From Roseobacter sp. CCS2 (GTDB lineage: Bacteria > Pseudomonadota > Alphaproteobacteria > Rhodobacterales > Rhodobacteraceae), in the NCBI RefSeq assembly GCF_000169435.1, contig NZ_AAYB01000001.1, forward strand, positions 682,001 through 746,000: a stretch of 64,000 nt of DNA, read 5' to 3'. This document shows positions 1-64,000 of this stretch, piece after piece (positions within the stretch are counted from its first letter, which is position 1; the number at the start of each line of letters is the position of its first letter). The position numbers were made by a program, and so were the translations under genes. Under the pieces are notes generated by a model, which made no database searches, had not been told where the DNA came from, and was given only the letters and a program-made list of their open reading frames with translations.

Positions 1-76
1 AATCGGATGCATGACCAACAGATAGGGCGAAAGTGTCGCAGGTCACTCACACTGACGTGAGCACCCAAGACCGGCT
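1..76. other. window edge, no gene seen
   Basis: Short flank downstream of the ctpA stop codon. I see no ORF, hairpin or clear terminator in it. On the minus strand the ctpA transcript would run through it, possibly into a gene outside the window. Confidence 0.5.
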
Positions 77-1420
77 TTAGTTATCCGCCTGTGCCGTCGG
101 ACCCAGCGCATTCAGACCTTTGAGAATATCAATGGCATAGGCCAGCTGATAATCATCCTCGCGCAGGGCCGCTGCGGTTTCAGCGCGCGCGCGATCTTCT
201 TCGATCTGGCGGATTTCATCCTCGCTCAGGCTGTCGTTTTCCAATGAACCACGCAGGCCTGCCTCTGACCGCTGTGCGCGTTCTTCGGCCTCTTCTTCGG
301 TTTCTTCACGCGGGCGGGGTTGTTCAACGATAATATCGGGTGAAATGCCCAGCGATTGAATAGACCGGCCAGAGGGCGTGTAGTAACGCGCCGTTGTCAG
401 GCGCATCGCACCATCCTGGCTAAGCGGGACAACCGTTTGCACAGACCCTTTGCCAAAGGAATTTGTCCCGATCACAATCGCACGGCGGTGATCCTGCAAT
501 GCACCTGCCACGATTTCCGATGCAGAGGCAGAGCCACCGTTGATCAGCACAACAATCGGCTTGCCCTCGGCCAGATCACCCGGCGTTGCATTAAAACGGT
601 CACCATCTGCGGCCTCGCGTCCGCGGGTTGATACGATCTCGCCTGCGTCAAGGAACGCGTCGGCGACATAAACTGCCTGACTAAGCAGGCCACCGGGGTT
701 ATTACGCAGATCAAGTACAATCCCGTCGATATTGTCGAAACCGCCTGCTTCTTCGACCTGTTCTTCCATACCCGCGCTTAGGTTGGGGAAGGTCTGTTCG
801 TTGAATGTCGTGATCCGCATAACAACGGCGTCGCCTTCCGTCCGGCCACGCACGGCGGTCAGTTTGATCGTATCGCGAATGATCGACACGTCGAATGGCT
901 CAACCTCGCCTTCGCGCACGATGGTCACGATAATTTCGGCACCGACAGGTCCGCGCATCATGCGCACGGCTTCGTCCAAGGTCAGGCCCAGCACGCTTTC
1001 ACCATCCACAGCCGTGATGAAATCACCGGCCAAAACGCCGGCAGCTTCGGCCGGTGTGCCATCCATGGGTGAGACAACTTTGACCCAACCTTCTTCCTGT
1101 GTGACCTCGATCCCAAGACCGCCAAATTCGCCGGATGTGCTGACACGCATGCGTTGTGCGGCATCAGGGGACAGATAGCTGGAGTGCGGATCAAGCGATG
1201 TAAGCATCCCGTTGATCGCCGCTTCGATCAGCTCGCGGTCATCGACCTCTTCGACATAGTTTGATCGGATCCGTTCAAAGATATCGCCAAACAGGTCAAG
1301 TTGTTCATAAACGCTCGTGTTCGATTGCGTTTCCTGCGCGAGCACTGGCCCTGCAATCTGTGTTGTGGCCACCAGTCCGATTGCGGCACCACCAACAGCA
1401 GCAAAAATCATCTTCTTCAT
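77..1420 (-). CDS. ctpA: C-terminal processing peptidase, S41 family
   Basis: Periplasmic serine protease that trims the C-termini of envelope proteins. A signal peptide (about residues 1-28, ending VLAQ) precedes a PDZ domain (about 95-170, GEFGGLGIEV) and the S41 catalytic domain. The probable Ser/Lys dyad is S299 in GGSASASE and K324 in FGKGSVQ, spaced as in the family. The C-terminal tail is rich in Glu and Arg. I chose the ATG at 1420 because AAGGAT lies five bases upstream; a GTG one codon earlier is less likely. It is the last gene of a minus-strand run rsfS-rlmH-gpmI-envC-ctpA and starts 13 bases after envC ends, so it is probably co-transcribed. EnvC-type activators and Ctp proteases both act on cell-wall remodelling. 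Length (447 aa) is normal for the family. Confidence 0.93.
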   Translation of the reverse strand: MKKMIFAAVGGAAIGLVATTQIAGPVLAQETQSNTSVYEQLDLFGDIFERIRSNYVEEVDDRELIEAAINGMLTSLDPHSSYLSPDAAQRMRVSTSGEFGGLGIEVTQEEGWVKVVSPMDGTPAEAAGVLAGDFITAVDGESVLGLTLDEAVRMMRGPVGAEIIVTIVREGEVEPFDVSIIRDTIKLTAVRGRTEGDAVVMRITTFNEQTFPNLSAGMEEQVEEAGGFDNIDGIVLDLRNNPGGLLSQAVYVADAFLDAGEIVSTRGREAADGDRFNATPGDLAEGKPIVVLINGGSASASEIVAGALQDHRRAIVIGTNSFGKGSVQTVVPLSQDGAMRLTTARYYTPSGRSIQSLGISPDIIVEQPRPREETEEEAEERAQRSEAGLRGSLENDSLSEDEIRQIEEDRARAETAAALREDDYQLAYAIDILKGLNALGPTAQADN

Positions 1421-1433
1421 CACATATCCTTAC

Positions 1434-2507
1434 CTACTCGACCGCAAACCACGTGTCGGGGTTTACCGGAGTTTGCCCATCTCGCACCTCAAGATAAAGG
1501 GCTTGTGGCGCTTGCCCACCCGCATTGCCCAAATTATCGGTCAAAATCCCGTCATCAAGCCCTTCAGAGGCACCTAAAAGCCCGACTGGCGCATTGGCAG
1601 GCAACACTTGGCCAGGCTCTCCAAAAACTTCGGCAAAGCCTGCGAGAATGAACATGACGTCAGCGGCCGGTTCCAAAATCACGACGGTGCCGTAGTTCAA
1701 CAATGGACCGTGAAACAGAATTGTCGCTGGCACGGGCGTCGTCACAAGGGCGCGTGGTTCAGCTGCAATGCGGATGCCGGACCGACCGCTGCCATCATCA
1801 GGCAAGACAACCCCAGACACCGGCAAAGGCAGATTACCGTCCGGTGCCAGCGCTGTGGTTCCTTCTGGTCGGGCTGTCGCAATCTGTGTTGCGAAATCAT
1901 CAAGGGTTTCGGCGCTTGCGACCAGCAAGGCGGTCTGCACAGGATCATCGGCAAAGCGGGTGGGCAGATCGGTCCGTTCTGACACCGCCAACGCCAATGA
2001 TGCCCGTGCTGTCTGTGCGCCTTGCAGGCCGTCCATCAGGGTTTGCGCCGCCGCGTCCTGTACTTTGCGCACTGCCCGCGTTTCATCCAACAGCTTGTCC
2101 AGCCGCGCCACCTCTGCCTCAAGCCCCGGTGTGACATCGGCCACCAACATCCCTGCCCGGACCGTGTTCAGCGGCCCATCGGGATGGGCGCGCAAAACCG
2201 GTTGCGGTGTGTTGCCAATTGCGGAAAGCACCCCCAGAAGCTGGGCAAATTCAGCGGTGCGCAGTTCCAGTTCCTCGGTCAATATGCCCTCGCGCAACGC
2301 GATGTCGCGCTGCTCTGTACGCATGGCGGCAAGGCCTGCTTCATAGGCCTGGACCGCTTGGGTAAGCGCCGCGATCCGGTCGCGTGCGCCTTCCGTTGCC
2401 TCAAGCTGGGCCTTGGCGGCCTGCAATTGTGCGGCCGCGTCCTGTGCGGCTTGCTGCGCAGACAGGCCGGTCGCTAGGCAGATCAAAAAGGCGGTAAGGC
2501 GGATCAT
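1434..2507 (-). CDS. EnvC-like murein hydrolase activator (degenerate LytM)
   Basis: Periplasmic protein with a signal peptide (about 1-17, cleaved near LSAQ), a long Ala/Gln/Glu-rich coiled coil (about 20-190) and a C-terminal M23/LytM-like domain (about 225-357). The domain is recognisable from its final strand (LYLEVRDGQTPVNP), but the zinc-binding histidines (HxxxD and HxH) of active LytM peptidases are missing. Where YxHL would stand the protein reads MFILAGFAEV. Such degenerate LytM proteins (EnvC, NlpD in E. coli) activate amidases and do not cut peptidoglycan themselves, so an activator role at the division septum is inferred. The start overlaps the gpmI stop as ATGA, implying translational coupling. 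The gene's place between gpmI and ctpA is common in related genomes. Confidence 0.82.
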   Translation of the reverse strand: MIRLTAFLICLATGLSAQQAAQDAAAQLQAAKAQLEATEGARDRIAALTQAVQAYEAGLAAMRTEQRDIALREGILTEELELRTAEFAQLLGVLSAIGNTPQPVLRAHPDGPLNTVRAGMLVADVTPGLEAEVARLDKLLDETRAVRKVQDAAAQTLMDGLQGAQTARASLALAVSERTDLPTRFADDPVQTALLVASAETLDDFATQIATARPEGTTALAPDGNLPLPVSGVVLPDDGSGRSGIRIAAEPRALVTTPVPATILFHGPLLNYGTVVILEPAADVMFILAGFAEVFGEPGQVLPANAPVGLLGASEGLDDGILTDNLGNAGGQAPQALYLEVRDGQTPVNPDTWFAVE

Positions 2508-4018
2508 CTTTCAATCAAACTCCGCCCGGTCATTTCCGGCGGCAAATCAAGACCCATCAGTTCAAGCACGGTTGGGGCAAGATCAGCCAAACGCCCATCG
2601 CGTAGCGTGACATTTTCAGGGCCGCCCACCAGCGCCACGGGTACCGGGTTCAGTGTGTGGGCGGTGTGCGGGCCACCTGTTTCAGGGTCAATCATTGTTT
2701 CGCAATTGCCGTGGTCGGCTGTGACGATCATCGCGCCCCCTGCTTTTTCAAGCGCAGCCAGCACCTGACCCAAGCCAGCATCAACAGCCTCACATGCTTT
2801 AATCGCGGCATCCAAATCGCCTGTATGGCCGACCATGTCAGGGTTCGCGTAATTTGTGACGATCAGATCATAGCCATTCTCAATCGCCTTGACGAAATGT
2901 TCTGTCACCTCGCCGCACGACATCTCTGGTTGCAAATCATATGTCGCGACATCGGGCGATTTTGGCATATAGCGGTCTTCGCCTTTCTCTGGCGTTTCAA
3001 TCCCGCCATTCAGGAAAAAAGTCACATGAGGATATTTTTCAGTCTCAGCCAACCGAAACTGGCGCAGATCATGTTTGGCAACCCAAGCGCCGAGGGTGTT
3101 CTGAATATCGCGTTTTGGGAACACTGTGTCAAACCATGCATCATGGCGATCGGAATAGGTGACCATGCCCAGTCGCGCCACCAAAGACGGTTGCGTGCGC
3201 GCAAAGCCGTCAAAGTCAGGGTCCGCTATCGCCGCCAAAACCTCGCGGGCGCGGTCTGAGCGGAAGTTGAGGCAGAAAAAACCATCATCCGCCGCGAACC
3301 CTGCATAATCTGCAATGACAGTCGCCGGGATAAATTCATCCGTTTTGCCATCGTCATAGGCCGCCTTGATTGCGGCTTGCGGTGTGTCGGCTTTGCGCCC
3401 CTTACCTTTGGCCATCGCATCATAGGCGGTTTCAACCCGGTCCCACCGGTTATCCCGGTCCATGGCAAAGTAGCGCCCGATCACAGTAACGATCTGCGCT
3501 TGCGGCGGCAGGTTGTCTTCCAGCGTCTGCATAAAGCTTTCAGCAGAGGAAGGTGACACATCACGCCCATCAGTGATTGCATGAATGGCGACGGGAACAT
3601 CCGCATCTGTCAACGCTTTGGCAGCGGCGATAATGTGGTCAACATGCCCATGCACACCACCATCTGAAACGACACCCATCAAATGTGCAGTGCCACCGCT
3701 TTCTTTCATGGTTTTGATAAACTGCACCAAGGCCGGGGCCTCAAAGAACGACCCATCTTCAATCGACAACTCAATCTGACCCAAATCCATCGCAACGACG
3801 CGGCCTGCGCCGATATTTGTGTGCCCGACCTCGGAATTGCCCATCTGGCCACCCGGCAGTCCCGCGTCACGACCATGGGTCAAAAGCTGCGCATGAGGGC
3901 CTTGCATGACGGCGTCAAAGTTTGGCGTTTTGGCTTGCGCAGGCGCGTTGCCTTCGACCGCGTCACGCAGGCCCCAGCCATCCAGAATGCAAAGAACAAC
4001 GGGTTTGGGGGTGGGCAT
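2504..4018 (-). CDS. gpmI: 2,3-bisphosphoglycerate-independent phosphoglycerate mutase
   Basis: Cytosolic glycolytic enzyme interconverting 3- and 2-phosphoglycerate. At 504 residues it has the usual length. The N-terminus shows the metal-binding Asp in CILDGWGLRD and the phosphorylated Ser (about S62) in GNSEVGHTNIG. Further conserved blocks are ITDGRDVSP, the RSDRARE segment, TNYANPDMVGHTG and VTADHGNCE, which supply the two-manganese site of the alkaline-phosphatase-like fold. It overlaps the downstream envC start by four bases (ATGA). The upstream rlmH gene ends about 57 bases before this start. Pairing with rlmH/rsfS puts a glycolytic gene in a ribosome-maintenance operon, a common arrangement in alphaproteobacteria. 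Confidence 0.96.
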   Translation of the reverse strand: MPTPKPVVLCILDGWGLRDAVEGNAPAQAKTPNFDAVMQGPHAQLLTHGRDAGLPGGQMGNSEVGHTNIGAGRVVAMDLGQIELSIEDGSFFEAPALVQFIKTMKESGGTAHLMGVVSDGGVHGHVDHIIAAAKALTDADVPVAIHAITDGRDVSPSSAESFMQTLEDNLPPQAQIVTVIGRYFAMDRDNRWDRVETAYDAMAKGKGRKADTPQAAIKAAYDDGKTDEFIPATVIADYAGFAADDGFFCLNFRSDRAREVLAAIADPDFDGFARTQPSLVARLGMVTYSDRHDAWFDTVFPKRDIQNTLGAWVAKHDLRQFRLAETEKYPHVTFFLNGGIETPEKGEDRYMPKSPDVATYDLQPEMSCGEVTEHFVKAIENGYDLIVTNYANPDMVGHTGDLDAAIKACEAVDAGLGQVLAALEKAGGAMIVTADHGNCETMIDPETGGPHTAHTLNPVPVALVGGPENVTLRDGRLADLAPTVLELMGLDLPPEMTGRSLIER

Positions 4019-4075
4019 GGCGAACTCCTGATATTTTAGGCGTGGTTTAGCGTATCATGGCCGGGGCGCAAACCG

Positions 4076-4546
4076 CTAAGCGCGATGATATGGCCCGCCT
4101 GACAGAATAGAGGCGGCACGATACAACTGTTCTGCCAGCATCACGCGGACCAACATATGCGGCCAGACCATCTTACCAAAACTCAAGGATGCATCCGCGC
4201 GGGCGCGCAAAGCAGGATCAATCCCGTCCGCGCCTCCTATCACAAAGCTGACATCCTGCCGCCCCTGATCCCGCCAAGTGGCAAGAAGGGCTGCAAAGTC
4301 GGGCGAGTTCATCACCTTGCCGCGTTCATCCATCGTGCAGATCAGGGCGCCATCCGGTATCGCACGATCAAGTAAAGCAGCCTCGGCCGGCATGCCGCCG
4401 CCCTTTTTGTCTTCGACTTCGATCAATTGTGCGGGGCCAAGGGCCAGTGCCCGCCCGGTCCGGTCAAACCGGCTGAGGTAGTCATCATAAAGGTCGCGCT
4501 CGGGCCCGTTACGCAAACGGCCTACAGCGCAAATCTGGACGCGCAT
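4076..4546 (-). CDS. rlmH: 23S rRNA (pseudouridine1915-N3)-methyltransferase RlmH
   Basis: SPOUT-family methyltransferase that N3-methylates pseudouridine 1915 in helix 69 of 23S rRNA on assembled ribosomes. The 156-residue protein begins MRVQICAVGRLR and carries the knotted SAM-binding segment FVIGGADGID and the C-terminal MLAEQLYRA block ending in GGPYHR, typical of the family. The start was placed at the ATG at 4546, which overlaps the rsfS stop by one base (TGATG). An in-frame ATG ten codons upstream lies inside rsfS and is unlikely. The coupling to rsfS is the standard pairing and suggests coordinated ribosome maintenance. Confidence 0.95.
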   Translation of the reverse strand: MRVQICAVGRLRNGPERDLYDDYLSRFDRTGRALALGPAQLIEVEDKKGGGMPAEAALLDRAIPDGALICTMDERGKVMNSPDFAALLATWRDQGRQDVSFVIGGADGIDPALRARADASLSFGKMVWPHMLVRVMLAEQLYRAASILSGGPYHRA

Positions 4547-4902
4547 CAGACGGCGGTTGCCGCCCCGGGCTGCCACATCTTTTCAAGCTGATAAAACTCG
4601 CGCACTTCGGGTCGGAAGATGTGCACGATGATATCGCCTGTGTCGATCAACACCCAATCGCCGGTATCTTTGCCTTCGGTTTTGGAGATGATCCCGAAAT
4701 CCTGCTTAATCTTGTCGGCCAGCTTTTCAGCCATGGCCGTCACCTGGCGGGTCGAACGGCCCGACGCGATGACCATATAGTCGCCGATCTCGGACTTGCC
4801 GCGCAGATTGATCTGCACGATGTCTTCGCCTTTGTCGTCTTCAAGGGATTTCAGAACAGCCGCCAAAAGGCTGTCGCTGGTCGTTGCGTGCTGGGCCGTC
4901 AT
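4546..4902 (-). CDS. rsfS: ribosome silencing factor RsfS
   Basis: RsfS (RsfA/Iojap) binds ribosomal protein uL14 and blocks subunit joining when nutrients run low. The conserved core is seen from about SLLAAVLKSLEDDKGEDIV through KSEIGDYMVIASG, TEGKDTGDWVLIDTGDIIVHIF and the ending REFYQLEKMW. The frame is open to 5001, with alternative ATGs at 5001 and 4983, but neither has a good ribosome binding site. I favour the ATG at 4902 because a strong AAGGAGG drives a 19-codon leader ORF (4899-4958) whose stop overlaps this ATG as ATGA. From 4902 the protein is 118 residues, the normal RsfS length. The extra N-terminal 33 residues of the longer form are low in complexity and look non-conserved. 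Confidence 0.85.
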   Translation of the reverse strand: MTAQHATTSDSLLAAVLKSLEDDKGEDIVQINLRGKSEIGDYMVIASGRSTRQVTAMAEKLADKIKQDFGIISKTEGKDTGDWVLIDTGDIIVHIFRPEVREFYQLEKMWQPGAATAV

Positions 4903-4958
4903 TGCGGCGTCCCCGGCTTTGGCTGATGTATCAGCAGCTGTAGAAAGAGACAGTTCAT
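4899..4958 (-). CDS. 19-codon leader ORF upstream of rsfS
   Basis: A short frame (begins MNCLFLQLLI, ends GTPQ) sits behind AAGGAGG with a four-base gap, the best ribosome binding site in this intergenic region. Its TGA overlaps the ATG at 4902 in the rsfS frame as ATGA. This geometry is typical of translational coupling. No attenuator-type run of one amino acid and no terminator hairpin was seen. It may instead be a chance frame if rsfS really starts at 4983 or 5001. Confidence 0.45.
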   Translation of the reverse strand: MNCLFLQLLIHQPKPGTPQ

Positions 4959-5044
4959 TGTCCTCCTTAAAAAACGTCGTCATGGCCCCGACGCCGGGCA
5001 TAATGCAAAGCTAGCAACGCCGACGCGATTTTTCAACATCTGGG

Positions 5045-5560
5045 TTAAGGGCAAAGAGGCATCTGGCGAATTTCATCCTCGGACGCCACGGCAGACAGCG
5101 GTCCATTGCGCACCAGTGGCAGGAATGCGCCATCCTGCGCAAGGCGCAACCCCACGCTGACGCGCGCCTTAGGATCAGGGCCATCACCAATCCGGCAGGG
5201 CGAGAGTATGACACCAAGCACCCCTTCGGTTGCCGCGTCATTTTCGGCACCCCACTGGCGGGCTGTCGCTTGCAACGCCCGCAACCTGTCAACGTCGCTG
5301 GCGGCGACAAGAAAGACCGAACCCGCACGTTCCAACACGAAATTTCCTGATTGTTCCTGCCCTGTATCCGACCGGGACACGCCAAATATCAACTGCGCTG
5401 TTCCCGGTTGTATATCGATCCCGGCTGGCAAGGCCAGGTCAATGGCAAAGTCAGCGGGGTCTGCCGTTGTTGGGGAAAGCCCGCTCAGGCGCAGGGCAGT
5501 GGACGGCACAATGCTTGAGCATGCACAAAGTGCGATAGTGGCGAGGATTGGAAGGCGCAT
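5045..5560 (-). CDS. putative lipoprotein, function unknown
   Basis: A 171-residue protein starting at the ATG at 5560, six codons inside the longest frame, because AAAGGAG lies just upstream. The N-terminus is a lipoprotein signal (MRLPILATIALCAC, lipobox LCAC). The mature part is a compact domain without a motif I recognise. It keeps a second Cys pair (SPCRIGD and the C-terminal MPLCP), perhaps a disulfide. It lies upstream of rsfS on the same strand but about 140 bases away, and diverges from the DUF2975 gene at 5627. A periplasmic, membrane-anchored location is likely; function is not known to me. Confidence 0.7.
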   Translation of the reverse strand: MRLPILATIALCACSSIVPSTALRLSGLSPTTADPADFAIDLALPAGIDIQPGTAQLIFGVSRSDTGQEQSGNFVLERAGSVFLVAASDVDRLRALQATARQWGAENDAATEGVLGVILSPCRIGDGPDPKARVSVGLRLAQDGAFLPLVRNGPLSAVASEDEIRQMPLCP

Positions 5561-5571
5561 AAGAATCTCCT

Positions 5572-5600
5572 TTGACAATATGTTTTTATTGTTTTACGAT
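5572..5600 (+). promoter_or_regulatory. sigma70-like promoter for DUF2975-HTH pair
   Basis: A perfect -35 box TTGACA (5572-5577), a 17-base spacer and a -10-like TACGAT (5595-5600, 4 of 6 matches) lie in a conspicuously AT-rich stretch ahead of the ATG at 5627. An AAAGG ribosome binding site follows. The position fits transcription of the two-gene unit 5627-6408. This is a consensus-based prediction only. Confidence 0.5.
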
Positions 5601-5626
5601 AAAATATATAAATAGAAAGGTATAAA

Positions 5627-6163
5627 ATGACAAAGCTTAGTAAGGTCTCTCAATGGGCCGCTGTTTTGCGCGGTCTTACCATTGCGGCGATGATCGTTTT
5701 GCCGGTCACGATCATGGGCGGCCTTTTCGCGACGCCATTGGTTCCTGAAGCGATCAATAGATCCCTAAGCGATATTAACGTATCTCAGGACATCACGCGC
5801 ACGCAGCTAATAATCGTTGTCGCATTGAACCTGATCAGCCCCGCGATCTTGCTTGTCACACTGAATGAAATGCGCAAGCTTTTCGGGGCTTATGTGGGTG
5901 GCGATATCCTGAGTGAAAAAAGCGCACACCTGATACAGCGCGTCGGTCAAGGCTTTCTGGCGCTTGCGATTGTGCCCTTTATCCTGCGGCCAATCCAAAC
6001 CGTTCTTTTGACCTATGCCAATCCGCCGGGCGAGCGCAGTTTGGCAGTAGGTCTGGATAGCGATATGATCTTCTTTGCCCTCTCGGGTGGGCTGATCGTG
6101 ATCATCGGCTGGGCGATGCGCGAAGCTTCTGACGTTGCGGCAGAAAACAAATCCTTCGTATGA
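5627..6163 (+). CDS. DUF2975 family four-span membrane protein
   Basis: A 178-residue integral membrane protein with four predicted helices (about 13-37, 62-86, 110-133 and 144-163), the layout of DUF2975 (Bacillus YoaS type). Family members are almost always encoded next to a small Cro/CI-type HTH protein, and here the next gene is exactly that, starting on an ATGA overlap with this stop. Biochemical function is unknown. The pairing suggests a membrane protein whose expression or signal is tied to its own small regulator. The AT-rich promoter region with TTGACA lies immediately upstream. Confidence 0.85.
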   Translation: MTKLSKVSQWAAVLRGLTIAAMIVLPVTIMGGLFATPLVPEAINRSLSDINVSQDITRTQLIIVVALNLISPAILLVTLNEMRKLFGAYVGGDILSEKSAHLIQRVGQGFLALAIVPFILRPIQTVLLTYANPPGERSLAVGLDSDMIFFALSGGLIVIIGWAMREASDVAAENKSFV

Positions 6164-6408
6164 CTGACATGCAAATTATTGTCCGCCTTGATGTGATGCT
6201 GGCACTGCGCAAGATGAAATCGCGCGATCTGGCTGCGGCAGTGGGCATCACCGAACAGAACATCAGCCTGCTGAAGTCCGGCAAGGTCAAAGGCATCAGG
6301 TTTGATACGCTGGCCAAGATTTGTGCGGTGCTGGAGTGTCAGCCGGGGGACTTGTTAGAGGCGCAAACCCCTGCGGATGACGCTGATTTTATGCGCGCGG
6401 GTCGATGA
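6160..6408 (+). CDS. YozG-like Cro/CI-type HTH regulator
   Basis: An 82-residue DNA-binding protein made of a single helix-turn-helix of the Xre/HTH_26 type. It has the RDLAAAVGITEQNISLLKSG recognition segment followed by the conserved IRFDTLAKICAVLECQPGDLLE block seen in YozG-like partners of DUF2975 proteins. Start codon overlaps the DUF2975 stop (ATGA), so the two are translated together; a second in-frame ATG three codons later is also possible. It probably regulates its own operon, by analogy with similar pairs. The 3' end overlaps the convergent oxidoreductase gene by about 20 bases. Confidence 0.88.
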   Translation: MTDMQIIVRLDVMLALRKMKSRDLAAAVGITEQNISLLKSGKVKGIRFDTLAKICAVLECQPGDLLEAQTPADDADFMRAGR

Positions 6409-7414
6409 AGGCTTTGCCATCAGGCCGGGCCAAGACTTCGGGCAATTTATCCATAGCGTTGGATAGCGGCACGATCCCTGCCACATCCGTTTTCCATGTA
6501 CCGCTGATGAACCGTTCCTGAATTTCAACAAAAGCCTGTGGAATGCGCGATGGATCGACCTCTTTCATCCAGCGGGTCAGCCAGAACCCTTCGATCTGCT
6601 TGTTTTGAAAGATCATCTGCCCCAGTTGTGTCAGCGCAGGCGCATCAGTGGACAGCTTGCCATAGTTCACCCAACGTGCGTGGCTGGGCATGGCGAAGAA
6701 CAGATCAGACGTGAATTGGTCACCAACAGCGTCCAACAGGATGCGCGGTTTGAGCGTTTGAAAGACATCTTTGGCGGTGCCCAGCGGGTCCAACTCTCCG
6801 GTCACGATCACTTCGGCGGCACCCAAAGCGCGCAAACTTTCAGCTTGCGCCGTGCGCCGTACAACCGCAATCGGCTTGATCCCGTGATCCCGGCCCAGCG
6901 CGATCAGCAGCTTGCCTAATTGCGACCCAGCGGCGTTGAGCACAAAACTATCCGCGCCGCTTTCTTTCACGATATCGAACATCGCAATCGCTGTTAGCGG
7001 ATTGACCAATTGTCCGGCTGCATCGACTTCGGCCAGATCGGGACGACACGGGACCAGCCCGCTTGCATCCGTCATCGCATATTCTGCCCATGCGCCCGAC
7101 GCCGAGGCAAAGAAACTCACCCGCTGTCCCAAAAGGGGTGTGTCGCCCGCCACAACTTCACCCAAACCTTCAAAACCAGCGGGCACACCCTTGATACGGG
7201 GCTGGCCGTATTCGCCTTTGATAAAATGGATATCGGACGGGTTCACTGCGGCCAAATGCACCTTGATCACCGCTTGCCCGTCGCCGGGTGCGGGTACGGA
7301 AACCGTCTCATCCGTCAGAAACGGCGTAAGATCGGTGATATTTGGCCCAGTTTGCGTGCCAGAATAACCATCATGCAGTTGGATCAGGGCCTTCATTTGC
7401 GCGGGCAATGTCAT
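6389..7414 (-). CDS. zinc-type alcohol dehydrogenase-like (MDR) oxidoreductase
   Basis: A 341-residue medium-chain dehydrogenase/reductase. It has an N-terminal GroES-like domain (VNPSDIHFIKGEYG, then VPAGFEGLGEVV) and a C-terminal Rossmann domain with a nucleotide-binding stretch at NAAGSQLGKLLIALGR. The four-Cys structural zinc lobe of true alcohol dehydrogenases is absent, so it is closer to quinone- or enoyl-reductase-type MDR proteins, probably NADPH-dependent. Substrate cannot be read from the sequence. A GAGGATACC ribosome binding site precedes the ATG. It follows the uncharacterised 382-residue gene by only 14 bases on the same strand, so the two may be co-expressed. Confidence 0.85.
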   Translation of the reverse strand: MTLPAQMKALIQLHDGYSGTQTGPNITDLTPFLTDETVSVPAPGDGQAVIKVHLAAVNPSDIHFIKGEYGQPRIKGVPAGFEGLGEVVAGDTPLLGQRVSFFASASGAWAEYAMTDASGLVPCRPDLAEVDAAGQLVNPLTAIAMFDIVKESGADSFVLNAAGSQLGKLLIALGRDHGIKPIAVVRRTAQAESLRALGAAEVIVTGELDPLGTAKDVFQTLKPRILLDAVGDQFTSDLFFAMPSHARWVNYGKLSTDAPALTQLGQMIFQNKQIEGFWLTRWMKEVDPSRIPQAFVEIQERFISGTWKTDVAGIVPLSNAMDKLPEVLARPDGKAFIDPRA

Positions 7415-7428
7415 GGGGTAGGTATCCT

Positions 7429-8577
7429 CTATGCGCTGAATGGGTCAGCCATCATATGCGTAGGTTCAAATAACTTTGCGACCCGCTTGCGCGCTTTCAG
7501 CGGTGCGACAAACAAGAAATGCGTGTCAGATCCGTTATCAATAGACCACAGATCAAATCCTGCCGCCTGCAATGCCTTTGCATAGGCCTCAAACACGCCG
7601 GGCACACCGACTGAGCCGTTTTCAGGAAAGTCGGCGAGGTCAGGAAAAGTAATTTGATCACTTTGATCGCCCAGCGCGGTGGTGATCTGTGCGGGAAGGT
7701 CTTGGATGTCAGCCTTCCAATCCAGTGTGAACATAAAGGTCGTATGCCAGTCATCATTGAACATATAGGCAATTTCCATCGTAACACTTTCGGGGGTATC
7801 GTGCTGTTTGAAAATGGCCTTTATGTTGGTTTTGACTGTGGCCGGGTCCGCATTGTAGATCGCAATATCGGCCAGTTTCACATAGTTATTGCGGGCTTTC
7901 GTCGGGTCATAAAGCTCGCGCCGCAGCATTTGGAAAAGATCAACGTTGGGACCCGGCAGCAGTGGAACAGGGTCATGTAGCTTTTCCTTTTTCAGCAACT
8001 TTATCGCGCCCGCATCATCAATGGTTTCGGTTGGACGCGTCCGGCGCGCAGAGATAAGGTATCGCATTTCCGACAAAACACAGCGACGCCACACATCGTC
8101 GCCTACTTTTGTCAAATCGCCAGAAAAATCCGCAGGCGGTTCAAATAAGAAACGCGTGCGGTTCATTTTTTCATTATTGCCCTCTCCACCCATCAGCACA
8201 ATTTTTGAGCCATCCACCCAAAATCCGGCCTCATCCAAGTGTTCATCTCGAAATTCGCCCAGAGTCGTACGCCCAATCTGGTATTCCCCTAAACAAAGCG
8301 CCTGCGCATTATGGGCCGTGATTGAAAACGCATACCCGCTATCTTGATCCGGCGCGACGCACAGTGCAGGTGCGCTAGGGTCGCCCGCATAAAGCGCAAA
8401 ACCGTCTTCCGTTTGGGGTCCGTTGTAGCTTGGGACCGGTTCGGCCTTTACTGTCAGATGAGGAAACGCCAGTTGCAGTGCCTTATGGGAACATGGCAAC
8501 CATGTCAGCGCATATCCAGCGATTTGGTCATAGTTCAGCACCAGATCGCCTTTGGGTTTTTTTGAGAATAGTCGCAT
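7429..8577 (-). CDS. conserved hypothetical protein, 382 aa
   Basis: A soluble, acidic-to-neutral protein with no signal peptide or membrane segment, starting behind AAGGAG. The N-terminus (MRLFSKKPKGD) is basic. The middle contains an Asp/Gly-rich segment (FWVDGSKIVLMGGEGNN), and the C-terminal 140 residues form what looks like a separate alpha/beta domain ending in a Phe/Leu-rich motif (GFDLWSIDNGSDTHFLFV). I do not recognise the family with confidence; the last block is reminiscent of DUF6630-type proteins but this is weak. Base composition matches its neighbours, so it looks native. It precedes an MDR oxidoreductase on the same strand. Confidence 0.75.
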   Translation of the reverse strand: MRLFSKKPKGDLVLNYDQIAGYALTWLPCSHKALQLAFPHLTVKAEPVPSYNGPQTEDGFALYAGDPSAPALCVAPDQDSGYAFSITAHNAQALCLGEYQIGRTTLGEFRDEHLDEAGFWVDGSKIVLMGGEGNNEKMNRTRFLFEPPADFSGDLTKVGDDVWRRCVLSEMRYLISARRTRPTETIDDAGAIKLLKKEKLHDPVPLLPGPNVDLFQMLRRELYDPTKARNNYVKLADIAIYNADPATVKTNIKAIFKQHDTPESVTMEIAYMFNDDWHTTFMFTLDWKADIQDLPAQITTALGDQSDQITFPDLADFPENGSVGVPGVFEAYAKALQAAGFDLWSIDNGSDTHFLFVAPLKARKRVAKLFEPTHMMADPFSA

Positions 8578-8601
8578 GGACAGCTCCTTAATTTGACAAT
8601 T

Positions 8602-9390
8602 TTATAAATCAAATGTCGCAAACACCGGCGCGTGATCGCTGGGCTTTTCCCACCCACGCGCATCACGCAGCACGCGGCTGCTGTGGGCGGCGTTCTTGAT
8701 ATCAGGTGTGGCCCAGATGTGATCAAGCCTGCGGCCCTTGTCGGCCGCATCCCAATCCTTGGCGCGGTATGACCACCAGCTGTACAGTTTGCCATCGGTA
8801 ATGTCGTTGCGCGTGACGTCCGACCATGCACCGGCATCCATGACGTCGGCGAAATGTGCAACTTCAACCGGTGTGTGGCTGACCACCTTAAGCAGCTTCT
8901 TGTGATCCCAAACGTCATCTTCGCGCGGCGCGATGTTCAGATCACCGACAAGGATCGACTTTGTGGGCTTCTGCGCGTGATAAGCATCCCGCATATCGGT
9001 CAGGTAATCGAGCTTTTGGCCAAATTTCTCATTCACTTCCCGATCCGCCACATCGCCCCCTGCCGGGACGTAGTGGTTATGGATAGTCACGCCGTTTTCC
9101 AGCTTGCCCGCAATGTGACGGGCATGACCCAAACCAGCGTAGTCTTCTGCACCAGCTTCGACCATCGGGATTTTGGAAAATATCGCGACGCCGTTATAGC
9201 CCTTCTGCCCGCGCGCGGCCATGTGGGTGTAACCCAATGACTGAAATTGCGCCAAAGGGATCTTGTCGACCGGGCTTTTGCATTCTTGCAGGCACAGCAC
9301 ATCGGGCGCTTCATCACGCATGAGTTTCGCAACGATATCTTCGCGCAGGCGGACCGAATTGATGTTCCAGGTGGCAAGGGTAAAAGGCAT
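8602..9390 (-). CDS. xth: exodeoxyribonuclease III
   Basis: AP endonuclease/3'-5' exonuclease of base excision repair, 262 residues. The exonuclease-endonuclease-phosphatase fold is evident: ATWNINSVR at the N-terminus, the Glu of CLQECKSP (metal ligand), the catalytic Tyr region NHYVPAGG, GDLNIAPREDDVWD with Asp/Asn, RLDHIWATP, and the terminal SDHAPVFATF His box. Transcribed alone or with the downstream hypothetical gene (24-base gap). Cytosolic, likely constitutive housekeeping. Confidence 0.95.
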   Translation of the reverse strand: MPFTLATWNINSVRLREDIVAKLMRDEAPDVLCLQECKSPVDKIPLAQFQSLGYTHMAARGQKGYNGVAIFSKIPMVEAGAEDYAGLGHARHIAGKLENGVTIHNHYVPAGGDVADREVNEKFGQKLDYLTDMRDAYHAQKPTKSILVGDLNIAPREDDVWDHKKLLKVVSHTPVEVAHFADVMDAGAWSDVTRNDITDGKLYSWWSYRAKDWDAADKGRRLDHIWATPDIKNAAHSSRVLRDARGWEKPSDHAPVFATFDL

Positions 9391-9423
9391 GATGCTAACT
9401 TTCGTTGAAATGCGGTTCAGGAC

Positions 9424-10416
9424 TTAGGACTGCAATGTGGCGGCGGGCCGGATAAACCCGGTTTGGATGCCGCGCCAGTTTTTCACCGGCGGATGCATGC
9501 GCGCAATCGCGGCCGGGTGGTCGGCATCCAACACACCGTATTTTACCAGCAGCGTCGTAATGGCGGCCTCACTCGCGCGGGTGGCACCATCTGCGATTTT
9601 CAGCGCGATGCCGATCCGTTTTTCCGGAACAATGGCGATAAACACACCTTCGGCCCCGGTTTTGATGGCAACCTTATGGTCCATCGCGCGCATCAGGTCA
9701 GTGCATGCGCGGGTTTCGCCCGCGACCAGTTCAGGATAGCGCGCCATCGCCGCAACCAGTTTTGCAGCAGCGTCACTGCGCCTGTCTGAACGATCTTTTG
9801 CTGTGGCAAAGAACGACATCGCCCGCGCCAGCCCGTGCACGGTGCAGGCATGGTTCGGGGCAGAGCAGCCGTCGATGCCATACATCGGACTGGTTTCCTG
9901 CGTCACCTCTTCAAAAGCCGTTTTGCAGGCTTGTTGCACCGGATGGTCGATCAATTCGTAGTCCGGCCCAGCTTTCAGGTGTTTGCTCAACATCAGGAAA
10001 CCGGTGTGTTTGCCGGAACAGTTGTTATGCATCTGGCACGGTTCTTGATGCGCGCGGATCAGCCCATAACGCGCATCGGTATCCGCGGGCATCTGCGGCC
10101 CGCACCGAAAATCGTCATCGGTCAGGCCAAGATCTTTCAGCCACGTTTGCACGCGGTCGGTGTGAATAGCTGCCCCTTGGTGCGACGCACAGGCCAATGC
10201 CAGCTGTTCTTGGGTCAAATCTGCGCCTGCCCCGCTTTCCAACAATGGCAGCGCTTGGATCATCTTTGACGATGACCGGGGGTAGATGATGGCCTCGGGA
10301 TCGCCCCAGGCCTCAATGATTTGGCCTGCGTCATCACACACAACAGCGTGACCTTGGTGGACGCATTCCAGCAGGTCCCCCCGCCACACTTCTACAAGAT
10401 CAACAGGAATTGCCAT
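9424..10416 (-). CDS. L-asparaginase II family protein
   Basis: A 330-residue member of the PF06089 asparaginase family, the type first described in Rhizobium etli and distinct from the bacterial type I/II amidohydrolases. Characteristic blocks are IIYPRSSSKMIQALP, LALACASHQG, HNNCSGKHTGFL with the conserved Cys/Ser-Lys, MYGIDGCSAPNHA and the C-terminal KNWRGIQTGFIRP. It should hydrolyse asparagine to aspartate and ammonia in the cytosol. It lies 34 bases upstream of the exonuclease III gene on the same strand. No regulator is adjacent. Confidence 0.88.
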   Translation of the reverse strand: MAIPVDLVEVWRGDLLECVHQGHAVVCDDAGQIIEAWGDPEAIIYPRSSSKMIQALPLLESGAGADLTQEQLALACASHQGAAIHTDRVQTWLKDLGLTDDDFRCGPQMPADTDARYGLIRAHQEPCQMHNNCSGKHTGFLMLSKHLKAGPDYELIDHPVQQACKTAFEEVTQETSPMYGIDGCSAPNHACTVHGLARAMSFFATAKDRSDRRSDAAAKLVAAMARYPELVAGETRACTDLMRAMDHKVAIKTGAEGVFIAIVPEKRIGIALKIADGATRASEAAITTLLVKYGVLDADHPAAIARMHPPVKNWRGIQTGFIRPAATLQS

Positions 10417-10606
10417 TTTATTGCCTTTTTGGATTGTATAAGTCGGTCACGTAGCACAGAGCAGAGGGGCTTTCCCCCGCGGGCGATTTTTTGCTATGCT
10501 CTAAGCTATCGAGTTGAACAACGTCTCGCCAGTCGAAAAGGTGCCGGAAGATGCGCCAATGACCGGATGAGGCATCCAGAGGCAAGGACAGCTTGGAGGC
10601 TGTAAA

Positions 10607-11137
10607 ATGATTTTAAATATTTCGCGTATGATTGGTGTGTCACTGGCACTGCTACTTGCAAATGCGGCAGTGGCGCAGGAAGAAAGCGATAATCGCGTGT
10701 CTGCAAACACCGATTGGAGCGTGTTTGTCGAAAGCGATCCAAGCGAATGCTGGGCCGTATCGGCACCCAAAGAGACGCTGAACACCCGCGACGGCAACTC
10801 AGTCGATGTCAGGCGGGGCGATATCCGCTTGATCGTGTTCTACCGTCCATCCGAAAACGTGAACGGTCAGGTGATGTTCACAGGCGGCTACCCTTTTGCG
10901 AACGAATCAACCGTCAGCATGCAAGTGGGCAACACGACCTTCCAGATGTTTACCAATGGTGAAACAGCTTGGCCTGCAACGCCAGAAGATGATGCCAAAT
11001 TCGTCGCGGCCATGAAGCGCGGGGCCAATGCGGTCCTTACCGGTCGCTCAGGCCGTGGCACGCAAACGCAGGATACGTTCAGCCTGCTGGGGTTCACCGC
11101 AGCCGTGGATGAAGCAGCGAACCGCTGCTCAGGCTAA
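10607..11137 (+). CDS. invasion-associated locus B (IalB) family protein
   Basis: A 176-residue exported protein. The signal peptide (about 1-23, ending AVAQE) is followed by the IalB-like domain: the WSVFVESDPSECWAVS start, a central LIVFYRPSENV strand and the phenylalanine/glycine-rich end. Two cysteines (Cys46 region and the terminal RCSG) could pair. IalB was named for erythrocyte invasion in Bartonella, but the family is widespread in free-living alphaproteobacteria, where the role is unclear; a periplasmic function is inferred. GGAGG precedes the ATG and a strong intrinsic terminator follows at 11162, so it is a monocistronic unit. Confidence 0.85.
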   Translation: MILNISRMIGVSLALLLANAAVAQEESDNRVSANTDWSVFVESDPSECWAVSAPKETLNTRDGNSVDVRRGDIRLIVFYRPSENVNGQVMFTGGYPFANESTVSMQVGNTTFQMFTNGETAWPATPEDDAKFVAAMKRGANAVLTGRSGRGTQTQDTFSLLGFTAAVDEAANRCSG

Positions 11138-11161
11138 AGCACCCTTTTCCACCCAGCTAAT

Positions 11162-11200
11162 AAAGAGGCGGTTTCCTTGTGAAAACCGCCTCTTTCTCTT
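11162..11200 (+). terminator. intrinsic terminator after IalB-family gene
   Basis: A 13-bp perfect stem (AAAGAGGCGGTTT at 11162-11174 pairing with 11183-11195), an eight-base loop and a pyrimidine/T-rich tail. It lies 25 bases after the stop codon and 36 bases before rlmN, separating the two plus-strand transcripts. Confidence 0.85.
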
Positions 11201-11235
11201 ATATGCCGCGCTAATCCGAGTTTGAGAGTGACCCC

Positions 11236-12411
11236 ATGGACGCCAAGGCCCCCATCACCCAGGACGTGCTGACCATTCCGCGCAAGCTGCCGGAAGGGCC
11301 GCAGAACCTAATCGGTCTGTCGCGCGATCAGATGCGTGATGCGCTGATCGCTGTTGGTACGGCAGAAAAGCAGGCCAAGATGCGGGTCGGTCAGATTTGG
11401 CAGTGGATTTATCACTGGGGCGTGCGCGATTTTAGCGCGATGACGAACCTGTCCAAAGACTATCGTGCGATGCTGGCCGAGACTTTTGTGATAGCATTGC
11501 CCGAGGTGGTGACGCGTCAGGTGTCGGATGATGGCACCCGCAAATACCTTGTCCGCATTGCTGGCGGTCATGAGGTTGAGGTGGTTTATATCCCTGAAAC
11601 GGACCGCGGCACGTTGTGTATTTCCAGCCAGGTGGGCTGTACGCTGACCTGTTCATTCTGTCATACTGGCACGCAAAAGCTGGTGCGCAACCTGACGGCG
11701 GCTGAGATCATTGGTCAGGTGATGATTGCCCGCGATGATCTGGACGAATGGCCAGAGCCCGGCACCCGCACAGAGGACACCCGCCTTTTATCAAATATTG
11801 TGCTGATGGGCATGGGCGAGCCGCTTTATAATTTTGAAAACGTGCGCGACGCGATGAAGATCGCGATGGACCCAGAGGGGATTTCACTATCACGCCGCAG
11901 GATCACGCTATCGACATCGGGCGTGGTGCCAGAGATTGCGCGGACTGCACAGGAAATTGGTTGTCAGTTGGCCGTGTCTTTTCACGCGACGACAAATGAT
12001 GTCCGTGACCGATTGGTGCCGATCAACAAGCGTTGGCCGATTTCTGATCTGCTTGATGCGCTGCGTGAATATCCGAAAGTGTCAAATTCTGAACGGATCA
12101 CCTTTGAATATGTGATGCTGGATGGGGTGAACGACAGCGACGAAGATGCCCACCGCTTGATCAAGCTGATCGAAGGCATCCCCGCCAAGATCAACCTGAT
12201 CCCATTCAACGAGTGGCCCGGCGCGCCATACAAACGGTCATCGAACAACCGTATTCGCAAATTTTCTGAGATTATCTATCAAGCTGGGTATGCATCACCT
12301 GTGCGCAAACCCCGCGGCGAGGATATCATGGCCGCATGCGGACAGCTGAAATCCGCGACCGAACGGGCGCGCAAATCCAAGGCGCAAATCGCGCAAGAGG
12401 CCGGACTTTAA
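11236..12411 (+). CDS. rlmN: dual-specificity 23S rRNA/tRNA adenine-C2 methyltransferase RlmN
   Basis: Radical-SAM enzyme that methylates C2 of A2503 in 23S rRNA and A37 in several tRNAs. The 391-residue protein has the N-terminal helix-hairpin accessory domain (to about 110), the radical-SAM CxxxCxxC cluster motif in [15 protein letters not shown], the [13 protein letters not shown] block, and the C-terminal segment with the methyl-carrying Cys in [11 protein letters not shown]. The start at 11236 is behind a weak ribosome binding site but matches family length. Cytosolic. Confidence 0.96.
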
Positions 12412-12445
12412 CGGCGCGTTTACCATGCTGCGGCATGGTGAGAAA

Positions 12446-12774
12446 ATGGATACTGCGACAGTACATATGCCACCTGAAATGGTGGCCGCCCTGCGGCAGA
12501 TCGCAGAGCGGATGAGCGGCTTGTCGCGCCCTTGCGGGCGCTTCTCGCGGATGATCTGGCTTATGCGACCGGTTGGGATGATTTACAGGCGCGGTTATCG
12601 CGCAAAGGTTATCAATTGCGCGAAGCGGGCGGCGGATTGGCCTTGCATGATGCCGCTGGTGCGCGGTTCTGCAAAGGGTCTGATCTTGGCTATAGCTACA
12701 GTCGCTTGATGCGCCGCTTTGATGCCCCGTTTCCGGGGCACCGGCATCGCTATCTTTACCACAAGGCGCATTAG
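12446..12774 (+). pseudogene. small hypothetical gene split between two frames
   Basis: The first 70 bases read as a plausible N-terminus in one frame (MDTATVHMPPEMVAALRQ from the ATG at 12446, preceded by GGTGAG). The rest reads well only in another frame (LRALLADDLAYATGWDDL through GYQLREAGGGLALHD to the stop at 12772-12774). That second frame has no ATG or GTG start with a ribosome binding site; its first candidate is a TTG at 12532. The simplest explanation is a one- or two-base indel near 12505-12530, either a real frameshift or a sequencing error. The C-terminal frame has a coherent small-domain look (GARFCKGSDLGYSYSRLMRRF). It converges on and overlaps the LOG-family gene by four bases. 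Function unknown. Confidence 0.45.
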
Positions 12775-13616
12775 CGCCCCGGGATAACCCCGCGTTTTTC
12801 GCCCTTGCCTTCCCAATTCTCCAAGGCGGATATGGCCTCTTCTGCCGTATCGACAAACCGAAACAGCTTTAGATCATCCGCCGAAATCGTGCCCGCATCT
12901 GCCAGCGCATCCCAATTGATGATTTTTTCCCAAAAGCTTTTGCCGAACAACAGAAACGGCACCTGTTCCATGCGCCCGGTCTGAATTAGCGTCAGGGCCT
13001 CAAACATTTCATCCAGCGTGCCAAAGCCGCCCGGAAAAACGCACACCGCAGAGGCGCGCATCAGGAAATGCATCTTGCGGATCGCGAAGTAGTGGAAATT
13101 GAAGCACAGCTCTGGCGTCACATAAGGGTTCGGCGCCTGCTCATGCGGCAACACGATGTTCAGGCCGATGGACCGCCCGCCTGCTTCCTCAGCGCCGCGA
13201 TTTCCAGCCTCCATAACGCCGGGACCGCCGCCTGTGACAATCACATCGTCAGTGCCGCCGGTTTGCATCGACTTTGCCGTGATCATCTGGGCAAAGCGCC
13301 GGGCCTCTTCATAATACTTTGACAGATCAGACAGCGTTTGCGTGCGCGCGGTGTCTTTCTTGGCAGGCTCTGGAATGCGTGCACCGCCAAACAAAACAAT
13401 GGTCGAATTCACATCCGCCTCGTTCATCAACATCTCTGGCTTCAGCAGTTCCAACTGCAATCGCACAGGCCGCAGTTCTTCGCGGCACATAAAATCGTCG
13501 TCTGCAAAGGCCAGCGCATAGGATGGTGCCCGCGTTTGCGGCGTGTCGGGGACTTGCTTGACCTCTTCGCGGTCCTGATGGCTGTCGCGGAACGGGTGGT
13601 GGCGGTTGTCTTTCAT
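12771..13616 (-). CDS. LOG-family (lysine decarboxylase-like) protein
   Basis: A 281-residue Rossmann-fold protein of the TIGR00730/LOG family. The diagnostic motifs are GGGPGVMEAGNRGA and PGGFGTLDEMFE, the nucleotide-binding PGGxGT signature. LOG proteins are cytokinin riboside 5'-monophosphate phosphoribohydrolases; bacterial members act on AMP-like nucleotides, so a nucleotide 5'-monophosphate nucleosidase activity is likely but the substrate is not certain. An extra N-terminal stretch of about 60 residues is longer than in plant LOGs and typical of the larger bacterial branch. It diverges from dapD, with 137 bases between. Confidence 0.88.
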   Translation of the reverse strand: MKDNRHHPFRDSHQDREEVKQVPDTPQTRAPSYALAFADDDFMCREELRPVRLQLELLKPEMLMNEADVNSTIVLFGGARIPEPAKKDTARTQTLSDLSKYYEEARRFAQMITAKSMQTGGTDDVIVTGGGPGVMEAGNRGAEEAGGRSIGLNIVLPHEQAPNPYVTPELCFNFHYFAIRKMHFLMRASAVCVFPGGFGTLDEMFEALTLIQTGRMEQVPFLLFGKSFWEKIINWDALADAGTISADDLKLFRFVDTAEEAISALENWEGKGEKRGVIPGR

Positions 13617-13753
13617 AAATTCTGTATCCTGACTTTCGGTTCCCGGCAGAGTTGCCCGTCACCGCCCAAGATGCAACGCCATAGACATAGATTGATTGAT
13701 CCGCCCCACCCCGCTAAATACCCCAGTAAATTATCTGACCGGAGAACGCGCCT

Positions 13754-14581
13754 ATGTCTAATGCCGCCCTAGAGACCGCCATCGAAGCCGCTTGGGACGC
13801 CCGCGATCAGGTCACGACATCCACCCAAGGTGAAACCCGCGAAGCGATCGAAGACACGTTGAATGCGCTTGATAGCGGCAAACTGCGCGTGGCCGAAAAG
13901 CTGGACGACGGCAGCTGGCATGTGAACCAATGGGCTAAAAAGGCGGTTCTGCTGTCCTTCCGCCTAAACGACATGGAGCCGATTTCTGGCGGCAATGGCG
14001 GGTCAACGTGGTGGGACAAAGTGCCCTCAAAATTTGATGGCTGGGGCGAAAACCAGTGGCGTGATGCGGGCTTCCGTGCTGTTCCCGGCTCTATCGTGCG
14101 TCGGTCGGCTTATATCGCCAAAGACGTGGTGTTGATGCCCTCTTTCGTGAACCTTGGCGCTTATGTCGATGAAGGGTCTATGGTGGATGGCTGGGCAACA
14201 GTCGGGTCCTGCGCGCAGATCGGCAAGAACGTGCACCTTTCTGGCGGCGTTGGCATTGGTGGTGTTCTAGAGCCGATGCAGGCGGGTCCAACCATTATCG
14301 AAGATAATTGCTTTATCGGGGCTCGTTCCGAAGTCGTCGAAGGTTGCATCGTGCGCGAAGGATCGGTCCTTGGCATGGGTGTGTTTATCGGCCAATCCAC
14401 CAAAATCGTGGACCGCGAAACCGGCGAAGTGATGTATGGCGAAGTGCCGCCTTATTCTGTTGTCGTGGCAGGGTCGATGCCGTCCAAAAACAATATTAGC
14501 CTGTATTGCGCTGTGATCGTGAAGCGGGTTGACGAGCGGACACGCTCAAAAACCGGCATCAACGAATTGCTGCGTGACTAA
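13754..14581 (+). CDS. dapD: tetrahydrodipicolinate N-succinyltransferase
   Basis: Committed acyl-transfer step of the succinylase branch of lysine/meso-diaminopimelate synthesis, using succinyl-CoA. The 275-residue protein has the helical N-terminal domain, then a left-handed beta-helix of hexapeptide repeats ([61 protein letters not shown]) and a C-terminal Lys/Arg-rich end. It heads a tight run with two small conserved genes, and dapE lies 1.6 kb downstream. Cytosolic trimer. Confidence 0.96.
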
Positions 14582-14863
14582 GTGATTATCAGCCGCCTTC
14601 TGGCGCGCAAGCGCATCGCGAGGGGCGAGCGCCCGTCGTTCAAAGCAGCATGGTTGCCGGTTGCAGGTGATATCATCGTGATTGCTATTTTGCTTGCGAT
14701 GTTGTGGCAACCCGCCCTGACATTTATCTATGTCATGGAATTTTCCCTGCCCCTGACGATTCTTGTTTTGATGCTGGTGATCTACGCCCCGTTACAGATC
14801 GTCATCATCGTTTCAACCATCTGGGCAGTCCGGTCGCGCTGGGAAGAGAAAGAAACGAAATGA
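14582..14863 (+). CDS. small two-span membrane protein
   Basis: A 93-residue protein with a basic N-terminus and two hydrophobic segments (about 29-50 and 57-83). The GTG start directly abuts the dapD stop (TAA then GTG), so translation is probably coupled. Its own stop overlaps the next gene's ATG (ATGA). I do not recognise the family. The tight packing between dapD and the following small gene, and normal base composition, support it as real. Confidence 0.7.
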   Translation: MIISRLLARKRIARGERPSFKAAWLPVAGDIIVIAILLAMLWQPALTFIYVMEFSLPLTILVLMLVIYAPLQIVIIVSTIWAVRSRWEEKETK

Positions 14864-15189
14864 GCAAGAAAGAAAGCCGTCAGCAGGTCTATACGCTCTT
14901 GGTCGAAGTGGGCCGAAACACCGATGATGGCCTGCCGGCAGAGGCAACAGGTGCGGCATTGATGTGCTATGCCAGCGGCGTGGATGAGGCAGAGGCGGTG
15001 CGTGAAACCGTCGCGATCCTCAAGCAAGCAGACCTCGCGCCTTTGGATGTCTCGGGGTATGGCACGCTGGACGAACGCCTTGCTGAGGGGCACGATATTT
15101 CGGATGACGAAAAGGCGCTGATGGTCCGTGCTTTGGCAGAAAACAGCGTAATCGTGGCCCAGATGACGCCGTTTTTTGACAAAGCTTAA
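14860..15189 (+). CDS. conserved small soluble protein, 109 aa
   Basis: An acidic 109-residue protein starting at ATG 14860 (MSKKESRQQVYTLLVEVGR), overlapping the preceding membrane-protein stop by ATGA. A longer frame upstream exists only as a read-through of the previous gene in another frame. It contains GAALMCYASGVDEAEAVRE and a DVSGYGTLDERLAEG block that look conserved, but I cannot name a family. Probably part of the dapD transcription unit; a role in the lysine pathway is not implied. Confidence 0.7.
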   Translation: MSKKESRQQVYTLLVEVGRNTDDGLPAEATGAALMCYASGVDEAEAVRETVAILKQADLAPLDVSGYGTLDERLAEGHDISDDEKALMVRALAENSVIVAQMTPFFDKA

Positions 15190-15204
15190 CAACAGGCCCC
15201 CGCT

Positions 15205-15927
15205 ATGCCTGTGATCCTTCAGGGCGCGCTGCCTGCGGCCCAATCTGGCAATCCGCGCTTACCCGGTACGATGCCTTGCGGTCCGAATGACTGGCTGCGC
15301 GTTGATGATGCATATCGCGCACAGATGGCCTATCGCACGCAATTATTGGCGGACCGGCGGGATGCTGTGCTGCGCGAAAACAAAACGGTCGGCCAAGAGC
15401 TGTTGGCCGAAACGCTCAAGCTCTTACCTGACAAGGGGTTCAAGGTTGCGAAAGATAGCGTCACTTGCCCCGATGGGCGCAGGGTCGTTCTTGACTGGAA
15501 CGCGCCACTATACACGCTGGGCCATGTTGTGCAGGAGGATATTTGCCTGCTGGAAAAACGCGGCGACGCGCATGTGCTGACAGGGGCTGTGTTGTGTTTT
15601 CCGGCCAACTGGCGTCTTGCTGAAAAGATGAACCAACCCTTGATTGGCATTCATGCGCCTGTTCCTGAATACACCGAAAATATCGCGCGCCGTGTGCAGC
15701 GCTTGTTTGATGGGGTAAAGGTTGGGCGCCCCCTGTGGCGCTTTAATAAGCTAGGTTATGGCGACGCCGACCTGCATCAACCTTATAAGAAAACCGATAC
15801 CGATAAGATGCCATTTGTGCGGTCAGAAAGGCAGTGTATTTTGCGGCTGCCCCGCACCGATGCGGTCGTCTTTACGATCCACACCTTCGTGGTGCGCGAT
15901 AGACCACAGCTGCTGAATGTGCTATAG
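15205..15927 (+). CDS. DUF3445 / heme-dependent oxidative N-demethylase-like protein
   Basis: A 240-residue cytosolic protein with the PF11927 (DUF3445, heme-dependent oxidative N-demethylase alpha-like) blocks: an early WLRVDDAYRAQMAYR segment, LCFPANWRLAEKM, IHAPVPEYTENIARRV, and the strongly conserved C-terminal RSERQCILRLPRTDAVVFTIH with Arg/Glu and His residues. The family includes a dimethylamine/trimethylamine-type N-demethylase subunit, so methylamine metabolism in a marine alphaproteobacterium is plausible. The usual partner oxidoreductase subunits are not adjacent here, so the substrate stays open. It begins 15 bases after the preceding small gene. Confidence 0.8.
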   Translation: MPVILQGALPAAQSGNPRLPGTMPCGPNDWLRVDDAYRAQMAYRTQLLADRRDAVLRENKTVGQELLAETLKLLPDKGFKVAKDSVTCPDGRRVVLDWNAPLYTLGHVVQEDICLLEKRGDAHVLTGAVLCFPANWRLAEKMNQPLIGIHAPVPEYTENIARRVQRLFDGVKVGRPLWRFNKLGYGDADLHQPYKKTDTDKMPFVRSERQCILRLPRTDAVVFTIHTFVVRDRPQLLNVL

Positions 15928-15968
15928 GTGTTGCACCCGCTGACGGGTCACACAAAGAAAGTCAGATC

Positions 15969-16091
15969 ATGAAAAAGATCGACGTAGACGCAGATACAAA
16001 ACGCTCAAAATTCTTGATCAAGGCGATGGTCATTCAGGTCGTACTGGTGTTGGTTCTAATGTTTGTGTTCTGGGCCTATCTGGCAGCCTGA
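15969..16091 (+). CDS. 40-residue single-span membrane protein
   Basis: A short frame below usual length cutoffs: a charged N-terminus (MKKIDVDADTKRSK) followed by one hydrophobic helix (about 16-39) ending LAA, inside-charged orientation. It fills most of the 227-base gap between the DUF3445 gene and dapE, in the same orientation. The charge pattern and clean single transmembrane design make it a credible small membrane protein. Family unknown. Confidence 0.6.
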   Translation: MKKIDVDADTKRSKFLIKAMVIQVVLVLVLMFVFWAYLAA

Positions 16092-16154
16092 TCAATTTCA
16101 AAAATTGCATCCTTGCACCCTTCCCGCTAGCCATAGCGCAAAGGAGCTTTATTC

Positions 16155-17297
16155 ATGCCAATTGATCCCGTTGCTTTGACCGCTGAACTGGTCCGCTGCC
16201 CATCTATCACACCGCACGAAGGCGGTGCTTTGGTATTGCTGGAAGATGTGCTGACCAAAGGCGGGTTCACCTGCACGCGTGTGGATCGCGGCGATGTCTC
16301 AAACCTCTATGCCCGTTGGGGCCGGCAAGGTGCGAACCGCACGTTTGGCTTTAACGGGCATACCGATGTTGTACCTTTGGGGGATGAGGCTGCCTGGACC
16401 ATGCCACCCTTTGAGGCCGAGATTAAGGATGGCTATCTTTATGGGCGCGGGGCGACGGATATGAAATCCGGTGTCGCCGCTTTTGCCGCCGCTGCGATTG
16501 ATTTTGTCCAAAATACGCCCCCAGACGGGGCGGTTGTTCTGGCCATTACCGGCGATGAAGAAGGCGACGCGGTTGATGGCACGACCGCCTTGCTGGACTG
16601 GATGGCCACCAATAACGAGGCCATGTCCGTTTGTCTGGTGGGTGAACCGACCTGCCCTGACGTGATGGGTGAGGCGATGAAAATCGGACGGCGCGGGTCT
16701 ATGACAGCGTTCTTTACGATGACCGGCGTGCAAGGCCATGCGGCCTACCCCCATCGCGCCAAGAACCCAATGCCTGCGATGGCTCGGCTAATGGATGTCC
16801 TATCGTCGCGCGTGCTGGACGAAGGTACCACGCATTTTGATCCGTCGTCTTTACAAGTGCTGACCATCGACACCGGCAATCCAGCGACCAATGTGATCCC
16901 GTCACACACCAAAGCGACTGTGAATATTCGCTTCAACGACACACACTCCAGCGCTGATCTGACCACATGGATGCAGGAAGAGGCCGATAAGGTGGCGGCT
17001 GCGTTCGATATTCAAGTCGACATGCGTGTGCGTGTGTCAGGCGAAAGCTTTGTCACACCGCCGGGCGATTTGTCTGATCTGGTCGGCAAGGCCGTTGAGT
17101 CCGAGACCGGGGTGAAGCCTGAACTGTCAACAACGGGGGGGACGTCGGATGCGCGCTTTGTGAAACATCATTGCCCGGTCGTGGAATTCGGGCTGGTCGG
17201 CAAGACCATGCATCAGGTGGACGAGCGTGTCGCGGTCGAACAGATTGGCCAGCTTAAGGCCATCTATACACGTATCTTGCGCGACTATTTCGCATGA
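16155..17297 (+). CDS. dapE: succinyl-diaminopimelate desuccinylase
   Basis: Zinc-dependent M20 peptidase that removes succinate from N-succinyl-L,L-diaminopimelate. Motifs: the His of FNGHTDVVP, the bridging Asp in [10 protein letters not shown], catalytic Glu and ligand in [12 protein letters not shown], and the lid/dimer domain starting near [10 protein letters not shown]. The terminal ligand is a His in [16 protein letters not shown]. 380 residues is normal. An AAAGGAG ribosome binding site precedes the ATG. It works with dapD upstream, supplying lysine and peptidoglycan precursors. The stop overlaps the next gene's start by four bases. Confidence 0.96.
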
Positions 17298-17707
17298 TTT
17301 CTGTCGTTACCGATTACGCGCCTTGTATCGCACTCCGGCGTCAGGTCTTCATTAACGAACAAGGCATCTCAGAGGCGGATGAAATCGATGATCTTGATCC
17401 TGTTGGGGTGCATCTGCTGGCAGTGATTAACGGACAACCGGTCGGTACGGCGCGGATCCTGATTGATGGTGCGATTGGTAAGATTGGCCGGATTTGTGTG
17501 GTGCGCGAACAACGGGGCACCGGGTTGGGTGCCGCATTGGTCAACGCATCAATTGACTATCTGCGCGGCCAGAATGGTATCACGCACGCCAAACTGGGCG
17601 CGCAAGATCATGCCATCGGGTTTTATGCACGCCTTGGTTTTGCGGCCACCGGCCCATTTTATGACGATGCGGGCATCCCCCATCAGGACATGATCCGAGA
17701 GTTGTGA
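17294..17707 (+). CDS. GNAT-family N-acetyltransferase
   Basis: A 137-residue acetyltransferase with the GNAT acetyl-CoA-binding motif A ([19 protein letters not shown], Arg/Gly-rich turn) and the [11 protein letters not shown] segment near the C-terminus. It resembles the ElaA-like small GNATs ([16 protein letters not shown]). Substrate unknown. ATGA overlap with dapE suggests co-translation, though this does not show a role in lysine synthesis. Confidence 0.85.
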
Positions 17708-17741
17708 TGACGCCCGCATCGCACCGTGTTAGGCGGGTGAC

Positions 17742-19997
17742 ATGACACGTATTCCTTCCAAAGCCGAAATCCTTGCCTGGATTTCAGAACACCCCACCAA
17801 AGCCGCCAAACGCGATATCGCAAAGGCCTTTGGCATTAAAGGGGCCGCGCGGATTGACCTGAAACGCCTGCTGAAAGAGCTTGAGGAAGAAGGCAAGCTG
17901 ACCAAGCGGCGCAGTTCTTATCGCGATGCCGAAGACTTGCCACCGGTGGCAGTGCTAGAGGTCGTTGGCGCGGATGCTGATGGCGATCTGTTTGCGCGTC
18001 CCTTGGAATGGAAAGGCGAAGGTGCCGAACCGCGCATTTTGATGATGTTACGTTCAAGCGATCCTGCTTTGGGCGCAGGCGATCGCATATTGGGCCGCCT
18101 GACCGTCGATCAGACAGAAGATCACAGCCACACCGCCCGCATGATCCGCCGGATTGGCACGAACCCGCAGCGTATCTTGGGCGTCTTCCGCGCAGGTTCG
18201 GAAGGTGGGCGTGTTCTGCCCATCGATAAGGGTGCAGACAAACAATGGACAGTTGCTGCGGGTGCTACGGGTGGTGCCAAAGACGGTGAACTGGTCGAGG
18301 CTGAACAGGCTGGACCCAAAGGCCGGATGGGTCTGCCCAAGGCGCGCATCGTCGCCCGTCTGGGTGATCCAACCGAACCGCGTGCGGTGTCACTGATTGC
18401 GATCCATCAACACGGCATTCCCGATCATTTTCCCGACGACGTGGTCGCAGAAGCAGATGCCGCCAAACCCGCAGGGCTAAAAGGGCGCAAAGATCTGCGC
18501 GACCTGCCTCTTGTGACAATCGATCCATGGGACGCCCGCGACCATGATGATGCCTGTTTTGTTGAACCCGACCCTGACCCAAAGAATGCGGGCGGTTTCA
18601 TCATCTGGGTCGCGATTGCGGATGTCGCCCACTATGTCACGCCGGGGTCCGAACTGGACCGCGAGGCGCGCAAACGCGGTAATTCCACATATTTCCCTGA
18701 CCGTGTTGTGCCGATGCTGCCGGACCGTTTGTCGGGTGATCTGTGTTCGCTGCACGAAGGGGTTGAGCGCGCCTGTCTGGCCGTGGCCATGCGCGTTGAT
18801 ATGGCGGGTAACAAGATAGATCACGCCTTTCATCGCGGGCTGATGAAATCGGTCGCTTCATTGAATTACGAAGAGGTGCAGGCGGCCGTTGATGGCCAGC
18901 CTAACGACAAAACCGCCCCGTTGATGGATGATATCATCACACCGCTTTACGACGCATATGCTGCGTTGACCAAGGCCCGCGCCCAGCGTCAGCCGCTGGA
19001 ACTGGACCTGCCAGAACGCCAGATCGTGCTGGATGACAATGGTAAGGTCACGTCTGTACAATACAAAGAACGGCTGGACGCCCACCGGCTGATTGAAGAA
19101 TTCATGGTTCTGGCCAACGTCGCCGCAGCCGAAACGCTGGTTGCCAAGAAATCCCCGCTGCTGTTCCGCGTGCATGAAGAACCGAGCCCCGAAAAACTGG
19201 AGGCGCTACGCGAGGTGGCGACCGCCTCTGGTTTGGTTTTGGCCAAAGGACAGGTTCTGAAAACGGCCCACCTGAATAAGCTGCTGAAGGGTGCTGCCGG
19301 CACCGAGAATGACGAGTTGATCAATATGGCGACCCTGCGGTCAATGACGCAGGCATACTATTTCCCCGAAAATTTTGGGCACTTCGGGCTGGCCCTGCGC
19401 GCCTATGCGCATTTCACCTCACCCATCAGGCGCTATGCCGACCTGATCGTGCATCGTGCGTTGATCAAGGCGCATGGCTGGGGCGATGATGGGCTGAGTG
19501 CGTGGGATATGGAACACCTGACGGACACGGCAAAGCAGATCAGCGATACCGAACGGCGGTCAATGACGGCAGAACGGGATACGACGGATCGCTATCTTGC
19601 CGCCTTTTTGTCAGACCGGATCGGGGCAGAGCTGACCGGGCGCATTAGCGGGATCGCCAAGTTCGGTGTCTTCGTCAAGCTGGACGAAACAGGCGCCGAC
19701 GGCATGATCCCGATCCGCACGTTGGGACGTGAGTATTTTCATTATGATGCTGAGACGCAAACCCTGATGGGGTCGGATACCGGCGTGGTGATCGGCTTGG
19801 GTCAGCGCGTCACAGTCAAATTGGCAGAGGCCGCACCCGTGACAGGTGGGCTGATCGTGGAGCTATTGACGCTGGAAGACCGCATCATGCCAAAAGGCCC
19901 ATCGCGCGGACGCGGAAAACCACCACGACGCAAGGTCGGGTCGGCGCGCAAGAAGGCGGCAAAGACCGCACGCAAGGTCAAGCGCACGCGTAAGTGA
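17742..19997 (+). CDS. rnr: ribonuclease R
   Basis: Processive 3'-5' exoribonuclease that degrades structured RNA. The 751-residue protein has an N-terminal winged-helix region (about 1-65), cold-shock domains, the RNB catalytic domain (from about 250; ITIDPWDARDHDDACF with metal-binding Asp residues, and HFTSPIRRYADLIVHRAL), an S1 RNA-binding domain (about 630-715) and a very basic C-terminal tail (RKKAAKTARKVKRTRK) typical of RNase R. Important for mRNA turnover and rRNA quality control. It converges on a DUF1801 gene with only six bases between. Confidence 0.95.
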   Translation: MTRIPSKAEILAWISEHPTKAAKRDIAKAFGIKGAARIDLKRLLKELEEEGKLTKRRSSYRDAEDLPPVAVLEVVGADADGDLFARPLEWKGEGAEPRILMMLRSSDPALGAGDRILGRLTVDQTEDHSHTARMIRRIGTNPQRILGVFRAGSEGGRVLPIDKGADKQWTVAAGATGGAKDGELVEAEQAGPKGRMGLPKARIVARLGDPTEPRAVSLIAIHQHGIPDHFPDDVVAEADAAKPAGLKGRKDLRDLPLVTIDPWDARDHDDACFVEPDPDPKNAGGFIIWVAIADVAHYVTPGSELDREARKRGNSTYFPDRVVPMLPDRLSGDLCSLHEGVERACLAVAMRVDMAGNKIDHAFHRGLMKSVASLNYEEVQAAVDGQPNDKTAPLMDDIITPLYDAYAALTKARAQRQPLELDLPERQIVLDDNGKVTSVQYKERLDAHRLIEEFMVLANVAAAETLVAKKSPLLFRVHEEPSPEKLEALREVATASGLVLAKGQVLKTAHLNKLLKGAAGTENDELINMATLRSMTQAYYFPENFGHFGLALRAYAHFTSPIRRYADLIVHRALIKAHGWGDDGLSAWDMEHLTDTAKQISDTERRSMTAERDTTDRYLAAFLSDRIGAELTGRISGIAKFGVFVKLDETGADGMIPIRTLGREYFHYDAETQTLMGSDTGVVIGLGQRVTVKLAEAAPVTGGLIVELLTLEDRIMPKGPSRGRGKPPRRKVGSARKKAAKTARKVKRTRK

Positions 19998-20003
19998 GCC
20001 GGT

Positions 20004-20423
20004 CTATCTATTCTGTAAATGATACGTCAGTCCGTGCCGGATAAGCAGGCGCAGCCGATCGGGTGCGCTGGCGTCGGCGTTGTCGAATATAACCGCACGA
20101 TTGCCCTCGATCCGGTCCATATTGGGAAACGTCGCGGCATAAGTGCTGATAATCTGCGTACCACAATGGGCAAAGATCGCCGCCTCTCCGGCCTTGGTCG
20201 CACCTATGCGCAGGGTAGACCCTGCTTTTGTTTTCGGCGTGATGTAGGACGGCTGACCCCAGCGTAGTGTTTCCTCAATCGGTCCTGCCTTGGGCGTTTC
20301 AGCCGCGACTGCAAAGATCAGATCGCGCAAAGTGAATGCCGCTTCACGCGCAGATGCAGGCAACGCCTGATACGCGTCAGACACGGCGACACTGGCGAAC
20401 GGCGGTGTGCTTTGCTTGATCAT
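20004..20423 (-). CDS. DUF1801 domain protein
   Basis: A 139-residue cytosolic protein of the DUF1801/YdhG-like family. Visible family features are the ARE-AAFTLRDLIF helix, PIEETLRWGQPSYIT, the TLRIG strand and the terminal RLLIRHGLTYHL. Structure of related proteins suggests a small alpha/beta fold; function is unknown. It faces rnr tail-to-tail. Confidence 0.8.
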   Translation of the reverse strand: MIKQSTPPFASVAVSDAYQALPASAREAAFTLRDLIFAVAAETPKAGPIEETLRWGQPSYITPKTKAGSTLRIGATKAGEAAIFAHCGTQIISTYAATFPNMDRIEGNRAVIFDNADASAPDRLRLLIRHGLTYHLQNR

Positions 20424-20553
20424 GTGAATAGCCTAACATCAGCGCAACAATGATCAAATCCTGTTCTCTTCGGCGACATTTCGACCGACATTGAAGCTAT
20501 ACCTTTTTCCGCGCGCAATTTGCGTTAAGCTAAGCAAAAAAATGGAGGCAAAC

Positions 20554-21741
20554 ATGCACCGCAGGCACTTTATCGCAGCAAGTCTTTCAACCATCGCATT
20601 GCCGTCGCTGGCCACCGCGCAGGCGTCCGGGTTTCAGAACTGGATCGCCGCATTTCGCGGGCGCGCCCGGGCCGCAGGCATCAATGACCGGACCTTCAAC
20701 GCAGCCTTTGCAGACATCCAGTACCTGCCAGACAGTATTGAACGTGACCGCAATCAGGCCGAATTCGTGCGCCCCTTGGCAGACTATATGTCGACCGCCG
20801 TATCAGACACCCGCGTCAGCAACGGGCGCGACATGGTCCGCCGCTATGCGGGCCTGCTGGCGCAGATCGAAGCACGGTTCGATGTGGAACCGCAGGTCGT
20901 CGTGGCCGTTTGGGGTATGGAAAGCAACTATGGGCAAAGGCGCGGCGATACGCCTCTGATCTCGACCCTTGCGACGCTTGCTTATGACGGGCGGCGGGGG
21001 CAGTTTTTCGAAAGCCAGTTGATCGCGGCATTGAAAATCCTGCAAAATGGTGACGTGGCCCCCCGCAACATGACAGGATCATGGGCCGGGGCGATGGGGC
21101 ACACGCAGTTTATCCCAACATCTTACGAGGCCTACGCCGTTGATTTCACCGGTGACGGGCGGCGCGATATCTGGACCGATGATCCAAGCGATGCGCTGGC
21201 CTCAACCGCTGCATATTTCCGTCGGTTTGGTTGGCGCAAAGGGCAGCCTTGGGGTGTTGAGGTGCGTTTGCCGCGCGCGTTTGACTTTGGTCAGACCGGG
21301 CGCACGGTCACACGCCGACCCAGTGAATGGGCCCGTTTGGGTGTTGTTGGCGTCGATGGACGCGCTGTGCCTGACTACGGCGATGCCACACTTAGTACGC
21401 CGACAGGTGCGGGTGGACCTGCCTTCCTGCTGTTCCGCAATTACGATGTGATCGGGCGCTATAACAACGCCGAAGCTTATATCATTGGTGTTGGCCATCT
21501 ATCTGATCGCATTCGCGGGGCGGGGCCGCTGCAAACAGCCTTTCCCGCCGACGAAAGGCGTCTGCGCCGCGCTGAACGACGCGAATTGCAACAACGGCTG
21601 ACCAATAGAGGCTTTTCGACCCAAGGGGTTGATGGGCGCATCGGACCAAATTCCCGTGCGGCAATCAGAGCCTATCAGCGCAGTGTTGGTTTGCCGCCGG
21701 ATGGGCACCCGTCGATGGGATTATTGCAAAGGCTGCGTTGA
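20554..21741 (+). CDS. lytic murein transglycosylase, MltB-like, Tat-type signal
   Basis: Cleaves the glycan backbone of peptidoglycan to anhydromuropeptides. The start at 20554 is chosen over an upstream frame because GGAGG lies six bases before it and the N-terminus MHRRHFIAASLSTIALPS is a twin-arginine-like signal peptide. The catalytic SLT_2 domain (about 25-320) shows VVAVWGMESNYGQRRGDTP with the catalytic Glu, GSWAGAMGHTQFIPTSYEAYAVD, and a calcium-site-like DFTGDGRRDIW. A C-terminal peptidoglycan-binding domain (about 325-395) has RGFSTQGVDGRIGPNSRAAI. Periplasmic. It overlaps the convergent minus-strand gene by 21 bases. Confidence 0.9.
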   Translation: MHRRHFIAASLSTIALPSLATAQASGFQNWIAAFRGRARAAGINDRTFNAAFADIQYLPDSIERDRNQAEFVRPLADYMSTAVSDTRVSNGRDMVRRYAGLLAQIEARFDVEPQVVVAVWGMESNYGQRRGDTPLISTLATLAYDGRRGQFFESQLIAALKILQNGDVAPRNMTGSWAGAMGHTQFIPTSYEAYAVDFTGDGRRDIWTDDPSDALASTAAYFRRFGWRKGQPWGVEVRLPRAFDFGQTGRTVTRRPSEWARLGVVGVDGRAVPDYGDATLSTPTGAGGPAFLLFRNYDVIGRYNNAEAYIIGVGHLSDRIRGAGPLQTAFPADERRLRRAERRELQQRLTNRGFSTQGVDGRIGPNSRAAIRAYQRSVGLPPDGHPSMGLLQRLR

Positions 21742-22206
21742 ACAGACCCCACCTTGCATGCATGTGGTGAGCATCTGAAGAACCGCTTCGCTTGGTTGCT
21801 CAAAGATCATGCCGCCACAGGCCCCGGCCTGCATGGTGACCGGGGCGTCGGCGGCTTCAACAAAGTAAACCGCATCAACCCCGCTGCGGGCCGAGCCGCA
21901 CCATGGACCAGCGCAAGTCACCTGTAAGGTTGCGTCGCTGTGGTAATCGATTGTGAAACCATCACGGCTAAGGCCCTTTCCGGCAAAGCGGGCGGCAATC
22001 GGATCAGGTGCGCGGGATTGATCCATAGAAACACCTGCGGGCAAATCCGCCTCATCAAAGGTCAGTTGCCCGTAAAGAACGAAATAGCTTTCAGGCGCTG
22101 CGGCCAGTCGCTGAAACGTCTCAACCGGATCAGGGCGCATGCAGCTAAGGGCATGGCCTTGCCCGGCAACCATTGCAATGACGGCGGCAAGAAAAAGTGG
22201 TTTCAT
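21721..22206 (-). CDS. secreted Cys-rich hypothetical protein
   Basis: A 161-residue exported protein. The signal peptide (about 1-19, GQGHALS) is followed by a domain with seven cysteines (SCMRPDP, VTCAGPWCGS, AGACGGMIF, TTCMQGGVCST), which probably form disulfides in the periplasm. No family recognised. The last 21 bases overlap the 3' end of the transglycosylase gene on the other strand. Start codon follows a weak ribosome binding site. Confidence 0.72.
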   Translation of the reverse strand: MKPLFLAAVIAMVAGQGHALSCMRPDPVETFQRLAAAPESYFVLYGQLTFDEADLPAGVSMDQSRAPDPIAARFAGKGLSRDGFTIDYHSDATLQVTCAGPWCGSARSGVDAVYFVEAADAPVTMQAGACGGMIFEQPSEAVLQMLTTCMQGGVCSTQPLQ

Positions 22207-22279
22207 CGTGCTGATCCTTTTGTTGGGTCCCGGATTTGACGGATCTGGTATGACAATCCTTGGCCGTTATTTCAAATAT

Positions 22280-22783
22280 TCACAGTTTGGCGGCAAACTC
22301 CGCCAAGACCTGCTCATATACCTTTCGTTTAAATGGTACGATGTTATCGACAATTTTGTCAGCCGCCATCCACTGCCACGCGGTAAATTCCGGGGTCTTG
22401 GTCTGAAGATCAATTTGGTTATCCAGCCCGTGAAAGCGCATTAAATACCATTTTTGTTCCTGCCCACGATAGCGGCCTTTCCAGATATTTGGCACCAATT
22501 CGTGGGGAATATCATAGCGGATCAGACCAGCACTTTCGGCCTCAATCGTGACCATTTTGGGGGACACACTGGTCTCTTCTTCAAGCTCGCGTAGTGCGGC
22601 ATCACGGCTACTTTCGCCTTTATCTACACCACCTTGGGGCATCTGCCAGGCATCTGTATCACGGTCTTTGCGTTGGGCGACGAAGATATGTCCGCGCGGG
22701 TTGATCAGCATGATCCCCACGCAGGGGCGGTAAGGCAGTTCGGCAATTTCTTCTGGAGTCATAAATGGGCCTTGGTGTTTCAT
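22280..22783 (-). CDS. rppH: RNA pyrophosphohydrolase (Nudix)
   Basis: Removes pyrophosphate from 5'-triphosphate mRNA ends, allowing decay to begin. The 167-residue protein has [12 protein letters not shown] at the start and the full Nudix box at [20 protein letters not shown], with WQMPQGG before it and KWYLMRFHG and EFTAWQW after, matching RppH. The frame is open much further upstream, but the ATG at 22783, preceded by AAGAGGT, gives the family length and avoids overlap with the L,D-transpeptidase gene. Cytosolic. Confidence 0.93.
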
Positions 22784-22829
22784 ATGCGTACCTCTTGATT
22801 TGACCCAAGAGTACAACCATTGCGAGCGG

Positions 22830-23324
22830 TTATGCGATAACAAGCCGGGTCTGATGCCGGATGCGCGCGGCGACCCAACGCAGGTGATCAGGGCGACACG
22901 CCACGCACCCGGCGGTGGGCCGGCCGGGGCCACGCCATGCATGAATAAAGATCGCCGAACCACGCCCTTTGACGGCATATGGCCAGTTCCAGTCGGTCAG
23001 GATCACAAGGTCATACATCGGATCAGCACGGCGCAAGCGTTCATGGCTGTAGGCGTGCGGCGCATGAACCATCATGTTGTAGTCTTCGTCGCGCACATCG
23101 TCCGACCACAGGTCAGACGGGCCAATCGGCAGTGCCCAGTCAGCAGGCCGCGCCATCCGATCCGGGCGGTAAAGCATACCGACAAGACGGTGAGTGCCAT
23201 ATGGAGTGGCGCCATCACCCTCTTGCTTGCGGTGCGTCAGCCCCCCGCGTCCAATCGTGCAGGGAAAGCGGCGGTTCATAAAACGCAGGTAGGTGGGGGT
23301 TAGAACGAGATCGAGTTGTTTCAT
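22830..23324 (-). CDS. L,D-transpeptidase (YkuD) family protein
   Basis: A 164-residue YkuD-like protein, likely to cross-link peptidoglycan or anchor proteins to it, or to act on related substrates. The catalytic motif is clear: a His in [10 protein letters not shown] and the Cys of [10 protein letters not shown], matching HxxGxxxxGC. Other blocks are [19 protein letters not shown] and [10 protein letters not shown] start at 23324 ([15 protein letters not shown]); a longer form from 23366 adds 14 residues. No signal peptide is evident in either form, as in the short YkuD proteins of the DUF/YafK-like branch. It lies just upstream of rppH. Confidence 0.83.
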
Positions 23325-23452
23325 AAGACGATGTAACCACAAAAGGAGCGGCGGTGACGACCCCAATGTTGCCGCTTACCCAAATGGCGTAAGTTCATTA
23401 TAGCTATGCATAAGTGTTCATGTTACGTTCCAACTAACGAGGGGAGTGTATC

Positions 23453-24004
23453 ATGCCGACAGCCAAGAAACTGAATGGAACGCTGCGCGCTTTTATCGAG
23501 AAGCAGAAGCTGTTTTTTGTGGCGACAGCTACCGCAGACGGGCGGGTTAACCTTTCGCCTAAGGGTATGGATTCACTTCGGATTATTGATGATAATCGCA
23601 TCGTTTGGTTAAATCTGACTGGTAGCGGCAATGAAACGGCAGCCCACTTGCGCGACGTCAACCGCATGACATTGATGTTTTGTGCCTTTGAGGGTGACGC
23701 GCTGATCCTGCGAACCTATGGACAGGCACAAACACTGCATCCTGCTGACGAAGGCTGGGATGCTGCGATTGGCCATTTCCCTGAGATGGCGGGCAGTCGG
23801 CAGATCTTTGATATGACCATTGATCTTGTGCAGACATCTTGTGGTACGGGCGTACCGGTGATGTCGTTTGCGTATGACCGCGGACCGGCGGAACTTCTTC
23901 CCTATTATGCTGATATGGGCACAGATGGGGTTGAGGACTTCTGGAACCGTCGGAATTCAGAAAGCATCGATGGGAAACCGACAGGGATCGTTAGACGAAG
24001 TTAA
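23453..24004 (+). CDS. pyridoxamine 5'-phosphate oxidase-family protein
   Basis: A 183-residue flavin-binding split-barrel protein. Family blocks seen are FFVATATADGRVNLSPKGMDSLRI, WLNLTGSGNETAAHLRDVNRMTLMF and the C-terminal VQTSCGTGVPVM. This branch typically binds FMN or F420-like cofactors and is often annotated only as PNPOx family; it is not the biosynthetic PdxH. Substrate unknown. GAGGGG precedes the ATG. Confidence 0.83.
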   Translation: MPTAKKLNGTLRAFIEKQKLFFVATATADGRVNLSPKGMDSLRIIDDNRIVWLNLTGSGNETAAHLRDVNRMTLMFCAFEGDALILRTYGQAQTLHPADEGWDAAIGHFPEMAGSRQIFDMTIDLVQTSCGTGVPVMSFAYDRGPAELLPYYADMGTDGVEDFWNRRNSESIDGKPTGIVRRS

Positions 24005-24016
24005 CGGGTATTGATC

Positions 24017-24703
24017 CTATCCTTCTTGAATGTCTTGCCCGGCGTCCAAGTGCAGCTGTCTCAATACATCGCTTGCGGTGGTTTCAAGTTGCTTGATGGC
24101 GTGACTTCCAGGATCAAGCGTGCGCACCGTTTCAATATCCTCAAGAGCTTGGTACACTTGCGCCTCATCTTTGGTTTGCCAAGCCAAGATAAGAAAAATA
24201 GCGGCACGGCGTTCATAGTAGTTAGCGCGAGGGGTCTCGTTGCGCAGTTCAATCGCCGCGCTGATATCTGCGAGCGCCTCAAACGGCGCGTTACGCTGGC
24301 GCAAGTTCAACAAGGCGCGGTTTGCATATGCGGGGGCGGCATCTTCTTTCGCATCAATTACGTAAGTAAAGTCCCGATAGGCCTGATCGCGGTGCGCATC
24401 TGTAATACCTTGATGAAACAAATAAAGCGCGCGCGAATAGGTCGCGTTGATTTTGTCTTCAGCGACCAAGACATAGGTATCGCAAGCAGCAATCTGTTTG
24501 AGAGTTGAAAGATCATTGCCAGAGAGAGGGTCGATGCCTTCGATACACCCGCGCAAAGCGATTGTTTCGGGGGTCGTCTCATCAGTTGGGATTAGCGGAG
24601 ACTCTGGTCGCGTTGCGACAACGGCGGCGTCGTGAGACATCAGCGTTAAAATACCGGCCGCACCCAAAATAACTGCGGTCAACATTCGCAACCAAATCTT
24701 CAT
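24017..24703 (-). CDS. TPR-like secreted or membrane-anchored hypothetical protein
   Basis: A 228-residue protein with an uncleaved or cleaved N-terminal hydrophobic segment (about 4-22) followed by a helical region. The part from about 100 to 205 has tetratricopeptide-like repeats (AYRDFTYVIDAKEDAAPAYANRALLNLR, then AISAAIELRNETPRANYYERRAAIF), suggesting a protein-interaction scaffold in the periplasm. Two Cys (GCIEG, AACDTY) could form a disulfide. It lies 23 bases downstream of ribA on the same strand, so it may share its transcript. Function unknown. Confidence 0.7.
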   Translation of the reverse strand: MKIWLRMLTAVILGAAGILTLMSHDAAVVATRPESPLIPTDETTPETIALRGCIEGIDPLSGNDLSTLKQIAACDTYVLVAEDKINATYSRALYLFHQGITDAHRDQAYRDFTYVIDAKEDAAPAYANRALLNLRQRNAPFEALADISAAIELRNETPRANYYERRAAIFLILAWQTKDEAQVYQALEDIETVRTLDPGSHAIKQLETTASDVLRQLHLDAGQDIQEG

Positions 24704-24726
24704 TCAGTGACCTGCATTTTTTCGTT

Positions 24727-25803
24727 CTACAAAAGATGTCCTGATTTCGCGGCTTTCGTCGCGAGATATGCGTGATTATGTGCATTCTCGCCCACTTTCA
24801 ACGGCACCCGTTCAATGACGCTGATCCCGCAAGCCTCCATCCGGGCGATTTTTGCGGGGTTATTCGTCAGCAACCGCACTGATCCAAACCCCATCCGCTT
24901 GAGGATTTCTGCACCGATCCGAAAATCACGCTCATCATCCTCAAACCCAAGGCGATGGTTGGCCTCGACCGTGTCAAACCCTTGATCTTGCAAGGAATAA
25001 GCGCGCATCTTGTTGGCCAGTCCGATACCCCGCCCTTCTTGGTTCAGATACAGCAAGACCCCTGCACCTTCGGTTCCCATCTGCGTCAAGGCACCGCGCA
25101 GTTGCGGGCCACAATCGCATTTCAAAGACCCCAGAAGGTCACCGGTAAAACAGGCTGAATGCAACCGAGAAAGCACTGGCTGGCTGCGATCAGGTTTGCC
25201 AATCTCAACCGCGTAATGCTCTTCTGCGCCATCATCCGGGCGGAAGATGTGCAAGCGCCCGGCCTCGGACACATCCAGGGGCAAACGGGCCGAAATGATA
25301 GGGTTCAAAGGGCTAAGGCCAGTGTCCAATGCCGCATCAGCCGGCACCAGCGTTAGATTGTTTTGCGCTGCAAATCCGGCGGCATCATTCAGCAAAAGAA
25401 CAACTGCGGCAGGCAACAGCCGTGCCGCTTTGACCATGGCAATCGCGGCACGGTGCAGGTCTGCCGACCCATCACGCGTTGTTTGCAGCGGACCTTTCAT
25501 CGGTGCGCGCAGGTCATCGGCCGGGTCAGCGACCGTGCGCACCCAATTCAGGGTTGCGTCAGGCGGCAGAACGATACGTGCGACATCGCCATCATACACG
25601 CGCGCTTTCAATGTCTCTGCCCGCCGCCCTGTCACGGCAAGTGCGGCCTGCCCGCCCAACGTGCGTACATCTGCCAATCGCGCAGCGTCTAGTGTCTCAG
25701 CCGCCAGAACCAAGGCACCGCCTTCCAGCACGACGGGGACGCCCATTCGCAAATCGGCCCGGGCGCGGGCCAGTCGTTCGGTAATATCGGGGGCAAATCC
25801 CAT
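24727..25803 (-). CDS. ribA: GTP cyclohydrolase II
   Basis: First committed step of riboflavin synthesis. The C-terminal half (about 160-355) is a complete GTP cyclohydrolase II domain with the zinc ligands in HSACFTGDLLGSLKCDCGPQL, YLNQEGRGIGLANK and LLTNNPAKIARMEACG. The N-terminal 150 residues are where bifunctional RibBA proteins carry DHBP synthase, but I cannot find its catalytic motifs. It looks like a degenerate or replaced domain, a form common in Rhodobacterales. No FMN riboswitch signature is seen upstream. It diverges from the OmpR-family regulator across a 155-base region containing a perfect palindrome. Confidence 0.92.
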   Translation of the reverse strand: MGFAPDITERLARARADLRMGVPVVLEGGALVLAAETLDAARLADVRTLGGQAALAVTGRRAETLKARVYDGDVARIVLPPDATLNWVRTVADPADDLRAPMKGPLQTTRDGSADLHRAAIAMVKAARLLPAAVVLLLNDAAGFAAQNNLTLVPADAALDTGLSPLNPIISARLPLDVSEAGRLHIFRPDDGAEEHYAVEIGKPDRSQPVLSRLHSACFTGDLLGSLKCDCGPQLRGALTQMGTEGAGVLLYLNQEGRGIGLANKMRAYSLQDQGFDTVEANHRLGFEDDERDFRIGAEILKRMGFGSVRLLTNNPAKIARMEACGISVIERVPLKVGENAHNHAYLATKAAKSGHLL

Positions 25804-25872
25804 GATGCAAACCTTTCAATTGTTTCAACTGATAGTCGTTTTCGCCGGAAAGTGAAACATTTGAACGTTAAA

Positions 25873-25888
25873 TCACACGTCCGTGTGA
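25873..25888. promoter_or_regulatory. perfect 16-bp palindrome between ribA and response regulator
   Basis: TCACACG (25873-25879), a two-base spacer and CGTGTGA (25882-25888) form a perfect inverted repeat in the divergent promoter region. Dyads of this size are typical of dimeric repressor or activator sites. No regulator can be assigned; autoregulation by the neighbouring OmpR-type protein is less likely because that family usually binds direct repeats. Confidence 0.4.
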
Positions 25889-25958
25889 AACGGTGAAGCC
25901 ACTGGTTGTTTGATACGTAAACAAATCACAAATCTAATTCGTAACGAAGGAGGATGTC

Positions 25959-26645
25959 ATGGGACAACTCAAGAAGATTCTACTCGTCGATGATGACGAT
26001 GACCTGCGCGAGGCACTTGGCGAACAATTGCTGATGACCGAAGACTTTGACGTCTTTGAGGCAGACGATGGTGCCAGTGCGATGGTGAAAGCCAAGGAAA
26101 GCCTTTACGATCTGATGATCCTTGATGTGGGCCTGCCCGATACCGACGGTCGCGAACTTTGCCGCCTGATGCGCAAGCAAGGTGTGAAGTGCCCTATCGT
26201 GATGTTGACGGCGCAGGACACTGATGCAGACACGATCTATGGGCTGGATGCCGGTGCCAATGACTATGTGTCTAAGCCATTCAAATTCCCCGTTCTTTTG
26301 GCCCGTATCCGCAGCCAATTGCGCACCCATGAACAGTCTGAAGACGCTGTTTTCCAGCTTGGGCCGTATACGTTTAAGCCTGCCCAAAAGATGCTGGTAA
26401 CAGAGGACGAAAAGAAGGTTCGTTTGACGGAAAAAGAAACGAATATCCTGAAGTTTCTGTACCGCGCAACCGAAGGTGTTGTCGCCCGCGACGTGTTGCT
26501 GCACGAGGTTTGGGGTTATAATGCGGGCGTGACCACGCACACATTGGAGACACATATTTACCGTCTTCGCCAAAAAATTGAACCAGATCCGTCCAATGCG
26601 CGCCTTCTTGTGACCGAATCCGGTGGCTATAGATTGGTGGCGTAG
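25959..26645 (+). CDS. OmpR-family response regulator (CenR-like)
   Basis: A 228-residue two-component regulator. The receiver domain (1-120) has the acidic triad DDDDD, the phospho-acceptor D56 in LMILDVGLPD, Thr in MLTAQ and Lys in YVSKPFKF. The winged-helix DNA-binding domain (about 130-228) has RLTEKETNILKFLYRA and VTTHTLETHIYRLRQKIEP. The sequence closely resembles CenR, the essential cell-envelope regulator of Caulobacter and Rhodobacter, as I remember it, but I cannot align it here, so no symbol is given. There is no kinase next to it; an orphan kinase lies at 58016. GGAGG precedes the ATG and a strong terminator follows. Confidence 0.9.
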   Translation: MGQLKKILLVDDDDDLREALGEQLLMTEDFDVFEADDGASAMVKAKESLYDLMILDVGLPDTDGRELCRLMRKQGVKCPIVMLTAQDTDADTIYGLDAGANDYVSKPFKFPVLLARIRSQLRTHEQSEDAVFQLGPYTFKPAQKMLVTEDEKKVRLTEKETNILKFLYRATEGVVARDVLLHEVWGYNAGVTTHTLETHIYRLRQKIEPDPSNARLLVTESGGYRLVA

Positions 26646-26744
26646 TACTCCTCCCGGTGATTTTGAGCCCTCCCTCTCACGATCACCGGGTTCCCAAGAA
26701 TCCCGCCGGAGATCGGGTTATATCTCCACCTCCCTGTTGGACTT

Positions 26745-26774
26745 GCCCGGACCTTTGTGTCCGGGCTTTTTTTT
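26745..26774 (+). terminator. intrinsic terminator after response regulator
   Basis: An eight-base perfect stem (GCCCGGAC at 26745-26752 pairing with 26759-26766), six-base loop and eight consecutive T residues. It ends the regulator transcript about 100 bases after its stop. It also touches the 3' end of the convergent trkH-like gene. Confidence 0.9.
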
Positions 26775-28119
26775 ACAAAACCAGATCGTTGTCTTCCTCT
26801 TCCTCGCGACTTTCATCATGGGCAGCTAATGCGATCCCGAAGGTTAGAATACCAACGCGCCCTGCGGTCATAAGGACGATAACGACAATCTTGCCGATAT
26901 CGGACAAGTCACCGGTTAACCCCATGCTTAGCCCCACCGTGCCCATCGCTGAAATCACCTCGAACATCACAACCTCAAAGGCCGCATCTGTTTCTGTTAA
27001 CAAAAGCACAAACATCGCGATCAAAAGCAGGGTCATGTAAAAAGCAAGGCCCGCTGTCGCGGCCTGCAACTTGACCAGCGGGACTTCGCGTTTGAAAAAC
27101 CTGATACGGTCACGTCCTTTCAAGGTAGACCGGACAAGCCCGACTAAGGCCGCGAAAGCAGTTGTTTTCAGACCACCGCCGGTTCCTGCCGGTGACGCCC
27201 CGAATATCATCAGGAAATACATGATAATCAGCACCGCCGCACTAAGCGCACCAATGGGATGCGTATTAAAGCCCACAGTCGTGGATGCGGTCATCGCCTG
27301 AAAAAAGGCTGCAAGCCAACGTTCTTCGGCAGGCAAGGTAGCAATCGTCGGTTCAGCCAGCGCCAAAAGGACCGTCCCGATCAGCAAGAACCACAGGGTG
27401 ATACGCACAATGACCTTGGATGTGAAACCAAGATGCCGTGCTTGCCCCGTCAGCGTTCGCCACGTGTCGACAACAATAAGAAAGCCCATCGCGCCCAGCA
27501 GGCTAAGCGTGGCGATGATGATATTCAGCGCGCCATCAGCCCTGAAAGCCTCAAACGATGTTGAAAACAGTGAAAACCCTGCCGTGCAGAAAGCCGAAAC
27601 CGCATGAAAAATGGCCATCCAAACCGGGTTTTCCACGCCCTGCCCTGCAAAAACAAAATAAAGCGCGATTGCGCCCACAGCCTCGACCAAAAGTGTGAAG
27701 ACGATGACCGCCCTGACAAATACGGCAGGGCGCACATCTGATGGTAAATTGAACGCATGTTTGACAGCATGCGTGCGCAGGCCGGACATCTTGTTCTGCA
27801 CGGCAAGGACGGTAAACGACCCGATGGTCATATAGCCTAGGCCGCCAATCTGTATCAGCAAAAGTATGATCAATTCACCCGCAAAGCTGAAGCTGCCCCC
27901 GGGGTCCACCGTGACAAGACCTGTCGTCGACACCGCTGATGTCGCGATAAACAACGCATCAAGCGCGCTGACGACACCCTCTTGGGCGAAAGGCATCGCA
28001 AGCAATGCCCAACCAATGATCATATAACTCAAATAGCCCAGCAAAAGCATCTTTGCTGGCGCCAGACGCAGCAGGCTGGTGCGGGTACGCGCAACAGCTT
28101 GAAGTGCGGATTTGAACAT
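26773..28119 (-). CDS. TrkH/KtrB-family potassium uptake protein
   Basis: A 448-residue integral membrane K+ transporter with multiple hydrophobic helices and P-loop-like selectivity segments (TSAVSTTGLVTVDPG, HAVSAFCTAGFSLFS, MTASTTVGFNTHPIG, VISAMGTVGLSMG), the four repeated filter loops of the superfamily. I chose the ATG at 28119 because CAGGAG lies upstream; the frame also allows 28140. The gating ring subunit (TrkA or KtrA, an NAD-binding protein) is not adjacent, so it must be elsewhere or the channel works differently. It converges on the response-regulator terminator. Confidence 0.87.
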   Translation of the reverse strand: MFKSALQAVARTRTSLLRLAPAKMLLLGYLSYMIIGWALLAMPFAQEGVVSALDALFIATSAVSTTGLVTVDPGGSFSFAGELIILLLIQIGGLGYMTIGSFTVLAVQNKMSGLRTHAVKHAFNLPSDVRPAVFVRAVIVFTLLVEAVGAIALYFVFAGQGVENPVWMAIFHAVSAFCTAGFSLFSTSFEAFRADGALNIIIATLSLLGAMGFLIVVDTWRTLTGQARHLGFTSKVIVRITLWFLLIGTVLLALAEPTIATLPAEERWLAAFFQAMTASTTVGFNTHPIGALSAAVLIIMYFLMIFGASPAGTGGGLKTTAFAALVGLVRSTLKGRDRIRFFKREVPLVKLQAATAGLAFYMTLLLIAMFVLLLTETDAAFEVVMFEVISAMGTVGLSMGLTGDLSDIGKIVVIVLMTAGRVGILTFGIALAAHDESREEEEDNDLVL

Positions 28120-28232
28120 TGGGTGCTCCTGTGACAGCATTGAGTGATCAGTTTGCGAGCTGCAACAGGCCCGGGGCTATTAACAATGACATAGGGCAAC
28201 ACAATTGTGTTGCCCAGATCAAGAGGTTCAAA

Positions 28233-28607
28233 ATGAAAACTGCCAAAGACTTCATGGAAGATGCCAATGCTGTCGTGCCGCGGATAACCGCCGAAGACGC
28301 CGTTGCAAAGTATAATGCCGGCGGCGGGGTCTTTGTGGACGTGCGCGACAGCGGCGCGATTGACAAAACCGGCACGATCAAAGGCGCTCATCGCATCGCC
28401 CGCGGCATGATGGAGTTTGTCGCCGACCCGGCGACCCCCTACCACAACGAGGCGTTGCAAAAAGATGCGGATCTTTATCTTATCTGCGGCGCAGGTGGGC
28501 AGGCCGCACTGGCTGGCAAAACCCTCAGAGAGATGGGTTTTGAAAAGGTCACCAACATCGGTGGTTTCGGCGACTGGAAAGAAGCGGGCGGCCCCACCGA
28601 AGACTAG
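28233..28607 (+). CDS. rhodanese-like domain protein
   Basis: A single-domain sulfurtransferase-like protein (124 aa) starting at ATG 28233 behind AAGAGG. It has GVFVDVRDSGAIDKTG and the active-site loop with the catalytic Cys in LICGAGGQAALAGK, then NIGGFGDWKEAGG. The loop lacks the usual Arg that binds sulfate or thiosulfate, so the sulfur donor is uncertain. Cytosolic. It converges with and overlaps the trans-sulfuration gene by four bases, so a functional link to sulfur amino acid metabolism is possible but not shown. Confidence 0.87.
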   Translation: MKTAKDFMEDANAVVPRITAEDAVAKYNAGGGVFVDVRDSGAIDKTGTIKGAHRIARGMMEFVADPATPYHNEALQKDADLYLICGAGGQAALAGKTLREMGFEKVTNIGGFGDWKEAGGPTED

Positions 28608-29725
28608 GCCAGCGCCTGATCCCAATCAGCGATCAAATCGCCAATATCCTCGATCCCGACAGACACGCGGATCAGGTTTTCAGGAATGCCGGTATGCGGT
28701 TCAATCGTGTGCCGGTGTTCCACCAGACTTTCTACACCGCCAAGGGATGTGGCGCGCAGAAAGAGCTGCAATTTACCAACGACACGCAAAGCGTCGTCTT
28801 TGTCGCCTTTGACCAGCACGGACAGCAGACTGCCATATCCGCCCGTCATTTGGTGCTTTGCTGTTTGATGCCCGTTGTGTGACGGCAGCCCCGGATAAAA
28901 CACATCATCTACCGCCATATGCGCCAGTAAATGTTCTGCCAATGCTTGCGCGTTCTGCGACATGCGTTCCACCCGCAAGGGCAAGGTCCGCATTGCACGT
29001 GTCAGCATCCATGCTTCAAACGGGCCAAGGATGGCGCCCGCCATCTTGCGGTCATCGCGGATCATTCCCCAGATTACAGCATCTTTGGCTTTGGTCGACA
29101 GCACACCTGCCAAAACATCCGAATGTCCGTTGATCCCCTTGGTCGCAGAATGCATCACGATGTCCGCACCGAAATCCAGACAACGCGTCAGGATTGGCGT
29201 TGCGGCGGTCGCGTCCACAACGAGGGTCGCATCGGATGCGTCAGCGATTGACTGAATGTCGACCGTTTTGAGCCACGGGTTCGACGGCGTCTCAATAAAT
29301 ACCAAATCGGCTTTCGTGGTTTTGCAGGTTGCGCGCAGATCATCCGCGTCAACCTCGACCAACGTAATCTCGCGGCGCGCGCAGAAATCCCTGATCCAGG
29401 CGGTTGTGCCCCAATAGATGCCAGATTGCACAATCACGGTGCTGCTGTTCGGCAAGGTGCGGAACACGGCTGCAATTGCCGCCATACCTGAGGGAAACAG
29501 AAACGTCTCCGCGGCCCCTTCCAATTGTCGCAGGACCTCTTCCGCTTGGCGCAAATTGTCTGAATCCGCGCGCGCATAAATATTGTCGGATCGCACCAAC
29601 GCATAATCCGCATCGCGCAAATAGGTGGTTGAAGGCTGCAACGCGGGCACGACGCCGCCTGATTGCGGATCAATGGCACCTGCGGCATGGGCTGCAATAG
29701 TGGCGGGCTTGCTATCTTTGTTCAT
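28604..29725 (-). CDS. trans-sulfuration PLP enzyme (cystathionine beta-lyase/gamma-synthase family)
   Basis: A 373-residue Cys/Met metabolism PLP enzyme. It has the PLP-phosphate-binding segment FLFPSGMAAI, the aromatic-stacking Tyr in VQSGIYWG, the cofactor Asp in LVVDATAATP, and the Schiff-base Lys in MHSATKGINGHSDV. The last is the family's SxTKxxxGHSD motif. Sequence alone does not settle beta-lyase (MetC), gamma-synthase or gamma-lyase activity. It lies 42 bases downstream of serB on the same strand, putting a serine-derived sulfur-transfer enzyme with serine synthesis. No SAM-II riboswitch fits in the gap. Confidence 0.87.
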   Translation of the reverse strand: MNKDSKPATIAAHAAGAIDPQSGGVVPALQPSTTYLRDADYALVRSDNIYARADSDNLRQAEEVLRQLEGAAETFLFPSGMAAIAAVFRTLPNSSTVIVQSGIYWGTTAWIRDFCARREITLVEVDADDLRATCKTTKADLVFIETPSNPWLKTVDIQSIADASDATLVVDATAATPILTRCLDFGADIVMHSATKGINGHSDVLAGVLSTKAKDAVIWGMIRDDRKMAGAILGPFEAWMLTRAMRTLPLRVERMSQNAQALAEHLLAHMAVDDVFYPGLPSHNGHQTAKHQMTGGYGSLLSVLVKGDKDDALRVVGKLQLFLRATSLGGVESLVEHRHTIEPHTGIPENLIRVSVGIEDIGDLIADWDQALA

Positions 29726-29767
29726 AACATCTTGTGCCGTGTGATGGGCACCTGATGCAAGTGACGA

Positions 29768-30643
29768 CTACGTCACAAATTCATCCCGACTGTAGCCCTG
29801 CACATACAAAAGCGCGGTCAGATCACCATGATTGATCCGCACGTCGCAGCGGGCCTGCACGGTCGGTTTGGCGTGAAGTGCCACACCCGTACCGGCCAAT
29901 TCCAGCATACCAAGATCGTTGGCACCATCACCAACGGCCAGCACATCATCTGCTGACAAGCCCAAGCGCGATGTGATGTCTTTCAACGCGTCAACCTTGG
30001 CCGCTTTGCCCAAAATCGGGCGACCGACATCTCCGGTCAGCTTGCCATTGGCGGCGATCAACGTGTTTGCCCGGTTTTCGTCAAACCCAAGGGCGGCTGC
30101 AACGCGCGCGGTAAATGCCGTGAACCCACCTGAAACAAGGGCAGCATAGGCCCCGTGTGCTTTCATCGTGTTCACTAATTCATAGCCGCCCGGCATATGG
30201 CTGATACGTTCATCCAACACCTGTTCGATCATGGCTTCGGGCATACCTTTGAGCAATCCAACACGCTCAATCAGCGCCTCTTCGAAATCCAGCTCGCCAT
30301 TCATTGCCCGCGCTGTGATGTCAGCGACCCGCGCACCAACCCCCGCTTCGGCGGCCAGTTCGTCAATGCATTCCTGCCGGATCATGGTGCTGTCCATATC
30401 GGCCAGCAACATCTTTTTACGGCGTCCTTCAAGCGGCTGGATCACCAGATCAACACAGCCTTTTTGCAGGTCTGCCCAGACATCCCATTGATTGTCTGGT
30501 GCAACCGGAATGGCGAATTCCGCCGCTTCATCGACAGCCAGCCAATTGGCATCCCCGCCGCCCCACGCATTGCGCAGGTTATCGACTAAAGCCGCATCTA
30601 AATTGCGTTCTTTTGGCGTGGTGATCAGTGTGACAACCTGCAT
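29768..30643 (-). CDS. serB: phosphoserine phosphatase
   Basis: Last step of serine synthesis, phosphoserine to serine. The HAD phosphatase motifs are present: the nucleophile in MLLADMDSTMIRQECIDE, motif II Ser/Thr in ALVSGGFTAFTARVA, Lys in AAKVDALKDI, and motif III in AVGDGANDLGML. The 291-residue protein also keeps an N-terminal region of about 75 residues before the catalytic domain, as in other proteobacterial SerB. I start at 30643, where GAGGT precedes the ATG; an upstream ATG four codons earlier lies inside that site. It works with serC and serA at 31173-33949 on the other strand. Confidence 0.94.
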   Translation of the reverse strand: MQVVTLITTPKERNLDAALVDNLRNAWGGGDANWLAVDEAAEFAIPVAPDNQWDVWADLQKGCVDLVIQPLEGRRKKMLLADMDSTMIRQECIDELAAEAGVGARVADITARAMNGELDFEEALIERVGLLKGMPEAMIEQVLDERISHMPGGYELVNTMKAHGAYAALVSGGFTAFTARVAAALGFDENRANTLIAANGKLTGDVGRPILGKAAKVDALKDITSRLGLSADDVLAVGDGANDLGMLELAGTGVALHAKPTVQARCDVRINHGDLTALLYVQGYSRDEFVT

Positions 30644-30701
30644 GGCGGACCTCATTAAGATGATAAAGCAGGTCTACGTCCCATGGATCGCGAACACACC
30701 C

Positions 30702-30941
30702 CTAAAAGTCGAAAAGCTCGCCAAGAAAGCTTTCGCGCTTTTTGCGCGGGCGTTCCTCATAGCGATCATCGCGCCGATCAGGGCGGCGGCTGTCACCACC
30801 ACCAGCACCCATGGAACGCTCAATGATTTTATCCAGCTCACCTCGGTCCAGCCAGACACCGCGGCAGTCGGGGCAGTAATCAATCTCTACGCCGCTACGA
30901 TCCGAGATCACGAGTGTGGCACCGTCAATGGGACATTTCAT
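30702..30941 (-). CDS. small TFIIB-type zinc-ribbon protein
   Basis: A 79-residue protein starting at ATG 30941 behind AAGGAT. It opens with a zinc ribbon, MKCPIDGATLVISDR followed by IDYCPDCRGVWLDRGEL. Only three cysteines are visible (CP, CPDC), so the fourth ligand is probably a conserved Asp or His, as in several zf-TFIIB family members. The tail is Arg/Asp-rich and ends in FLGELFDF, the usual C-terminus of these proteins. Function unknown. It diverges from the serC leader region. Confidence 0.82.
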   Translation of the reverse strand: MKCPIDGATLVISDRSGVEIDYCPDCRGVWLDRGELDKIIERSMGAGGGDSRRPDRRDDRYEERPRKKRESFLGELFDF

Positions 30942-31086
30942 TAGGTTATCCTTCCAAAATTGTGCACTATAAATATGCGCGACGGCCTGCAATTCAATGG
31001 ATGCGGCGGAAGGCCGCGCAGGTTTCCGATTGGCAACATCAATGTCGTAAAAAACGAAACAAGCGCCGGATTTAAACCGCTTTCAG

Positions 31087-31172
31087 TGTTGCGAAGATCC
31101 CAAGACCGATCTATTCGCACAGGTGGGACACCCTTCCCCAACGAAGGGCGCATATCTGTGAGGATACCACTG
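31087..31172 (+). ncRNA. serC leader-type regulatory RNA (candidate)
   Basis: Three stacked hairpins precede serC. The first pairs TGCGAAGATC (31090-31099) with GATC..TTCGCA (31108-31119). The second is a perfect six-base stem CCCTTC/GAAGGG (31131-31136 with 31143-31148). The third is TATC/GATA (31153-31156 with 31163-31166), whose loop contains part of the GAGGAT ribosome binding site. A serC leader motif (Rfam RF00517) is known upstream of alphaproteobacterial serC-serA operons, with a last stem that overlaps the ribosome binding site. Position and layout fit, but I cannot run the covariance model. Confidence 0.55.
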
Positions 31173-32312
31173 ATGGTTATTTCGAAACCGGCAACGCGGC
31201 CGGCTAATCCGCGTTTTTCTTCTGGCCCTTGTGCCAAACCCCCCGTCTGGAAATTGGATGCACTGCGCGATGCCCCTTTGGGCCGTTCGCACCGTGCGGC
31301 TGTTGGCAAGGCAAAACTGGCCGAGGCGATTGATCTGACCCGCGAAATTTTGGGTGTGCCTGCCGACTATCGCATCGGCATTGTGCCTGCCTCTGATACC
31401 GGCGCGTTTGAGATGGCGATGTGGTCGCTTTTGGGTGAACGCCCGGCCCAGATGGTCGCATGGGAAAGCTTTGGCGCGGGTTGGGTCACGGACGTGGTCA
31501 AGCAACTGAAAATCGACGCGGCTGTGCACACGGCTGAGTATGGCGAGATCGTCGATATGGCAGCGTTGAACTATGACAATGACGTTTGCTTTACTTGGAA
31601 TGGCACGACATCCGGCGTGCGGGTCGTATCGGGCGATGTAATCCCCAGCGACCGCGCTGGTCTGACGCTCTGCGATGCAACCTCTGCCGCCTTTGCGCAG
31701 GATCTGCCATGGGACAAGCTGGATGTGACGACCTTTTCTTGGCAGAAAGTCATGGGCGGTGAAGCGGCCCACGGCATGCTGATCTTGTCACCCCGCGCGG
31801 TGGAACGTTTGGAAAACTACACCCCAGGATGGCCGCTGCCGAAAATCTTTCGCCTGACCAAAGGTGGCAAACTGATCGAAGGTATCTTCCGCGGTGAAAC
31901 GATCAACACGCCGTCCATGCTGGCGGTCGAGGATTATCTTGTTGCCCTGAAATGGGGTCGCTCTATCGGCGGTCTGGATGCGCTGATGCACCGGGCGAAC
32001 GCGAATGCGCGTGCGATCTGGAATTTCTGCGCTGATAAACCGTGGATCGCAAACCTTGCGGTTGATCCGGCCACGCGGTCGAACACATCCGTCTGCCTGA
32101 AATTCACCGATGACCGTATCAGCGATGGTGCTGCCTTCGCCAAGGCCGTCGCCAAGCGGCTTGAGGTTGAAGGCATCGCCCTTGATATCGGCGCTTATCG
32201 CGACGCCCCCGCTGGCCTGCGCATCTGGTGTGGTGCCACGGTTGAGACGTCCGACATTGAGGCCATGTTGCCATGGCTGGAATGGGCGTTTGAGGCCGAA
32301 ATCAACGCATAA
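31173..32312 (+). CDS. serC: phosphoserine aminotransferase
   Basis: PLP enzyme converting 3-phosphohydroxypyruvate to phosphoserine. The 379-residue protein starts at ATG 31173 after GAGGAT; the frame is open about 70 codons upstream but that part overlaps the structured leader and looks non-coding. Blocks of the alphaproteobacterial-type SerC are [22 protein letters not shown]-like [35 protein letters not shown], and the cofactor Lys in [16 protein letters not shown]. It is followed 44 bases later by serA, forming the known serC-serA operon. Confidence 0.95.
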
Positions 32313-32356
32313 CGTGGGTTTCACCCACCTGACGATCTTTCAAAAGGAGCGGCAAA

Positions 32357-33949
32357 ATGGCCCCCAAAGTACTTATCTCTGACAAACTCTCACCCGCAGC
32401 CGTGCAGATCTTCAAAGATCGCGGCATCGATGTGGATTTCCAGCCTGACCTTGGCAAAGACAAGGCAAAACTGCTTGAAGTGATTGGGCAATACGACGGG
32501 CTTGCGATCCGGTCCGCGACCAAAGCGACTGAGAAAATCATTGCCGCCGCCGAAAACCTCAAGGTCATTGGCCGTGCGGGGATCGGGGTGGATAACGTCG
32601 ATATCCCCGCTGCCTCCAAGAAGGGGATCATCGTGATGAACACGCCCTTCGGGAATTCAATCACGACCGCAGAACACGCGATTTCCATGATGATGGCGGT
32701 TGCGCGCCAAATCCCAGAAGCAAACGCATCCACCCACGCAGGCAAATGGGAAAAGTCCCGCTTTATGGGTGTGGAACTGACAGGCAAAACGCTGGGTGTG
32801 ATCGGTGCGGGGAATATCGGGTCTATCGTGATCGACCGCGCACAGGGCCTAAAAATGAAAGTTGTGGCTTATGACCCCTTCCTGTCAGAAGAGCGCGCTG
32901 TTGATATCGGCGTTGAGAAGGTGGAGTTGGATGAGCTGTTGGGGCGTGCTGATTTTATCACCATGCACGTGCCGCTGACTGATCAAACAAAGAACATCCT
33001 GTCCGAAGAAAATATCGCTAAGCTGAAGAAAGGCGTGCGCATCGTGAACTGCGCGCGTGGCGGTCTGGTGGATGAGGCGGCCTTGGCAGAGGCGCTGAAA
33101 TCCGGTCACGTTGCAGGCGCGGCATTCGATGTTTTCGCGGTTGAGCCTGCCACCGAAAGCCCGCTGTTCAACTTGCCAAACGTGGTTGTCACGCCACACC
33201 TTGGTGCGGCCACGACCGAGGCGCAGGAAAACGTCGCCTTGCAAGTGGCCGAACAGATGTCGGACTACCTGCTGACAGGTGCGGTGCAGAACGCCCTGAA
33301 CATGCCGTCTGTCACCGCAGAAGAAGCCAAGGTCATGGGCCCCTGGATCAAGCTGACCGGGCATCTGGGCAACTTCACCGGGCAGATGACGGATGAACCG
33401 ATCAAGGCGATCAATATCCTGTTTGACGGCGAAGCCAGCGAGATGAACCTCAAGGCGCTAACAGCAGCGACCATCGCAGGGATCATGACCAAGGCGAACC
33501 CGGATACCAACATGGTGAGCGCCCCGGTGATTGCCAAAGAACGCGGGATCAAAGTCTCAACCACCAAGCAGGACCAATCAGGTGCGTTTGAAGGCTATGT
33601 AAAAGTGACCGTTGTCACCGAAAAGCGCGAACGCTCGGTCGCGGGTACGGTTTTTAGCGATGGCAAACCACGGTTCATCCAGATCAAAGGCATCAATATT
33701 GATGCCGAAATTGGTGAACATATGGTCTACACCACAAACGAAGATCGTCCGGGTGTCATCGGCACCTTGGGCACGACATTGGGGGCCAACAACGTGAATA
33801 TCGCGAACTTTACGCTTGGCAGGTCCGAGGCCAAAGGCGAGGCGATTGCGCTGCTTTATGTTGACGAACCTATTCCAGCGCAAGCGATCGAAGCTTTGGA
33901 AACAACCGGGCTGTTCCAACAGGTCAAGCCGCTGACGTTCAACGTCTGA
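32357..33949 (+). CDS. serA: D-3-phosphoglycerate dehydrogenase
   Basis: First step of serine synthesis, NAD-dependent oxidation of 3-phosphoglycerate. The 530-residue protein has the split substrate-binding domain, the NAD-binding GVIGAGNIGSIV, catalytic Arg in NCARGGLVDE, Glu in the AVEPATESPL loop and His in VVTPHLGAATTEAQ. It then has an intervening ASB-like domain (about 320-450) and a C-terminal ACT domain (about 455-530; VYTTNEDRPGVIGTLG) for serine feedback. The long form is normal for alphaproteobacteria. AAAGGAG precedes the ATG. Together with serC and serB it completes the pathway. Confidence 0.96.
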   Translation: MAPKVLISDKLSPAAVQIFKDRGIDVDFQPDLGKDKAKLLEVIGQYDGLAIRSATKATEKIIAAAENLKVIGRAGIGVDNVDIPAASKKGIIVMNTPFGNSITTAEHAISMMMAVARQIPEANASTHAGKWEKSRFMGVELTGKTLGVIGAGNIGSIVIDRAQGLKMKVVAYDPFLSEERAVDIGVEKVELDELLGRADFITMHVPLTDQTKNILSEENIAKLKKGVRIVNCARGGLVDEAALAEALKSGHVAGAAFDVFAVEPATESPLFNLPNVVVTPHLGAATTEAQENVALQVAEQMSDYLLTGAVQNALNMPSVTAEEAKVMGPWIKLTGHLGNFTGQMTDEPIKAINILFDGEASEMNLKALTAATIAGIMTKANPDTNMVSAPVIAKERGIKVSTTKQDQSGAFEGYVKVTVVTEKRERSVAGTVFSDGKPRFIQIKGINIDAEIGEHMVYTTNEDRPGVIGTLGTTLGANNVNIANFTLGRSEAKGEAIALLYVDEPIPAQAIEALETTGLFQQVKPLTFNV

Positions 33950-33956
33950 CCGGCGC

Positions 33957-34745
33957 ATGAAACCCGTTTACGCGATTGGTGATATTCACGGCCAGAAAGA
34001 GATGCTTGATCAGGCGCTTGCCCTGATCGTTGCAGATGGTGGTCCTGATGCACAAATCGTGTTTTTGGGCGATTACACTGATCGCGGCCCGGACAGCCGG
34101 GCCGTGATCAACACGCTGATTGCAGGTCGGGACGCGGGGCGCGATTGGGTATTCATCAAGGGCAATCACGACCGGTTGTTCACGAACTTCGTAAAGCACG
34201 GGATCGAACATGATACCCATGTAAAGTCAGGCATCAGCTGGCTCAACCCACGACTGGGTGGCAGCATGACGTTAGCATCCTATGGGCTGGAAGGGGTGAT
34301 GCACTTTGCCCACCGCAGCGGCACAGAGCCTGAAGTACTGGACTATTTCGAAGGGCCGACCGGCCAGATTGATAAGGATGCGTTGCAAGCCATGGCACGC
34401 AGTGCCGTTCCAGAAGTGCATGTTGATTTTCTGAAAAACCTGCCACTTTGGTATCAAACGGATGATTTGTTTTTCGTACACGCTGGCCTGCGCCCCGGTC
34501 TGCCGCTTGCCTTTCAGGACCCAGAAGATCTGATCTGGATACGCGAACCTTTTCTGGGCAGTCGCGCGGATTTTGGCAGGCTGGTCGTTCACGGTCATAC
34601 TGCCCTTGACCACCCGCAGCATTTCGGCAACCGCGTCGATCTGGATGGTGGCGCGGGTTATGGCAACCCGCTGATCCCTGCGGTGTTTGAAGGCCGCGAT
34701 TGTTGGCTGCTGACGGATCAGGGGCGCGTGCCGCTTACCCCTTAA
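33957..34745 (+). CDS. PPP-type metallophosphoesterase
   Basis: A 262-residue calcineurin-like phosphoesterase of the bacterial PrpA/ApaH-like branch. Metal-binding motifs are AIGDIHGQ, FLGDYTDRGPDS, IKGNHD and, further on, VVHGHTALDHP. Members act as protein phosphatases or as dinucleoside polyphosphatases, so the substrate cannot be fixed. It starts seven bases after serA and may be the last gene of that operon. Its end overlaps the convergent 641-residue gene by four bases. Confidence 0.87.
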   Translation: MKPVYAIGDIHGQKEMLDQALALIVADGGPDAQIVFLGDYTDRGPDSRAVINTLIAGRDAGRDWVFIKGNHDRLFTNFVKHGIEHDTHVKSGISWLNPRLGGSMTLASYGLEGVMHFAHRSGTEPEVLDYFEGPTGQIDKDALQAMARSAVPEVHVDFLKNLPLWYQTDDLFFVHAGLRPGLPLAFQDPEDLIWIREPFLGSRADFGRLVVHGHTALDHPQHFGNRVDLDGGAGYGNPLIPAVFEGRDCWLLTDQGRVPLTP

Positions 34746-36667
34746 TCCCTGCGAATGACCCCGGTCACCGCAGCGGCACCGATTGCGGTGACAATCCAGC
34801 CAAGGGCAATCAACCACCACCGCGCCCACCACAGCCACCACCCCCATGGGCCGCGTGTGGTCGAGGGGGCCCATGCCGCCTCTTGTCCCAGTGACACAAT
34901 CGGCACTACAAGATCGACGGCATAAGAGACCGCATTGAAGGTTTCATAGTCACGCCCAGCTGTCAGGACAGGCGTTCCATCCGGTGCCAGCATGTATTTG
35001 TCTGACCAGACCTTGGCGGGGTTCTGAATGTTGGGATCAGTTGCCAGCATCTGCCAGCTTTCCGACATTAAAACAGGTCCAGCCGTTGGCGCAAAATCGC
35101 CCTCTTCCCAAGACCGATCAGCCAGGAACCAGCCAATAAAGACCAGCGTAAGCAGCATATAGAAACTGCGCTCTGGTTTGTGCCCATAGCCCACAACCAA
35201 GCCAAACACCCGATCCGCAATCAAACTGCCCGCATTGCGCCAACCGACGCGAATGCCATGCCAGCGCTGTTCGTCCCGGAACTGCTTTTGCGCAAGCTTC
35301 AATGTCAGTGCACCAACGGCCAAGCGGCTTTCATCTGCGGGATGCAGCATAGCCAATCGCGCCACGTGCGGATCAGCGGGGCGACGCTTTTGCAGCGTCT
35401 CAATCTCGGCTTGTCGTTCGTCTGGTGGCATAAGACTGGCTTCGCGTAACGACATCCGCCAGTCCCGTTCACGTCGCCACCGCGCGCGTGAGGCTTTGCG
35501 CTGCTCTTTTTCCTTGGCGACCATAATCGCGCGCGCATCAGACCGATGGCCGGTCTCGCGCAACAGCTTGGCCAGTTGCTCATAAGGTTGCGGGTAGAAT
35601 TCCCGCTGCGATATCGCCCCCATTTTTAGCCACGCCAGCCTGTCCGGTACATTGATCCCGCCATGCAACACGTCATAAATGAACCCGCTCAGGTAAAGCC
35701 GTTCACACAACGCCCAGCTTTCTGGATCATCCCAAAGGTCGCCAACATGCGCTGAGGTTAAATCAACTGCGCCAACCACATCCTTCATCCGCCGCCAAAT
35801 GAACCCTTCGCGCACGATCAAGCGTTGCGCATTCAGCGCATACCCATCAGCGTTTCGCATCACAGCGTGACTGCAATCCAGCACACCGCTGATTTCTGCG
35901 CCCATAAAGCTGACTTCGCCATCGGTGGCCGCATAGCGCAAGAACGCGTCACCACGCACCTGCGTGCTTTGGGCGTTCAGCGCATGACCGCCCGGATTAT
36001 GAAATGCGCCACCGATAGCCACCAGTTGACCCCCGATTTGCGCACCCAACAAACTGACCTGCCCAGAGGCGGTGGTCCCTTCCAAAAGCACGCTACTGGC
36101 GACTTTCATGCCCTGCGCTTTAAAGGCCGAGGCTTCGGGGTTGCGCAAGATGGCTTGCGTACACGACAGATGCCCTTTGATATCACTGCCAGACAGCGAC
36201 ACTTTCCCGTCAATCCGACTGCCGTTCAGCGTCACGTTGCCACTGATCTGAATACGCGCCGCATTTATCCCATCGGTCATCGTACAACCGACAATCGTCA
36301 GTCCATCAGCCTGCAATTGCACCATCTGCGCACGTTCTGCAAAGTGACAGTTGAAAAAATCCACCGGTCCACGGGCCTGCGTAAAGCTTAGATCCAGCTT
36401 GCCGCCAATCCATGCGCCATTCACCGTAATGCCCGATGGCTGGGTGCGAAAATCATTGCATCCGCCAAGGATCAGATACCGCAAAAGGGCGGATCGGATC
36501 AGTACACCAGGCGCTTTGAGGTTCGGTACGGTCTGGCCGACCCGCGCCGTTGTTCCCGTTTGCGCGCTTTCCAGCAAAACCAGTTCAGCGGGGGTCAGCA
36601 GGTCATTGTCGCGCAACTGGACGACTTGCGCCCAGCGCGTGATCAAATGCAGGTCTTCATAATTCAT
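34742..36667 (-). CDS. membrane-anchored beta-helix-like protein, function unknown
   Basis: A 641-residue protein with no signal peptide. Residues about 50-330 consist of short, imperfect repeats rich in V/I-L-x-G patterns (GKLDLSFTQ, GNVTLNGSRIDGKVSLSGSDIKG, ASSVLLEGTTASGQVSLLGAQIGG), suggesting a right-handed beta-helix or pentapeptide-repeat-like solenoid. A charged helical linker (about 380-440) follows. Near the C-terminus are hydrophobic helices, one at about 505-525 and a Trp-rich one at about 600-635. It therefore looks like a cytoplasmic solenoid tethered to the inner membrane. I know similar proteins only as uncharacterised. It converges on the phosphoesterase gene and diverges from mnmH. 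Confidence 0.72.
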   Translation of the reverse strand: MNYEDLHLITRWAQVVQLRDNDLLTPAELVLLESAQTGTTARVGQTVPNLKAPGVLIRSALLRYLILGGCNDFRTQPSGITVNGAWIGGKLDLSFTQARGPVDFFNCHFAERAQMVQLQADGLTIVGCTMTDGINAARIQISGNVTLNGSRIDGKVSLSGSDIKGHLSCTQAILRNPEASAFKAQGMKVASSVLLEGTTASGQVSLLGAQIGGQLVAIGGAFHNPGGHALNAQSTQVRGDAFLRYAATDGEVSFMGAEISGVLDCSHAVMRNADGYALNAQRLIVREGFIWRRMKDVVGAVDLTSAHVGDLWDDPESWALCERLYLSGFIYDVLHGGINVPDRLAWLKMGAISQREFYPQPYEQLAKLLRETGHRSDARAIMVAKEKEQRKASRARWRRERDWRMSLREASLMPPDERQAEIETLQKRRPADPHVARLAMLHPADESRLAVGALTLKLAQKQFRDEQRWHGIRVGWRNAGSLIADRVFGLVVGYGHKPERSFYMLLTLVFIGWFLADRSWEEGDFAPTAGPVLMSESWQMLATDPNIQNPAKVWSDKYMLAPDGTPVLTAGRDYETFNAVSYAVDLVVPIVSLGQEAAWAPSTTRGPWGWWLWWARWWLIALGWIVTAIGAAAVTGVIRRD

Positions 36668-36749
36668 ACACTCACGCTAGGGCGCTGTGGGAACGCTCGC
36701 AATGGTTTTCGCCCTTTTGCCCCCGCCTGAACTGCCGTAGACCATTGCA

Positions 36750-37802
36750 ATGCCGATTAAATTCACCAGCCTCGACGCAATCCTTAACCACGGGTTTGAC
36801 ACCGTGATAGACGTGCGATCGCCTGCTGAATTTGCGCAAGATCACGTGCCCGGTGCCATTAACCTGCCGGCCCTGTCGAATGAACAGCGGGCCAAGGTCG
36901 GCACGATCTACAAACAAATCAGCCCTTTTGATGGGCGCAAGATTGGCGCGGGCATGGTGATCCGCAACGTGGCTGACCATATCGATGGCCCATTGATGGA
37001 AAAGGACGGCGCATGGCGTCCTTTGGTCTATTGCTGGCGTGGTGGCCAACGTTCTGGCGTGTTTTCGACGCTGTTGTCCGAAATTGGCTGGCGCGCTGAT
37101 ACGGTAAAGGGCGGCTACACGGCATTTCGGCGGCTGGTAAAGGCGAACCTTTATGATGACCCGTTGAAGCATCGTCTTATCTTGCTTGATGGCTACACCG
37201 GCACCGCCAAAACCGAAATTCTACCTCGGCTTGCGACCCGCGGCGTGCAGGTGATTGATCTTGAAGGTTTGGCTGGTCACCGCGGATCACTTTTGGGAAA
37301 AATGCCTGGTGGGCAACCTTCGCAGAAAGCGTTTGAAACCGGTCTTGCCTTGGCCCTGAGTAAGCTTGATCCGGCGCGGCCAGTCGTCGTTGAGGCCGAA
37401 AGCAGCAAGATTGGGCGCATTGTGATCCCTGCGTCTGTGTGGGTCGCGATGCTTGCAGCGCCTCGTATTGTCATTCAAGCACCAAAGGCCGCACGCGCGG
37501 CCTATCTGGCCACCGCATATCGCGACGTGATCGAAGACCCAGCGGTTGTTGCCGAAAAACTAGCGCCGCTGCGCCGTTTGCGTGGCCATGCGATCGTAGA
37601 CCGCTGGATTGCATTATCGCAAGAAGGTGCTTTGGTGGACCTGTCACAGGCCTTGATGGTTGATCACTATGACCCGGCCTATGCCAAATCGCGCCGCATT
37701 GATGAACGCGAGGTGCTGACAGAGGTCGCGGTTGAAACGCTGGATAATGATGGGCAGGAACGTGCGGCGGACGGGATTGCCGCCGCAGTTAACGCGTTTT
37801 GA
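36750..37802 (+). CDS. mnmH: tRNA 2-selenouridine synthase
   Basis: SelU/MnmH replaces sulfur by selenium at wobble uridine 34 of tRNAs, using selenophosphate from SelD. The 350-residue protein has an N-terminal rhodanese domain with catalytic C95 in VYCWRGGQRSG and a C-terminal P-loop domain with GYTGTAKT in the LLDGYTGTAKTEIL segment, plus VVEAESSKIGRI. Both are diagnostic of SelU. Its 3' end overlaps the selD gene tail-to-tail by 14 bases, so the two selenium genes are convergent neighbours. No SelA, SelB or selenocysteine tRNA is seen in the window. Confidence 0.95.
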   Translation: MPIKFTSLDAILNHGFDTVIDVRSPAEFAQDHVPGAINLPALSNEQRAKVGTIYKQISPFDGRKIGAGMVIRNVADHIDGPLMEKDGAWRPLVYCWRGGQRSGVFSTLLSEIGWRADTVKGGYTAFRRLVKANLYDDPLKHRLILLDGYTGTAKTEILPRLATRGVQVIDLEGLAGHRGSLLGKMPGGQPSQKAFETGLALALSKLDPARPVVVEAESSKIGRIVIPASVWVAMLAAPRIVIQAPKAARAAYLATAYRDVIEDPAVVAEKLAPLRRLRGHAIVDRWIALSQEGALVDLSQALMVDHYDPAYAKSRRIDEREVLTEVAVETLDNDGQERAADGIAAAVNAF

Positions 37803-39885
37803 TGTTCGAACCTTCGGTTATTTCGCCAATCACGGCAGCGCTATAGCCTTCATCGTGCAGTTTTTGCAGCGCGGTATCAGCCGATCGCGCAGACACAGCT
37901 GCCAAAAGCCCGCCCGCCGTCTGCGGATCGAATAGCAAGTCCATGCTGGCACCACTGATCTGCCCGGCCCCAATACGGTTGTCTTCAAATAGTGTTGAAC
38001 GCACGCCAGCGGTTGCAAGGGCCTGCGCCCCGTCCATCAGCGGGATCGCATCCAAATCCAGCACGGCACCAACGCCCGAAGCATCGCAAATACCCCGCAA
38101 ATGTCCTGCCAGACCAAACCCCGTAATATCAGTCATCGCGTGGGCGTTGCCTAGAATGGTTGAAGCTTTGGCCTGATCCTGCACCATATGCGCCAGACAT
38201 CGGATCACGTCAGCACCATTGGCTTTGCCTGCCATCTCAGCCGCCATGATCGTACCACTGCCGATGGGTTTTGTGACGATCAGCTTATCGCCCGGTTTTG
38301 CCCCGGACAGGGTGATCGGTTTCTTGGTCAGTCCCGTTACAGTAAAACCAATGGTCAATTCATCCCCCAAGGACGAATGCCCGCCGATGATCCTGCCACC
38401 AGCCTTGGCAAAGATCTCTGACGCGGTCGCCATAATTTCAGTCATTGTTCGCTCTTGCAGCTCTACCGACATGCGCGGCAGGATCAGGCTTGCGGTTGCG
38501 GCCTGCGGTTTAGCCCCCATCGCCCAGATATCGCCCAGCGCATGAACCGCTGCAATCTGTGTCATTAGGACTGGATCATTAGTCAGCGCGCGCAGGTGGT
38601 CCGTGCTCATCACCTGACCGGGCTGTACCACTGCTGCGTCATCACCAAATTGATCGGCCAGAACGGTTTGCAGCGCTGCACGGCCCACCTTGGCCCCGCA
38701 CCCCCCGCACATCGGCTTGTCGCCCAGCGCCTCTTTCACCCCAAGCGCGACAGTGCGCGGCAATTTGGGGGCCGCCATGGGTTTGAGCGTATCAAACTGA
38801 TCCATGAATTTGCGGTCAATATAGTCTTTCAACGTCCACAGTATTGGCCCTGCATGGGCTGTACCGAATTTTTCGGCCAGCGCAGTCTTTGACCCCAATG
38901 ATACCAGCTTAAGATAGTCGCGTTGTGGCTTGTACGGGCGCAACGTACCACCGGACAAAGCGGCGCGCAGATTATCAAACAGCACCGGCGCTTGGCGCAC
39001 GGCATAAACCCCGGCCTTTGGCCTTGGATCATGGGGCATATGCGCGCAGTCACCTACGGCGAAAACCTCTGACGCGCTTGATTGCAGGTTTGCATCGACG
39101 GTGATGAAACCTTCATGCAGTTCCAGACCAATCTCAGCCACCCAATCATGCGGTTTGGCACCGGCCGCCCCGGTCGTAAAATCACTGCGGATGGTGCGGC
39201 CATCGCGTAGCACCACACCTTCTGCGAAAATCTCGGTGACTTCGGCATATTCGATGATTTCGATATTGCTGGCAGTCAGCGCAGCAAGCATCTTTTGCCT
39301 TGCTTTATAGCCAAGCGCGGTCAGAACGCGACTGCGGTCGATCAAGCGCACGGTTGGTTGTTTGTCGCGCAAGGAATGTGCCATCGCCATGGCAAGTTCG
39401 GCGCCGGCCACGCCACCACCGATAATTGCGATCTGCGGTGCATCGGCCTGTGCGCGAAAGGTATCCCAACGGCTGGCAAAGGTGCCTAACGGCTTGGCCG
39501 GGATCGCATGAGTGGTGAACCCCGGCAGGTCCGGCATGGCTGACGTGATGCCGATATCGACCGCCGCCACATCATAGGCTACCGGCGGACGACCCGCGAC
39601 ATGGATCGTGCGTGCGTCTTCATCAATGCCAGTCGCATAACCGTTGATGATCCGCGCGCCGGCAAACCGCGCGAGTTTCACCAGATCAATATCCAGATCA
39701 TCCCGCGTGTAGTGCCCTGCAACAAATCCTGGCAGCATCCCCGAATAAGGTGCTGTTGGCCCGGGGTTGATCACCGTCACACGCACCCCCGGCAACGGGT
39801 TCATCCCCCAACTGCGCAAGACCAGCGCATGGGTATGACCGCCGCCGATCAGGACAAGGTCACGGGTGAGTGGTAAGCTGTTCAT
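37789..39885 (-). CDS. selD: NADH-dehydrogenase-like domain fused to selenophosphate synthetase
   Basis: SelD makes selenophosphate from selenide and ATP. The N-terminal half (about 1-370) is a pyridine-nucleotide-disulfide oxidoreductase-like flavoprotein domain (LVLIGGGHTHALVL, IAIIGGGVAGAELAMA, VFAVGDCA). The C-terminal half (about 385-698) is SelD, with the catalytic Cys-x-x-Lys near MCGGCGAKVG (C396 and K399 by spacing) and the aspartates in VMSTDHLRAL and GGHSSLGDELTIG. Such NDH-SelD fusions are known in some bacteria. The flavin domain may supply reduced selenium, but that is inferred. Convergent with mnmH, its user. Confidence 0.94.
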   Translation of the reverse strand: MNSLPLTRDLVLIGGGHTHALVLRSWGMNPLPGVRVTVINPGPTAPYSGMLPGFVAGHYTRDDLDIDLVKLARFAGARIINGYATGIDEDARTIHVAGRPPVAYDVAAVDIGITSAMPDLPGFTTHAIPAKPLGTFASRWDTFRAQADAPQIAIIGGGVAGAELAMAMAHSLRDKQPTVRLIDRSRVLTALGYKARQKMLAALTASNIEIIEYAEVTEIFAEGVVLRDGRTIRSDFTTGAAGAKPHDWVAEIGLELHEGFITVDANLQSSASEVFAVGDCAHMPHDPRPKAGVYAVRQAPVLFDNLRAALSGGTLRPYKPQRDYLKLVSLGSKTALAEKFGTAHAGPILWTLKDYIDRKFMDQFDTLKPMAAPKLPRTVALGVKEALGDKPMCGGCGAKVGRAALQTVLADQFGDDAAVVQPGQVMSTDHLRALTNDPVLMTQIAAVHALGDIWAMGAKPQAATASLILPRMSVELQERTMTEIMATASEIFAKAGGRIIGGHSSLGDELTIGFTVTGLTKKPITLSGAKPGDKLIVTKPIGSGTIMAAEMAGKANGADVIRCLAHMVQDQAKASTILGNAHAMTDITGFGLAGHLRGICDASGVGAVLDLDAIPLMDGAQALATAGVRSTLFEDNRIGAGQISGASMDLLFDPQTAGGLLAAVSARSADTALQKLHDEGYSAAVIGEITEGSNIKTR

Positions 39886-39909
39886 GACGCTGTTGTAGCG
39901 GGCGTGTGG

Positions 39910-40467
39910 TTAAGGGGAAAGCCACTGTCCTTGCCAATGACGGGCACGTGAGAAACTGACACGGCGGTGATCTGCACCAAGATGCACCGCGTCGATGGTG
40001 ATTAAGGTACAGTCAAGCACAGCAAAAGTCGCAGGATCAGGGTCTTTGACATAGTCCAATCCAGTTTCAATCGGTGTGCCGGGCGGCGGGGTCACCCCAT
40101 AGGACTGTTGCGCATGATCTGGGATCTTGTCCCACAACGCACGGGTCTTTGCGCCTGAATTGATCGACACCTCGGCCTGCAACCGGATTTGCAGGTCTTG
40201 TTTGGCATCCCAGATATGCAGTGCGGCGCGCGGGGTCGCATGCAAGCTCTTGATTTTGTCGGAATAAAGATCGGTATGCACTGTCACGACCCCCGCTTCG
40301 CGATCAGCGGTGCGCAACACGACTGTCCGCGCCTCTGGCCAGCCATCGGGTGATATGGTTGCGAAGGTTGGCCTGCGTGCCGGGTGTTTGGCATCAGCGA
40401 CACCGCGCCCCAATGTTCCCCAAACCTTGGCAAGGATACCGTCAGCGGTTTCAAACCATTCACTCAT
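39910..40467 (-). CDS. pyridoxamine 5'-phosphate oxidase-family (Alr4036-like) protein
   Basis: A 185-residue FMN-binding split-barrel protein. Visible features are PTFATISPDGWPEARTVVLR, VHTDLYSDKIKSLHATPRAALHIWD, and the C-terminal RRVSFSRARHWQGQWLSP, the ending of the PNPOx/HugZ-like branch. It may act on pyridoxamine phosphate or another flavin substrate. Its start overlaps the end of the AttH-like gene by 8 bases, so it is the last gene of the run at 39910-44515, though no functional link is clear. Confidence 0.82.
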   Translation of the reverse strand: MSEWFETADGILAKVWGTLGRGVADAKHPARRPTFATISPDGWPEARTVVLRTADREAGVVTVHTDLYSDKIKSLHATPRAALHIWDAKQDLQIRLQAEVSINSGAKTRALWDKIPDHAQQSYGVTPPPGTPIETGLDYVKDPDPATFAVLDCTLITIDAVHLGADHRRVSFSRARHWQGQWLSP

Positions 40468-41488
40468 AGCCTGTCATCTCCAAATACCCGATGCCCTGAT
40501 GGCTGCCGATGACCGTCACCGGTCCTTCCCAATAGGGTACGCTGGTTGTCATCCAGGCATCTTCGTTGATCGCATCTACCTTCACGTCCACACCGCGCAC
40601 CGGCAGTTCAACACGCCAGCGTACCGGTACATCATCATCGTTCAGCGCCAGCGGCGTCGCGGTAAGCGCGCCATCGGTATAAGCGGTCGTCACACCGTCG
40701 GGGGTGATCCACGTCGCGGAGGTAAAGTTGTTTCCGTCGGTCTGCTGTAGCCGGAAGCCCATCATCTTGTTGCCATCGTCAAACGACAGCGAAAACCAAT
40801 CCCACCCGGTTTGATTATCCGCCAAAGGCTGCGATGACCATTCACGGTCCAGCCATGCATTCCCCGTCACGGCAATATCACCTTCGGGCAATTGCAACGT
40901 TCCTTCAATCGCAAAAAACGGCTGCGAATAATAATAAGACGCCTGCCCCGCCGCCGACTTCACCGAATACCCGTCATCTCCATGAAAGATCAGCGGGCCC
41001 TGCGCCGTCAGTGCCATATCGTAAGCAAAGTCAGGGGCGCTGGCCGTCATGCGCAGTGTATCCCAATCGCCTACCAGCGACCAATCATCAATCCACGCCT
41101 CAAACGGGTCGGCTGTGACACCGGCCTGTCCAATCCCGCCGCGCGCGAGCCGTTCCGCAACAAAGTGATCATCAGGCGTTGTCACCGCCGCATGCCCCAT
41201 CCAAAGTTGGGGTGCGGTCCAGCCTTCGCCAGCCTCTGGCGCAAGGGCAGATCGAAACAGCGTCCATTGCAACCCATAAGGTGTGCCATCAGCCGCAGTC
41301 AGGTTCGCTGTCAGATACCACCATTCGATGCGATAGTCGGGGTGTGCGCCGTGATCCGTCGGGAAATCAAATTGCGGGTCAGGTTGCGGAACGGAAAAAC
41401 CGTCCGCATCAGTGCCAAGACCTGCAAACCCTTGGGCGAAAGCGGCGATGGGCAAGAACAGTGCCAGCATGAAAACTTTAACGTTCAT
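40460..41488 (-). CDS. secreted AttH/CrtC-like lipocalin-domain protein
   Basis: A 342-residue exported protein with signal peptide (about 1-18, IAAFAQG) and two lipocalin-like halves of the AttH/hydroxyneurosporene-hydratase family. Conserved blocks are FPTDHGAHPDYRIEWWYLTANL, WTLFRSALAP, SYYYSQPFFAIEGTLQ, NAWLDREWSSQPLADNQTGWDWFSL. It is encoded directly downstream of an FtsX-type permease and a LolD-like ATPase, the same trio as attEFGH-like clusters of Agrobacterium. The trio probably moves a lipid-like or hydrophobic molecule in the envelope, but the cargo is unknown. Confidence 0.85.
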   Translation of the reverse strand: MNVKVFMLALFLPIAAFAQGFAGLGTDADGFSVPQPDPQFDFPTDHGAHPDYRIEWWYLTANLTAADGTPYGLQWTLFRSALAPEAGEGWTAPQLWMGHAAVTTPDDHFVAERLARGGIGQAGVTADPFEAWIDDWSLVGDWDTLRMTASAPDFAYDMALTAQGPLIFHGDDGYSVKSAAGQASYYYSQPFFAIEGTLQLPEGDIAVTGNAWLDREWSSQPLADNQTGWDWFSLSFDDGNKMMGFRLQQTDGNNFTSATWITPDGVTTAYTDGALTATPLALNDDDVPVRWRVELPVRGVDVKVDAINEDAWMTTSVPYWEGPVTVIGSHQGIGYLEMTGYE

Positions 41489-43862
41489 TCGAAAACACCT
41501 TCAGCAAATCCGCAGGCGGGGTTCGGGCCAAACGCCGCGCAGGCCAAAGCGCTGCAATGGCCGCTGCCAACAGCGCAAAAAGACCCAGCCGCGCATAATC
41601 CATCGGGAAAAGATACATCGGTAACTGCCACCCAAAGGCGGCAACATTCACCACCGCCAGCAACGCCCATGCCAGCGCCAGGCCCAAAGGCAGCGCCACC
41701 ACAGCCGTTAACAGCGCCAGCATGACTGCGCGCACCAGTTCCAGTCTCCCTATCTGGCTACGTGTCATCCCCATTGCCCAGGCCGGGGCCAGTTGCGGGA
41801 TGCGCATTGTGGCAAGGGTCAGCAAGCTCATCAATATTGCAAATCCTGCGACAGCAAGTGTCAGGATATTCAAGGCGGTGGTCACCGTGAAGGTCCGCTC
41901 AAAGATCGACAACGAGATCGCTTTGATGCTTGCCTGGTTCACAGCCTGCGTCGCGCGGATGCCTGTTGTAGCCTCCAAATCGGTCAGAAAATCAGGGACG
42001 GCAACTGGGTCCATCCGCAAGCCAAAATTCTGCGGGATGATGGCAGGATACAGCGTCGCAAAAACACCCTCACCAATCACGGCTTGCCCAATTGGATTGC
42101 CATAATCGCCGTAGACGCCGGCAATTTGAAATGACGTGCCCTGCAGCACGATTGCGTCACCCACATTCAGCCCCGCCCGGCGCGACAACTGTTCGTTGAT
42201 CAAAACGGTCTGTCCGCCAAAGGTGCTGTCCCAAGGCCCCGCTGCCTGCTGCAGGAAAACCCAGTTGTCGCGATAAGTGGCATGATCGCGCGCGCCGTAA
42301 ACTTCGGTCGGTTGACCTGCGACCTCCGTATCGGCGCTTTGGATGGGTAGGATGATATCGGTGCGCGGTGTAGCAAAAGCGACCAGCGCCGCGGACTGTG
42401 CTTCATTTTCAGTTCGAATATAGAGTTCTGACGCAAGACGCTGATCAAGAAAATCAGTGAAGGTCAGCCGAAAGCTGGACACCATCGTCGACACGCCAAC
42501 ATTGGCTGACATGGCCAGTAGCAAAGCCATCAGGGCCAATGACAGCCCGGGCAATTGCTGGCGCGTGTCTGCCCAGAACCACTGCGCCGTCACCGACGTG
42601 GCGATCTTGCTGCTGGCGGCCAAAATCCGATCCAGAATAAGTGGCAGCGCCAGTGCCGCCCCGATCAAAAGAGACGCCAGCAGGGTAAAACCCCCGATCA
42701 GACCATTCGCCGTGAACATCATGACACCAGCAACACACAAAAGGATCGCGGCAAACACCCCTTGAACCACGGCCTGCCTGCCAGCCGCCATGGCAAGCGC
42801 GCGCGGTTGTGCTGCCGCCAGCAACGGCATCTTGCTTATTTGATACAGCGCGCCGCTGGCCGCAATCGCCGTACCCCCCAGCGCAATAGCCAGACCTGAC
42901 AACCACCACGACGGGCGTAACTGCAACGTACCGGACACATCTGCCCCGTAAAGACCGCGCAGCGTGGCCGCCACATCAGGCAACAAAAGCGCCGCGATAC
43001 CATAGCCCAGCGCCACGCCAATCACCCCTGCGATCAGGGCGAATATCATCAGCTCCGCCCCCATCAGGATGACCACGTTCCGCAGCGGCAACCCCAAGGC
43101 GCGCAGGGTACGCACAACAGGTCGTCGCTGCTCAAACGCCAAACCGATGGCGCCATTCACAATAAAGATGCCCACCGCAAATGACAGTAACCCAAAGGCT
43201 GTAAGGTTAAGGTGAAAACTATCCGTCAGCCGCCCAATATCGCTGCCACCTTGCGCAGGTTGTAAAGTAAGATCAGGTGCAACAGCGGCGAGGTCTGCGC
43301 GGCCTTTCGGCTGCCCCGGCAGCACGATAAGACTGTCGATCTGGCCCAGTTTGCCCAGCAGGCGTTGTGCAACACCGATATCGGTAACAGCCGTCCCCGG
43401 CGCTGCCTCTGGCGTAAGGATCACGTTCAGATCGGGCAATGCCAACGCGGTCTCTGCATTGGCGAAAAGCTGGCCTTCACCTGACAGGAATTCCGTGATG
43501 TCGCCGCCTTGTACAGGGTCGACCGGGCCGATGCCACCCGGTGCTGTCAGCGGCTCAACCCCCACAACGCGCACGCCGTCCAAGCGCCCTTGCACCACCG
43601 GACTGACCAACCAGCCCGCGCGGCGCAACGCGACATAGGTTTCTTGCGGCATCGGTTGCCCATCGCGGCGCACCAGCCGGTCATATTGTCCTTCGCCCAA
43701 TGTGGCTGCCGCTGCATCATAGCTCGCGCGCGCCTCGGCATTGACGGCCTGCACACCGGACCACAGCGCTGTCGCCAGCGCCAATCCGGCCAGCAGTGTG
43801 AAAAGCTGCAAGGGATTGCGCCACCAATGGGACAAAAGCGCCTGTAAGGTGGCCCGTGTCAT
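41478..43862 (-). CDS. FtsX-type ABC transporter permease
   Basis: A 794-residue permease of the MacB/LolC-type superfamily. An N-terminal membrane helix (about 18-40) is followed by a large periplasmic MacB-PCD-like domain, then membrane helix clusters (about 225-360), a second large periplasmic domain (about 440-650), and three more helices near the C-terminus. It has two fused FtsX domains, so one polypeptide replaces two permease subunits. The 5' end overlaps the ATPase gene by four bases and the 3' end overlaps the AttH-like gene. With the ATPase and secreted partner it forms a mechanotransmission-type ABC system, probably not a classical pump. Confidence 0.88.
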   Translation of the reverse strand: MTRATLQALLSHWWRNPLQLFTLLAGLALATALWSGVQAVNAEARASYDAAAATLGEGQYDRLVRRDGQPMPQETYVALRRAGWLVSPVVQGRLDGVRVVGVEPLTAPGGIGPVDPVQGGDITEFLSGEGQLFANAETALALPDLNVILTPEAAPGTAVTDIGVAQRLLGKLGQIDSLIVLPGQPKGRADLAAVAPDLTLQPAQGGSDIGRLTDSFHLNLTAFGLLSFAVGIFIVNGAIGLAFEQRRPVVRTLRALGLPLRNVVILMGAELMIFALIAGVIGVALGYGIAALLLPDVAATLRGLYGADVSGTLQLRPSWWLSGLAIALGGTAIAASGALYQISKMPLLAAAQPRALAMAAGRQAVVQGVFAAILLCVAGVMMFTANGLIGGFTLLASLLIGAALALPLILDRILAASSKIATSVTAQWFWADTRQQLPGLSLALMALLLAMSANVGVSTMVSSFRLTFTDFLDQRLASELYIRTENEAQSAALVAFATPRTDIILPIQSADTEVAGQPTEVYGARDHATYRDNWVFLQQAAGPWDSTFGGQTVLINEQLSRRAGLNVGDAIVLQGTSFQIAGVYGDYGNPIGQAVIGEGVFATLYPAIIPQNFGLRMDPVAVPDFLTDLEATTGIRATQAVNQASIKAISLSIFERTFTVTTALNILTLAVAGFAILMSLLTLATMRIPQLAPAWAMGMTRSQIGRLELVRAVMLALLTAVVALPLGLALAWALLAVVNVAAFGWQLPMYLFPMDYARLGLFALLAAAIAALWPARRLARTPPADLLKVFSNER

Positions 43863-44515
43863 GCCACCTGCCCGGCGCGCAGATGCAAACGGCGTGACAT
43901 GCGGCCAGCCAGTTCGGTCGAATGGGTGACTATTAACAAACCGGCACCGGTCTCAGACACAAGCTCCAGCATCAGGTCAAGAACGGCGGCGGCGGTTGCC
44001 TCATCCAGATTACCGGTGGGTTCATCCGCCAGTACAAGGCGTGGTTTTGGCGCCAGAGTGCGCGCGATGGCAACGCGCTGTTGTTGGCCGCCTGACAGCT
44101 GCTCTGGGTATTTGTTCAAATGCGGTGTCAGGCCCATGCGTTCAGCCAATGTGGCGTCCCATAAGGGATCATACCGATCGGCCAAACGCGCCTGAAAGGC
44201 AATGTTGTCCGAAACCCGCAAGCTGGGGATCAGATTGAATTGTTGAAAGACAACGCCAACAGTGCCCCGACGCAACGCAGCGCGACCATTGTCGTCAAGG
44301 GTTGTAATATCCAGTTCGCCCAGATGAATATGCCCTTGATCCGGCGTATCCAACCCACCGATCAAATGCAGCAATGTGCTTTTCCCGCTTCCGGATTCGC
44401 CCGTTAGCGCAAGCGTTTCGCCGGCGTCCAATGTCAGATCGACACCGCGCAGCACCGCGAACGGGCCGTCCGCGGTTTGATAGGTTTTGTGAATATTCTG
44501 AACAGTCAGCAGCAT
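43859..44515 (-). CDS. LolD/MacB-type ABC transporter ATP-binding protein
   Basis: A 218-residue ATPase with Walker A (GESGSGKST), Q-loop (FQQFNLIPSLRV), signature (LSGGQQQRVAIAR), Walker B with catalytic Glu (RLVLADEPTG) and His-switch (IVTHS). Composition and length fit the MacB/LolD class that works with FtsX-type permeases. The frame is open to 44632, but I place the start at ATG 44515: GAGGAA lies at a suitable distance, while the ATG at 44524 is too close to it. Translationally coupled to the permease (ATGA-type overlap). Confidence 0.88.
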   Translation of the reverse strand: MLLTVQNIHKTYQTADGPFAVLRGVDLTLDAGETLALTGESGSGKSTLLHLIGGLDTPDQGHIHLGELDITTLDDNGRAALRRGTVGVVFQQFNLIPSLRVSDNIAFQARLADRYDPLWDATLAERMGLTPHLNKYPEQLSGGQQQRVAIARTLAPKPRLVLADEPTGNLDEATAAAVLDLMLELVSETGAGLLIVTHSTELAGRMSRRLHLRAGQVA

Positions 44516-44615
44516 GTTTTTCATTTCCTCGGACAGAGGTAACACGCGCAATGCAGAAGGAAACGCCCCTTGCGGCGTTTCGTCCCCAAGACGGGCGATT
44601 TGCGTACCTACGGGT

Positions 44616-44978
44616 TCAGACGTTGGTTGCAATCAGTTCAATACGGTTGCCGACAGGATCAGCCGTAAAGAAGCGTTTTACGTCCGCTAAGGCAGTGTCC
44701 CATTTTATCGGATAACCCGCCTTAGCCAATCGACGCGCCAATGCGTCAAGATCATGAGCGATAAATGCAGGATGCGCTTTGGTCGCCGGATGAAAATCCG
44801 GATCAACACCAAAGTGACATTCCAGCGAAGCCGCACGCGCCCAGAAACCACCGCGCCCTTGTAAGGCAGCGGGTTTGGCCTGCTCTGTCATGCCCAATAA
44901 ATCACAGTAGAACGCAAGCATCTGGTCTTCTGCCCCTGCGGGCAGTGCCAGTTGAACATGATCCAATCCAACAATCAT
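44616..44978 (-). CDS. VOC-family (glyoxalase-like) protein
   Basis: A 120-residue single-domain member of the vicinal-oxygen-chelate superfamily. It has LDHVQLALPAGAEDQMLAFYCDLLGM at the start and the terminal FTADPVGNRIELIA with a Glu metal ligand, and an internal His (EVHFGV-type ECHFGVDP). Could be a lactoylglutathione lyase-like or antibiotic-resistance-like protein; activity cannot be told. The ATG overlaps the stop of a 39-residue membrane protein gene (ATGA), implying coupled translation. Confidence 0.85.
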   Translation of the reverse strand: MIVGLDHVQLALPAGAEDQMLAFYCDLLGMTEQAKPAALQGRGGFWARAASLECHFGVDPDFHPATKAHPAFIAHDLDALARRLAKAGYPIKWDTALADVKRFFTADPVGNRIELIATNV

Positions 44979-45094
44979 TCGTCATCTTTTCGGTTCTTAC
45001 GCTGCCCGCCACTATAGCGCACAAGCAACCAGACAACGGCAATAAATACAGCGACAACCACCATCGGGTTGCCCCCAGTCAAGTCTAATAGCAT
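44975..45094 (-). CDS. 39-residue single-span membrane protein
   Basis: A short frame below usual length cutoffs, with AAGAGGTGG four bases before its ATG. It has a single hydrophobic helix (about 10-26, MVVVAVFIAVVWLLV) followed by a basic tail (RYSGGQRKNRKDDE). Its stop overlaps the VOC gene start as ATGA, so the two are likely co-translated. The excellent ribosome binding site, helix-then-positive design and coupling make it credible. Function unknown. Confidence 0.7.
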   Translation of the reverse strand: MLLDLTGGNPMVVVAVFIAVVWLLVRYSGGQRKNRKDDE

Positions 45095-45109
45095 GACCAC
45101 CTCTTAAAT

Positions 45110-45125
45110 GTATACGATAGTATAC
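45110..45125. promoter_or_regulatory. duplicated GTATAC palindrome in divergent promoter region
   Basis: GTATAC, GATA, GTATAC forms an inverted repeat (and a direct repeat of a self-complementary hexamer) in an AT-rich spot between the small membrane protein/VOC unit and the thiolase gene. It could be an operator or simply promoter -10-like DNA for either side. No regulator gene is adjacent. Confidence 0.35.
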
Positions 45126-45229
45126 TATTTAGGAATAATGAGGGATATTTCAAGGTTTGCCGCCACGTTTCCCTGTCTATTTACGCATGCTGCGGTACGA
45201 TCAAAGCGAAAATGACAAAAGGATCCGAC

Positions 45230-46405
45230 ATGACCGATATCGTAATTCTGGGTGGTGCACGCACTGCGATTGGCACTTTTGGTGGATCATTGGCAGGCAC
45301 CTCTCCTATTGAGTTGGGGACTATTGCTGCAAAGGCGGCGCTTGAACGCTCTGGCGTTGAAGGTGCACAGGTTGGGCACGTGGCGATGGGCCATGTTATC
45401 AACACCGAACCCAAGGACATGTATGTCAGCCGGGTGGCAGCCATGAATGCTGGCATTTCAGAAACGACGCCCGCAATGAACGTCAACCGCCTGTGCGGGT
45501 CCGGTGTGCAGGCGATCGTCTCAGTCGCGCAATCCTTGATGCTGGGCGATGCGGCCTTCGGTCTTGCGGGTGGGTCCGAAAACATGAGCCGCTCACCCTA
45601 TATTATCTCGGATCAGCGCTGGGGCGCGAAAATGGGCGATGTTCGCACACAAGACATGATGCTGGGCGCGCTGAACTGTCCTTTTGGCACAGGGCATATG
45701 GGTGTAACGGCGGAAAATGTTGCGGGCGAACATGATATCAGCCGCGCCGATCAAGATGCCTTTGCGCTGCAAAGCCAGCAACGTGCGGCGGCGGCGATGG
45801 AAGCAGGGTATTTCGACAGTCAGATCATACCAGTGCCGGTCAAAAAGCGCCGCGAGATGGTGGATTTTGTGACGGACGAACACCCCAAAGCGACAACGCT
45901 AGAGGCGCTTTCTGGCTTGCGTCCTGTTTTCCAAAAGGACGGATCGGTGACCGCTGGCAACGCGTCTGGCCTGAACGATGGTGCGGCAGCGATTGTACTG
46001 GCAACAGCTGAGGCGGCTGAAACGGCCGGATTGACACCCAAGTTTCGTATCCTCGGCTATGCCCATGCAGGGGTCCGCCCAGAGGTGATGGGCATTGGCC
46101 CCGTTCCTGCGGTTGCGAACCTGTTGGTTAAAACCAAACTGACCGTTGATGATTTTGATGTGATTGAATCAAACGAAGCCTTCGCATCCCAAGCGCTTGC
46201 TGTGTCAAAGAAACTGGGCTTTGATCCGGCCCGCGTAAACCCCAATGGCGGGGCCATCGCATTGGGCCACCCGGTGGGCGCGACAGGGGCGATCATCACC
46301 GTCAAGGCGATGTACGAACTGGAACGGACTGGCGGCAAACGCGCCCTGATCACCATGTGCATCGGCGGCGGCCAAGGCATCGCGCTGGCGATTGAGCGGA
46401 TTTAA
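45230..46405 (+). CDS. acetyl-CoA C-acyltransferase (thiolase)
   Basis: A 391-residue thiolase catalysing acyl-CoA cleavage or acetoacetyl-CoA formation. The start at 45230 gives a normal N-terminus (MTDIVILGGARTAIGTFGG) with AAAGGA before it. Catalytic residues are C89 in NRLCGSGVQA, the His of ALGHPVGATGA, and the C-terminal Cys in MCIGGGQGIAL. It resembles biosynthetic PhaA/AtoB-type enzymes, but no phaB or other PHA gene is adjacent, so the pathway is open. Cytosolic. Confidence 0.93.
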   Translation: MTDIVILGGARTAIGTFGGSLAGTSPIELGTIAAKAALERSGVEGAQVGHVAMGHVINTEPKDMYVSRVAAMNAGISETTPAMNVNRLCGSGVQAIVSVAQSLMLGDAAFGLAGGSENMSRSPYIISDQRWGAKMGDVRTQDMMLGALNCPFGTGHMGVTAENVAGEHDISRADQDAFALQSQQRAAAAMEAGYFDSQIIPVPVKKRREMVDFVTDEHPKATTLEALSGLRPVFQKDGSVTAGNASGLNDGAAAIVLATAEAAETAGLTPKFRILGYAHAGVRPEVMGIGPVPAVANLLVKTKLTVDDFDVIESNEAFASQALAVSKKLGFDPARVNPNGGAIALGHPVGATGAIITVKAMYELERTGGKRALITMCIGGGQGIALAIERI

Positions 46406-46438
46406 CGCAGGGCTGGCACTTGCGGTTGGTGGAACGTC

Positions 46439-46774
46439 ATGCTTCTAACGCGTAACCGCATTAACAGAGATGTATCTGCTGTGACCGCACGCCCCACCCT
46501 TCGCCATGTTGTATTCTTCAGTGCCAAGGACAAGGCGGATATTCCGGCTATCGTCGAAGGCTTGCAACTGCTCTCAGCCATTCCGCATAGCACTGTGTTT
46601 GAAGTGCGCCAAAACAATCACCGCGATGCGCTGTCATCTGAGGTTGATGTGATCGTGTACGCCGAATTTGATAGCGCAGAGGCATTGTCAGCCTATAAAG
46701 CTGATCCGCTTTATGAGGCATCTATCAAAGCTGTGCGTCCGCTGCGCGACATGCGGATTGCCGCAGATTTTTAG
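46439..46774 (+). CDS. Dabb-family (stress-responsive A/B barrel) protein
   Basis: A 111-residue small protein. The segment LRHVVFFSAKDKADIPAIVEGLQLLSAIPHS, the HRDALSSEVDVIVYAEFDS strand and AYKADPLYEA helix match the Dabb ferredoxin-like fold, which forms dimeric barrels. The true start could be the GTG near 46480 (before TARPTLRHV); the ATG at 46439 has a moderate GGTGGA upstream. Related proteins range from stress proteins to small cyclases/decarboxylases, so the function is open. Confidence 0.78.
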   Translation: MLLTRNRINRDVSAVTARPTLRHVVFFSAKDKADIPAIVEGLQLLSAIPHSTVFEVRQNNHRDALSSEVDVIVYAEFDSAEALSAYKADPLYEASIKAVRPLRDMRIAADF

Positions 46775-46962
46775 GATATCATCCATCTGTTGATGGCAGC
46801 GGATACAACCGCTGACTGCACCTGTTGCGGCCAAGACACGTCGATCAATGATTTTCTGCAAAACAGGCATACTAAGCGATAAACCGCTCGCTTTTTTGCT
46901 GGCCGCCACCAATACTCAGATCATTGGGGCGACTTCACTGTACCAGCCAGAGAGTACTGAAA
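46775..46962. other. intergenic region before DUF2927 gene
   Basis: Contains one perfect six-base hairpin (CAGCGG at 46797-46802 with CCGCTG at 46809-46814), but no T tract follows, so it is not a convincing terminator. No further ORF of quality was seen. Confidence 0.4.
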
Positions 46963-47802
46963 ATGCCACGAATACCAAGAATACTCACGTTATTATCTTT
47001 TGTCTTCGCGACGCTGCCAGCGGTAGTCACAGCACAGGAAAAACCCGTCTACGATCAGGTGGTCGAGATTTTGGCATCTGAACGCGGAACGTTGCGTCGT
47101 TGGGCCTATCCACCCAAGCTGACCGTTATTCACACCGGCGATCCGCATCGCGATCAGATCAGCCGCATGGTGGACATGGTGCATGCGCAGGTCCCCGACT
47201 TTCCAGGCATCGGCGCGGTTGAGTTCTTTGACCTGACCCAATTCAACCGGCGGCTGGCGGGCAACACGCAATTCCGCATGCCTATCGTTGATTTCGATGG
47301 GATCGAAGGGTCGATTGTTCGTGCCCTCTTTGCGGGCGAAGAAGAAGAACAGGACCTGTCAGTCACCGGCAGTATCTTTATTTTTCTTACAGGGTTGGAG
47401 GACGGCATCACCTTTGGCGCCCTGACCCAAAGCACCAAGCGCCTTAGCCGCCAGTTTGCTGAAGGCGGAGATATGCGATGCTACTTCAATGTCATGTCAA
47501 AGAATGATGAACTGCGGGCCGGTTTCATTTTCATCAACATGGATGATGCGCTGACGCCCGTGTCAGAATGCCTTTATGAGGAATTCATGCAAACGCTAGG
47601 CTTGCTGAACGATTCACAAGATTCGTCGCTGTTTACGTTCGATAACACTGGCATCACACGCGAAGACCGCGATCCTGATTTCCAGCTGTTGCGCGCGCTT
47701 TACAGCCAGGACGTGACACCGGGTGATAAGGCACAAACAGCCGCAGATATTTTCATGAACATGCAGACTAACATGCTGGTCGGTGTCGTGGCCCAGCCTT
47801 AG
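46963..47802 (+). CDS. DUF2927 secreted protein
   Basis: A 279-residue exported protein starting at ATG 46963 (MPRIPRILTLLSFVF), with signal peptide (about 1-24, VVTAQE). Features are the RRWAYPPKLTVIH motif, VPDFPGI and the CYFNV/ECLYEEFMQTLGL segment, typical of DUF2927, including the conserved Glu in ECLYEEF that gives the family its protease-like look. Reported members are uncharacterised periplasmic proteins. It converges with yaaA with a four-base overlap. Confidence 0.83.
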   Translation: MPRIPRILTLLSFVFATLPAVVTAQEKPVYDQVVEILASERGTLRRWAYPPKLTVIHTGDPHRDQISRMVDMVHAQVPDFPGIGAVEFFDLTQFNRRLAGNTQFRMPIVDFDGIEGSIVRALFAGEEEEQDLSVTGSIFIFLTGLEDGITFGALTQSTKRLSRQFAEGGDMRCYFNVMSKNDELRAGFIFINMDDALTPVSECLYEEFMQTLGLLNDSQDSSLFTFDNTGITREDRDPDFQLLRALYSQDVTPGDKAQTAADIFMNMQTNMLVGVVAQP

Positions 47803-48575
47803 TTGGCGGCCGGATAATCCCGTACGAAAACCCATTTGTCACCTTCAGAAAGGTCGGGATCATAAGCGTAGCCGCCCGAGGTGAAGCCTTTGATCCCGTC
47901 CGCGTCAGTTACCCGGTTTTCGACCATAAAGCGTGCCATAGCACCCCGTGCACGTTTGGCAAAAAAGCTGACGATGCGTGGTTTGTCGTCCTTCACCTCC
48001 ACAAAGACAGGCGTGATGACCCGCAGCTTCAGCGCCTTGGTATCCGCCGCACCAAAGTATTCCTGACTGGCGCAGTTAATCAGCGTATCGGCACCCACCG
48101 CCTCGGCCTGTGCATTCAGCGCCTTTGCAATCGTGTCGCCCCAGTATTCATAAAGCGATTTGCCCCGACGCGTTTTCAGACGGCTGCCCATTTCCAACCG
48201 GTACGGTTGAATCGCATCTAGTGGGCGGAGCAAACCATAAAGGCCGGACAGAATGCGCAAGTGGTCTTGCGCCCATGCCAGATCATCCTCGGTCAGCGTT
48301 TTGGCCTCTAGCCCCTGATAAGTGTCACCGTTGAAGGCCAAAGCCGCAGGTTTCGTCGCATCCGCATCAGGCGATGCCGCAAAGGCGTTGAACCGGTCGC
48401 GGTTCAGGCGCGCAAGATCGTCCGAGATGCTCATCAAACCTTTTAGTTCCGTCAACGTCAGGTTCTTGGCTGTTTTCGACAGGCGCACCGCATCATCCTG
48501 AAAATCAGGGGCAGTGGCAGTCACATCAACCGGGTCCATGTCGAGGGATTTGGCAGGGGAAACGACAACGAGCAT
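47799..48575 (-). CDS. yaaA: peroxide stress protein YaaA
   Basis: YaaA lowers intracellular iron and protects DNA under peroxide stress in E. coli. The 258-residue protein begins MLVVVSPAKSLDMDP and has the family blocks FNGDTYQGL, ILSGLYGLLRPLD, YRLEMGSRLKTRRGKSLYEYWG, INCASQEYFGA and the ending RDYPAAN. I use ATG 48575, preceded by AAGGAT. It is transcribed alone and converges with the DUF2927 gene. Confidence 0.93.
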   Translation of the reverse strand: MLVVVSPAKSLDMDPVDVTATAPDFQDDAVRLSKTAKNLTLTELKGLMSISDDLARLNRDRFNAFAASPDADATKPAALAFNGDTYQGLEAKTLTEDDLAWAQDHLRILSGLYGLLRPLDAIQPYRLEMGSRLKTRRGKSLYEYWGDTIAKALNAQAEAVGADTLINCASQEYFGAADTKALKLRVITPVFVEVKDDKPRIVSFFAKRARGAMARFMVENRVTDADGIKGFTSGGYAYDPDLSEGDKWVFVRDYPAAN

Positions 48576-48673
48576 TTGGGTATCCTTTCGGGTCTTGCCG
48601 AAGATGTAACATGGCAGCGGCGTTGACCACCCCTTTGACCTGCGGCATGTCTTTGGCAAAGAAGGACAAGCTG

Positions 48674-49513
48674 ATGAAGTTATGTCGGATCAAAACAAGC
48701 GATGGGATCAAGCCAGCGGCAGTCGATCAGGAAGGTCTGCTGCGTGATCTGTCGGGGCATGTAGCCGACATTGACAGTGCTGCCATCACACCTGACGGTT
48801 TGCGACATCTTGCAGGTCTTGATCTGAATACTTTGCCCGAAATCAAAGGTGATCATGCACCATTCCTAAGCGATGTGCGGCGTGTCTTTTGCATCGGCCT
48901 CAATTACTATGACCACGCTGCGGAAATGTGTATGCCGATCCCGGAACATCCCATCTTGTTCATGAAGGCTTGTGATGTGACCGGTCCGACAGACCCCATC
49001 GTCATTCCAAAATGGGCAGAAAAGACCGACTGGGAGGTCGAGCTGGGTATTGCTATCGGCAACCGTGCGCTGCATGTCGCCGAAGCGGATGCGATGAACC
49101 ATATCGCCGGGTATTTTGTGGCAAACGATGTATCAGAGCGGCATTTCCAGACAGAGCTTGGTGGCCAATGGGTCAAAGGCAAATCCGCAGATAGCTTTGC
49201 CCCCATCGGCCCCTATCTGGCGACCAAGGATGAGGTTGCTGATCCACAAAACCTGACCATGTGGCTGGATGTGAATGGCAAGCGGATGCAAACTGGTTCA
49301 ACAAAAACCATGATTTTCAGCGTTGCCCATATTGTTGCGCACGTCAGCCAGTTTATCACCCTTCACCCCGGCGATCTGATCCTGACCGGCACACCCCCCG
49401 GTGTAGGTGGCGGGCAAAAACCACCGCGTTTCTTAAAAGCAGGGGATGTTGTGACGGCTGAAATCGAAGGATTGGGTGCGATGCGACAAGAGGTTGTCGC
49501 CTTCGCGGACTAG
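48674..49513 (+). CDS. fumarylacetoacetate hydrolase-family protein
   Basis: A 279-residue FAH-family hydrolase/isomerase/decarboxylase. Metal-binding carboxylates lie in TDWEVELGIAIG, preceded by the substrate segment GLNYYDHAAEM, and further conserved blocks are GYFVANDVSERHFQ and LTGTPPGVGGG. The start at 48674 (MKLCRIKTSDGIKPAAV) has an AGAAGGA-type site; the upstream frame looks non-coding. Acts on a 2-oxo- or 4-hydroxy-dicarboxylate-type compound; substrate unknown. Its end overlaps the convergent hspQ gene by four bases. Confidence 0.88.
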   Translation: MKLCRIKTSDGIKPAAVDQEGLLRDLSGHVADIDSAAITPDGLRHLAGLDLNTLPEIKGDHAPFLSDVRRVFCIGLNYYDHAAEMCMPIPEHPILFMKACDVTGPTDPIVIPKWAEKTDWEVELGIAIGNRALHVAEADAMNHIAGYFVANDVSERHFQTELGGQWVKGKSADSFAPIGPYLATKDEVADPQNLTMWLDVNGKRMQTGSTKTMIFSVAHIVAHVSQFITLHPGDLILTGTPPGVGGGQKPPRFLKAGDVVTAEIEGLGAMRQEVVAFAD

Positions 49514-49836
49514 TTCAGTTGGACCTGCAATGGGTACTGACCATCCTCGAACGGACCAAACAGATCATCCAGATCAGGGTGATCAACAGGTTCGCCCGAA
49601 TAGTCGGCGACAAGGTTTTGTTCAGACACATAAGCTACATAAAAGCTCTGATCGTTCTCGGCCAGAAGGTGGTAGAACGGCTGGTCTTTCTTAGGGCGGC
49701 TGTCTTCGGGAATAGCGTTATACCACTCATCCGTGTTCGAAAACATGGCGTCCACATCAAACACCACACCCCGGAAAGGATGCTTACGGTGGCGCACAAC
49801 TTGGCCCAAATGATATTTCGCGCGTGTTTTGAACAT
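49510..49836 (-). CDS. hspQ: heat shock protein HspQ
   Basis: HspQ binds DnaA and, in enterics, is a specificity enhancer for the Lon protease. The 108-residue protein starts at ATG 49836 (MFKTRAKYHLGQVVRHRKHPFRG) after AGGAAGACC; the upstream frame looks non-coding. Family blocks are RHRKHPFRGVVFDVD, DQPFYHLLAEN and YVAYVSEQNL. Cytosolic. Confidence 0.92.
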   Translation of the reverse strand: MFKTRAKYHLGQVVRHRKHPFRGVVFDVDAMFSNTDEWYNAIPEDSRPKKDQPFYHLLAENDQSFYVAYVSEQNLVADYSGEPVDHPDLDDLFGPFEDGQYPLQVQLN

Positions 49837-49917
49837 GGTCTTCCTAGCTATGCTCTTTATATGTCTGCTGCGGGTGCAAAGTCCATTGTTTGCACTCAAA
49901 ATTGAAGGAAACAGTCT

Positions 49918-50799
49918 GTGGAACTTGCCTTGACAGTGCTGAACATCACCGCGCCGGTGTTTCTTTTGGCGGCTGTGGGGTTCGTTTGGGTGAAGCTGGG
50001 GTTCGAATACCGGGTCGAGTTTGTGACCCGCATGGCGATGACCCTTGCAGTGCCTTGCCTGATCTTTGTAGCGCTGATGAATATCGAGGTAGCGCCAGAG
50101 GCGGTTGCCGCGCTGACGCTTGCGTCTTTTGTGGCCTACGCCCTTGTTATGATTGGCTGTTTCATCGTAATAAAACTGGCCAAGCTGGACAGCCAGACAT
50201 ACCTTGCACCGCTGATTTTCGGCAATACCGGCAATCTGGGATTGCCACTGGCGTTGTTTGCCTTTGGTGAGGTCGGGCTGGGATACGCCGTTGTTGTCTT
50301 TGCGGTCATGGCGATTTTATCGTTCACAATCGGTATCTGGATGGTTGCTGGCGCGGGATCACTGAAACGTGTTGTGCAAGAACCTCTTGTCGGGGCCACT
50401 TTGCTGGGGGCGTTGTTTCTGTGGCAGGGGTGGGAAACACCTGCATTCCTGACCAACGCGATTGAACTGATCGGCCAGATGGCGATTCCGATGATGCTGA
50501 TCACACTTGGCGTTGCGGTGGCGCGACTGCAAACAAAGGCGATGACCCAAGCCGTGATCTTATCGGTGGTGAAGGTCGCGATTTGTGGCGCGGCAGGTTG
50601 GGCTGCAGCCACATGGTTTGGCCTTGATCCGGTTGCGGCAGGTGTTTTGATCTTGCAGGTAGCGACCCCTGTCGCGGTGACATCTTACCTTTTGGCCGAA
50701 AAATACGGGGCTGACGCACAGCCGGTAGCAGGCCTTGTTGTCGCCTCCACCCTGCTGTCCGTGCTCATTTTACCGCTGATTCTTGCAATTGTGATCTGA
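49918..50799 (+). CDS. AEC-family auxin-efflux-type transporter
   Basis: A 293-residue transporter with about ten hydrophobic helices and the twofold inverted repeat of the AEC/BASS fold (PVFLLAAVGFVWVKLG near the start, NTGNLGLPLAL in the middle, VATPVAVTSYLLAEKYGAD near the end, where the crossed substrate site lies). The GTG start has GAAGGA upstream. Family members export organic anions such as malonate, malate or auxin; the cargo is not predictable here. Confidence 0.85.
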   Translation: MELALTVLNITAPVFLLAAVGFVWVKLGFEYRVEFVTRMAMTLAVPCLIFVALMNIEVAPEAVAALTLASFVAYALVMIGCFIVIKLAKLDSQTYLAPLIFGNTGNLGLPLALFAFGEVGLGYAVVVFAVMAILSFTIGIWMVAGAGSLKRVVQEPLVGATLLGALFLWQGWETPAFLTNAIELIGQMAIPMMLITLGVAVARLQTKAMTQAVILSVVKVAICGAAGWAAATWFGLDPVAAGVLILQVATPVAVTSYLLAEKYGADAQPVAGLVVASTLLSVLILPLILAIVI

Positions 50800-50874
50800 T
50801 TGCTGCGCGAGAGGGATTCCCAGACGCCGCCCGACACGCTATGCTAAAAGAAAACAACGAAAAGCGAGAGGCAG

Positions 50875-51465
50875 ATGAGCAGTTTCTTTCGCGCCATGGC
50901 ATGTGTGATGCTACTCGCAAGTTGCAGCGGTGGATCGAGAGAATTCTCGGCACCACGCAATCTTGACGATGCATGCAGTATCGTGTCCGAGCGCCCAGAG
51001 TACCTTCGTGCATTCCAGGCAGTGGAACGCAAATACGGCGTGCCAGTGCCGTCGCTGATGGCGATTATCTATCAGGAAAGCAAATTTATCGGCAACAACC
51101 GCACACCCCAACGGTATGCTTTGGGTGTGATCCCGGTGGGGCGTCAGTCATCCGCCTTTGGCTATAGCCAAGCGCTGGACGGCACATGGGCAGAGTATCA
51201 GGACGGGCCCGGCGGCAGCCGCGCGCGCCGCGATGATATCTTTGATGCCACCGATTTTATGGGCTGGTATATGGTGCAGACCGTCGCCGAAACCGGTGTC
51301 CCCATCAACGACACCCGTAATCAATACCTCGCCTATCATGACGGACGCACCGGGTTTAAGCGCGGTACATGGCGCGCGAAAAGCTGGCTGGTGCGGATCG
51401 CAGGTGAAGTTGAAGGGCGCGCTGTGATGTATGATCAGCAGTTGCGGGCCTGCCGAAGACGGTAA
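50875..51465 (+). CDS. lytic transglycosylase (SLT) lipoprotein
   Basis: A 196-residue lipoprotein with the lipobox in VMLLASCSGG and an SLT catalytic domain containing the Glu of LMAIIYQESKFIGNNRTP, then SSAFGYSQALDGTWAEY and AYHDGRTGFKRG. It should cut peptidoglycan glycan strands at the outer or inner membrane surface. A GAGG site precedes the ATG. A bidirectional-looking terminator follows. Confidence 0.86.
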   Translation: MSSFFRAMACVMLLASCSGGSREFSAPRNLDDACSIVSERPEYLRAFQAVERKYGVPVPSLMAIIYQESKFIGNNRTPQRYALGVIPVGRQSSAFGYSQALDGTWAEYQDGPGGSRARRDDIFDATDFMGWYMVQTVAETGVPINDTRNQYLAYHDGRTGFKRGTWRAKSWLVRIAGEVEGRAVMYDQQLRACRRR

Positions 51466-51472
51466 AAAAAAC

Positions 51473-51512
51473 GGGGCGGCCTGCACAGGACCGCCCCATT
51501 TAATGTCTTTTT
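51473..51512 (+). terminator. intrinsic terminator between SLT lipoprotein and lolA
   Basis: GGGGCGG (51473-51479) pairs with CCGCCCC (51491-51497), followed by a T-rich run on the plus strand, with an A tract before the stem that would serve as a T run for the minus-strand lolA transcript. It may terminate both convergent units. Confidence 0.75.
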
Positions 51513-51518
51513 ATCTGT

Positions 51519-52124
51519 TTAGTTGCCGCGATTGCGCATCTCTGCGCGGATATTGAACAGGATATCGCGGATCACACTGCCCGCGATCAGGTCGTTCAAA
51601 ATCACGGTTGTCTCGGCCCCGAATTCATCCGTCACAATCCATTGGCGCAACTCAACCGGGTTGGCGGTGAACACCATCTGAATGCTGCCATAGTTGGGGT
51701 TATCGGGGTCCTGCGCCGTCACCGTCGTGGTTGTACCGTCAGATACAACGTTCGTGACCATATCTTCGCGCTCTAGGTTGACGTTTTCCTGCAAGATGAT
51801 GCTGAGCGGTGTCTGGTTCAACGGATACCGTTCAGGTCCTGTGTTGGATCTGGCATCAAAGATCGCCAACTGGCCACCACTGGCCAAAACCAATGAATCA
51901 GATGGCGCGTTATATTCAAACCGAATACGCCCCGGACGTTTAATGTAAATCTGACCAGTGCTTAGCGTGCCATCCGCGTTGATCTGCGTAAAGCCGCCCT
52001 GTGCTGTCTGCAACTGGTTCAAATAGGCCGAAATTTGCCCCAGACTAAGCTGCTGGGCCGAAGCCGCGCTCGCATAAAGTGTCAATGCGACAGCGGCGAT
52101 GATGGATAGGAAACGTTTGCTCAT
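51519..52124 (-). CDS. lolA: outer-membrane lipoprotein chaperone LolA
   Basis: Periplasmic carrier that receives lipoproteins from LolCDE and delivers them to LolB. The 201-residue protein has a signal peptide (about 1-23, ASAASAQQ) and the LolA fold: ISAYLNQLQTAQGGFTQINADG, GQIYIKRPGRIRFEYNAPSD, then NLEREDMVTNVV. No LolB or LolCDE is nearby. The ATG follows AGACACATG-type sequence with a weak ribosome binding site. Confidence 0.9.
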   Translation of the reverse strand: MSKRFLSIIAAVALTLYASAASAQQLSLGQISAYLNQLQTAQGGFTQINADGTLSTGQIYIKRPGRIRFEYNAPSDSLVLASGGQLAIFDARSNTGPERYPLNQTPLSIILQENVNLEREDMVTNVVSDGTTTTVTAQDPDNPNYGSIQMVFTANPVELRQWIVTDEFGAETTVILNDLIAGSVIRDILFNIRAEMRNRGN

Positions 52125-52240
52125 GTGTCTTACCTATGTGTCTGGGTGACGAAATGCACCCTTTGGATAGGCGTGACAACAGCATGTGAACGGCTGTTAA
52201 GCGATATCATGCCACTTGATTTGCGATAGCGGAAATGCGG

Positions 52241-53833
52241 TCAACGCAGCCAAACCTCAATCCGGGTGTATTCCGATCCGGCCACCTGACCATCCACGCA
52301 TGTGGCCGGGGAAACGTTACCAAAGCCATAGGACGATACGGTATAACCACCTGACGCGATAGTGCTGGCCGCGACGCGTTCGAACAGCGTTTCAAACGCA
52401 TTGGCGGCTGCAACTGACGCGTCAATGGCTGCAGTGCTGCCTGCCGTGCTTTGGCCGAAACCCACAAAAACAACCTCACGGCCGTTGTTTGCATTGTCTT
52501 CCAGCAAATCAATCAGGTCGATCATTGAGGCACGGTTCCATGCACCCTCTGGGCCGCTGGCGACACCACCTGTCATTGTGGGCGACAGCCGTTCGGCATC
52601 GAACAGCACTTGAAACATCTCGGCGGCAGCGGCGCGTTGTGCCTCATCAAAAGAGGCCTCTAGCAAACCACTAAGCCGCGCGTTTTTCTTACCGCTGTCC
52701 ATCATTATGGCGCTGTGATTGATGAAGCCTTCGTTCTCAAGCAGGCCCTGTGCAACGTCCGAGGATGCAAAGTCAAAAACGTCAGCGATAAGCGTAGTGG
52801 TGGCCCGTGTGCCGTAGGTCGCCATGACCGGGCGCACCAAAGGATAGTCACCTGAGATAATATTGAACGGGGTCGGCGCGACAGAGATACCGCAGGCCCC
52901 AACGATATCGACGACCAGATCCTCGTTTGCGATACCTGTTGTCACAACGCTCACGCTGCCCGGGAATTGATTGATTGAGGCCGAAACGCCCGCCTCATCA
53001 GACATCGTCAGAACATTACCGGCAATGTCCTTGCCCGCAGGATCCATAACCAAACGCTGAACCTCTGCCCCGATCCGGGAATTTGGCGGCAGCTGAAGCG
53101 GCAACACATTGACGTCAGCGCCCCCAATCTGAGACCAGTTCGTGATTTCACCTGCAAAAATACGCGCCACATCATTCAATGAGATTTCCGAAATACCCGC
53201 GTTGGGCGCAACAATGACGGAGAACGCGTTCAAGCCCAGCATCTGATGTGTCAGACTGGTGCCAAATGCCCATGCTGCCGGCGTATTATACTCTGCCGGG
53301 GCTGTGCCATTCAGCGACACAGCACCAATGATGATGTTGGCTGTGGCATCACGCGCGCTTAGCGAAAGCGACGCGGTCTGGCCAGAGCTGCTGTCTTCCA
53401 TGACCAATTCACCGACCGATGTCAGATCAACACTGGTGGCAGACGCATTGGTGACAGCATAAGCCCCGGTGATTGTGCGGTGCAACGCAGCATAATCTGG
53501 TGCTGCAAACCCAATGGTAAATGCGTCAGACGCACCTGGTGTTGCCTCAACCACCGTGTCAGAGGCATCGACACCCTGAAAAGAGCTTGCTGTTAATCCA
53601 AAGTTGTTGGACGCGATAATGTCACCGCATCCGTCACCAAAACAAATCACCTCAGAGGCTGGGACAGCCACCACACCAACCGATGTTTCGACCTGAACCA
53701 TCACACCGTTATAGCCAACGATCTGACCTTCCACATTGATGAAATTGTCACTTGAGCGTAACTCAACCGCCTGTGCAAAAAGCGCAAACGGTGCGACGGA
53801 ACACAACAAAGTTGTACAAATTCTTGAAATCAT
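52241..53833 (-). CDS. PstS-like binding protein fused to OmpA-like domain
   Basis: A 530-residue exported protein. A signal peptide (about 1-21) is followed by a periplasmic binding protein type 2 domain of the phosphate-ABC/PstS-like kind (about 90-385; NAFSVIVAPN, VARIFAGEITNWSQIGGAD, LVRPVMA). The C-terminal OmpA/MotB-like domain (about 400-530; FDAERLSP, VVFVGFGQSTAGS, FGNVSPATCVDG, EVWLR) would bind peptidoglycan. The PstS-OmpA fusion is a recognised architecture in Rhodobacterales. A phosphate or anion receptor tethered to the cell wall is inferred. The predicted start lies upstream of a signal peptide with a weak ribosome binding site. Confidence 0.8.
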   Translation of the reverse strand: MISRICTTLLCSVAPFALFAQAVELRSSDNFINVEGQIVGYNGVMVQVETSVGVVAVPASEVICFGDGCGDIIASNNFGLTASSFQGVDASDTVVEATPGASDAFTIGFAAPDYAALHRTITGAYAVTNASATSVDLTSVGELVMEDSSSGQTASLSLSARDATANIIIGAVSLNGTAPAEYNTPAAWAFGTSLTHQMLGLNAFSVIVAPNAGISEISLNDVARIFAGEITNWSQIGGADVNVLPLQLPPNSRIGAEVQRLVMDPAGKDIAGNVLTMSDEAGVSASINQFPGSVSVVTTGIANEDLVVDIVGACGISVAPTPFNIISGDYPLVRPVMATYGTRATTTLIADVFDFASSDVAQGLLENEGFINHSAIMMDSGKKNARLSGLLEASFDEAQRAAAAEMFQVLFDAERLSPTMTGGVASGPEGAWNRASMIDLIDLLEDNANNGREVVFVGFGQSTAGSTAAIDASVAAANAFETLFERVAASTIASGGYTVSSYGFGNVSPATCVDGQVAGSEYTRIEVWLR

Positions 53834-54261
53834 TTTGCTTAAGGGCTCCGGACATTCGTCAAGGTATTATTGGATGTTGGTAACAAGATGAGAACACTAA
53901 ATACTGGCAAAACTAGGGAAATTATGGCCTTACGCGCCTAATTGTGCAGTTTCTCGCAACAATCAAACGGCCCTTTTTTGTTGGGCCCTGCATTCTGTTC
54001 AAGCGTTGCGCGCACATCGTATTCCATAGTGTTGACACATTGTGACGATGACATGCAGCACCTATGACCACAACCCGATGTACTTTGTAAAACAAGAGAT
54101 TCTAGGTCAAATTTCTGCGACCTGCGGCGCGATACGACGCCAATCAATGAAGGGTTGATACTGGGCTGCGCCGATACCTCAAACTGCGCCCTATTATGAA
54201 CGTCACACATCTAAAACGATCACGGGTTCGTATGAAGATATGCACCACGGAGACACCCATT
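53834..54261. other. 428-base intergenic region
   Basis: AT-richer stretch between the PstS-OmpA gene and the DUF3833 lipoprotein. It contains a small GGCCC/GGGCC hairpin around 53972-53992 with a weak T-rich surround and a good TTGACA (54032-54037) without a matching -10. A 90-codon minus-strand frame (53938-54210) looks non-coding. I see no other structure. Confidence 0.4.
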
Positions 54262-54798
54262 ATGCGCCTGATCCTTGCCGCCGCCTTTGCCTTGCTTGCC
54301 GCCTGTACAGGCAAACCATCCCTTGATGATCCCAGCCTGAGCGATCGCAAACTGAACCTTGAAGAGTTTTTTGACGGCGATTTAGTCGCCTATGGCCAGT
54401 TTCAGGATGTTCTGGGCACCGTGCGCCGTAGTTTTGTAGTGACCATCACCGGGGACTGGGACGGGGAGCGTCTGAGACTGGTTGAAGATTTTGTTTACGA
54501 GGATGGATCGACAGAGCAACGTATCTGGACGCTGACCAAGACCGGACCGGATAGCTGGGTTGGCACTGCCCCCGGCGTGATCGGACAGGCCACGGGGATT
54601 GAGCAAGGCGATCGCTTCAACTGGAAATACGAAATTGACCTGCCCGTGCCCTCCGCCAACGGCGAGACGGAAACGCTACGCGTGACTTTTGACGACTGGA
54701 TGTGGCTGCTGGCCGATGATCGGTTGCTGAACCTTGCCTATGTAAAAAGGTTTGGGTTGGATATCGGGACTGTCACGATTTCATTCGAGAAAGAGTGA
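54262..54798 (+). CDS. DUF3833 lipoprotein
   Basis: A 178-residue lipoprotein starting at ATG 54262 behind GGAGAC. The lipobox is in LLAACTGKP. The mature part has the DUF3833 pattern: LEEFFDGDLVAYGQFQDVLG, a beta-strand-rich middle and the ending FDDWMWLLADDRLLN. Function unknown; probably an outer-membrane lipoprotein. It converges with yidD, four bases apart. Confidence 0.85.
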   Translation: MRLILAAAFALLAACTGKPSLDDPSLSDRKLNLEEFFDGDLVAYGQFQDVLGTVRRSFVVTITGDWDGERLRLVEDFVYEDGSTEQRIWTLTKTGPDSWVGTAPGVIGQATGIEQGDRFNWKYEIDLPVPSANGETETLRVTFDDWMWLLADDRLLNLAYVKRFGLDIGTVTISFEKE

Positions 54799-54802
54799 CA
54801 CC

Positions 54803-55024
54803 TTAGTCCGGCACATTATCTATCCCCGACCCACCCCAAGGGTGGCAGCGCAGGATGCGACGTATGGTCAGATAGCTGCCTTTAATCGCCCCGTGCTTTT
54901 CCAACGCCTCTAACGAATAGGCCGAACAGGTTGGGTGATAGCGACAACTCATGCCCACCCAAGGCGACAGCACCAAGCGGTAGGCCCGGACGGGAATTGA
55001 CACGATGTAGGCAAGCGGGGTCAT
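54803..55024 (-). CDS. yidD: membrane protein insertion efficiency factor YidD
   Basis: A 73-residue YidD protein, with the diagnostic [20 protein letters not shown] and [17 protein letters not shown] blocks and an N-terminal amphipathic/hydrophobic helix. It assists YidC in membrane insertion. It overlaps the rnpA end by four bases, forming rpmH-rnpA-yidD. The yidC gene that normally follows is absent: the next gene is the convergent DUF3833 lipoprotein. Confidence 0.92.
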
Positions 55025-55398
55025 CCGTGGACCTTTTTCATGGCGCGGCGCATATCGGCGATCAGTTGATCAAAAGGTAGGGTCGCGGTGATGTCTTTGC
55101 GACCCACCAGCACGTAATCCCAACCATCAAGGCCCATTTCAGGCAGAACGATGCGCGCGACCTCGCGCAAGCGCCGCTTGGCACGGTTGCGGGCCACGGC
55201 GTTGCCGACTTTCTTGGAACAGGTGAAACCAACACGGATCCCCGCAGCCTCGCCCTCAGCGCGTTTGCGGCCTTGCAGGTGAATACCGGGGGTGCCTTGG
55301 CGGCGGGCGTTTGATGCGCGCACAAAGTCGGCGCGCTTGGTCAATACGCAAACAGAAACCGCCGGAGTGCCTGTCAAAGGCCCACCCGGCGGTTTCAA
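55021..55398 (-). CDS. rnpA: ribonuclease P protein component
   Basis: Protein subunit of RNase P, which matures tRNA 5' ends. The core is clear: RNA-binding [45 protein letters not shown] (the RNR signature) and [11 protein letters not shown]. The frame is open beyond rpmH, which overlaps it upstream in another frame. I place a TTG start at 55398, giving MKPPGGPL and about 125 residues, the usual length. Other TTG codons at 55407 and 55377 are possible, and no good ribosome binding site marks the start, so this is uncertain. Overlaps yidD by four bases. Confidence 0.88.
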
Positions 55399-55421
55399 AT
55401 CGGTCAAAACGGCTGGTGCGC

Positions 55422-55556
55422 TTACGCGCTCAGCTTCGCGCGGCCTTTGGCGCGGCGATTGTTCAGGATCTTGCGACCAGCCTTTGTGGCCATACGTGCG
55501 CGAAATCCGTGACGGTTCTTGCGAACCCGGTTCGATGGTTGGAACGTGCGCTTCAT
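55422..55556 (-). CDS. rpmH: 50S ribosomal protein L34
   Basis: The 44-residue ribosomal protein bL34, too short for usual length cutoffs. It reads [20 protein letters not shown] then [23 protein letters not shown], matching the family end to end. GAGAGC lies upstream of the ATG. It heads the rpmH-rnpA-yidD run, with rnpA starting about 24 bases after its stop. Confidence 0.96.
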
Positions 55557-55846
55557 AGCGTGCTCTCCGGTTTATGGCCAAACCCGATCAAAGGATTCGA
55601 AGCCGAACTACAATTCAAGCCCGTCGTTTAGAGGGGGTCGCTATCCATGTCAACGCGCCTGACGCAGTGAAACTGCAACAATTGGCATATTTCGATCACG
55701 TCAAATGTTACAGTCTTCACGGACCCACCCTGCAAAACTGAAACATCAGGGGTGCTTTGCATCAATGGGCCGTGAAGTGGGTATCGCTGTGGGCTGCTTG
55801 CGTTCATCTAACCTGCAACCAATAAGACACCCATAGGACCCGAGAG

Positions 55847-56578
55847 ATGACCGATATGACCGAAGCCCCTGCCAACCCGCTACTTAAAAAGCTCCCTCTG
55901 ATCATTATCGGTATTGTTGCCGCGCTGGGTGCGTTTTTCCTGCGCGATTACCTGACGTTCGAGGCTTTGGCCGAAAACCGCGAAGCCCTGCTCGGCTTTC
56001 GTGACGCCAATTACCTGCTGACCGTTTTTGTGTTTATTGCAGCTTATGTCGTGATTGTTGCCTTCTCCCTTCCCGGGGCGACAATCGCCACGCTGACCGG
56101 TGGTTTTCTTTTCGCCACCTTCCCCGGCGCGCTGTTTAACATCACCGCAGCGACGATCGGTGCCACCGCGATTTTCCTCGCGGCCCGTTGGGGATTTGGT
56201 GAAAGCCTTGGCAAAAAGCTGGAAGGGTCGGAAGGGTCCGTCAAGAAGATCAAGGATGGGATTAATCAAAACCAATGGTCGATGCTGTTTCTGATCCGGC
56301 TTGTGCCTGCGGTACCATTCTTTCTGGCCAATCTGATTCCGTCGTTCCTAAGCGTGCCGCTGCATCGCTTTGTCATCTCAACCTTCCTCGGGATTATCCC
56401 GGGCACAGTCGTCTACACATCTGTTGGCGCTGGCTTGGGCGAGGTTTTCGCCCGTGGTGAGACACCGAACCTTGGCATCATCTTTGAGCCACAAATCATC
56501 TTCCCCATCATCGGCTTGTGTGTACTTGCCGCTCTGCCCATCGCGATCAACGCCATTCGCGGCAAGAAAGGCCTGTAA
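55847..56578 (+). CDS. TVP38/TMEM64-family membrane protein
   Basis: A 243-residue inner-membrane protein of the DedA/VTT (SNARE-associated) superfamily with about six hydrophobic helices. The VTT motif shows in PGATIATLTGGFLFATFPGALFN and LVPAVPFFLANLIPSFLSVPLHRFVISTFLGIIPGT, the reentrant-loop pair of the family. A member of this kind often sits next to or is fused to a pyridine-nucleotide disulfide oxidoreductase, as here. The next gene starts three bases after the stop. Role unclear; lipid scramblase-like activity is reported for the superfamily. Confidence 0.85.
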   Translation: MTDMTEAPANPLLKKLPLIIIGIVAALGAFFLRDYLTFEALAENREALLGFRDANYLLTVFVFIAAYVVIVAFSLPGATIATLTGGFLFATFPGALFNITAATIGATAIFLAARWGFGESLGKKLEGSEGSVKKIKDGINQNQWSMLFLIRLVPAVPFFLANLIPSFLSVPLHRFVISTFLGIIPGTVVYTSVGAGLGEVFARGETPNLGIIFEPQIIFPIIGLCVLAALPIAINAIRGKKGL

Positions 56579-56580
56579 TC

Positions 56581-57999
56581 ATGAACCGGATCAAAACAGA
56601 TATTTGCATCATCGGCGGCGGCTCTGGTGGCTTGTCCATCGCAGCAGGTGCCGTTCAGATGGGCGCGAAAGTGGTCCTGCTGGAAGGCCACAAGATGGGC
56701 GGTGATTGCCTGAACTATGGTTGTGTGCCCTCCAAGGCGCTGATTGCATCCGCCAAGCAAGCGCATGCCATGGCACATGGCGCGAAATACGGGGTAGCTG
56801 AGGTTGAACCAACCGTCGATTATGCTGCGACCAAGGACCATGTTCATGACGTGATCGAAACCATCGCCCCGGTCGACAGTGTCGAACGCTTCGAAGGTCT
56901 GGGCGTTCACGTCATTCAGGAGTTCGGCAAATTCATCTCAAAAACCGAAGTACAGGCTGGCGACACCATCGTCGAAGCGCGCCGCTTTGTGGTTGCGACC
57001 GGCTCCGGCCCGTTTGTCCCCCCCATTCCCGGTATTGACGACGTCACCTATTACACCAACGAAAACATCTTTGATCTGCGCGAAAAGCCAAAACACCTGC
57101 TTATCATTGGTGGCGGCCCCATTGGCATGGAAATGGCGCAGGCGCACCGTCGCTTGGGTTGCAATGTGACCGTGATCGAAGGGGCAAAAGCATTCGGTAA
57201 GGACGATCCAGAAATGGCGGCGATTGTGCTGGAAAACCTCACAGCTGAAGGGATCAACATCGTCGAAGACGCCCAAGCCGAAAAGATCAGCGGCAAAGGC
57301 GACACGATCACCGTACATACACCCAAAGGGGATTTCACCGGTTCGCACCTGCTGATGGCGGTTGGGCGTAAAGTGAACACCGATAAGCTGGATCTGGATA
57401 CAGGCGGCGTCGCCCATGACCGTTCAGGTTTGAAAGTGGGCGCTGATCTGCGGTCCGTGACCAATAAAAAGGTCTATGCGGCAGGTGATGTCGCGGGCGG
57501 GCTGCAATTCACCCATGTTGCGGGTTATCATGCGGGCGTTCTGATCCGGTCAATGCTGTTCAGTCTGCCGTCCAAGCAACGCACAGACCATATCCCTTGG
57601 GCGACGTATACTGACCCCGAACTGGCACAGGTTGGCCTGACCGAAGCGCAGGCGAAAAAGAAACATGGGCCCGCGCTGGAAGTTGTGCGCTTTGAATTCC
57701 ACCACAATGACCGCTTGATTGCTGAACGCAAAACCAAGGGGCTGATCAAGGTCATGGCCGTGAAAGGCCGCCCTGTCGGGGCGTCAATTGCAGGCCATAT
57801 GGCGGGTGAATTGATCGGCATGTGGGCCATGGCGATTGCCAACAAGATGAAAATGTCGGCCATCGCCAACACCGTTCTGCCCTATCCAACAGTCAGTGAG
57901 GTTAACAAACGGGCCGCAGGTGCCTATTTTAGTCCGAGACTTTTTGAAAACCCGACGGTAAAGCGTATCGTAGGCCTTGTTCAGCGATGGCTGCCATAG
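56581..57999 (+). CDS. mercuric-reductase-like FAD-dependent oxidoreductase
   Basis: A 472-residue pyridine-nucleotide disulfide oxidoreductase, starting at ATG 56581. It has the FAD fingerprint IIGGGSGGLS, redox-active disulfide CLNYGCVPSK (C-x4-C), NAD fingerprint LIIGGGPIGMEMA, and the YAAGDVAGG FAD block. The C-terminal dimerisation domain lacks the paired vicinal cysteines of true mercuric reductases, and the His-Glu dyad of dihydrolipoamide dehydrogenase is not clear, so the substrate is unknown. Probably co-transcribed with the VTT protein, a pairing seen in many bacteria, and possibly works with it at the membrane. Confidence 0.85.
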   Translation: MNRIKTDICIIGGGSGGLSIAAGAVQMGAKVVLLEGHKMGGDCLNYGCVPSKALIASAKQAHAMAHGAKYGVAEVEPTVDYAATKDHVHDVIETIAPVDSVERFEGLGVHVIQEFGKFISKTEVQAGDTIVEARRFVVATGSGPFVPPIPGIDDVTYYTNENIFDLREKPKHLLIIGGGPIGMEMAQAHRRLGCNVTVIEGAKAFGKDDPEMAAIVLENLTAEGINIVEDAQAEKISGKGDTITVHTPKGDFTGSHLLMAVGRKVNTDKLDLDTGGVAHDRSGLKVGADLRSVTNKKVYAAGDVAGGLQFTHVAGYHAGVLIRSMLFSLPSKQRTDHIPWATYTDPELAQVGLTEAQAKKKHGPALEVVRFEFHHNDRLIAERKTKGLIKVMAVKGRPVGASIAGHMAGELIGMWAMAIANKMKMSAIANTVLPYPTVSEVNKRAAGAYFSPRLFENPTVKRIVGLVQRWLP

Positions 58000-58015
58000 G
58001 CCCTAGCGAGGGACC

Positions 58016-59416
58016 ATGACCAATTCACTTTCAGGTCGATTTCTGATCCTTACAGTGATCTTCGTGATGCTGGCCGAAGTGTTCATCTTTGTGCCGTCGG
58101 TCGCGCGGTTTCGTGAGGATTACCTGCTGGCACGGCTTGAGCGGGCCCAGATCGCATCACTTGCGCTGGAAGCGGACGATATGATCAGCCCAGCTCTCGA
58201 GGCGGAACTGCTCAAAAACGCTGAAGTCTATAATGTCGTCCTGCGACGGGATGAAATCCGGCAGTTGGCGCTTTCATCGCCCATCCCCTCGCCGATCACA
58301 GCCACCTATGATCTGCGTGATCCAAGCAGTATGACGTTGATTGCAGATGCGATGCGCACGCTGGTCGATACCGAAGAACGGATTATCCGGGTTATTGGCA
58401 ATCCGGTGCGCGACGGTGGTCTGCTCATCGAAGTGACAATGGACGAAATGCCACTGCGCGATGCGCTTTTGGCGTATGGGCGCAATATTCTGTTCTTATC
58501 TGCCTTTATTTCGATCATCACGGCCAGCCTGTTGTTTCTGTCGGTGCAAATTCTGTTGGTGCGCCCGATCAAAGGCGTGGTCGAACATATGCAAGCCTAT
58601 GCAAAAGCACCCGAAGACGCGCGCCAGATCATCACGCCCTCTGCCAGCGTGAAGGAACTGCGCGATGCCGAAGAGTCTTTGCAGATGATGCAAACCCAGC
58701 TGACAGGCGCCTTGAAGCAAAAAGAGCGCCTCGCCCAGTTAGGCGGCGCTGTTGCGAAGGTAAGCCATGATCTGCGTAATATTCTAACCTCAGCTCAACT
58801 TTTCACGGACCGGATTGAATCGTCAGACGATCCGCTGGTCAAACGTATGGCCCCCAAACTGGTGAATTCCATCTCGCGCGCCGTGAACCTATGCGAGACG
58901 ACGCTGGCCTTTGGCCGCGTGGAGGAACCTGCTCCGGCACTGACCCGTGTCAACCTTGCGCAGATCGTCGGTGACGTGATTGACAGCGAACGGTTGGCCG
59001 CGGCTGACTATCCGTTGTCCTTTTCCGAAGATATCCCCGCCTCTATGACCCTGCGCGCAGATGGAGAACAGCTGTTCCGGGTGATTTTCAACCTTGTGCG
59101 CAATGCGCGCCAGGCGATCATGGCGACAAACCAACCCGGTGAAATCGGCCTGCGGGCCACCGAAGACGACCACACATGGTGCGTTACCATCACCGACACT
59201 GGCCCCGGCCTGCCTAAGAAAGCACAAGAACACCTGTTCCAACCCTTCCAAGGCGGGGTACGCAAAGGCGGTTCTGGTTTGGGGCTGGTCATCGCAGCCG
59301 ACCTGATCCGCGGGCATGGTGGCCGTCTTGAGTTGCAAAGCACGGATGCGGAAGGCACGACCTTCATGATCCAACTACCCAAAGAGGACCTTGCACTTGC
59401 GCCCGCAGCGGAATGA
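58016..59416 (+). CDS. orphan sensor histidine kinase
   Basis: A 466-residue membrane kinase. TM1 (about 8-28) and TM2 (about 158-182) flank a periplasmic sensor region of about 130 residues, then a HAMP-like segment and a coiled coil lead to the H-box (H251 in KVSHDLRNILTSA). The ATPase domain has an N-box (NLVRNARQAI), G1 (DTGPGLP) and G2 (GSGLGLVIAADL). No response regulator is adjacent; the nearest is the OmpR-type protein at 25959. It starts 16 bases after the oxidoreductase stop, so the three genes from 55847 may form one operon. Confidence 0.88.
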   Translation: MTNSLSGRFLILTVIFVMLAEVFIFVPSVARFREDYLLARLERAQIASLALEADDMISPALEAELLKNAEVYNVVLRRDEIRQLALSSPIPSPITATYDLRDPSSMTLIADAMRTLVDTEERIIRVIGNPVRDGGLLIEVTMDEMPLRDALLAYGRNILFLSAFISIITASLLFLSVQILLVRPIKGVVEHMQAYAKAPEDARQIITPSASVKELRDAEESLQMMQTQLTGALKQKERLAQLGGAVAKVSHDLRNILTSAQLFTDRIESSDDPLVKRMAPKLVNSISRAVNLCETTLAFGRVEEPAPALTRVNLAQIVGDVIDSERLAAADYPLSFSEDIPASMTLRADGEQLFRVIFNLVRNARQAIMATNQPGEIGLRATEDDHTWCVTITDTGPGLPKKAQEHLFQPFQGGVRKGGSGLGLVIAADLIRGHGGRLELQSTDAEGTTFMIQLPKEDLALAPAAE

Positions 59417-59476
59417 GAAAGATTGCGATTTGGGCCTTGCATCATCAGCCAAGCAAGTCTAAATCCCACGCTACGC

Positions 59477-59553
59477 GGATTGGTAGCTCAGCTGGATAGA
59501 GTACTTGACTACGAATCAAGGGGTCGGGGGTTCGAATCCTCCCCAGTCCGCCA
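59477..59553 (+). tRNA. tRNA-Arg (anticodon ACG)
   Basis: A complete 77-base cloverleaf: acceptor GGATTGG pairs with CCAGTCC (one G-U), D-stem GCTC/GAGT, anticodon stem CTTGA/TCAAG with loop CTACGAA giving anticodon ACG at 59511-59513, T-arm GGGGG TTCGAAT CCTCC, then discriminator G and encoded CCA. The A34 is normally deaminated to inosine to read CGU, CGC and CGA. Transcribed in the same direction as the kinase gene before it. Its 3' end is the boundary to the odd downstream region. Confidence 0.96.
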
Positions 59554-59563
59554 TTTCAGTATT

Positions 59564-59658
59564 TGTGAGACGACACATAGTTCTGCACTTTGCGACAGAC
59601 CCTTTCCTTTTTCGACGTATAGCTTTGCCGTTTTGTGGTGAGGTTAGTCATGGGTTCC
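59564..59658 (+). repeat. 95-bp tandem repeat, copy 1
   Basis: First of two identical copies in direct tandem, beginning TGTGAGACGACACATAG and ending GTCATGGGTTCC. It begins ten bases after the CCA of tRNA-Arg. Not protein-coding in any convincing frame. Could be a tandem duplication, or the end sequence of a mobile element. Confidence 0.9.
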
Positions 59659-59753
59659 TGTGAGACGACACATAGTTCTGCACTTTGCGACAGACCCTTT
59701 CCTTTTTCGACGTATAGCTTTGCCGTTTTGTGGTGAGGTTAGTCATGGGTTCC
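59659..59753 (+). repeat. 95-bp tandem repeat, copy 2
   Basis: Second perfect copy, directly abutting the first. The sequence after it (CTTTCAAAG) differs from that after the first copy, so the unit boundary is set by the repeat itself. No mismatch between copies, which implies a recent event or strong homogenisation. Confidence 0.9.
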
Positions 59754-59834
59754 CTTTCAAAGTGGTTTTGAGCGAAGCACTTCAGGGCGCTCGTCTCTAA
59801 AACCTGCTCCCGGCGAGGGTTGGGGGTAGCAAGT

Positions 59835-59906
59835 GCAACACAATTCGACTGGGTTGGTGCGGCCCGCAGGCGTAGCCGAGGACACGGCCCTGTCTAATTG
59901 TGTTGC
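59835..59906 (+). other. 11-bp perfect inverted repeat enclosing a 50-base loop
   Basis: GCAACACAATT at 59835-59845 pairs perfectly with AATTGTGTTGC at 59896-59906. The enclosed GC-rich sequence has two GCGGCCC/CGGCCC-like copies. Immediately after come a GGGGAC-GAC-GTCCCC hairpin (59915-59929) and a GTTC/GAAC hairpin (59932-59944). The cluster looks like structured RNA or a transposon-end remnant. I cannot assign it. Confidence 0.5.
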
Positions 59907-60216
59907 AGGCGCGTGGGGACGACGTCCCCTAGTTCTTCCTGAACAGAGGGCGGATTCTGATCATTCGCTGCTGCGCAGCGCAGGCTTTCCGAGTTGGTCA
60001 CAGCGGACTTTCAACACCACGAAACGAAGCCAGTTCTGTTTCGCGGCAGTTCGTCGGAATTGTCGTCATTCGCTACACCGGCAACAATCGCTCCCTATTG
60101 CAGCCGTAGCAGACACTTGTATCATCTGAGAGTTTTGGGGCTCCAAACTATCTGTTGATGCTGAACCATAAATCGGTAATTCTCAGTGTGAAAACAGAGT
60201 AAAATATCGGTGTTTC

Positions 60217-63129
60217 ATGTCAACTCAGAAAACTGCTTCCATTTCGAATATCATCCAAAAGGCCAAGAAGGAAAACCTCAAAGAAGTAGATTTGTCGAAT
60301 ATGGGATTGTCAGAGATTCCCTCTGAGCTGTTTGAAATTCCTGACTTGCTTTCACTAGACTTATCTCACAACCAGTTCAAAAGATTTCCTAAAGAAACTT
60401 TCGCACTGAGTTCTCTCCGTACGTTTGAGATGTCGCACAATCCTATCAAGAAATTGCCCGAGGATTGGCACCATTTACAAAACCTTGCGCTACTAAATCT
60501 TACAGAAGTGGAGCTTGATGAATTACCAGATGGATTTTGTGAGCTAGGCTCCCTGCAGTTCTTGTATCTTGGATACAATAATTTGTCATACCTTCCAGAA
60601 AGTTTCAATAACCTCAAAAAATTGAGGCACTTGTTCCTGCACAGAAATAGATTTAATTCTATTCCGGGTAACCTCAAGCTCTACAAGAGTCTGGAAACCC
60701 TCACGCTTGGATCGAAAGTAAGAAGCATACCGAAGCGGATTTCACGCTTCGCAAATCTCAGAAGGTTGTGTATTGTTGATAATGAACTTGCTTCTCTCCC
60801 GAAAGAAGTCGCGAAGCTTGAGCGCCTAAACTCCCTCGAGCTGAGTGGTAACAAGTTGCAGGCCATACCGTCAGAGATAGGGTTTATGTCGGACCTGACG
60901 ACGCTAACTATACACGGAAATGACCTACCAGCCTCGCTTGTAAGTGCTGAGAAGGATGGCGCGGGTGTGCTTCTCTCCCAGATCAGGAGCCTGCTCGACC
61001 CGAAAAATACAAGCATCCTATCTGAAGCAAAACTTATGATCACAGGTGAAGGTAAGGTTGGCAAAAGCTGTTTGCGTATGGCTCTTGATGGCACGATCAA
61101 TCCAGACCGGGACCTGCTCAACTCGACAACTTGGGGAGTGGATTGTGGGACCTTTAGCTTACCAGACGCTGAAGACCCCGAAAAAGAAATTGACTTCAAC
61201 TACTGGGATTTTGGTGGGCAAAAGATCTATAGGATTACTCATCAGTTCTTCTACTCAGATCAAGGATTGTACCTACTCGTATGGGATCCACGGTTGGGTG
61301 AGGAGCAGTGCCTCATCGCAGATTGGTTGCGTCGAATTGGAGCACGGACTGCAGGAGAAGCTAAAATCATTCTTGTTGCTACACACGCAGATGTAGATGG
61401 AGGCAATTACTCCCCATATGTTGATCTTGACCGATATGACAACTCCCTGACTTCGATGATCGTCGATCAAATTAGCGTCGATAGCTTTACAAAGAAAAAT
61501 ATCGACAAATTGAAATTTGCAATTGCCAAGCATGCTCAAGGGATGCCGGGGGTAAAAAGCCCGATTAACAATACTTGGGACGATGCTCGCAAAGCCGCAC
61601 TGGATACGGCAAACACATCGCCTTGGATGAGCTATGTGGAGTTCAGCGACTTATGCAAGGAGCTGGGCATAGGTGATACAGAAGCAGTACGTTCAATTGC
61701 AGCAACTTTCCTTCATCGTTTGGGTCGCGGAATCTGGTACGGTATCGACTGGGAAAATGATGCCTTCTTGCATGATACTATTGTCAGAGATCCATCTTGG
61801 CTTGCCATGGCATTTATGGAGATCGTTCAGCACGAACGTACGAAGTCTGCGGGTGGTATCTTGGATCACAGTGATCTCACTGATGCGTGGATAAATCATG
61901 GGCGTGAAGAAGATGGCTGGCGAGTGTATCAATTGGATGATCATCCGAGGCTCTTGAGAATGATGCGTGCCCAAGGTGTCGCACTTCCCATTAGATCATC
62001 CCGAGGGGAAAAAAGCCTGATCCCACAACTTGTTCCGTCAGAAAAGCCTAAGCTGCCCTGGTGCGATCCCAATGATCTAGAACAAGATGATAGAGTCTTG
62101 AGGATGGAAGTTAAGGTAGTACCTGCAATTGATGGTTTTATGTCACATCTAATCGCTGCGCTTGAACCGTATCATTTCTATACGAAGGATGGGACCGGTG
62201 CATTTTGGCAAAGTGGAATTTTTCTAAAAGATACCGAGGGTCGCTTTAGGAATGAAGCACTCATCGAATTGAATACCGAGAGAAACTTTTTCTCAATCAA
62301 AATCGCGGCCTCCGGGGAGGAGCCAGGCTTCTTGCTGCAACAAATCGACGCTTCAATTGCAGAATGCCTAAAATTTTGGCCGGGAGCGAAAAGAGAAGAC
62401 AAAATTCGGTGTCCACACCGCGTTGGTGATCACCTGTGCCAAGGCGACTTCAAGCTTTCTAGCGTTGAACGATGGCTGGCGCGCGATATGGAGAATGCAA
62501 TATGCCACGAATGTGATCAAGTGTCGAGGCCATCAGATCTTATCTATGGTCTTCGCGGGCGCAAGCGCAATGACGAAACTGCCGACCGCCTTCTTGAGTA
62601 CCTTGCATACAAGGAAAGACGGCCTGCTCCTGGCAGCATAGTTTTGTTACCTGCAAAGGGGCGATGGAGAAATATCACAACCTGGGAGATTCTTGGCAAA
62701 AGCAGAATGAAAGCCCAGCTTCGATCTGAATTTAGTGGTGCATTGGTTGCTGAAAAGGAATTCACATCTTCCCCTGGCTTGCTCCGGTACTTAGGGCCAG
62801 CCGCAAAACTTGGCTCATTGTTCTTTGCCGCTGCACCGCTGCCGTTGGACCTTGCCCCGGGTTTTGCCGATAGCTTTAATGGGTTGAGTGACTCACTTGA
62901 TAAGCTTGGCGATCATCTTCCCGATGGCGAACAGGCACAATCGGTAGATCCCAGTTATTCAAGTCGAAACCTTGCTTTGGTTGCCGAATTCTTAGAGCAA
63001 ATCGAGTTAATGCCAAGACGCTATGGGATGGACTTAGAGCGCGCTCCAGATGGGAAATGGTATTGGATGTCCGCAGCAGAAGTTGAACAATATCGCCCAA
63101 CACAAGCTTCGTTGCCTTCAGGCACTTAA
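60217..63129 (+). CDS. bacterial Roco protein (LRR-Roc-COR)
   Basis: A 970-residue cytosolic multi-domain protein with about ten leucine-rich repeats (about 20-240; LxxLxLxxNxLxxLPxx pattern), then a Roc GTPase with P-loop GEGKVGKS (277-284), Walker B/G3 DFGGQ (331-335) and a THAD (389-392) in place of NKxD. A COR-like region (about 465-640; FLHRLGRGIWYGIDW) follows. A Cys cluster (C732, C741, C763, C766) suggests a zinc site, and the tail (about 800-970) is unlike anything I know. Roc-COR proteins are GTP-controlled dimeric switches; no kinase is attached. The gene is visibly AT-richer than its neighbours and stands alone, suggesting transfer. A STAND-like sensing or defence role is inferred only. 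Confidence 0.85.
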   Translation: MSTQKTASISNIIQKAKKENLKEVDLSNMGLSEIPSELFEIPDLLSLDLSHNQFKRFPKETFALSSLRTFEMSHNPIKKLPEDWHHLQNLALLNLTEVELDELPDGFCELGSLQFLYLGYNNLSYLPESFNNLKKLRHLFLHRNRFNSIPGNLKLYKSLETLTLGSKVRSIPKRISRFANLRRLCIVDNELASLPKEVAKLERLNSLELSGNKLQAIPSEIGFMSDLTTLTIHGNDLPASLVSAEKDGAGVLLSQIRSLLDPKNTSILSEAKLMITGEGKVGKSCLRMALDGTINPDRDLLNSTTWGVDCGTFSLPDAEDPEKEIDFNYWDFGGQKIYRITHQFFYSDQGLYLLVWDPRLGEEQCLIADWLRRIGARTAGEAKIILVATHADVDGGNYSPYVDLDRYDNSLTSMIVDQISVDSFTKKNIDKLKFAIAKHAQGMPGVKSPINNTWDDARKAALDTANTSPWMSYVEFSDLCKELGIGDTEAVRSIAATFLHRLGRGIWYGIDWENDAFLHDTIVRDPSWLAMAFMEIVQHERTKSAGGILDHSDLTDAWINHGREEDGWRVYQLDDHPRLLRMMRAQGVALPIRSSRGEKSLIPQLVPSEKPKLPWCDPNDLEQDDRVLRMEVKVVPAIDGFMSHLIAALEPYHFYTKDGTGAFWQSGIFLKDTEGRFRNEALIELNTERNFFSIKIAASGEEPGFLLQQIDASIAECLKFWPGAKREDKIRCPHRVGDHLCQGDFKLSSVERWLARDMENAICHECDQVSRPSDLIYGLRGRKRNDETADRLLEYLAYKERRPAPGSIVLLPAKGRWRNITTWEILGKSRMKAQLRSEFSGALVAEKEFTSSPGLLRYLGPAAKLGSLFFAAAPLPLDLAPGFADSFNGLSDSLDKLGDHLPDGEQAQSVDPSYSSRNLALVAEFLEQIELMPRRYGMDLERAPDGKWYWMSAAEVEQYRPTQASLPSGT

Positions 63130-63168
63130 ACTTAAATTGATTTATTTACCCGCTAGTCGACACAAACC

Positions 63169-63238
63169 AACAAGGTGATCTGAACTTCACGGCAACGAAT
63201 TTCCGTTTTTTTCTGCAAACCGTAAGTTCGACCTTGTT
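63169..63238 (+). other. imperfect inverted repeat downstream of Roco gene
   Basis: AACAAGGT (63169-63176) pairs with ACCTTGTT (63231-63238), GAACTT (63182-63187) with AAGTTC (63224-63229) and ACGG (63189-63192) with CCGT (63220-63223). The element ATCTGAAC (63178-63185) can instead pair with GTTCAGAT (63236-63243), so two exclusive structures are possible. A T-run lies in the loop, not after the stem, so it is not a standard terminator. Confidence 0.5.
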
Positions 63239-63332
63239 CAGATTTTGCGCATGCAGCGAATGGCGGGTTCGACGGGCCGCAATGCAGCGGGCAGTGACAT
63301 GGGTGAACGGCAGCTTTGGGCCGAAATCGCCA

Positions 63333-64000
63333 CTACGAAGTATCAAAGGGTGCAGGGGAAATTGAGTACGGTGCCCCTTTTTCTGCATCTGATTCACTTA
63401 GAAACCCATATTCCACCAGTACCTTTTTCGCTGTTTCCCAATGAACTTGCAGTTTGGTAGCGATCGCGTTGATGGTTGCGCGTTCAAGCACGGCTTTAGA
63501 GATCTGACTTTGTATGAGTTTAGGTTTCCGTTTTCCACGACTGACTTTGTAACCAGCTTCTTTGAGTTGTTTCGAAAGGTTCGAAGGGTGCATTCGGATG
63601 CTGGCGGCTATGTCTGATATTCGTTCTCTTCGTTCATGCCGGTCGAATAGAGCTCTTAGATAATCGATCCCTGCCACTTTCATGATCTTCCTGACGAGAC
63701 GAGGCGTTACACCGTAAAATTCGGCTAAAGACAGGTGATTATTGCATGACTTGTACGATTTCCGGACGTCTTCAAATGCGTGGAAGTGCAAGTGATTTCG
63801 GTCATCAAGGATGGTTATGAAGGGCTGACCGTTGAATTTGCACTTCCTCAGTCTCAAAGCTGTTTTCCTCCGCCTCCTGTAAACTGGGCCAAGAAAAGCT
63901 CTATTTGCAACCGAAAATTTGAACATCTTACAACGAGTGCCATAACTATTTTCATATTGTAAGTATTTGATACAGAACAGAAAAATTGACTCTGAAGCAG
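63333..64000 (-). CDS. DNA-binding protein with three HTH-like repeats, 5' end outside window
   Basis: The frame runs from the stop at 63333 to the window edge without a stop codon. The ATG at 63926 has no good ribosome binding site, and the sequence upstream of it also reads as protein, so the gene is likely truncated by the window. The visible 222 codons are Lys/Arg-rich and contain three helix-turn-helix-like units: LSLAEFYGVTPRLVRKIMKVAGI, then RISDIAASIRMHPSNLSKQLKEAGY, then TINAIATKLQVHWETAKKVLVEYGF, each about 25 residues. It is a multi-HTH DNA-binding module, perhaps the C-terminal end of a larger transposition or regulatory protein. Family not recognised. Confidence 0.6.
   Translation of the reverse strand, partial: ASESIFLFCIKYLQYENSYGTRCKMFKFSVANRAFLGPVYRRRRKTALRLRKCKFNGQPFITILDDRNHLHFHAFEDVRKSYKSCNNHLSLAEFYGVTPRLVRKIMKVAGIDYLRALFDRHERRERISDIAASIRMHPSNLSKQLKEAGYKVSRGKRKPKLIQSQISKAVLERATINAIATKLQVHWETAKKVLVEYGFLSESDAEKGAPYSISPAPFDTS

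What the first reader, a model, noticed from the sequence alone, without database searches (positions are those of the whole stretch)
60217..63129. Orphan bacterial Roco protein with a novel C-terminal region
The protein combines LRRs, Roc-COR and a Cys cluster with a 170-residue tail I cannot assign. It is encoded in AT-richer DNA beside a tRNA, with repeats and a DNA-binding gene nearby. Roc-COR proteins act as GTP-dependent dimeric switches, and LRR-type sensor/switch proteins are frequent in bacterial immune systems. A new sensing or anti-phage function is possible, but this rests on architecture and location only.
Basis: partly seen in the sequence, partly recalled or inferred. Interest (0 to 1): 0.7.

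Follow-up and report, generated by a model that had tools for sequence, protein, structure and literature searches.

The report
Roco GTPase carried by Tn7-like transposon
A bacterium carries a relative of the Parkinson's-disease protein LRRK2 as cargo of a Tn7-like transposon beside a tRNA gene, at a place where related transposons sometimes carry anti-phage genes, so it may be a bacterial immune switch.

Summary
The ORF is real and intact (60217-63129, 970 aa): LRRs, Roc GTPase, COR-A, COR-B with a Cys cluster, and a C-terminal region. Two points change the picture. (1) It lies inside a roughly 24 kb Tn7-like transposon (TnsA, TnsB, TnsC, TniQ just beyond the window) whose left end starts 10 bp after tRNA-Arg; the "repeats" are that end in tandem duplicate, and the nearby HTH gene is probably the transposon's. 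(2) The tail is not unique: through an intermediate it is homologous to the C-terminal domain of other alphaproteobacterial Rocos, and the five that share it form a clade in a Roc-COR tree. In six related elements at the same tRNA-Arg in the genus, the stretch between tRNA and tnsA holds known or candidate anti-phage genes in three (SIR2-HerA, Olokun, PDC-S73 with an OLD-like protein). Other bacterial Rocos carry TIR or CHAT tails, and one sits in a type I-F CAST. Best reading: a single-gene LRR-GTPase immune switch carried as transposon cargo. Cargo status is close to shown; defence is inferred. No output activity was identified, the tail could not be modelled, and PADLOC has no model for the protein.

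The parts
59477..59553 (+). tRNA-Arg (acg), gene beside which the Tn7-like element sits
   Evidence: ARAGORN, Rfam tRNA 62 bits. In 51 of 56 genomes of the genus (own included) one match runs from the upstream sensor-kinase gene into the tRNA; 43 of those 51 stop within 6 bases of the tRNA 3' end
59564..59658 (+). left end of the Tn7-like transposon, outer copy, TGTGAGACGACACATAGTT..., 10 bp after the tRNA
   Evidence: L004 5564-5658; inverted match to the right end at G000:C11:765770-765788, outside the window
59659..59753 (+). second, identical 95-bp copy of the left end
   Evidence: family D1, 100% identical; the end pattern occurs once each in L026 and L028
60217..63129 (+). Roco protein, 970 aa: LRR, Roc, COR-A, COR-B, C-terminal domain
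60274..60936 (+). LRR region, about residues 20-240, inferred sensor
   Evidence: Pfam LRR; model blocks mostly pLDDT 73-86 up to residue 210, then 44-57; least conserved part between the close relatives
61030..61392 (+). Roc GTPase domain, residues 272-392, P-loop with K283
   Evidence: Pfam Roc 3e-18; G277, E278, G279, G282, K283, W330-F332, G334, Q335, T389 and H390 invariant in five sequences
61573..62034 (+). COR-A, residues 453-606
   Evidence: Pfam 1.3e-17
62101..62544 (+). COR-B, residues 629-776, with Cys cluster C732/C741/C763/C766
   Evidence: Pfam 8.4e-9; Cys pattern in relatives
62620..63126 (+). C-terminal domain, about residues 802-970, shared with other Rocos
   Evidence: blastp own to P0004 3e-15, P0004 to P0005 6e-12; tail search hit in G570 at 9e-12; clade 97/95
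63333..63926 (-). HTH protein, 197 aa, probably a transposon gene between cargo and tnsA
   Evidence: Pfam HTH_Tnp_ISL3 1.5e-4, below cut-off; a relative at E 4e-15 lies 0.7 kb before tnsA in another element of the genus (L082)

Best explanation
Shown: an intact LRR-Roc-COR GTPase with a conserved C-terminal domain lies inside a Tn7-like transposon (TnsA-TnsB-TnsC-TniQ) next to tRNA-Arg, between the tRNA-side end and tnsA. Inferred: it is a single-gene anti-phage switch. The fast-changing LRR solenoid recognises a component of an invader in the cytoplasm; this shifts the Roc-COR GTPase between dimer and GTP-bound monomer, as in the Chlorobium Roco; the C-terminal domain, freed or re-arranged by that change, sets off the response, probably growth arrest or cell death, in the place taken by a TIR or CHAT domain in other bacterial Rocos. 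The Cys cluster probably binds zinc and stiffens the junction of COR-B and the C-terminal domain. The transposon carries it as exchangeable cargo that pays for its upkeep.
For: Domains. Transposon genes: TniQ 1.4e-17, TniB 1.2e-15, Mu-transpos_C 1.1e-7, TnsA_N 1.2e-5. Ends: 17 of the first 19 bases identical between left end and inverted right end; the 11-base core, searched with one mismatch allowed, occurs in L004 only in the two left-end copies, and in L005 at the right end and once more 33 bp on. Same tRNA-Arg, other cargo between tRNA and tnsA in the genus: SIR2 7e-136 with HerA 2e-164; OloA 2e-77 with OloB 1e-168; PDC-S73 8e-135 with an AriA/OLD-like protein 3e-48: 3 of 6 elements, 6 of the 13 ORFs of 300 aa or more there. 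Control: 0 of 10 randomly drawn chromosomal window ORFs. Effector tails: TIR_2 in 7 of the 11 alphaproteobacterial Roco loci, 5 over and 2 under the curated cut-off, and CHAT in a Nostoc Roco. A Roco between tnsC/HTH and tniQ-csy genes of a type I-F CAST in Photobacterium toruni, outside our Roco clade (long branch). Patchy: full-length in 1 of 56 genomes of the genus and 3 of 394 of the family. Identity to the nearest relative 51% in LRR against 78% in Roc, pN/pS 0.42 against 0.17. 26% of Tn7-like transposons were reported to carry known innate immune systems (PMC8649781, passages).
Against: No PADLOC hit for the protein and no Pfam effector domain in its tail. The two nearest relatives show no tns genes in the stretches held; one is near conjugation genes, the other 1 kb from a contig edge. 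Three of six elements at the site have no known defence gene there; one of them has transport-like genes by eye. The ends of those six elements were not found with my end pattern and their TnsC are only 31-41% identical to ours, so 'same slot' means between tRNA and tnsA, filled by different Tn7-like lineages. Other cargo of this element is siderophore-type uptake. Several class Rocos lie among ordinary genes by eye. A fast-changing LRR is also what relaxed constraint gives.
Confidence: 0.5

Rival explanations
1. The Roco is transposon cargo but a stress, nutrient or surface-signalling switch, for instance tied to the siderophore-uptake cargo of the same element, with no role against phages.
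For: The same element carries a siderophore-type uptake set (Peripla_BP_2 6e-15; further binding-protein, permease and ATPase ORFs by eye); one related element has transport-like genes at this place with no PADLOC hit; only 3 of 6 show known defence genes.
Against: The uptake genes lie beyond tniQ, 8 kb from the Roco; the place next to the tRNA is where the defence pairs are in the other elements; by eye no siderophore genes stand beside the relatives in G359 and G305, within the stretches held.
Confidence: 0.27
2. The Roco is part of the transposition machinery: a GTP-dependent regulator or target/immunity factor of the Tn7-like element.
For: It lies between the end and tnsA here, and a Roco lies between tnsC and tniQ of a CAST in Photobacterium, that is, inside core modules.
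Against: Six elements with TnsABC and TniQ at the same tRNA lack it; in the genus 20 of 56 genomes have a TnsC match but one has this Roco; no tns genes beside its nearest relatives in the stretches held; the two Rocos are not close.
Confidence: 0.06
3. The gene defends the transposon rather than the cell: it acts against competing mobile elements or as an addiction module.
For: Position inside the element; another element end directly abuts the right end, so elements seem to compete for this site; an antitoxin-like HTH ORF lies after tniQ (phrog_1381 2.9e-16).
Against: No obvious partner gene in operon with the Roco: the next gene is convergent. A second element end is tolerated at the site.
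Confidence: 0.15

Closest known systems
Chlorobium (Chlorobaculum) tepidum Roco, CtRoco (PDB 6hlu, 8r4b)
   Same: LRR-Roc-COR order; phmmer from the window protein covers residues 8-544 at 3.2e-27
   Different: The C-terminal domain is not aligned; the CtRoco match of the tail-sharing relative P0005 also stops before the tail
Rocos of alphaproteobacteria G570 (P0004) and G594 (P0005)
   Same: Aligned over Roc, COR, Cys region and C-terminal domain; one clade with 97/95 support
   Different: 35% and 24% identical overall; P0005 has a longer linker and WLWLCPRH where this protein has WYWMSAAE
Rocos with TIR tails (alphaproteobacteria) and CHAT tail (Nostoc)
   Same: LRR-Roc-COR switch with a C-terminal add-on
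   Different: Their tails are recognisable effector domains; this one is not; six of the seven TIR Rocos form a separate clade
SIR2-HerA, Olokun and PDC-S73 cargo of other Tn7-like elements
   Same: Same tRNA-Arg, between tRNA and tnsA
   Different: Unrelated proteins; only the position is shared
Roco in the type I-F CAST of Photobacterium toruni NZ_CP101696.1
   Same: Roco inside a Tn7-like element
   Different: Sits between tnsC and tniQ-csy genes; distant Roco; tail shared with a Spirosoma plasmid Roco (3e-21), not with ours

Membership tests
Roco family | Roc GTPase domain with nucleotide-binding motifs | tested here: met
   Pfam Roc 3e-18; GEGKVGKS, WDFGGQ, THAD
Roco family | COR domain (A and B) directly after Roc | tested here: met
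   COR-A 1.3e-17, COR-B 8.4e-9
Roco family | GTP-dependent dimer-monomer cycle and GTP hydrolysis | not testable with these tools
   Needs biochemistry; reported for CtRoco (PMC11052575, abstract and passages)
Tn7-like transposon (for the element that holds the gene) | TnsA, TnsB, TnsC and TniQ genes together | tested here: met
   TnsA is 0.3 bits under the Pfam cut-off but is matched in other elements of the genus; the TnsB catalytic triad was not checked
Tn7-like transposon (for the element that holds the gene) | TGT...ACA ends with shared inverted repeats on both sides of the gene | tested here: met
   left 59564 and 59659, right C11:765788; 17 of 19 bases
Tn7-like transposon (for the element that holds the gene) | 5-bp target duplication and an empty site in relatives | tested here: inconclusive
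   GTATT and ATATT flank the ends, 4 of 5 bases; another end abuts the right end; the own right flank (pyk) is not beside this tRNA in relatives, nearest spacing seen about 31 kb in G043, about 140 kb in G032
Tn7-like transposon (for the element that holds the gene) | Insertion just downstream of a conserved gene | tested here: met
   10 bp after tRNA-Arg
Known anti-phage defence systems | Match to a PADLOC-DB model | tested here: not met
   0 families at E up to 1
Known anti-phage defence systems | Recognised effector domain | tested here: not met
   No Pfam match in residues 777-970 at E up to 1
Known anti-phage defence systems | Protection against phage | not testable with these tools
   Needs plaque assays
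STAND/NLR-type immune ATPases | STAND (NB-ARC, NACHT and the like) NTPase domain | tested here: not met
   The switch is a Roc GTPase; no STAND match. It can only work like one
Xop/SspH-type secreted LRR effectors | Match over the family's curated score | tested here: not met
   LRR-region matches only, best 104.5 bits against a cut-off of 600

The most novel reading that the evidence does not exclude
Rocos, the family of human LRRK2, are a bacterial counterpart of NLR immune receptors: LRR sensor, GTPase switch in place of the STAND ATPase, exchangeable C-terminal output (TIR, CHAT or this clade's domain), spread as defence cargo by Tn7-like transposons and CASTs. This clade's C-terminal domain would then be a new kind of immune output.
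Probability: 0.35. Interest if true: 0.82.

Novelty: new variant of a known kind. Interest (0 to 1): 0.57.

Why it matters
[quoted passage not shown] A Roco at a place where other Tn7-like elements carry defence genes makes a concrete role testable in a laboratory host. If true, the GTPase family behind inherited Parkinson's disease would have an immune branch in bacteria, in line with the proposal of brown-algal ROCOs as immune receptors (PMC11378527, abstract).

Tried and rejected
Secreted effector: NCBIfam named XopAE, XopAC, XopL and others, but on the LRR part and far under the cut-offs: rejected. Structure of the tail: AlphaFold2 from one sequence gave mean pLDDT 37.2 and from two sequences 44.7, good only in the LRR, most residues after about 234 under 50; no fold search was made on such models. 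Relatives in IMG/VR: 32 stretches matched a pattern and none encoded a relative. Phage records: LRR-region matches in 3 records. Plasmids: matches in 94 records, none covering 80% of the query. The G594 tail alone found nothing in plasmids. Empty site: the own right flank (pyk) was matched in 56 of 56 genomes of the genus, but nowhere that I compared does it stand beside tRNA-Arg (nearest about 31 kb, G043), so no empty site is shown. G024 has a left end at this tRNA but no TnsC match; it was not counted among the six elements and its ORFs were not scanned. Prior reports: Roc-COR with anti-phage (0 papers); Roco with phage, defense, LRR, GTPase (4); Roco proteins with prokaryotic, TIR, immunity (4); COR domain with defense system, phage, LRR (1); bacterial Roco (11); at least two of I-F3, CAST, Roco (1,884, of which 10 were listed). 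I saw listings and abstract starts; none showed a tested anti-phage Roco. The library lacks most subscription journals. Kaur et al. (PMC7159879) mention COR-linked AP-GTPases as rare parts of bacterial conflict systems (passage).

Full report
What is there. ORF 60217-63129 (+) encodes 970 intact residues: LRRs, a Roc GTPase (272-392), COR-A (453-606), COR-B (629-776) and a further 190 residues. NCBIfam effector names are LRR-region matches far under their cut-offs; PADLOC has no match. GC drops from about 0.55 to 0.41-0.50.

It is transposon cargo. The window is G000:C11:682001-746000. Just beyond it on the same contig (L004) lie TnsA (Pfam 1.2e-5, 0.3 bits under cut-off), TnsB (Mu-transpos_C 1.1e-7), TnsC/TniB (1.2e-15) and TniQ (1.4e-17). 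The two identical 95-bp repeats at 59564-59753 begin TGTGAGACGACACATAGTT. The inverted counterpart TGTGGGGCGACACATAGTT ends at C11:765788, 17 of 19 bases alike. The left end starts 10 bp after tRNA-Arg. The element is thus about 24 kb and holds the Roco between its tRNA-side end and tnsA. Flanking pentamers are GTATT and ATATT, an imperfect duplication, and another end (TGTAAAACGACACATAGCT) abuts the right end, so elements seem stacked at this site. In 51 of 56 genomes of the genus, own included, one match runs from the upstream sensor kinase into the tRNA, and 43 of those 51 stop within 6 bases of its 3' end; two more have it in two neighbouring pieces, and three (G007, G038, G045) do not show it in one place. 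No clean empty site was found. Between tniQ and the right end lie siderophore-type uptake genes, a Suc_Fer-like gene, a ParB-like gene with a second one by eye, and an integrase/invertase-type recombinase.

What other elements carry there. In the genus 20 of 56 genomes have a TnsC match at 1e-15. I fetched 15 element regions and used four others (L026-L029). Besides this genome, six have TnsA, TnsB, TnsC and TniQ matches downstream of this same tRNA-Arg (G043, G041, G015, G018, G028, G039); their TnsC are 31-41% identical to ours, and my end pattern did not find their ends, so the slot is defined as tRNA to tnsA. ORFs of 300 aa or more there number 13; all were scanned with PADLOC. Six are defence-type at 1e-20 or better, in three of the six elements: SIR2 with HerA (G043), OloA with OloB (G015), PDC-S73 with an AriA/OLD-like protein (G041). 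A TniQ fragment in G018 hits a CAST-associated TniQ model (2.3e-11), which I do not count. G018 also has a 756-aa protein without hit, G028 has transport-like genes by eye without hit, and G039 has only two ORFs under 300 aa, not scanned. Of ten proteins upstream of tnsA in four other elements (G051, G050, G036, G015:C4), chosen by size and by eye from the 129 ORFs listed, five hit PADLOC at 1e-10 or better (DpdE/DruE-like helicase genes, type II restriction-modification) and one more at 2e-5. Ten randomly drawn window ORFs gave 0 of 10 at 0.001. Tn7-like transposons as defence carriers are known (PMC8649781, passages).

The tail. Searched alone in 385 genomes of the class it hits its own genome, G570 at 9e-12 and two weak matches near 0.006 that I take as chance. 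blastp: own tail to G570 (P0004) 3e-15; P0004 to G594 (P0005) 6e-12; own directly to P0005 only 0.019, so the link to P0005 runs through P0004. Twelve positions, among them P, L, E, G and W-x-W, are invariant in the five tails. In a tree of 19 Rocos from 470 residues starting at the P-loop, the five that share the tail are one clade, 97/95. The region is therefore a conserved domain of one Roco clade, not an addition unique to this protein; it has no Pfam name. Its fold is unknown: models were poor there.

Relatives. At E 0.001 there are matches in 2 of 56 genomes of the genus, one of them LRR only, and at 1e-20 in 3 of 394 of the family sample. G359 (66%) is 1 kb from tRNA-Lys and 1 kb from a contig edge. 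G305 (44%) is beside Trb-type conjugation genes (TrbI 6.7e-60) and about 11 kb from a tRNA-Arg. Neither shows tns genes in the stretches held. COR-A is in 10 of 385 class genomes, 11 loci. Of those 11, seven have C-terminal TIR_2 matches at 3e-5 or better, five over and two (G609, G528) under the curated cut-off; three have this tail (own, G570, G594); one (G526) has a hydrophobic tail by eye. A Nostoc plasmid Roco has CHAT at 5e-34. Of six plasmid loci opened, one, Photobacterium toruni, has its Roco between tnsC/HTH and tniQ-csy genes of a type I-F CAST ('I-F3' is my label from the layout). Several class Rocos lie among ordinary genes by eye, which weakens a general rule.

Mechanism. Sensor, switch and output are inferred from architecture. 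Supporting facts: LRR is the least conserved part against the nearest relative (51% against 78% in Roc; pN/pS 0.42 against 0.17), and CtRoco undergoes a very large GTP-induced change about its LRR-Roc linker and turns monomeric (PMC11052575, abstract and passages). Output is unknown. The next gene is convergent, so no obvious partner is co-transcribed downstream; a 98-aa ORF just upstream (59833-60129, no Pfam hit) overlaps end DNA that is conserved in other elements and I take it as non-coding.

Verdict. Cargo of a Tn7-like transposon: about 0.93. Function: anti-phage switch about 0.5, element-serving defence about 0.15, other signalling about 0.27. Not a member of any described defence system tested here.

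Noticed in passing
window 59564-59753: Identical tandem copies of a 95-bp transposon left end; the pattern is single in L026 and L028. Could be recent duplication, a nested remnant or an assembly effect.
   Followed up: partly
L005 9770-9834 (G000:C11:765770-765834): Right end of the element directly abuts another Tn7-like end, 6 bp apart, followed by ligase/SDR-type ORFs by eye: stacked elements at one tRNA.
   Followed up: partly
L005 5823-9108 (G000:C11:761823-765108): A ParB-like gene, a second one by eye, and an integrase/invertase-type recombinase (phrog_95 1.5e-52) near the right end of the element, an odd trio for Tn7 cargo.
   Followed up: partly
window 59833-60129: 98-aa ORF in end-proximal DNA conserved in other elements, with a 20-bp inverted repeat at L004 5834-5907; probably non-coding, purpose unknown.
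   Followed up: partly
L044 5812-8550 (Photobacterium toruni plasmid): Roco inside a type I-F CAST, tail shared at 3e-21 with a Spirosoma plasmid Roco; nuclease-like by eye only, no Pfam match.
   Followed up: partly
L009 14236 to L010 3565 (G305): Beside the 44% relative: a carbamoyltransferase, several ORFs without Pfam match (four of them also without PADLOC match), and a HATPase protein; possibly an undescribed island system.
   Followed up: partly
L084 2615-4885 (G018): Unassigned 756-aa protein between tRNA-Arg and tnsA of another element, no PADLOC hit.
   Followed up: no
L027 8783-10902 and L086 10748-11411: tnsB (G043) and tnsA (G028) of other elements match as two pieces in different frames, so these copies look broken; described only.
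   Followed up: no
window 26700-26772 and 31121-31172: SorX sRNA and serC leader matched over Rfam gathering scores.
   Followed up: no
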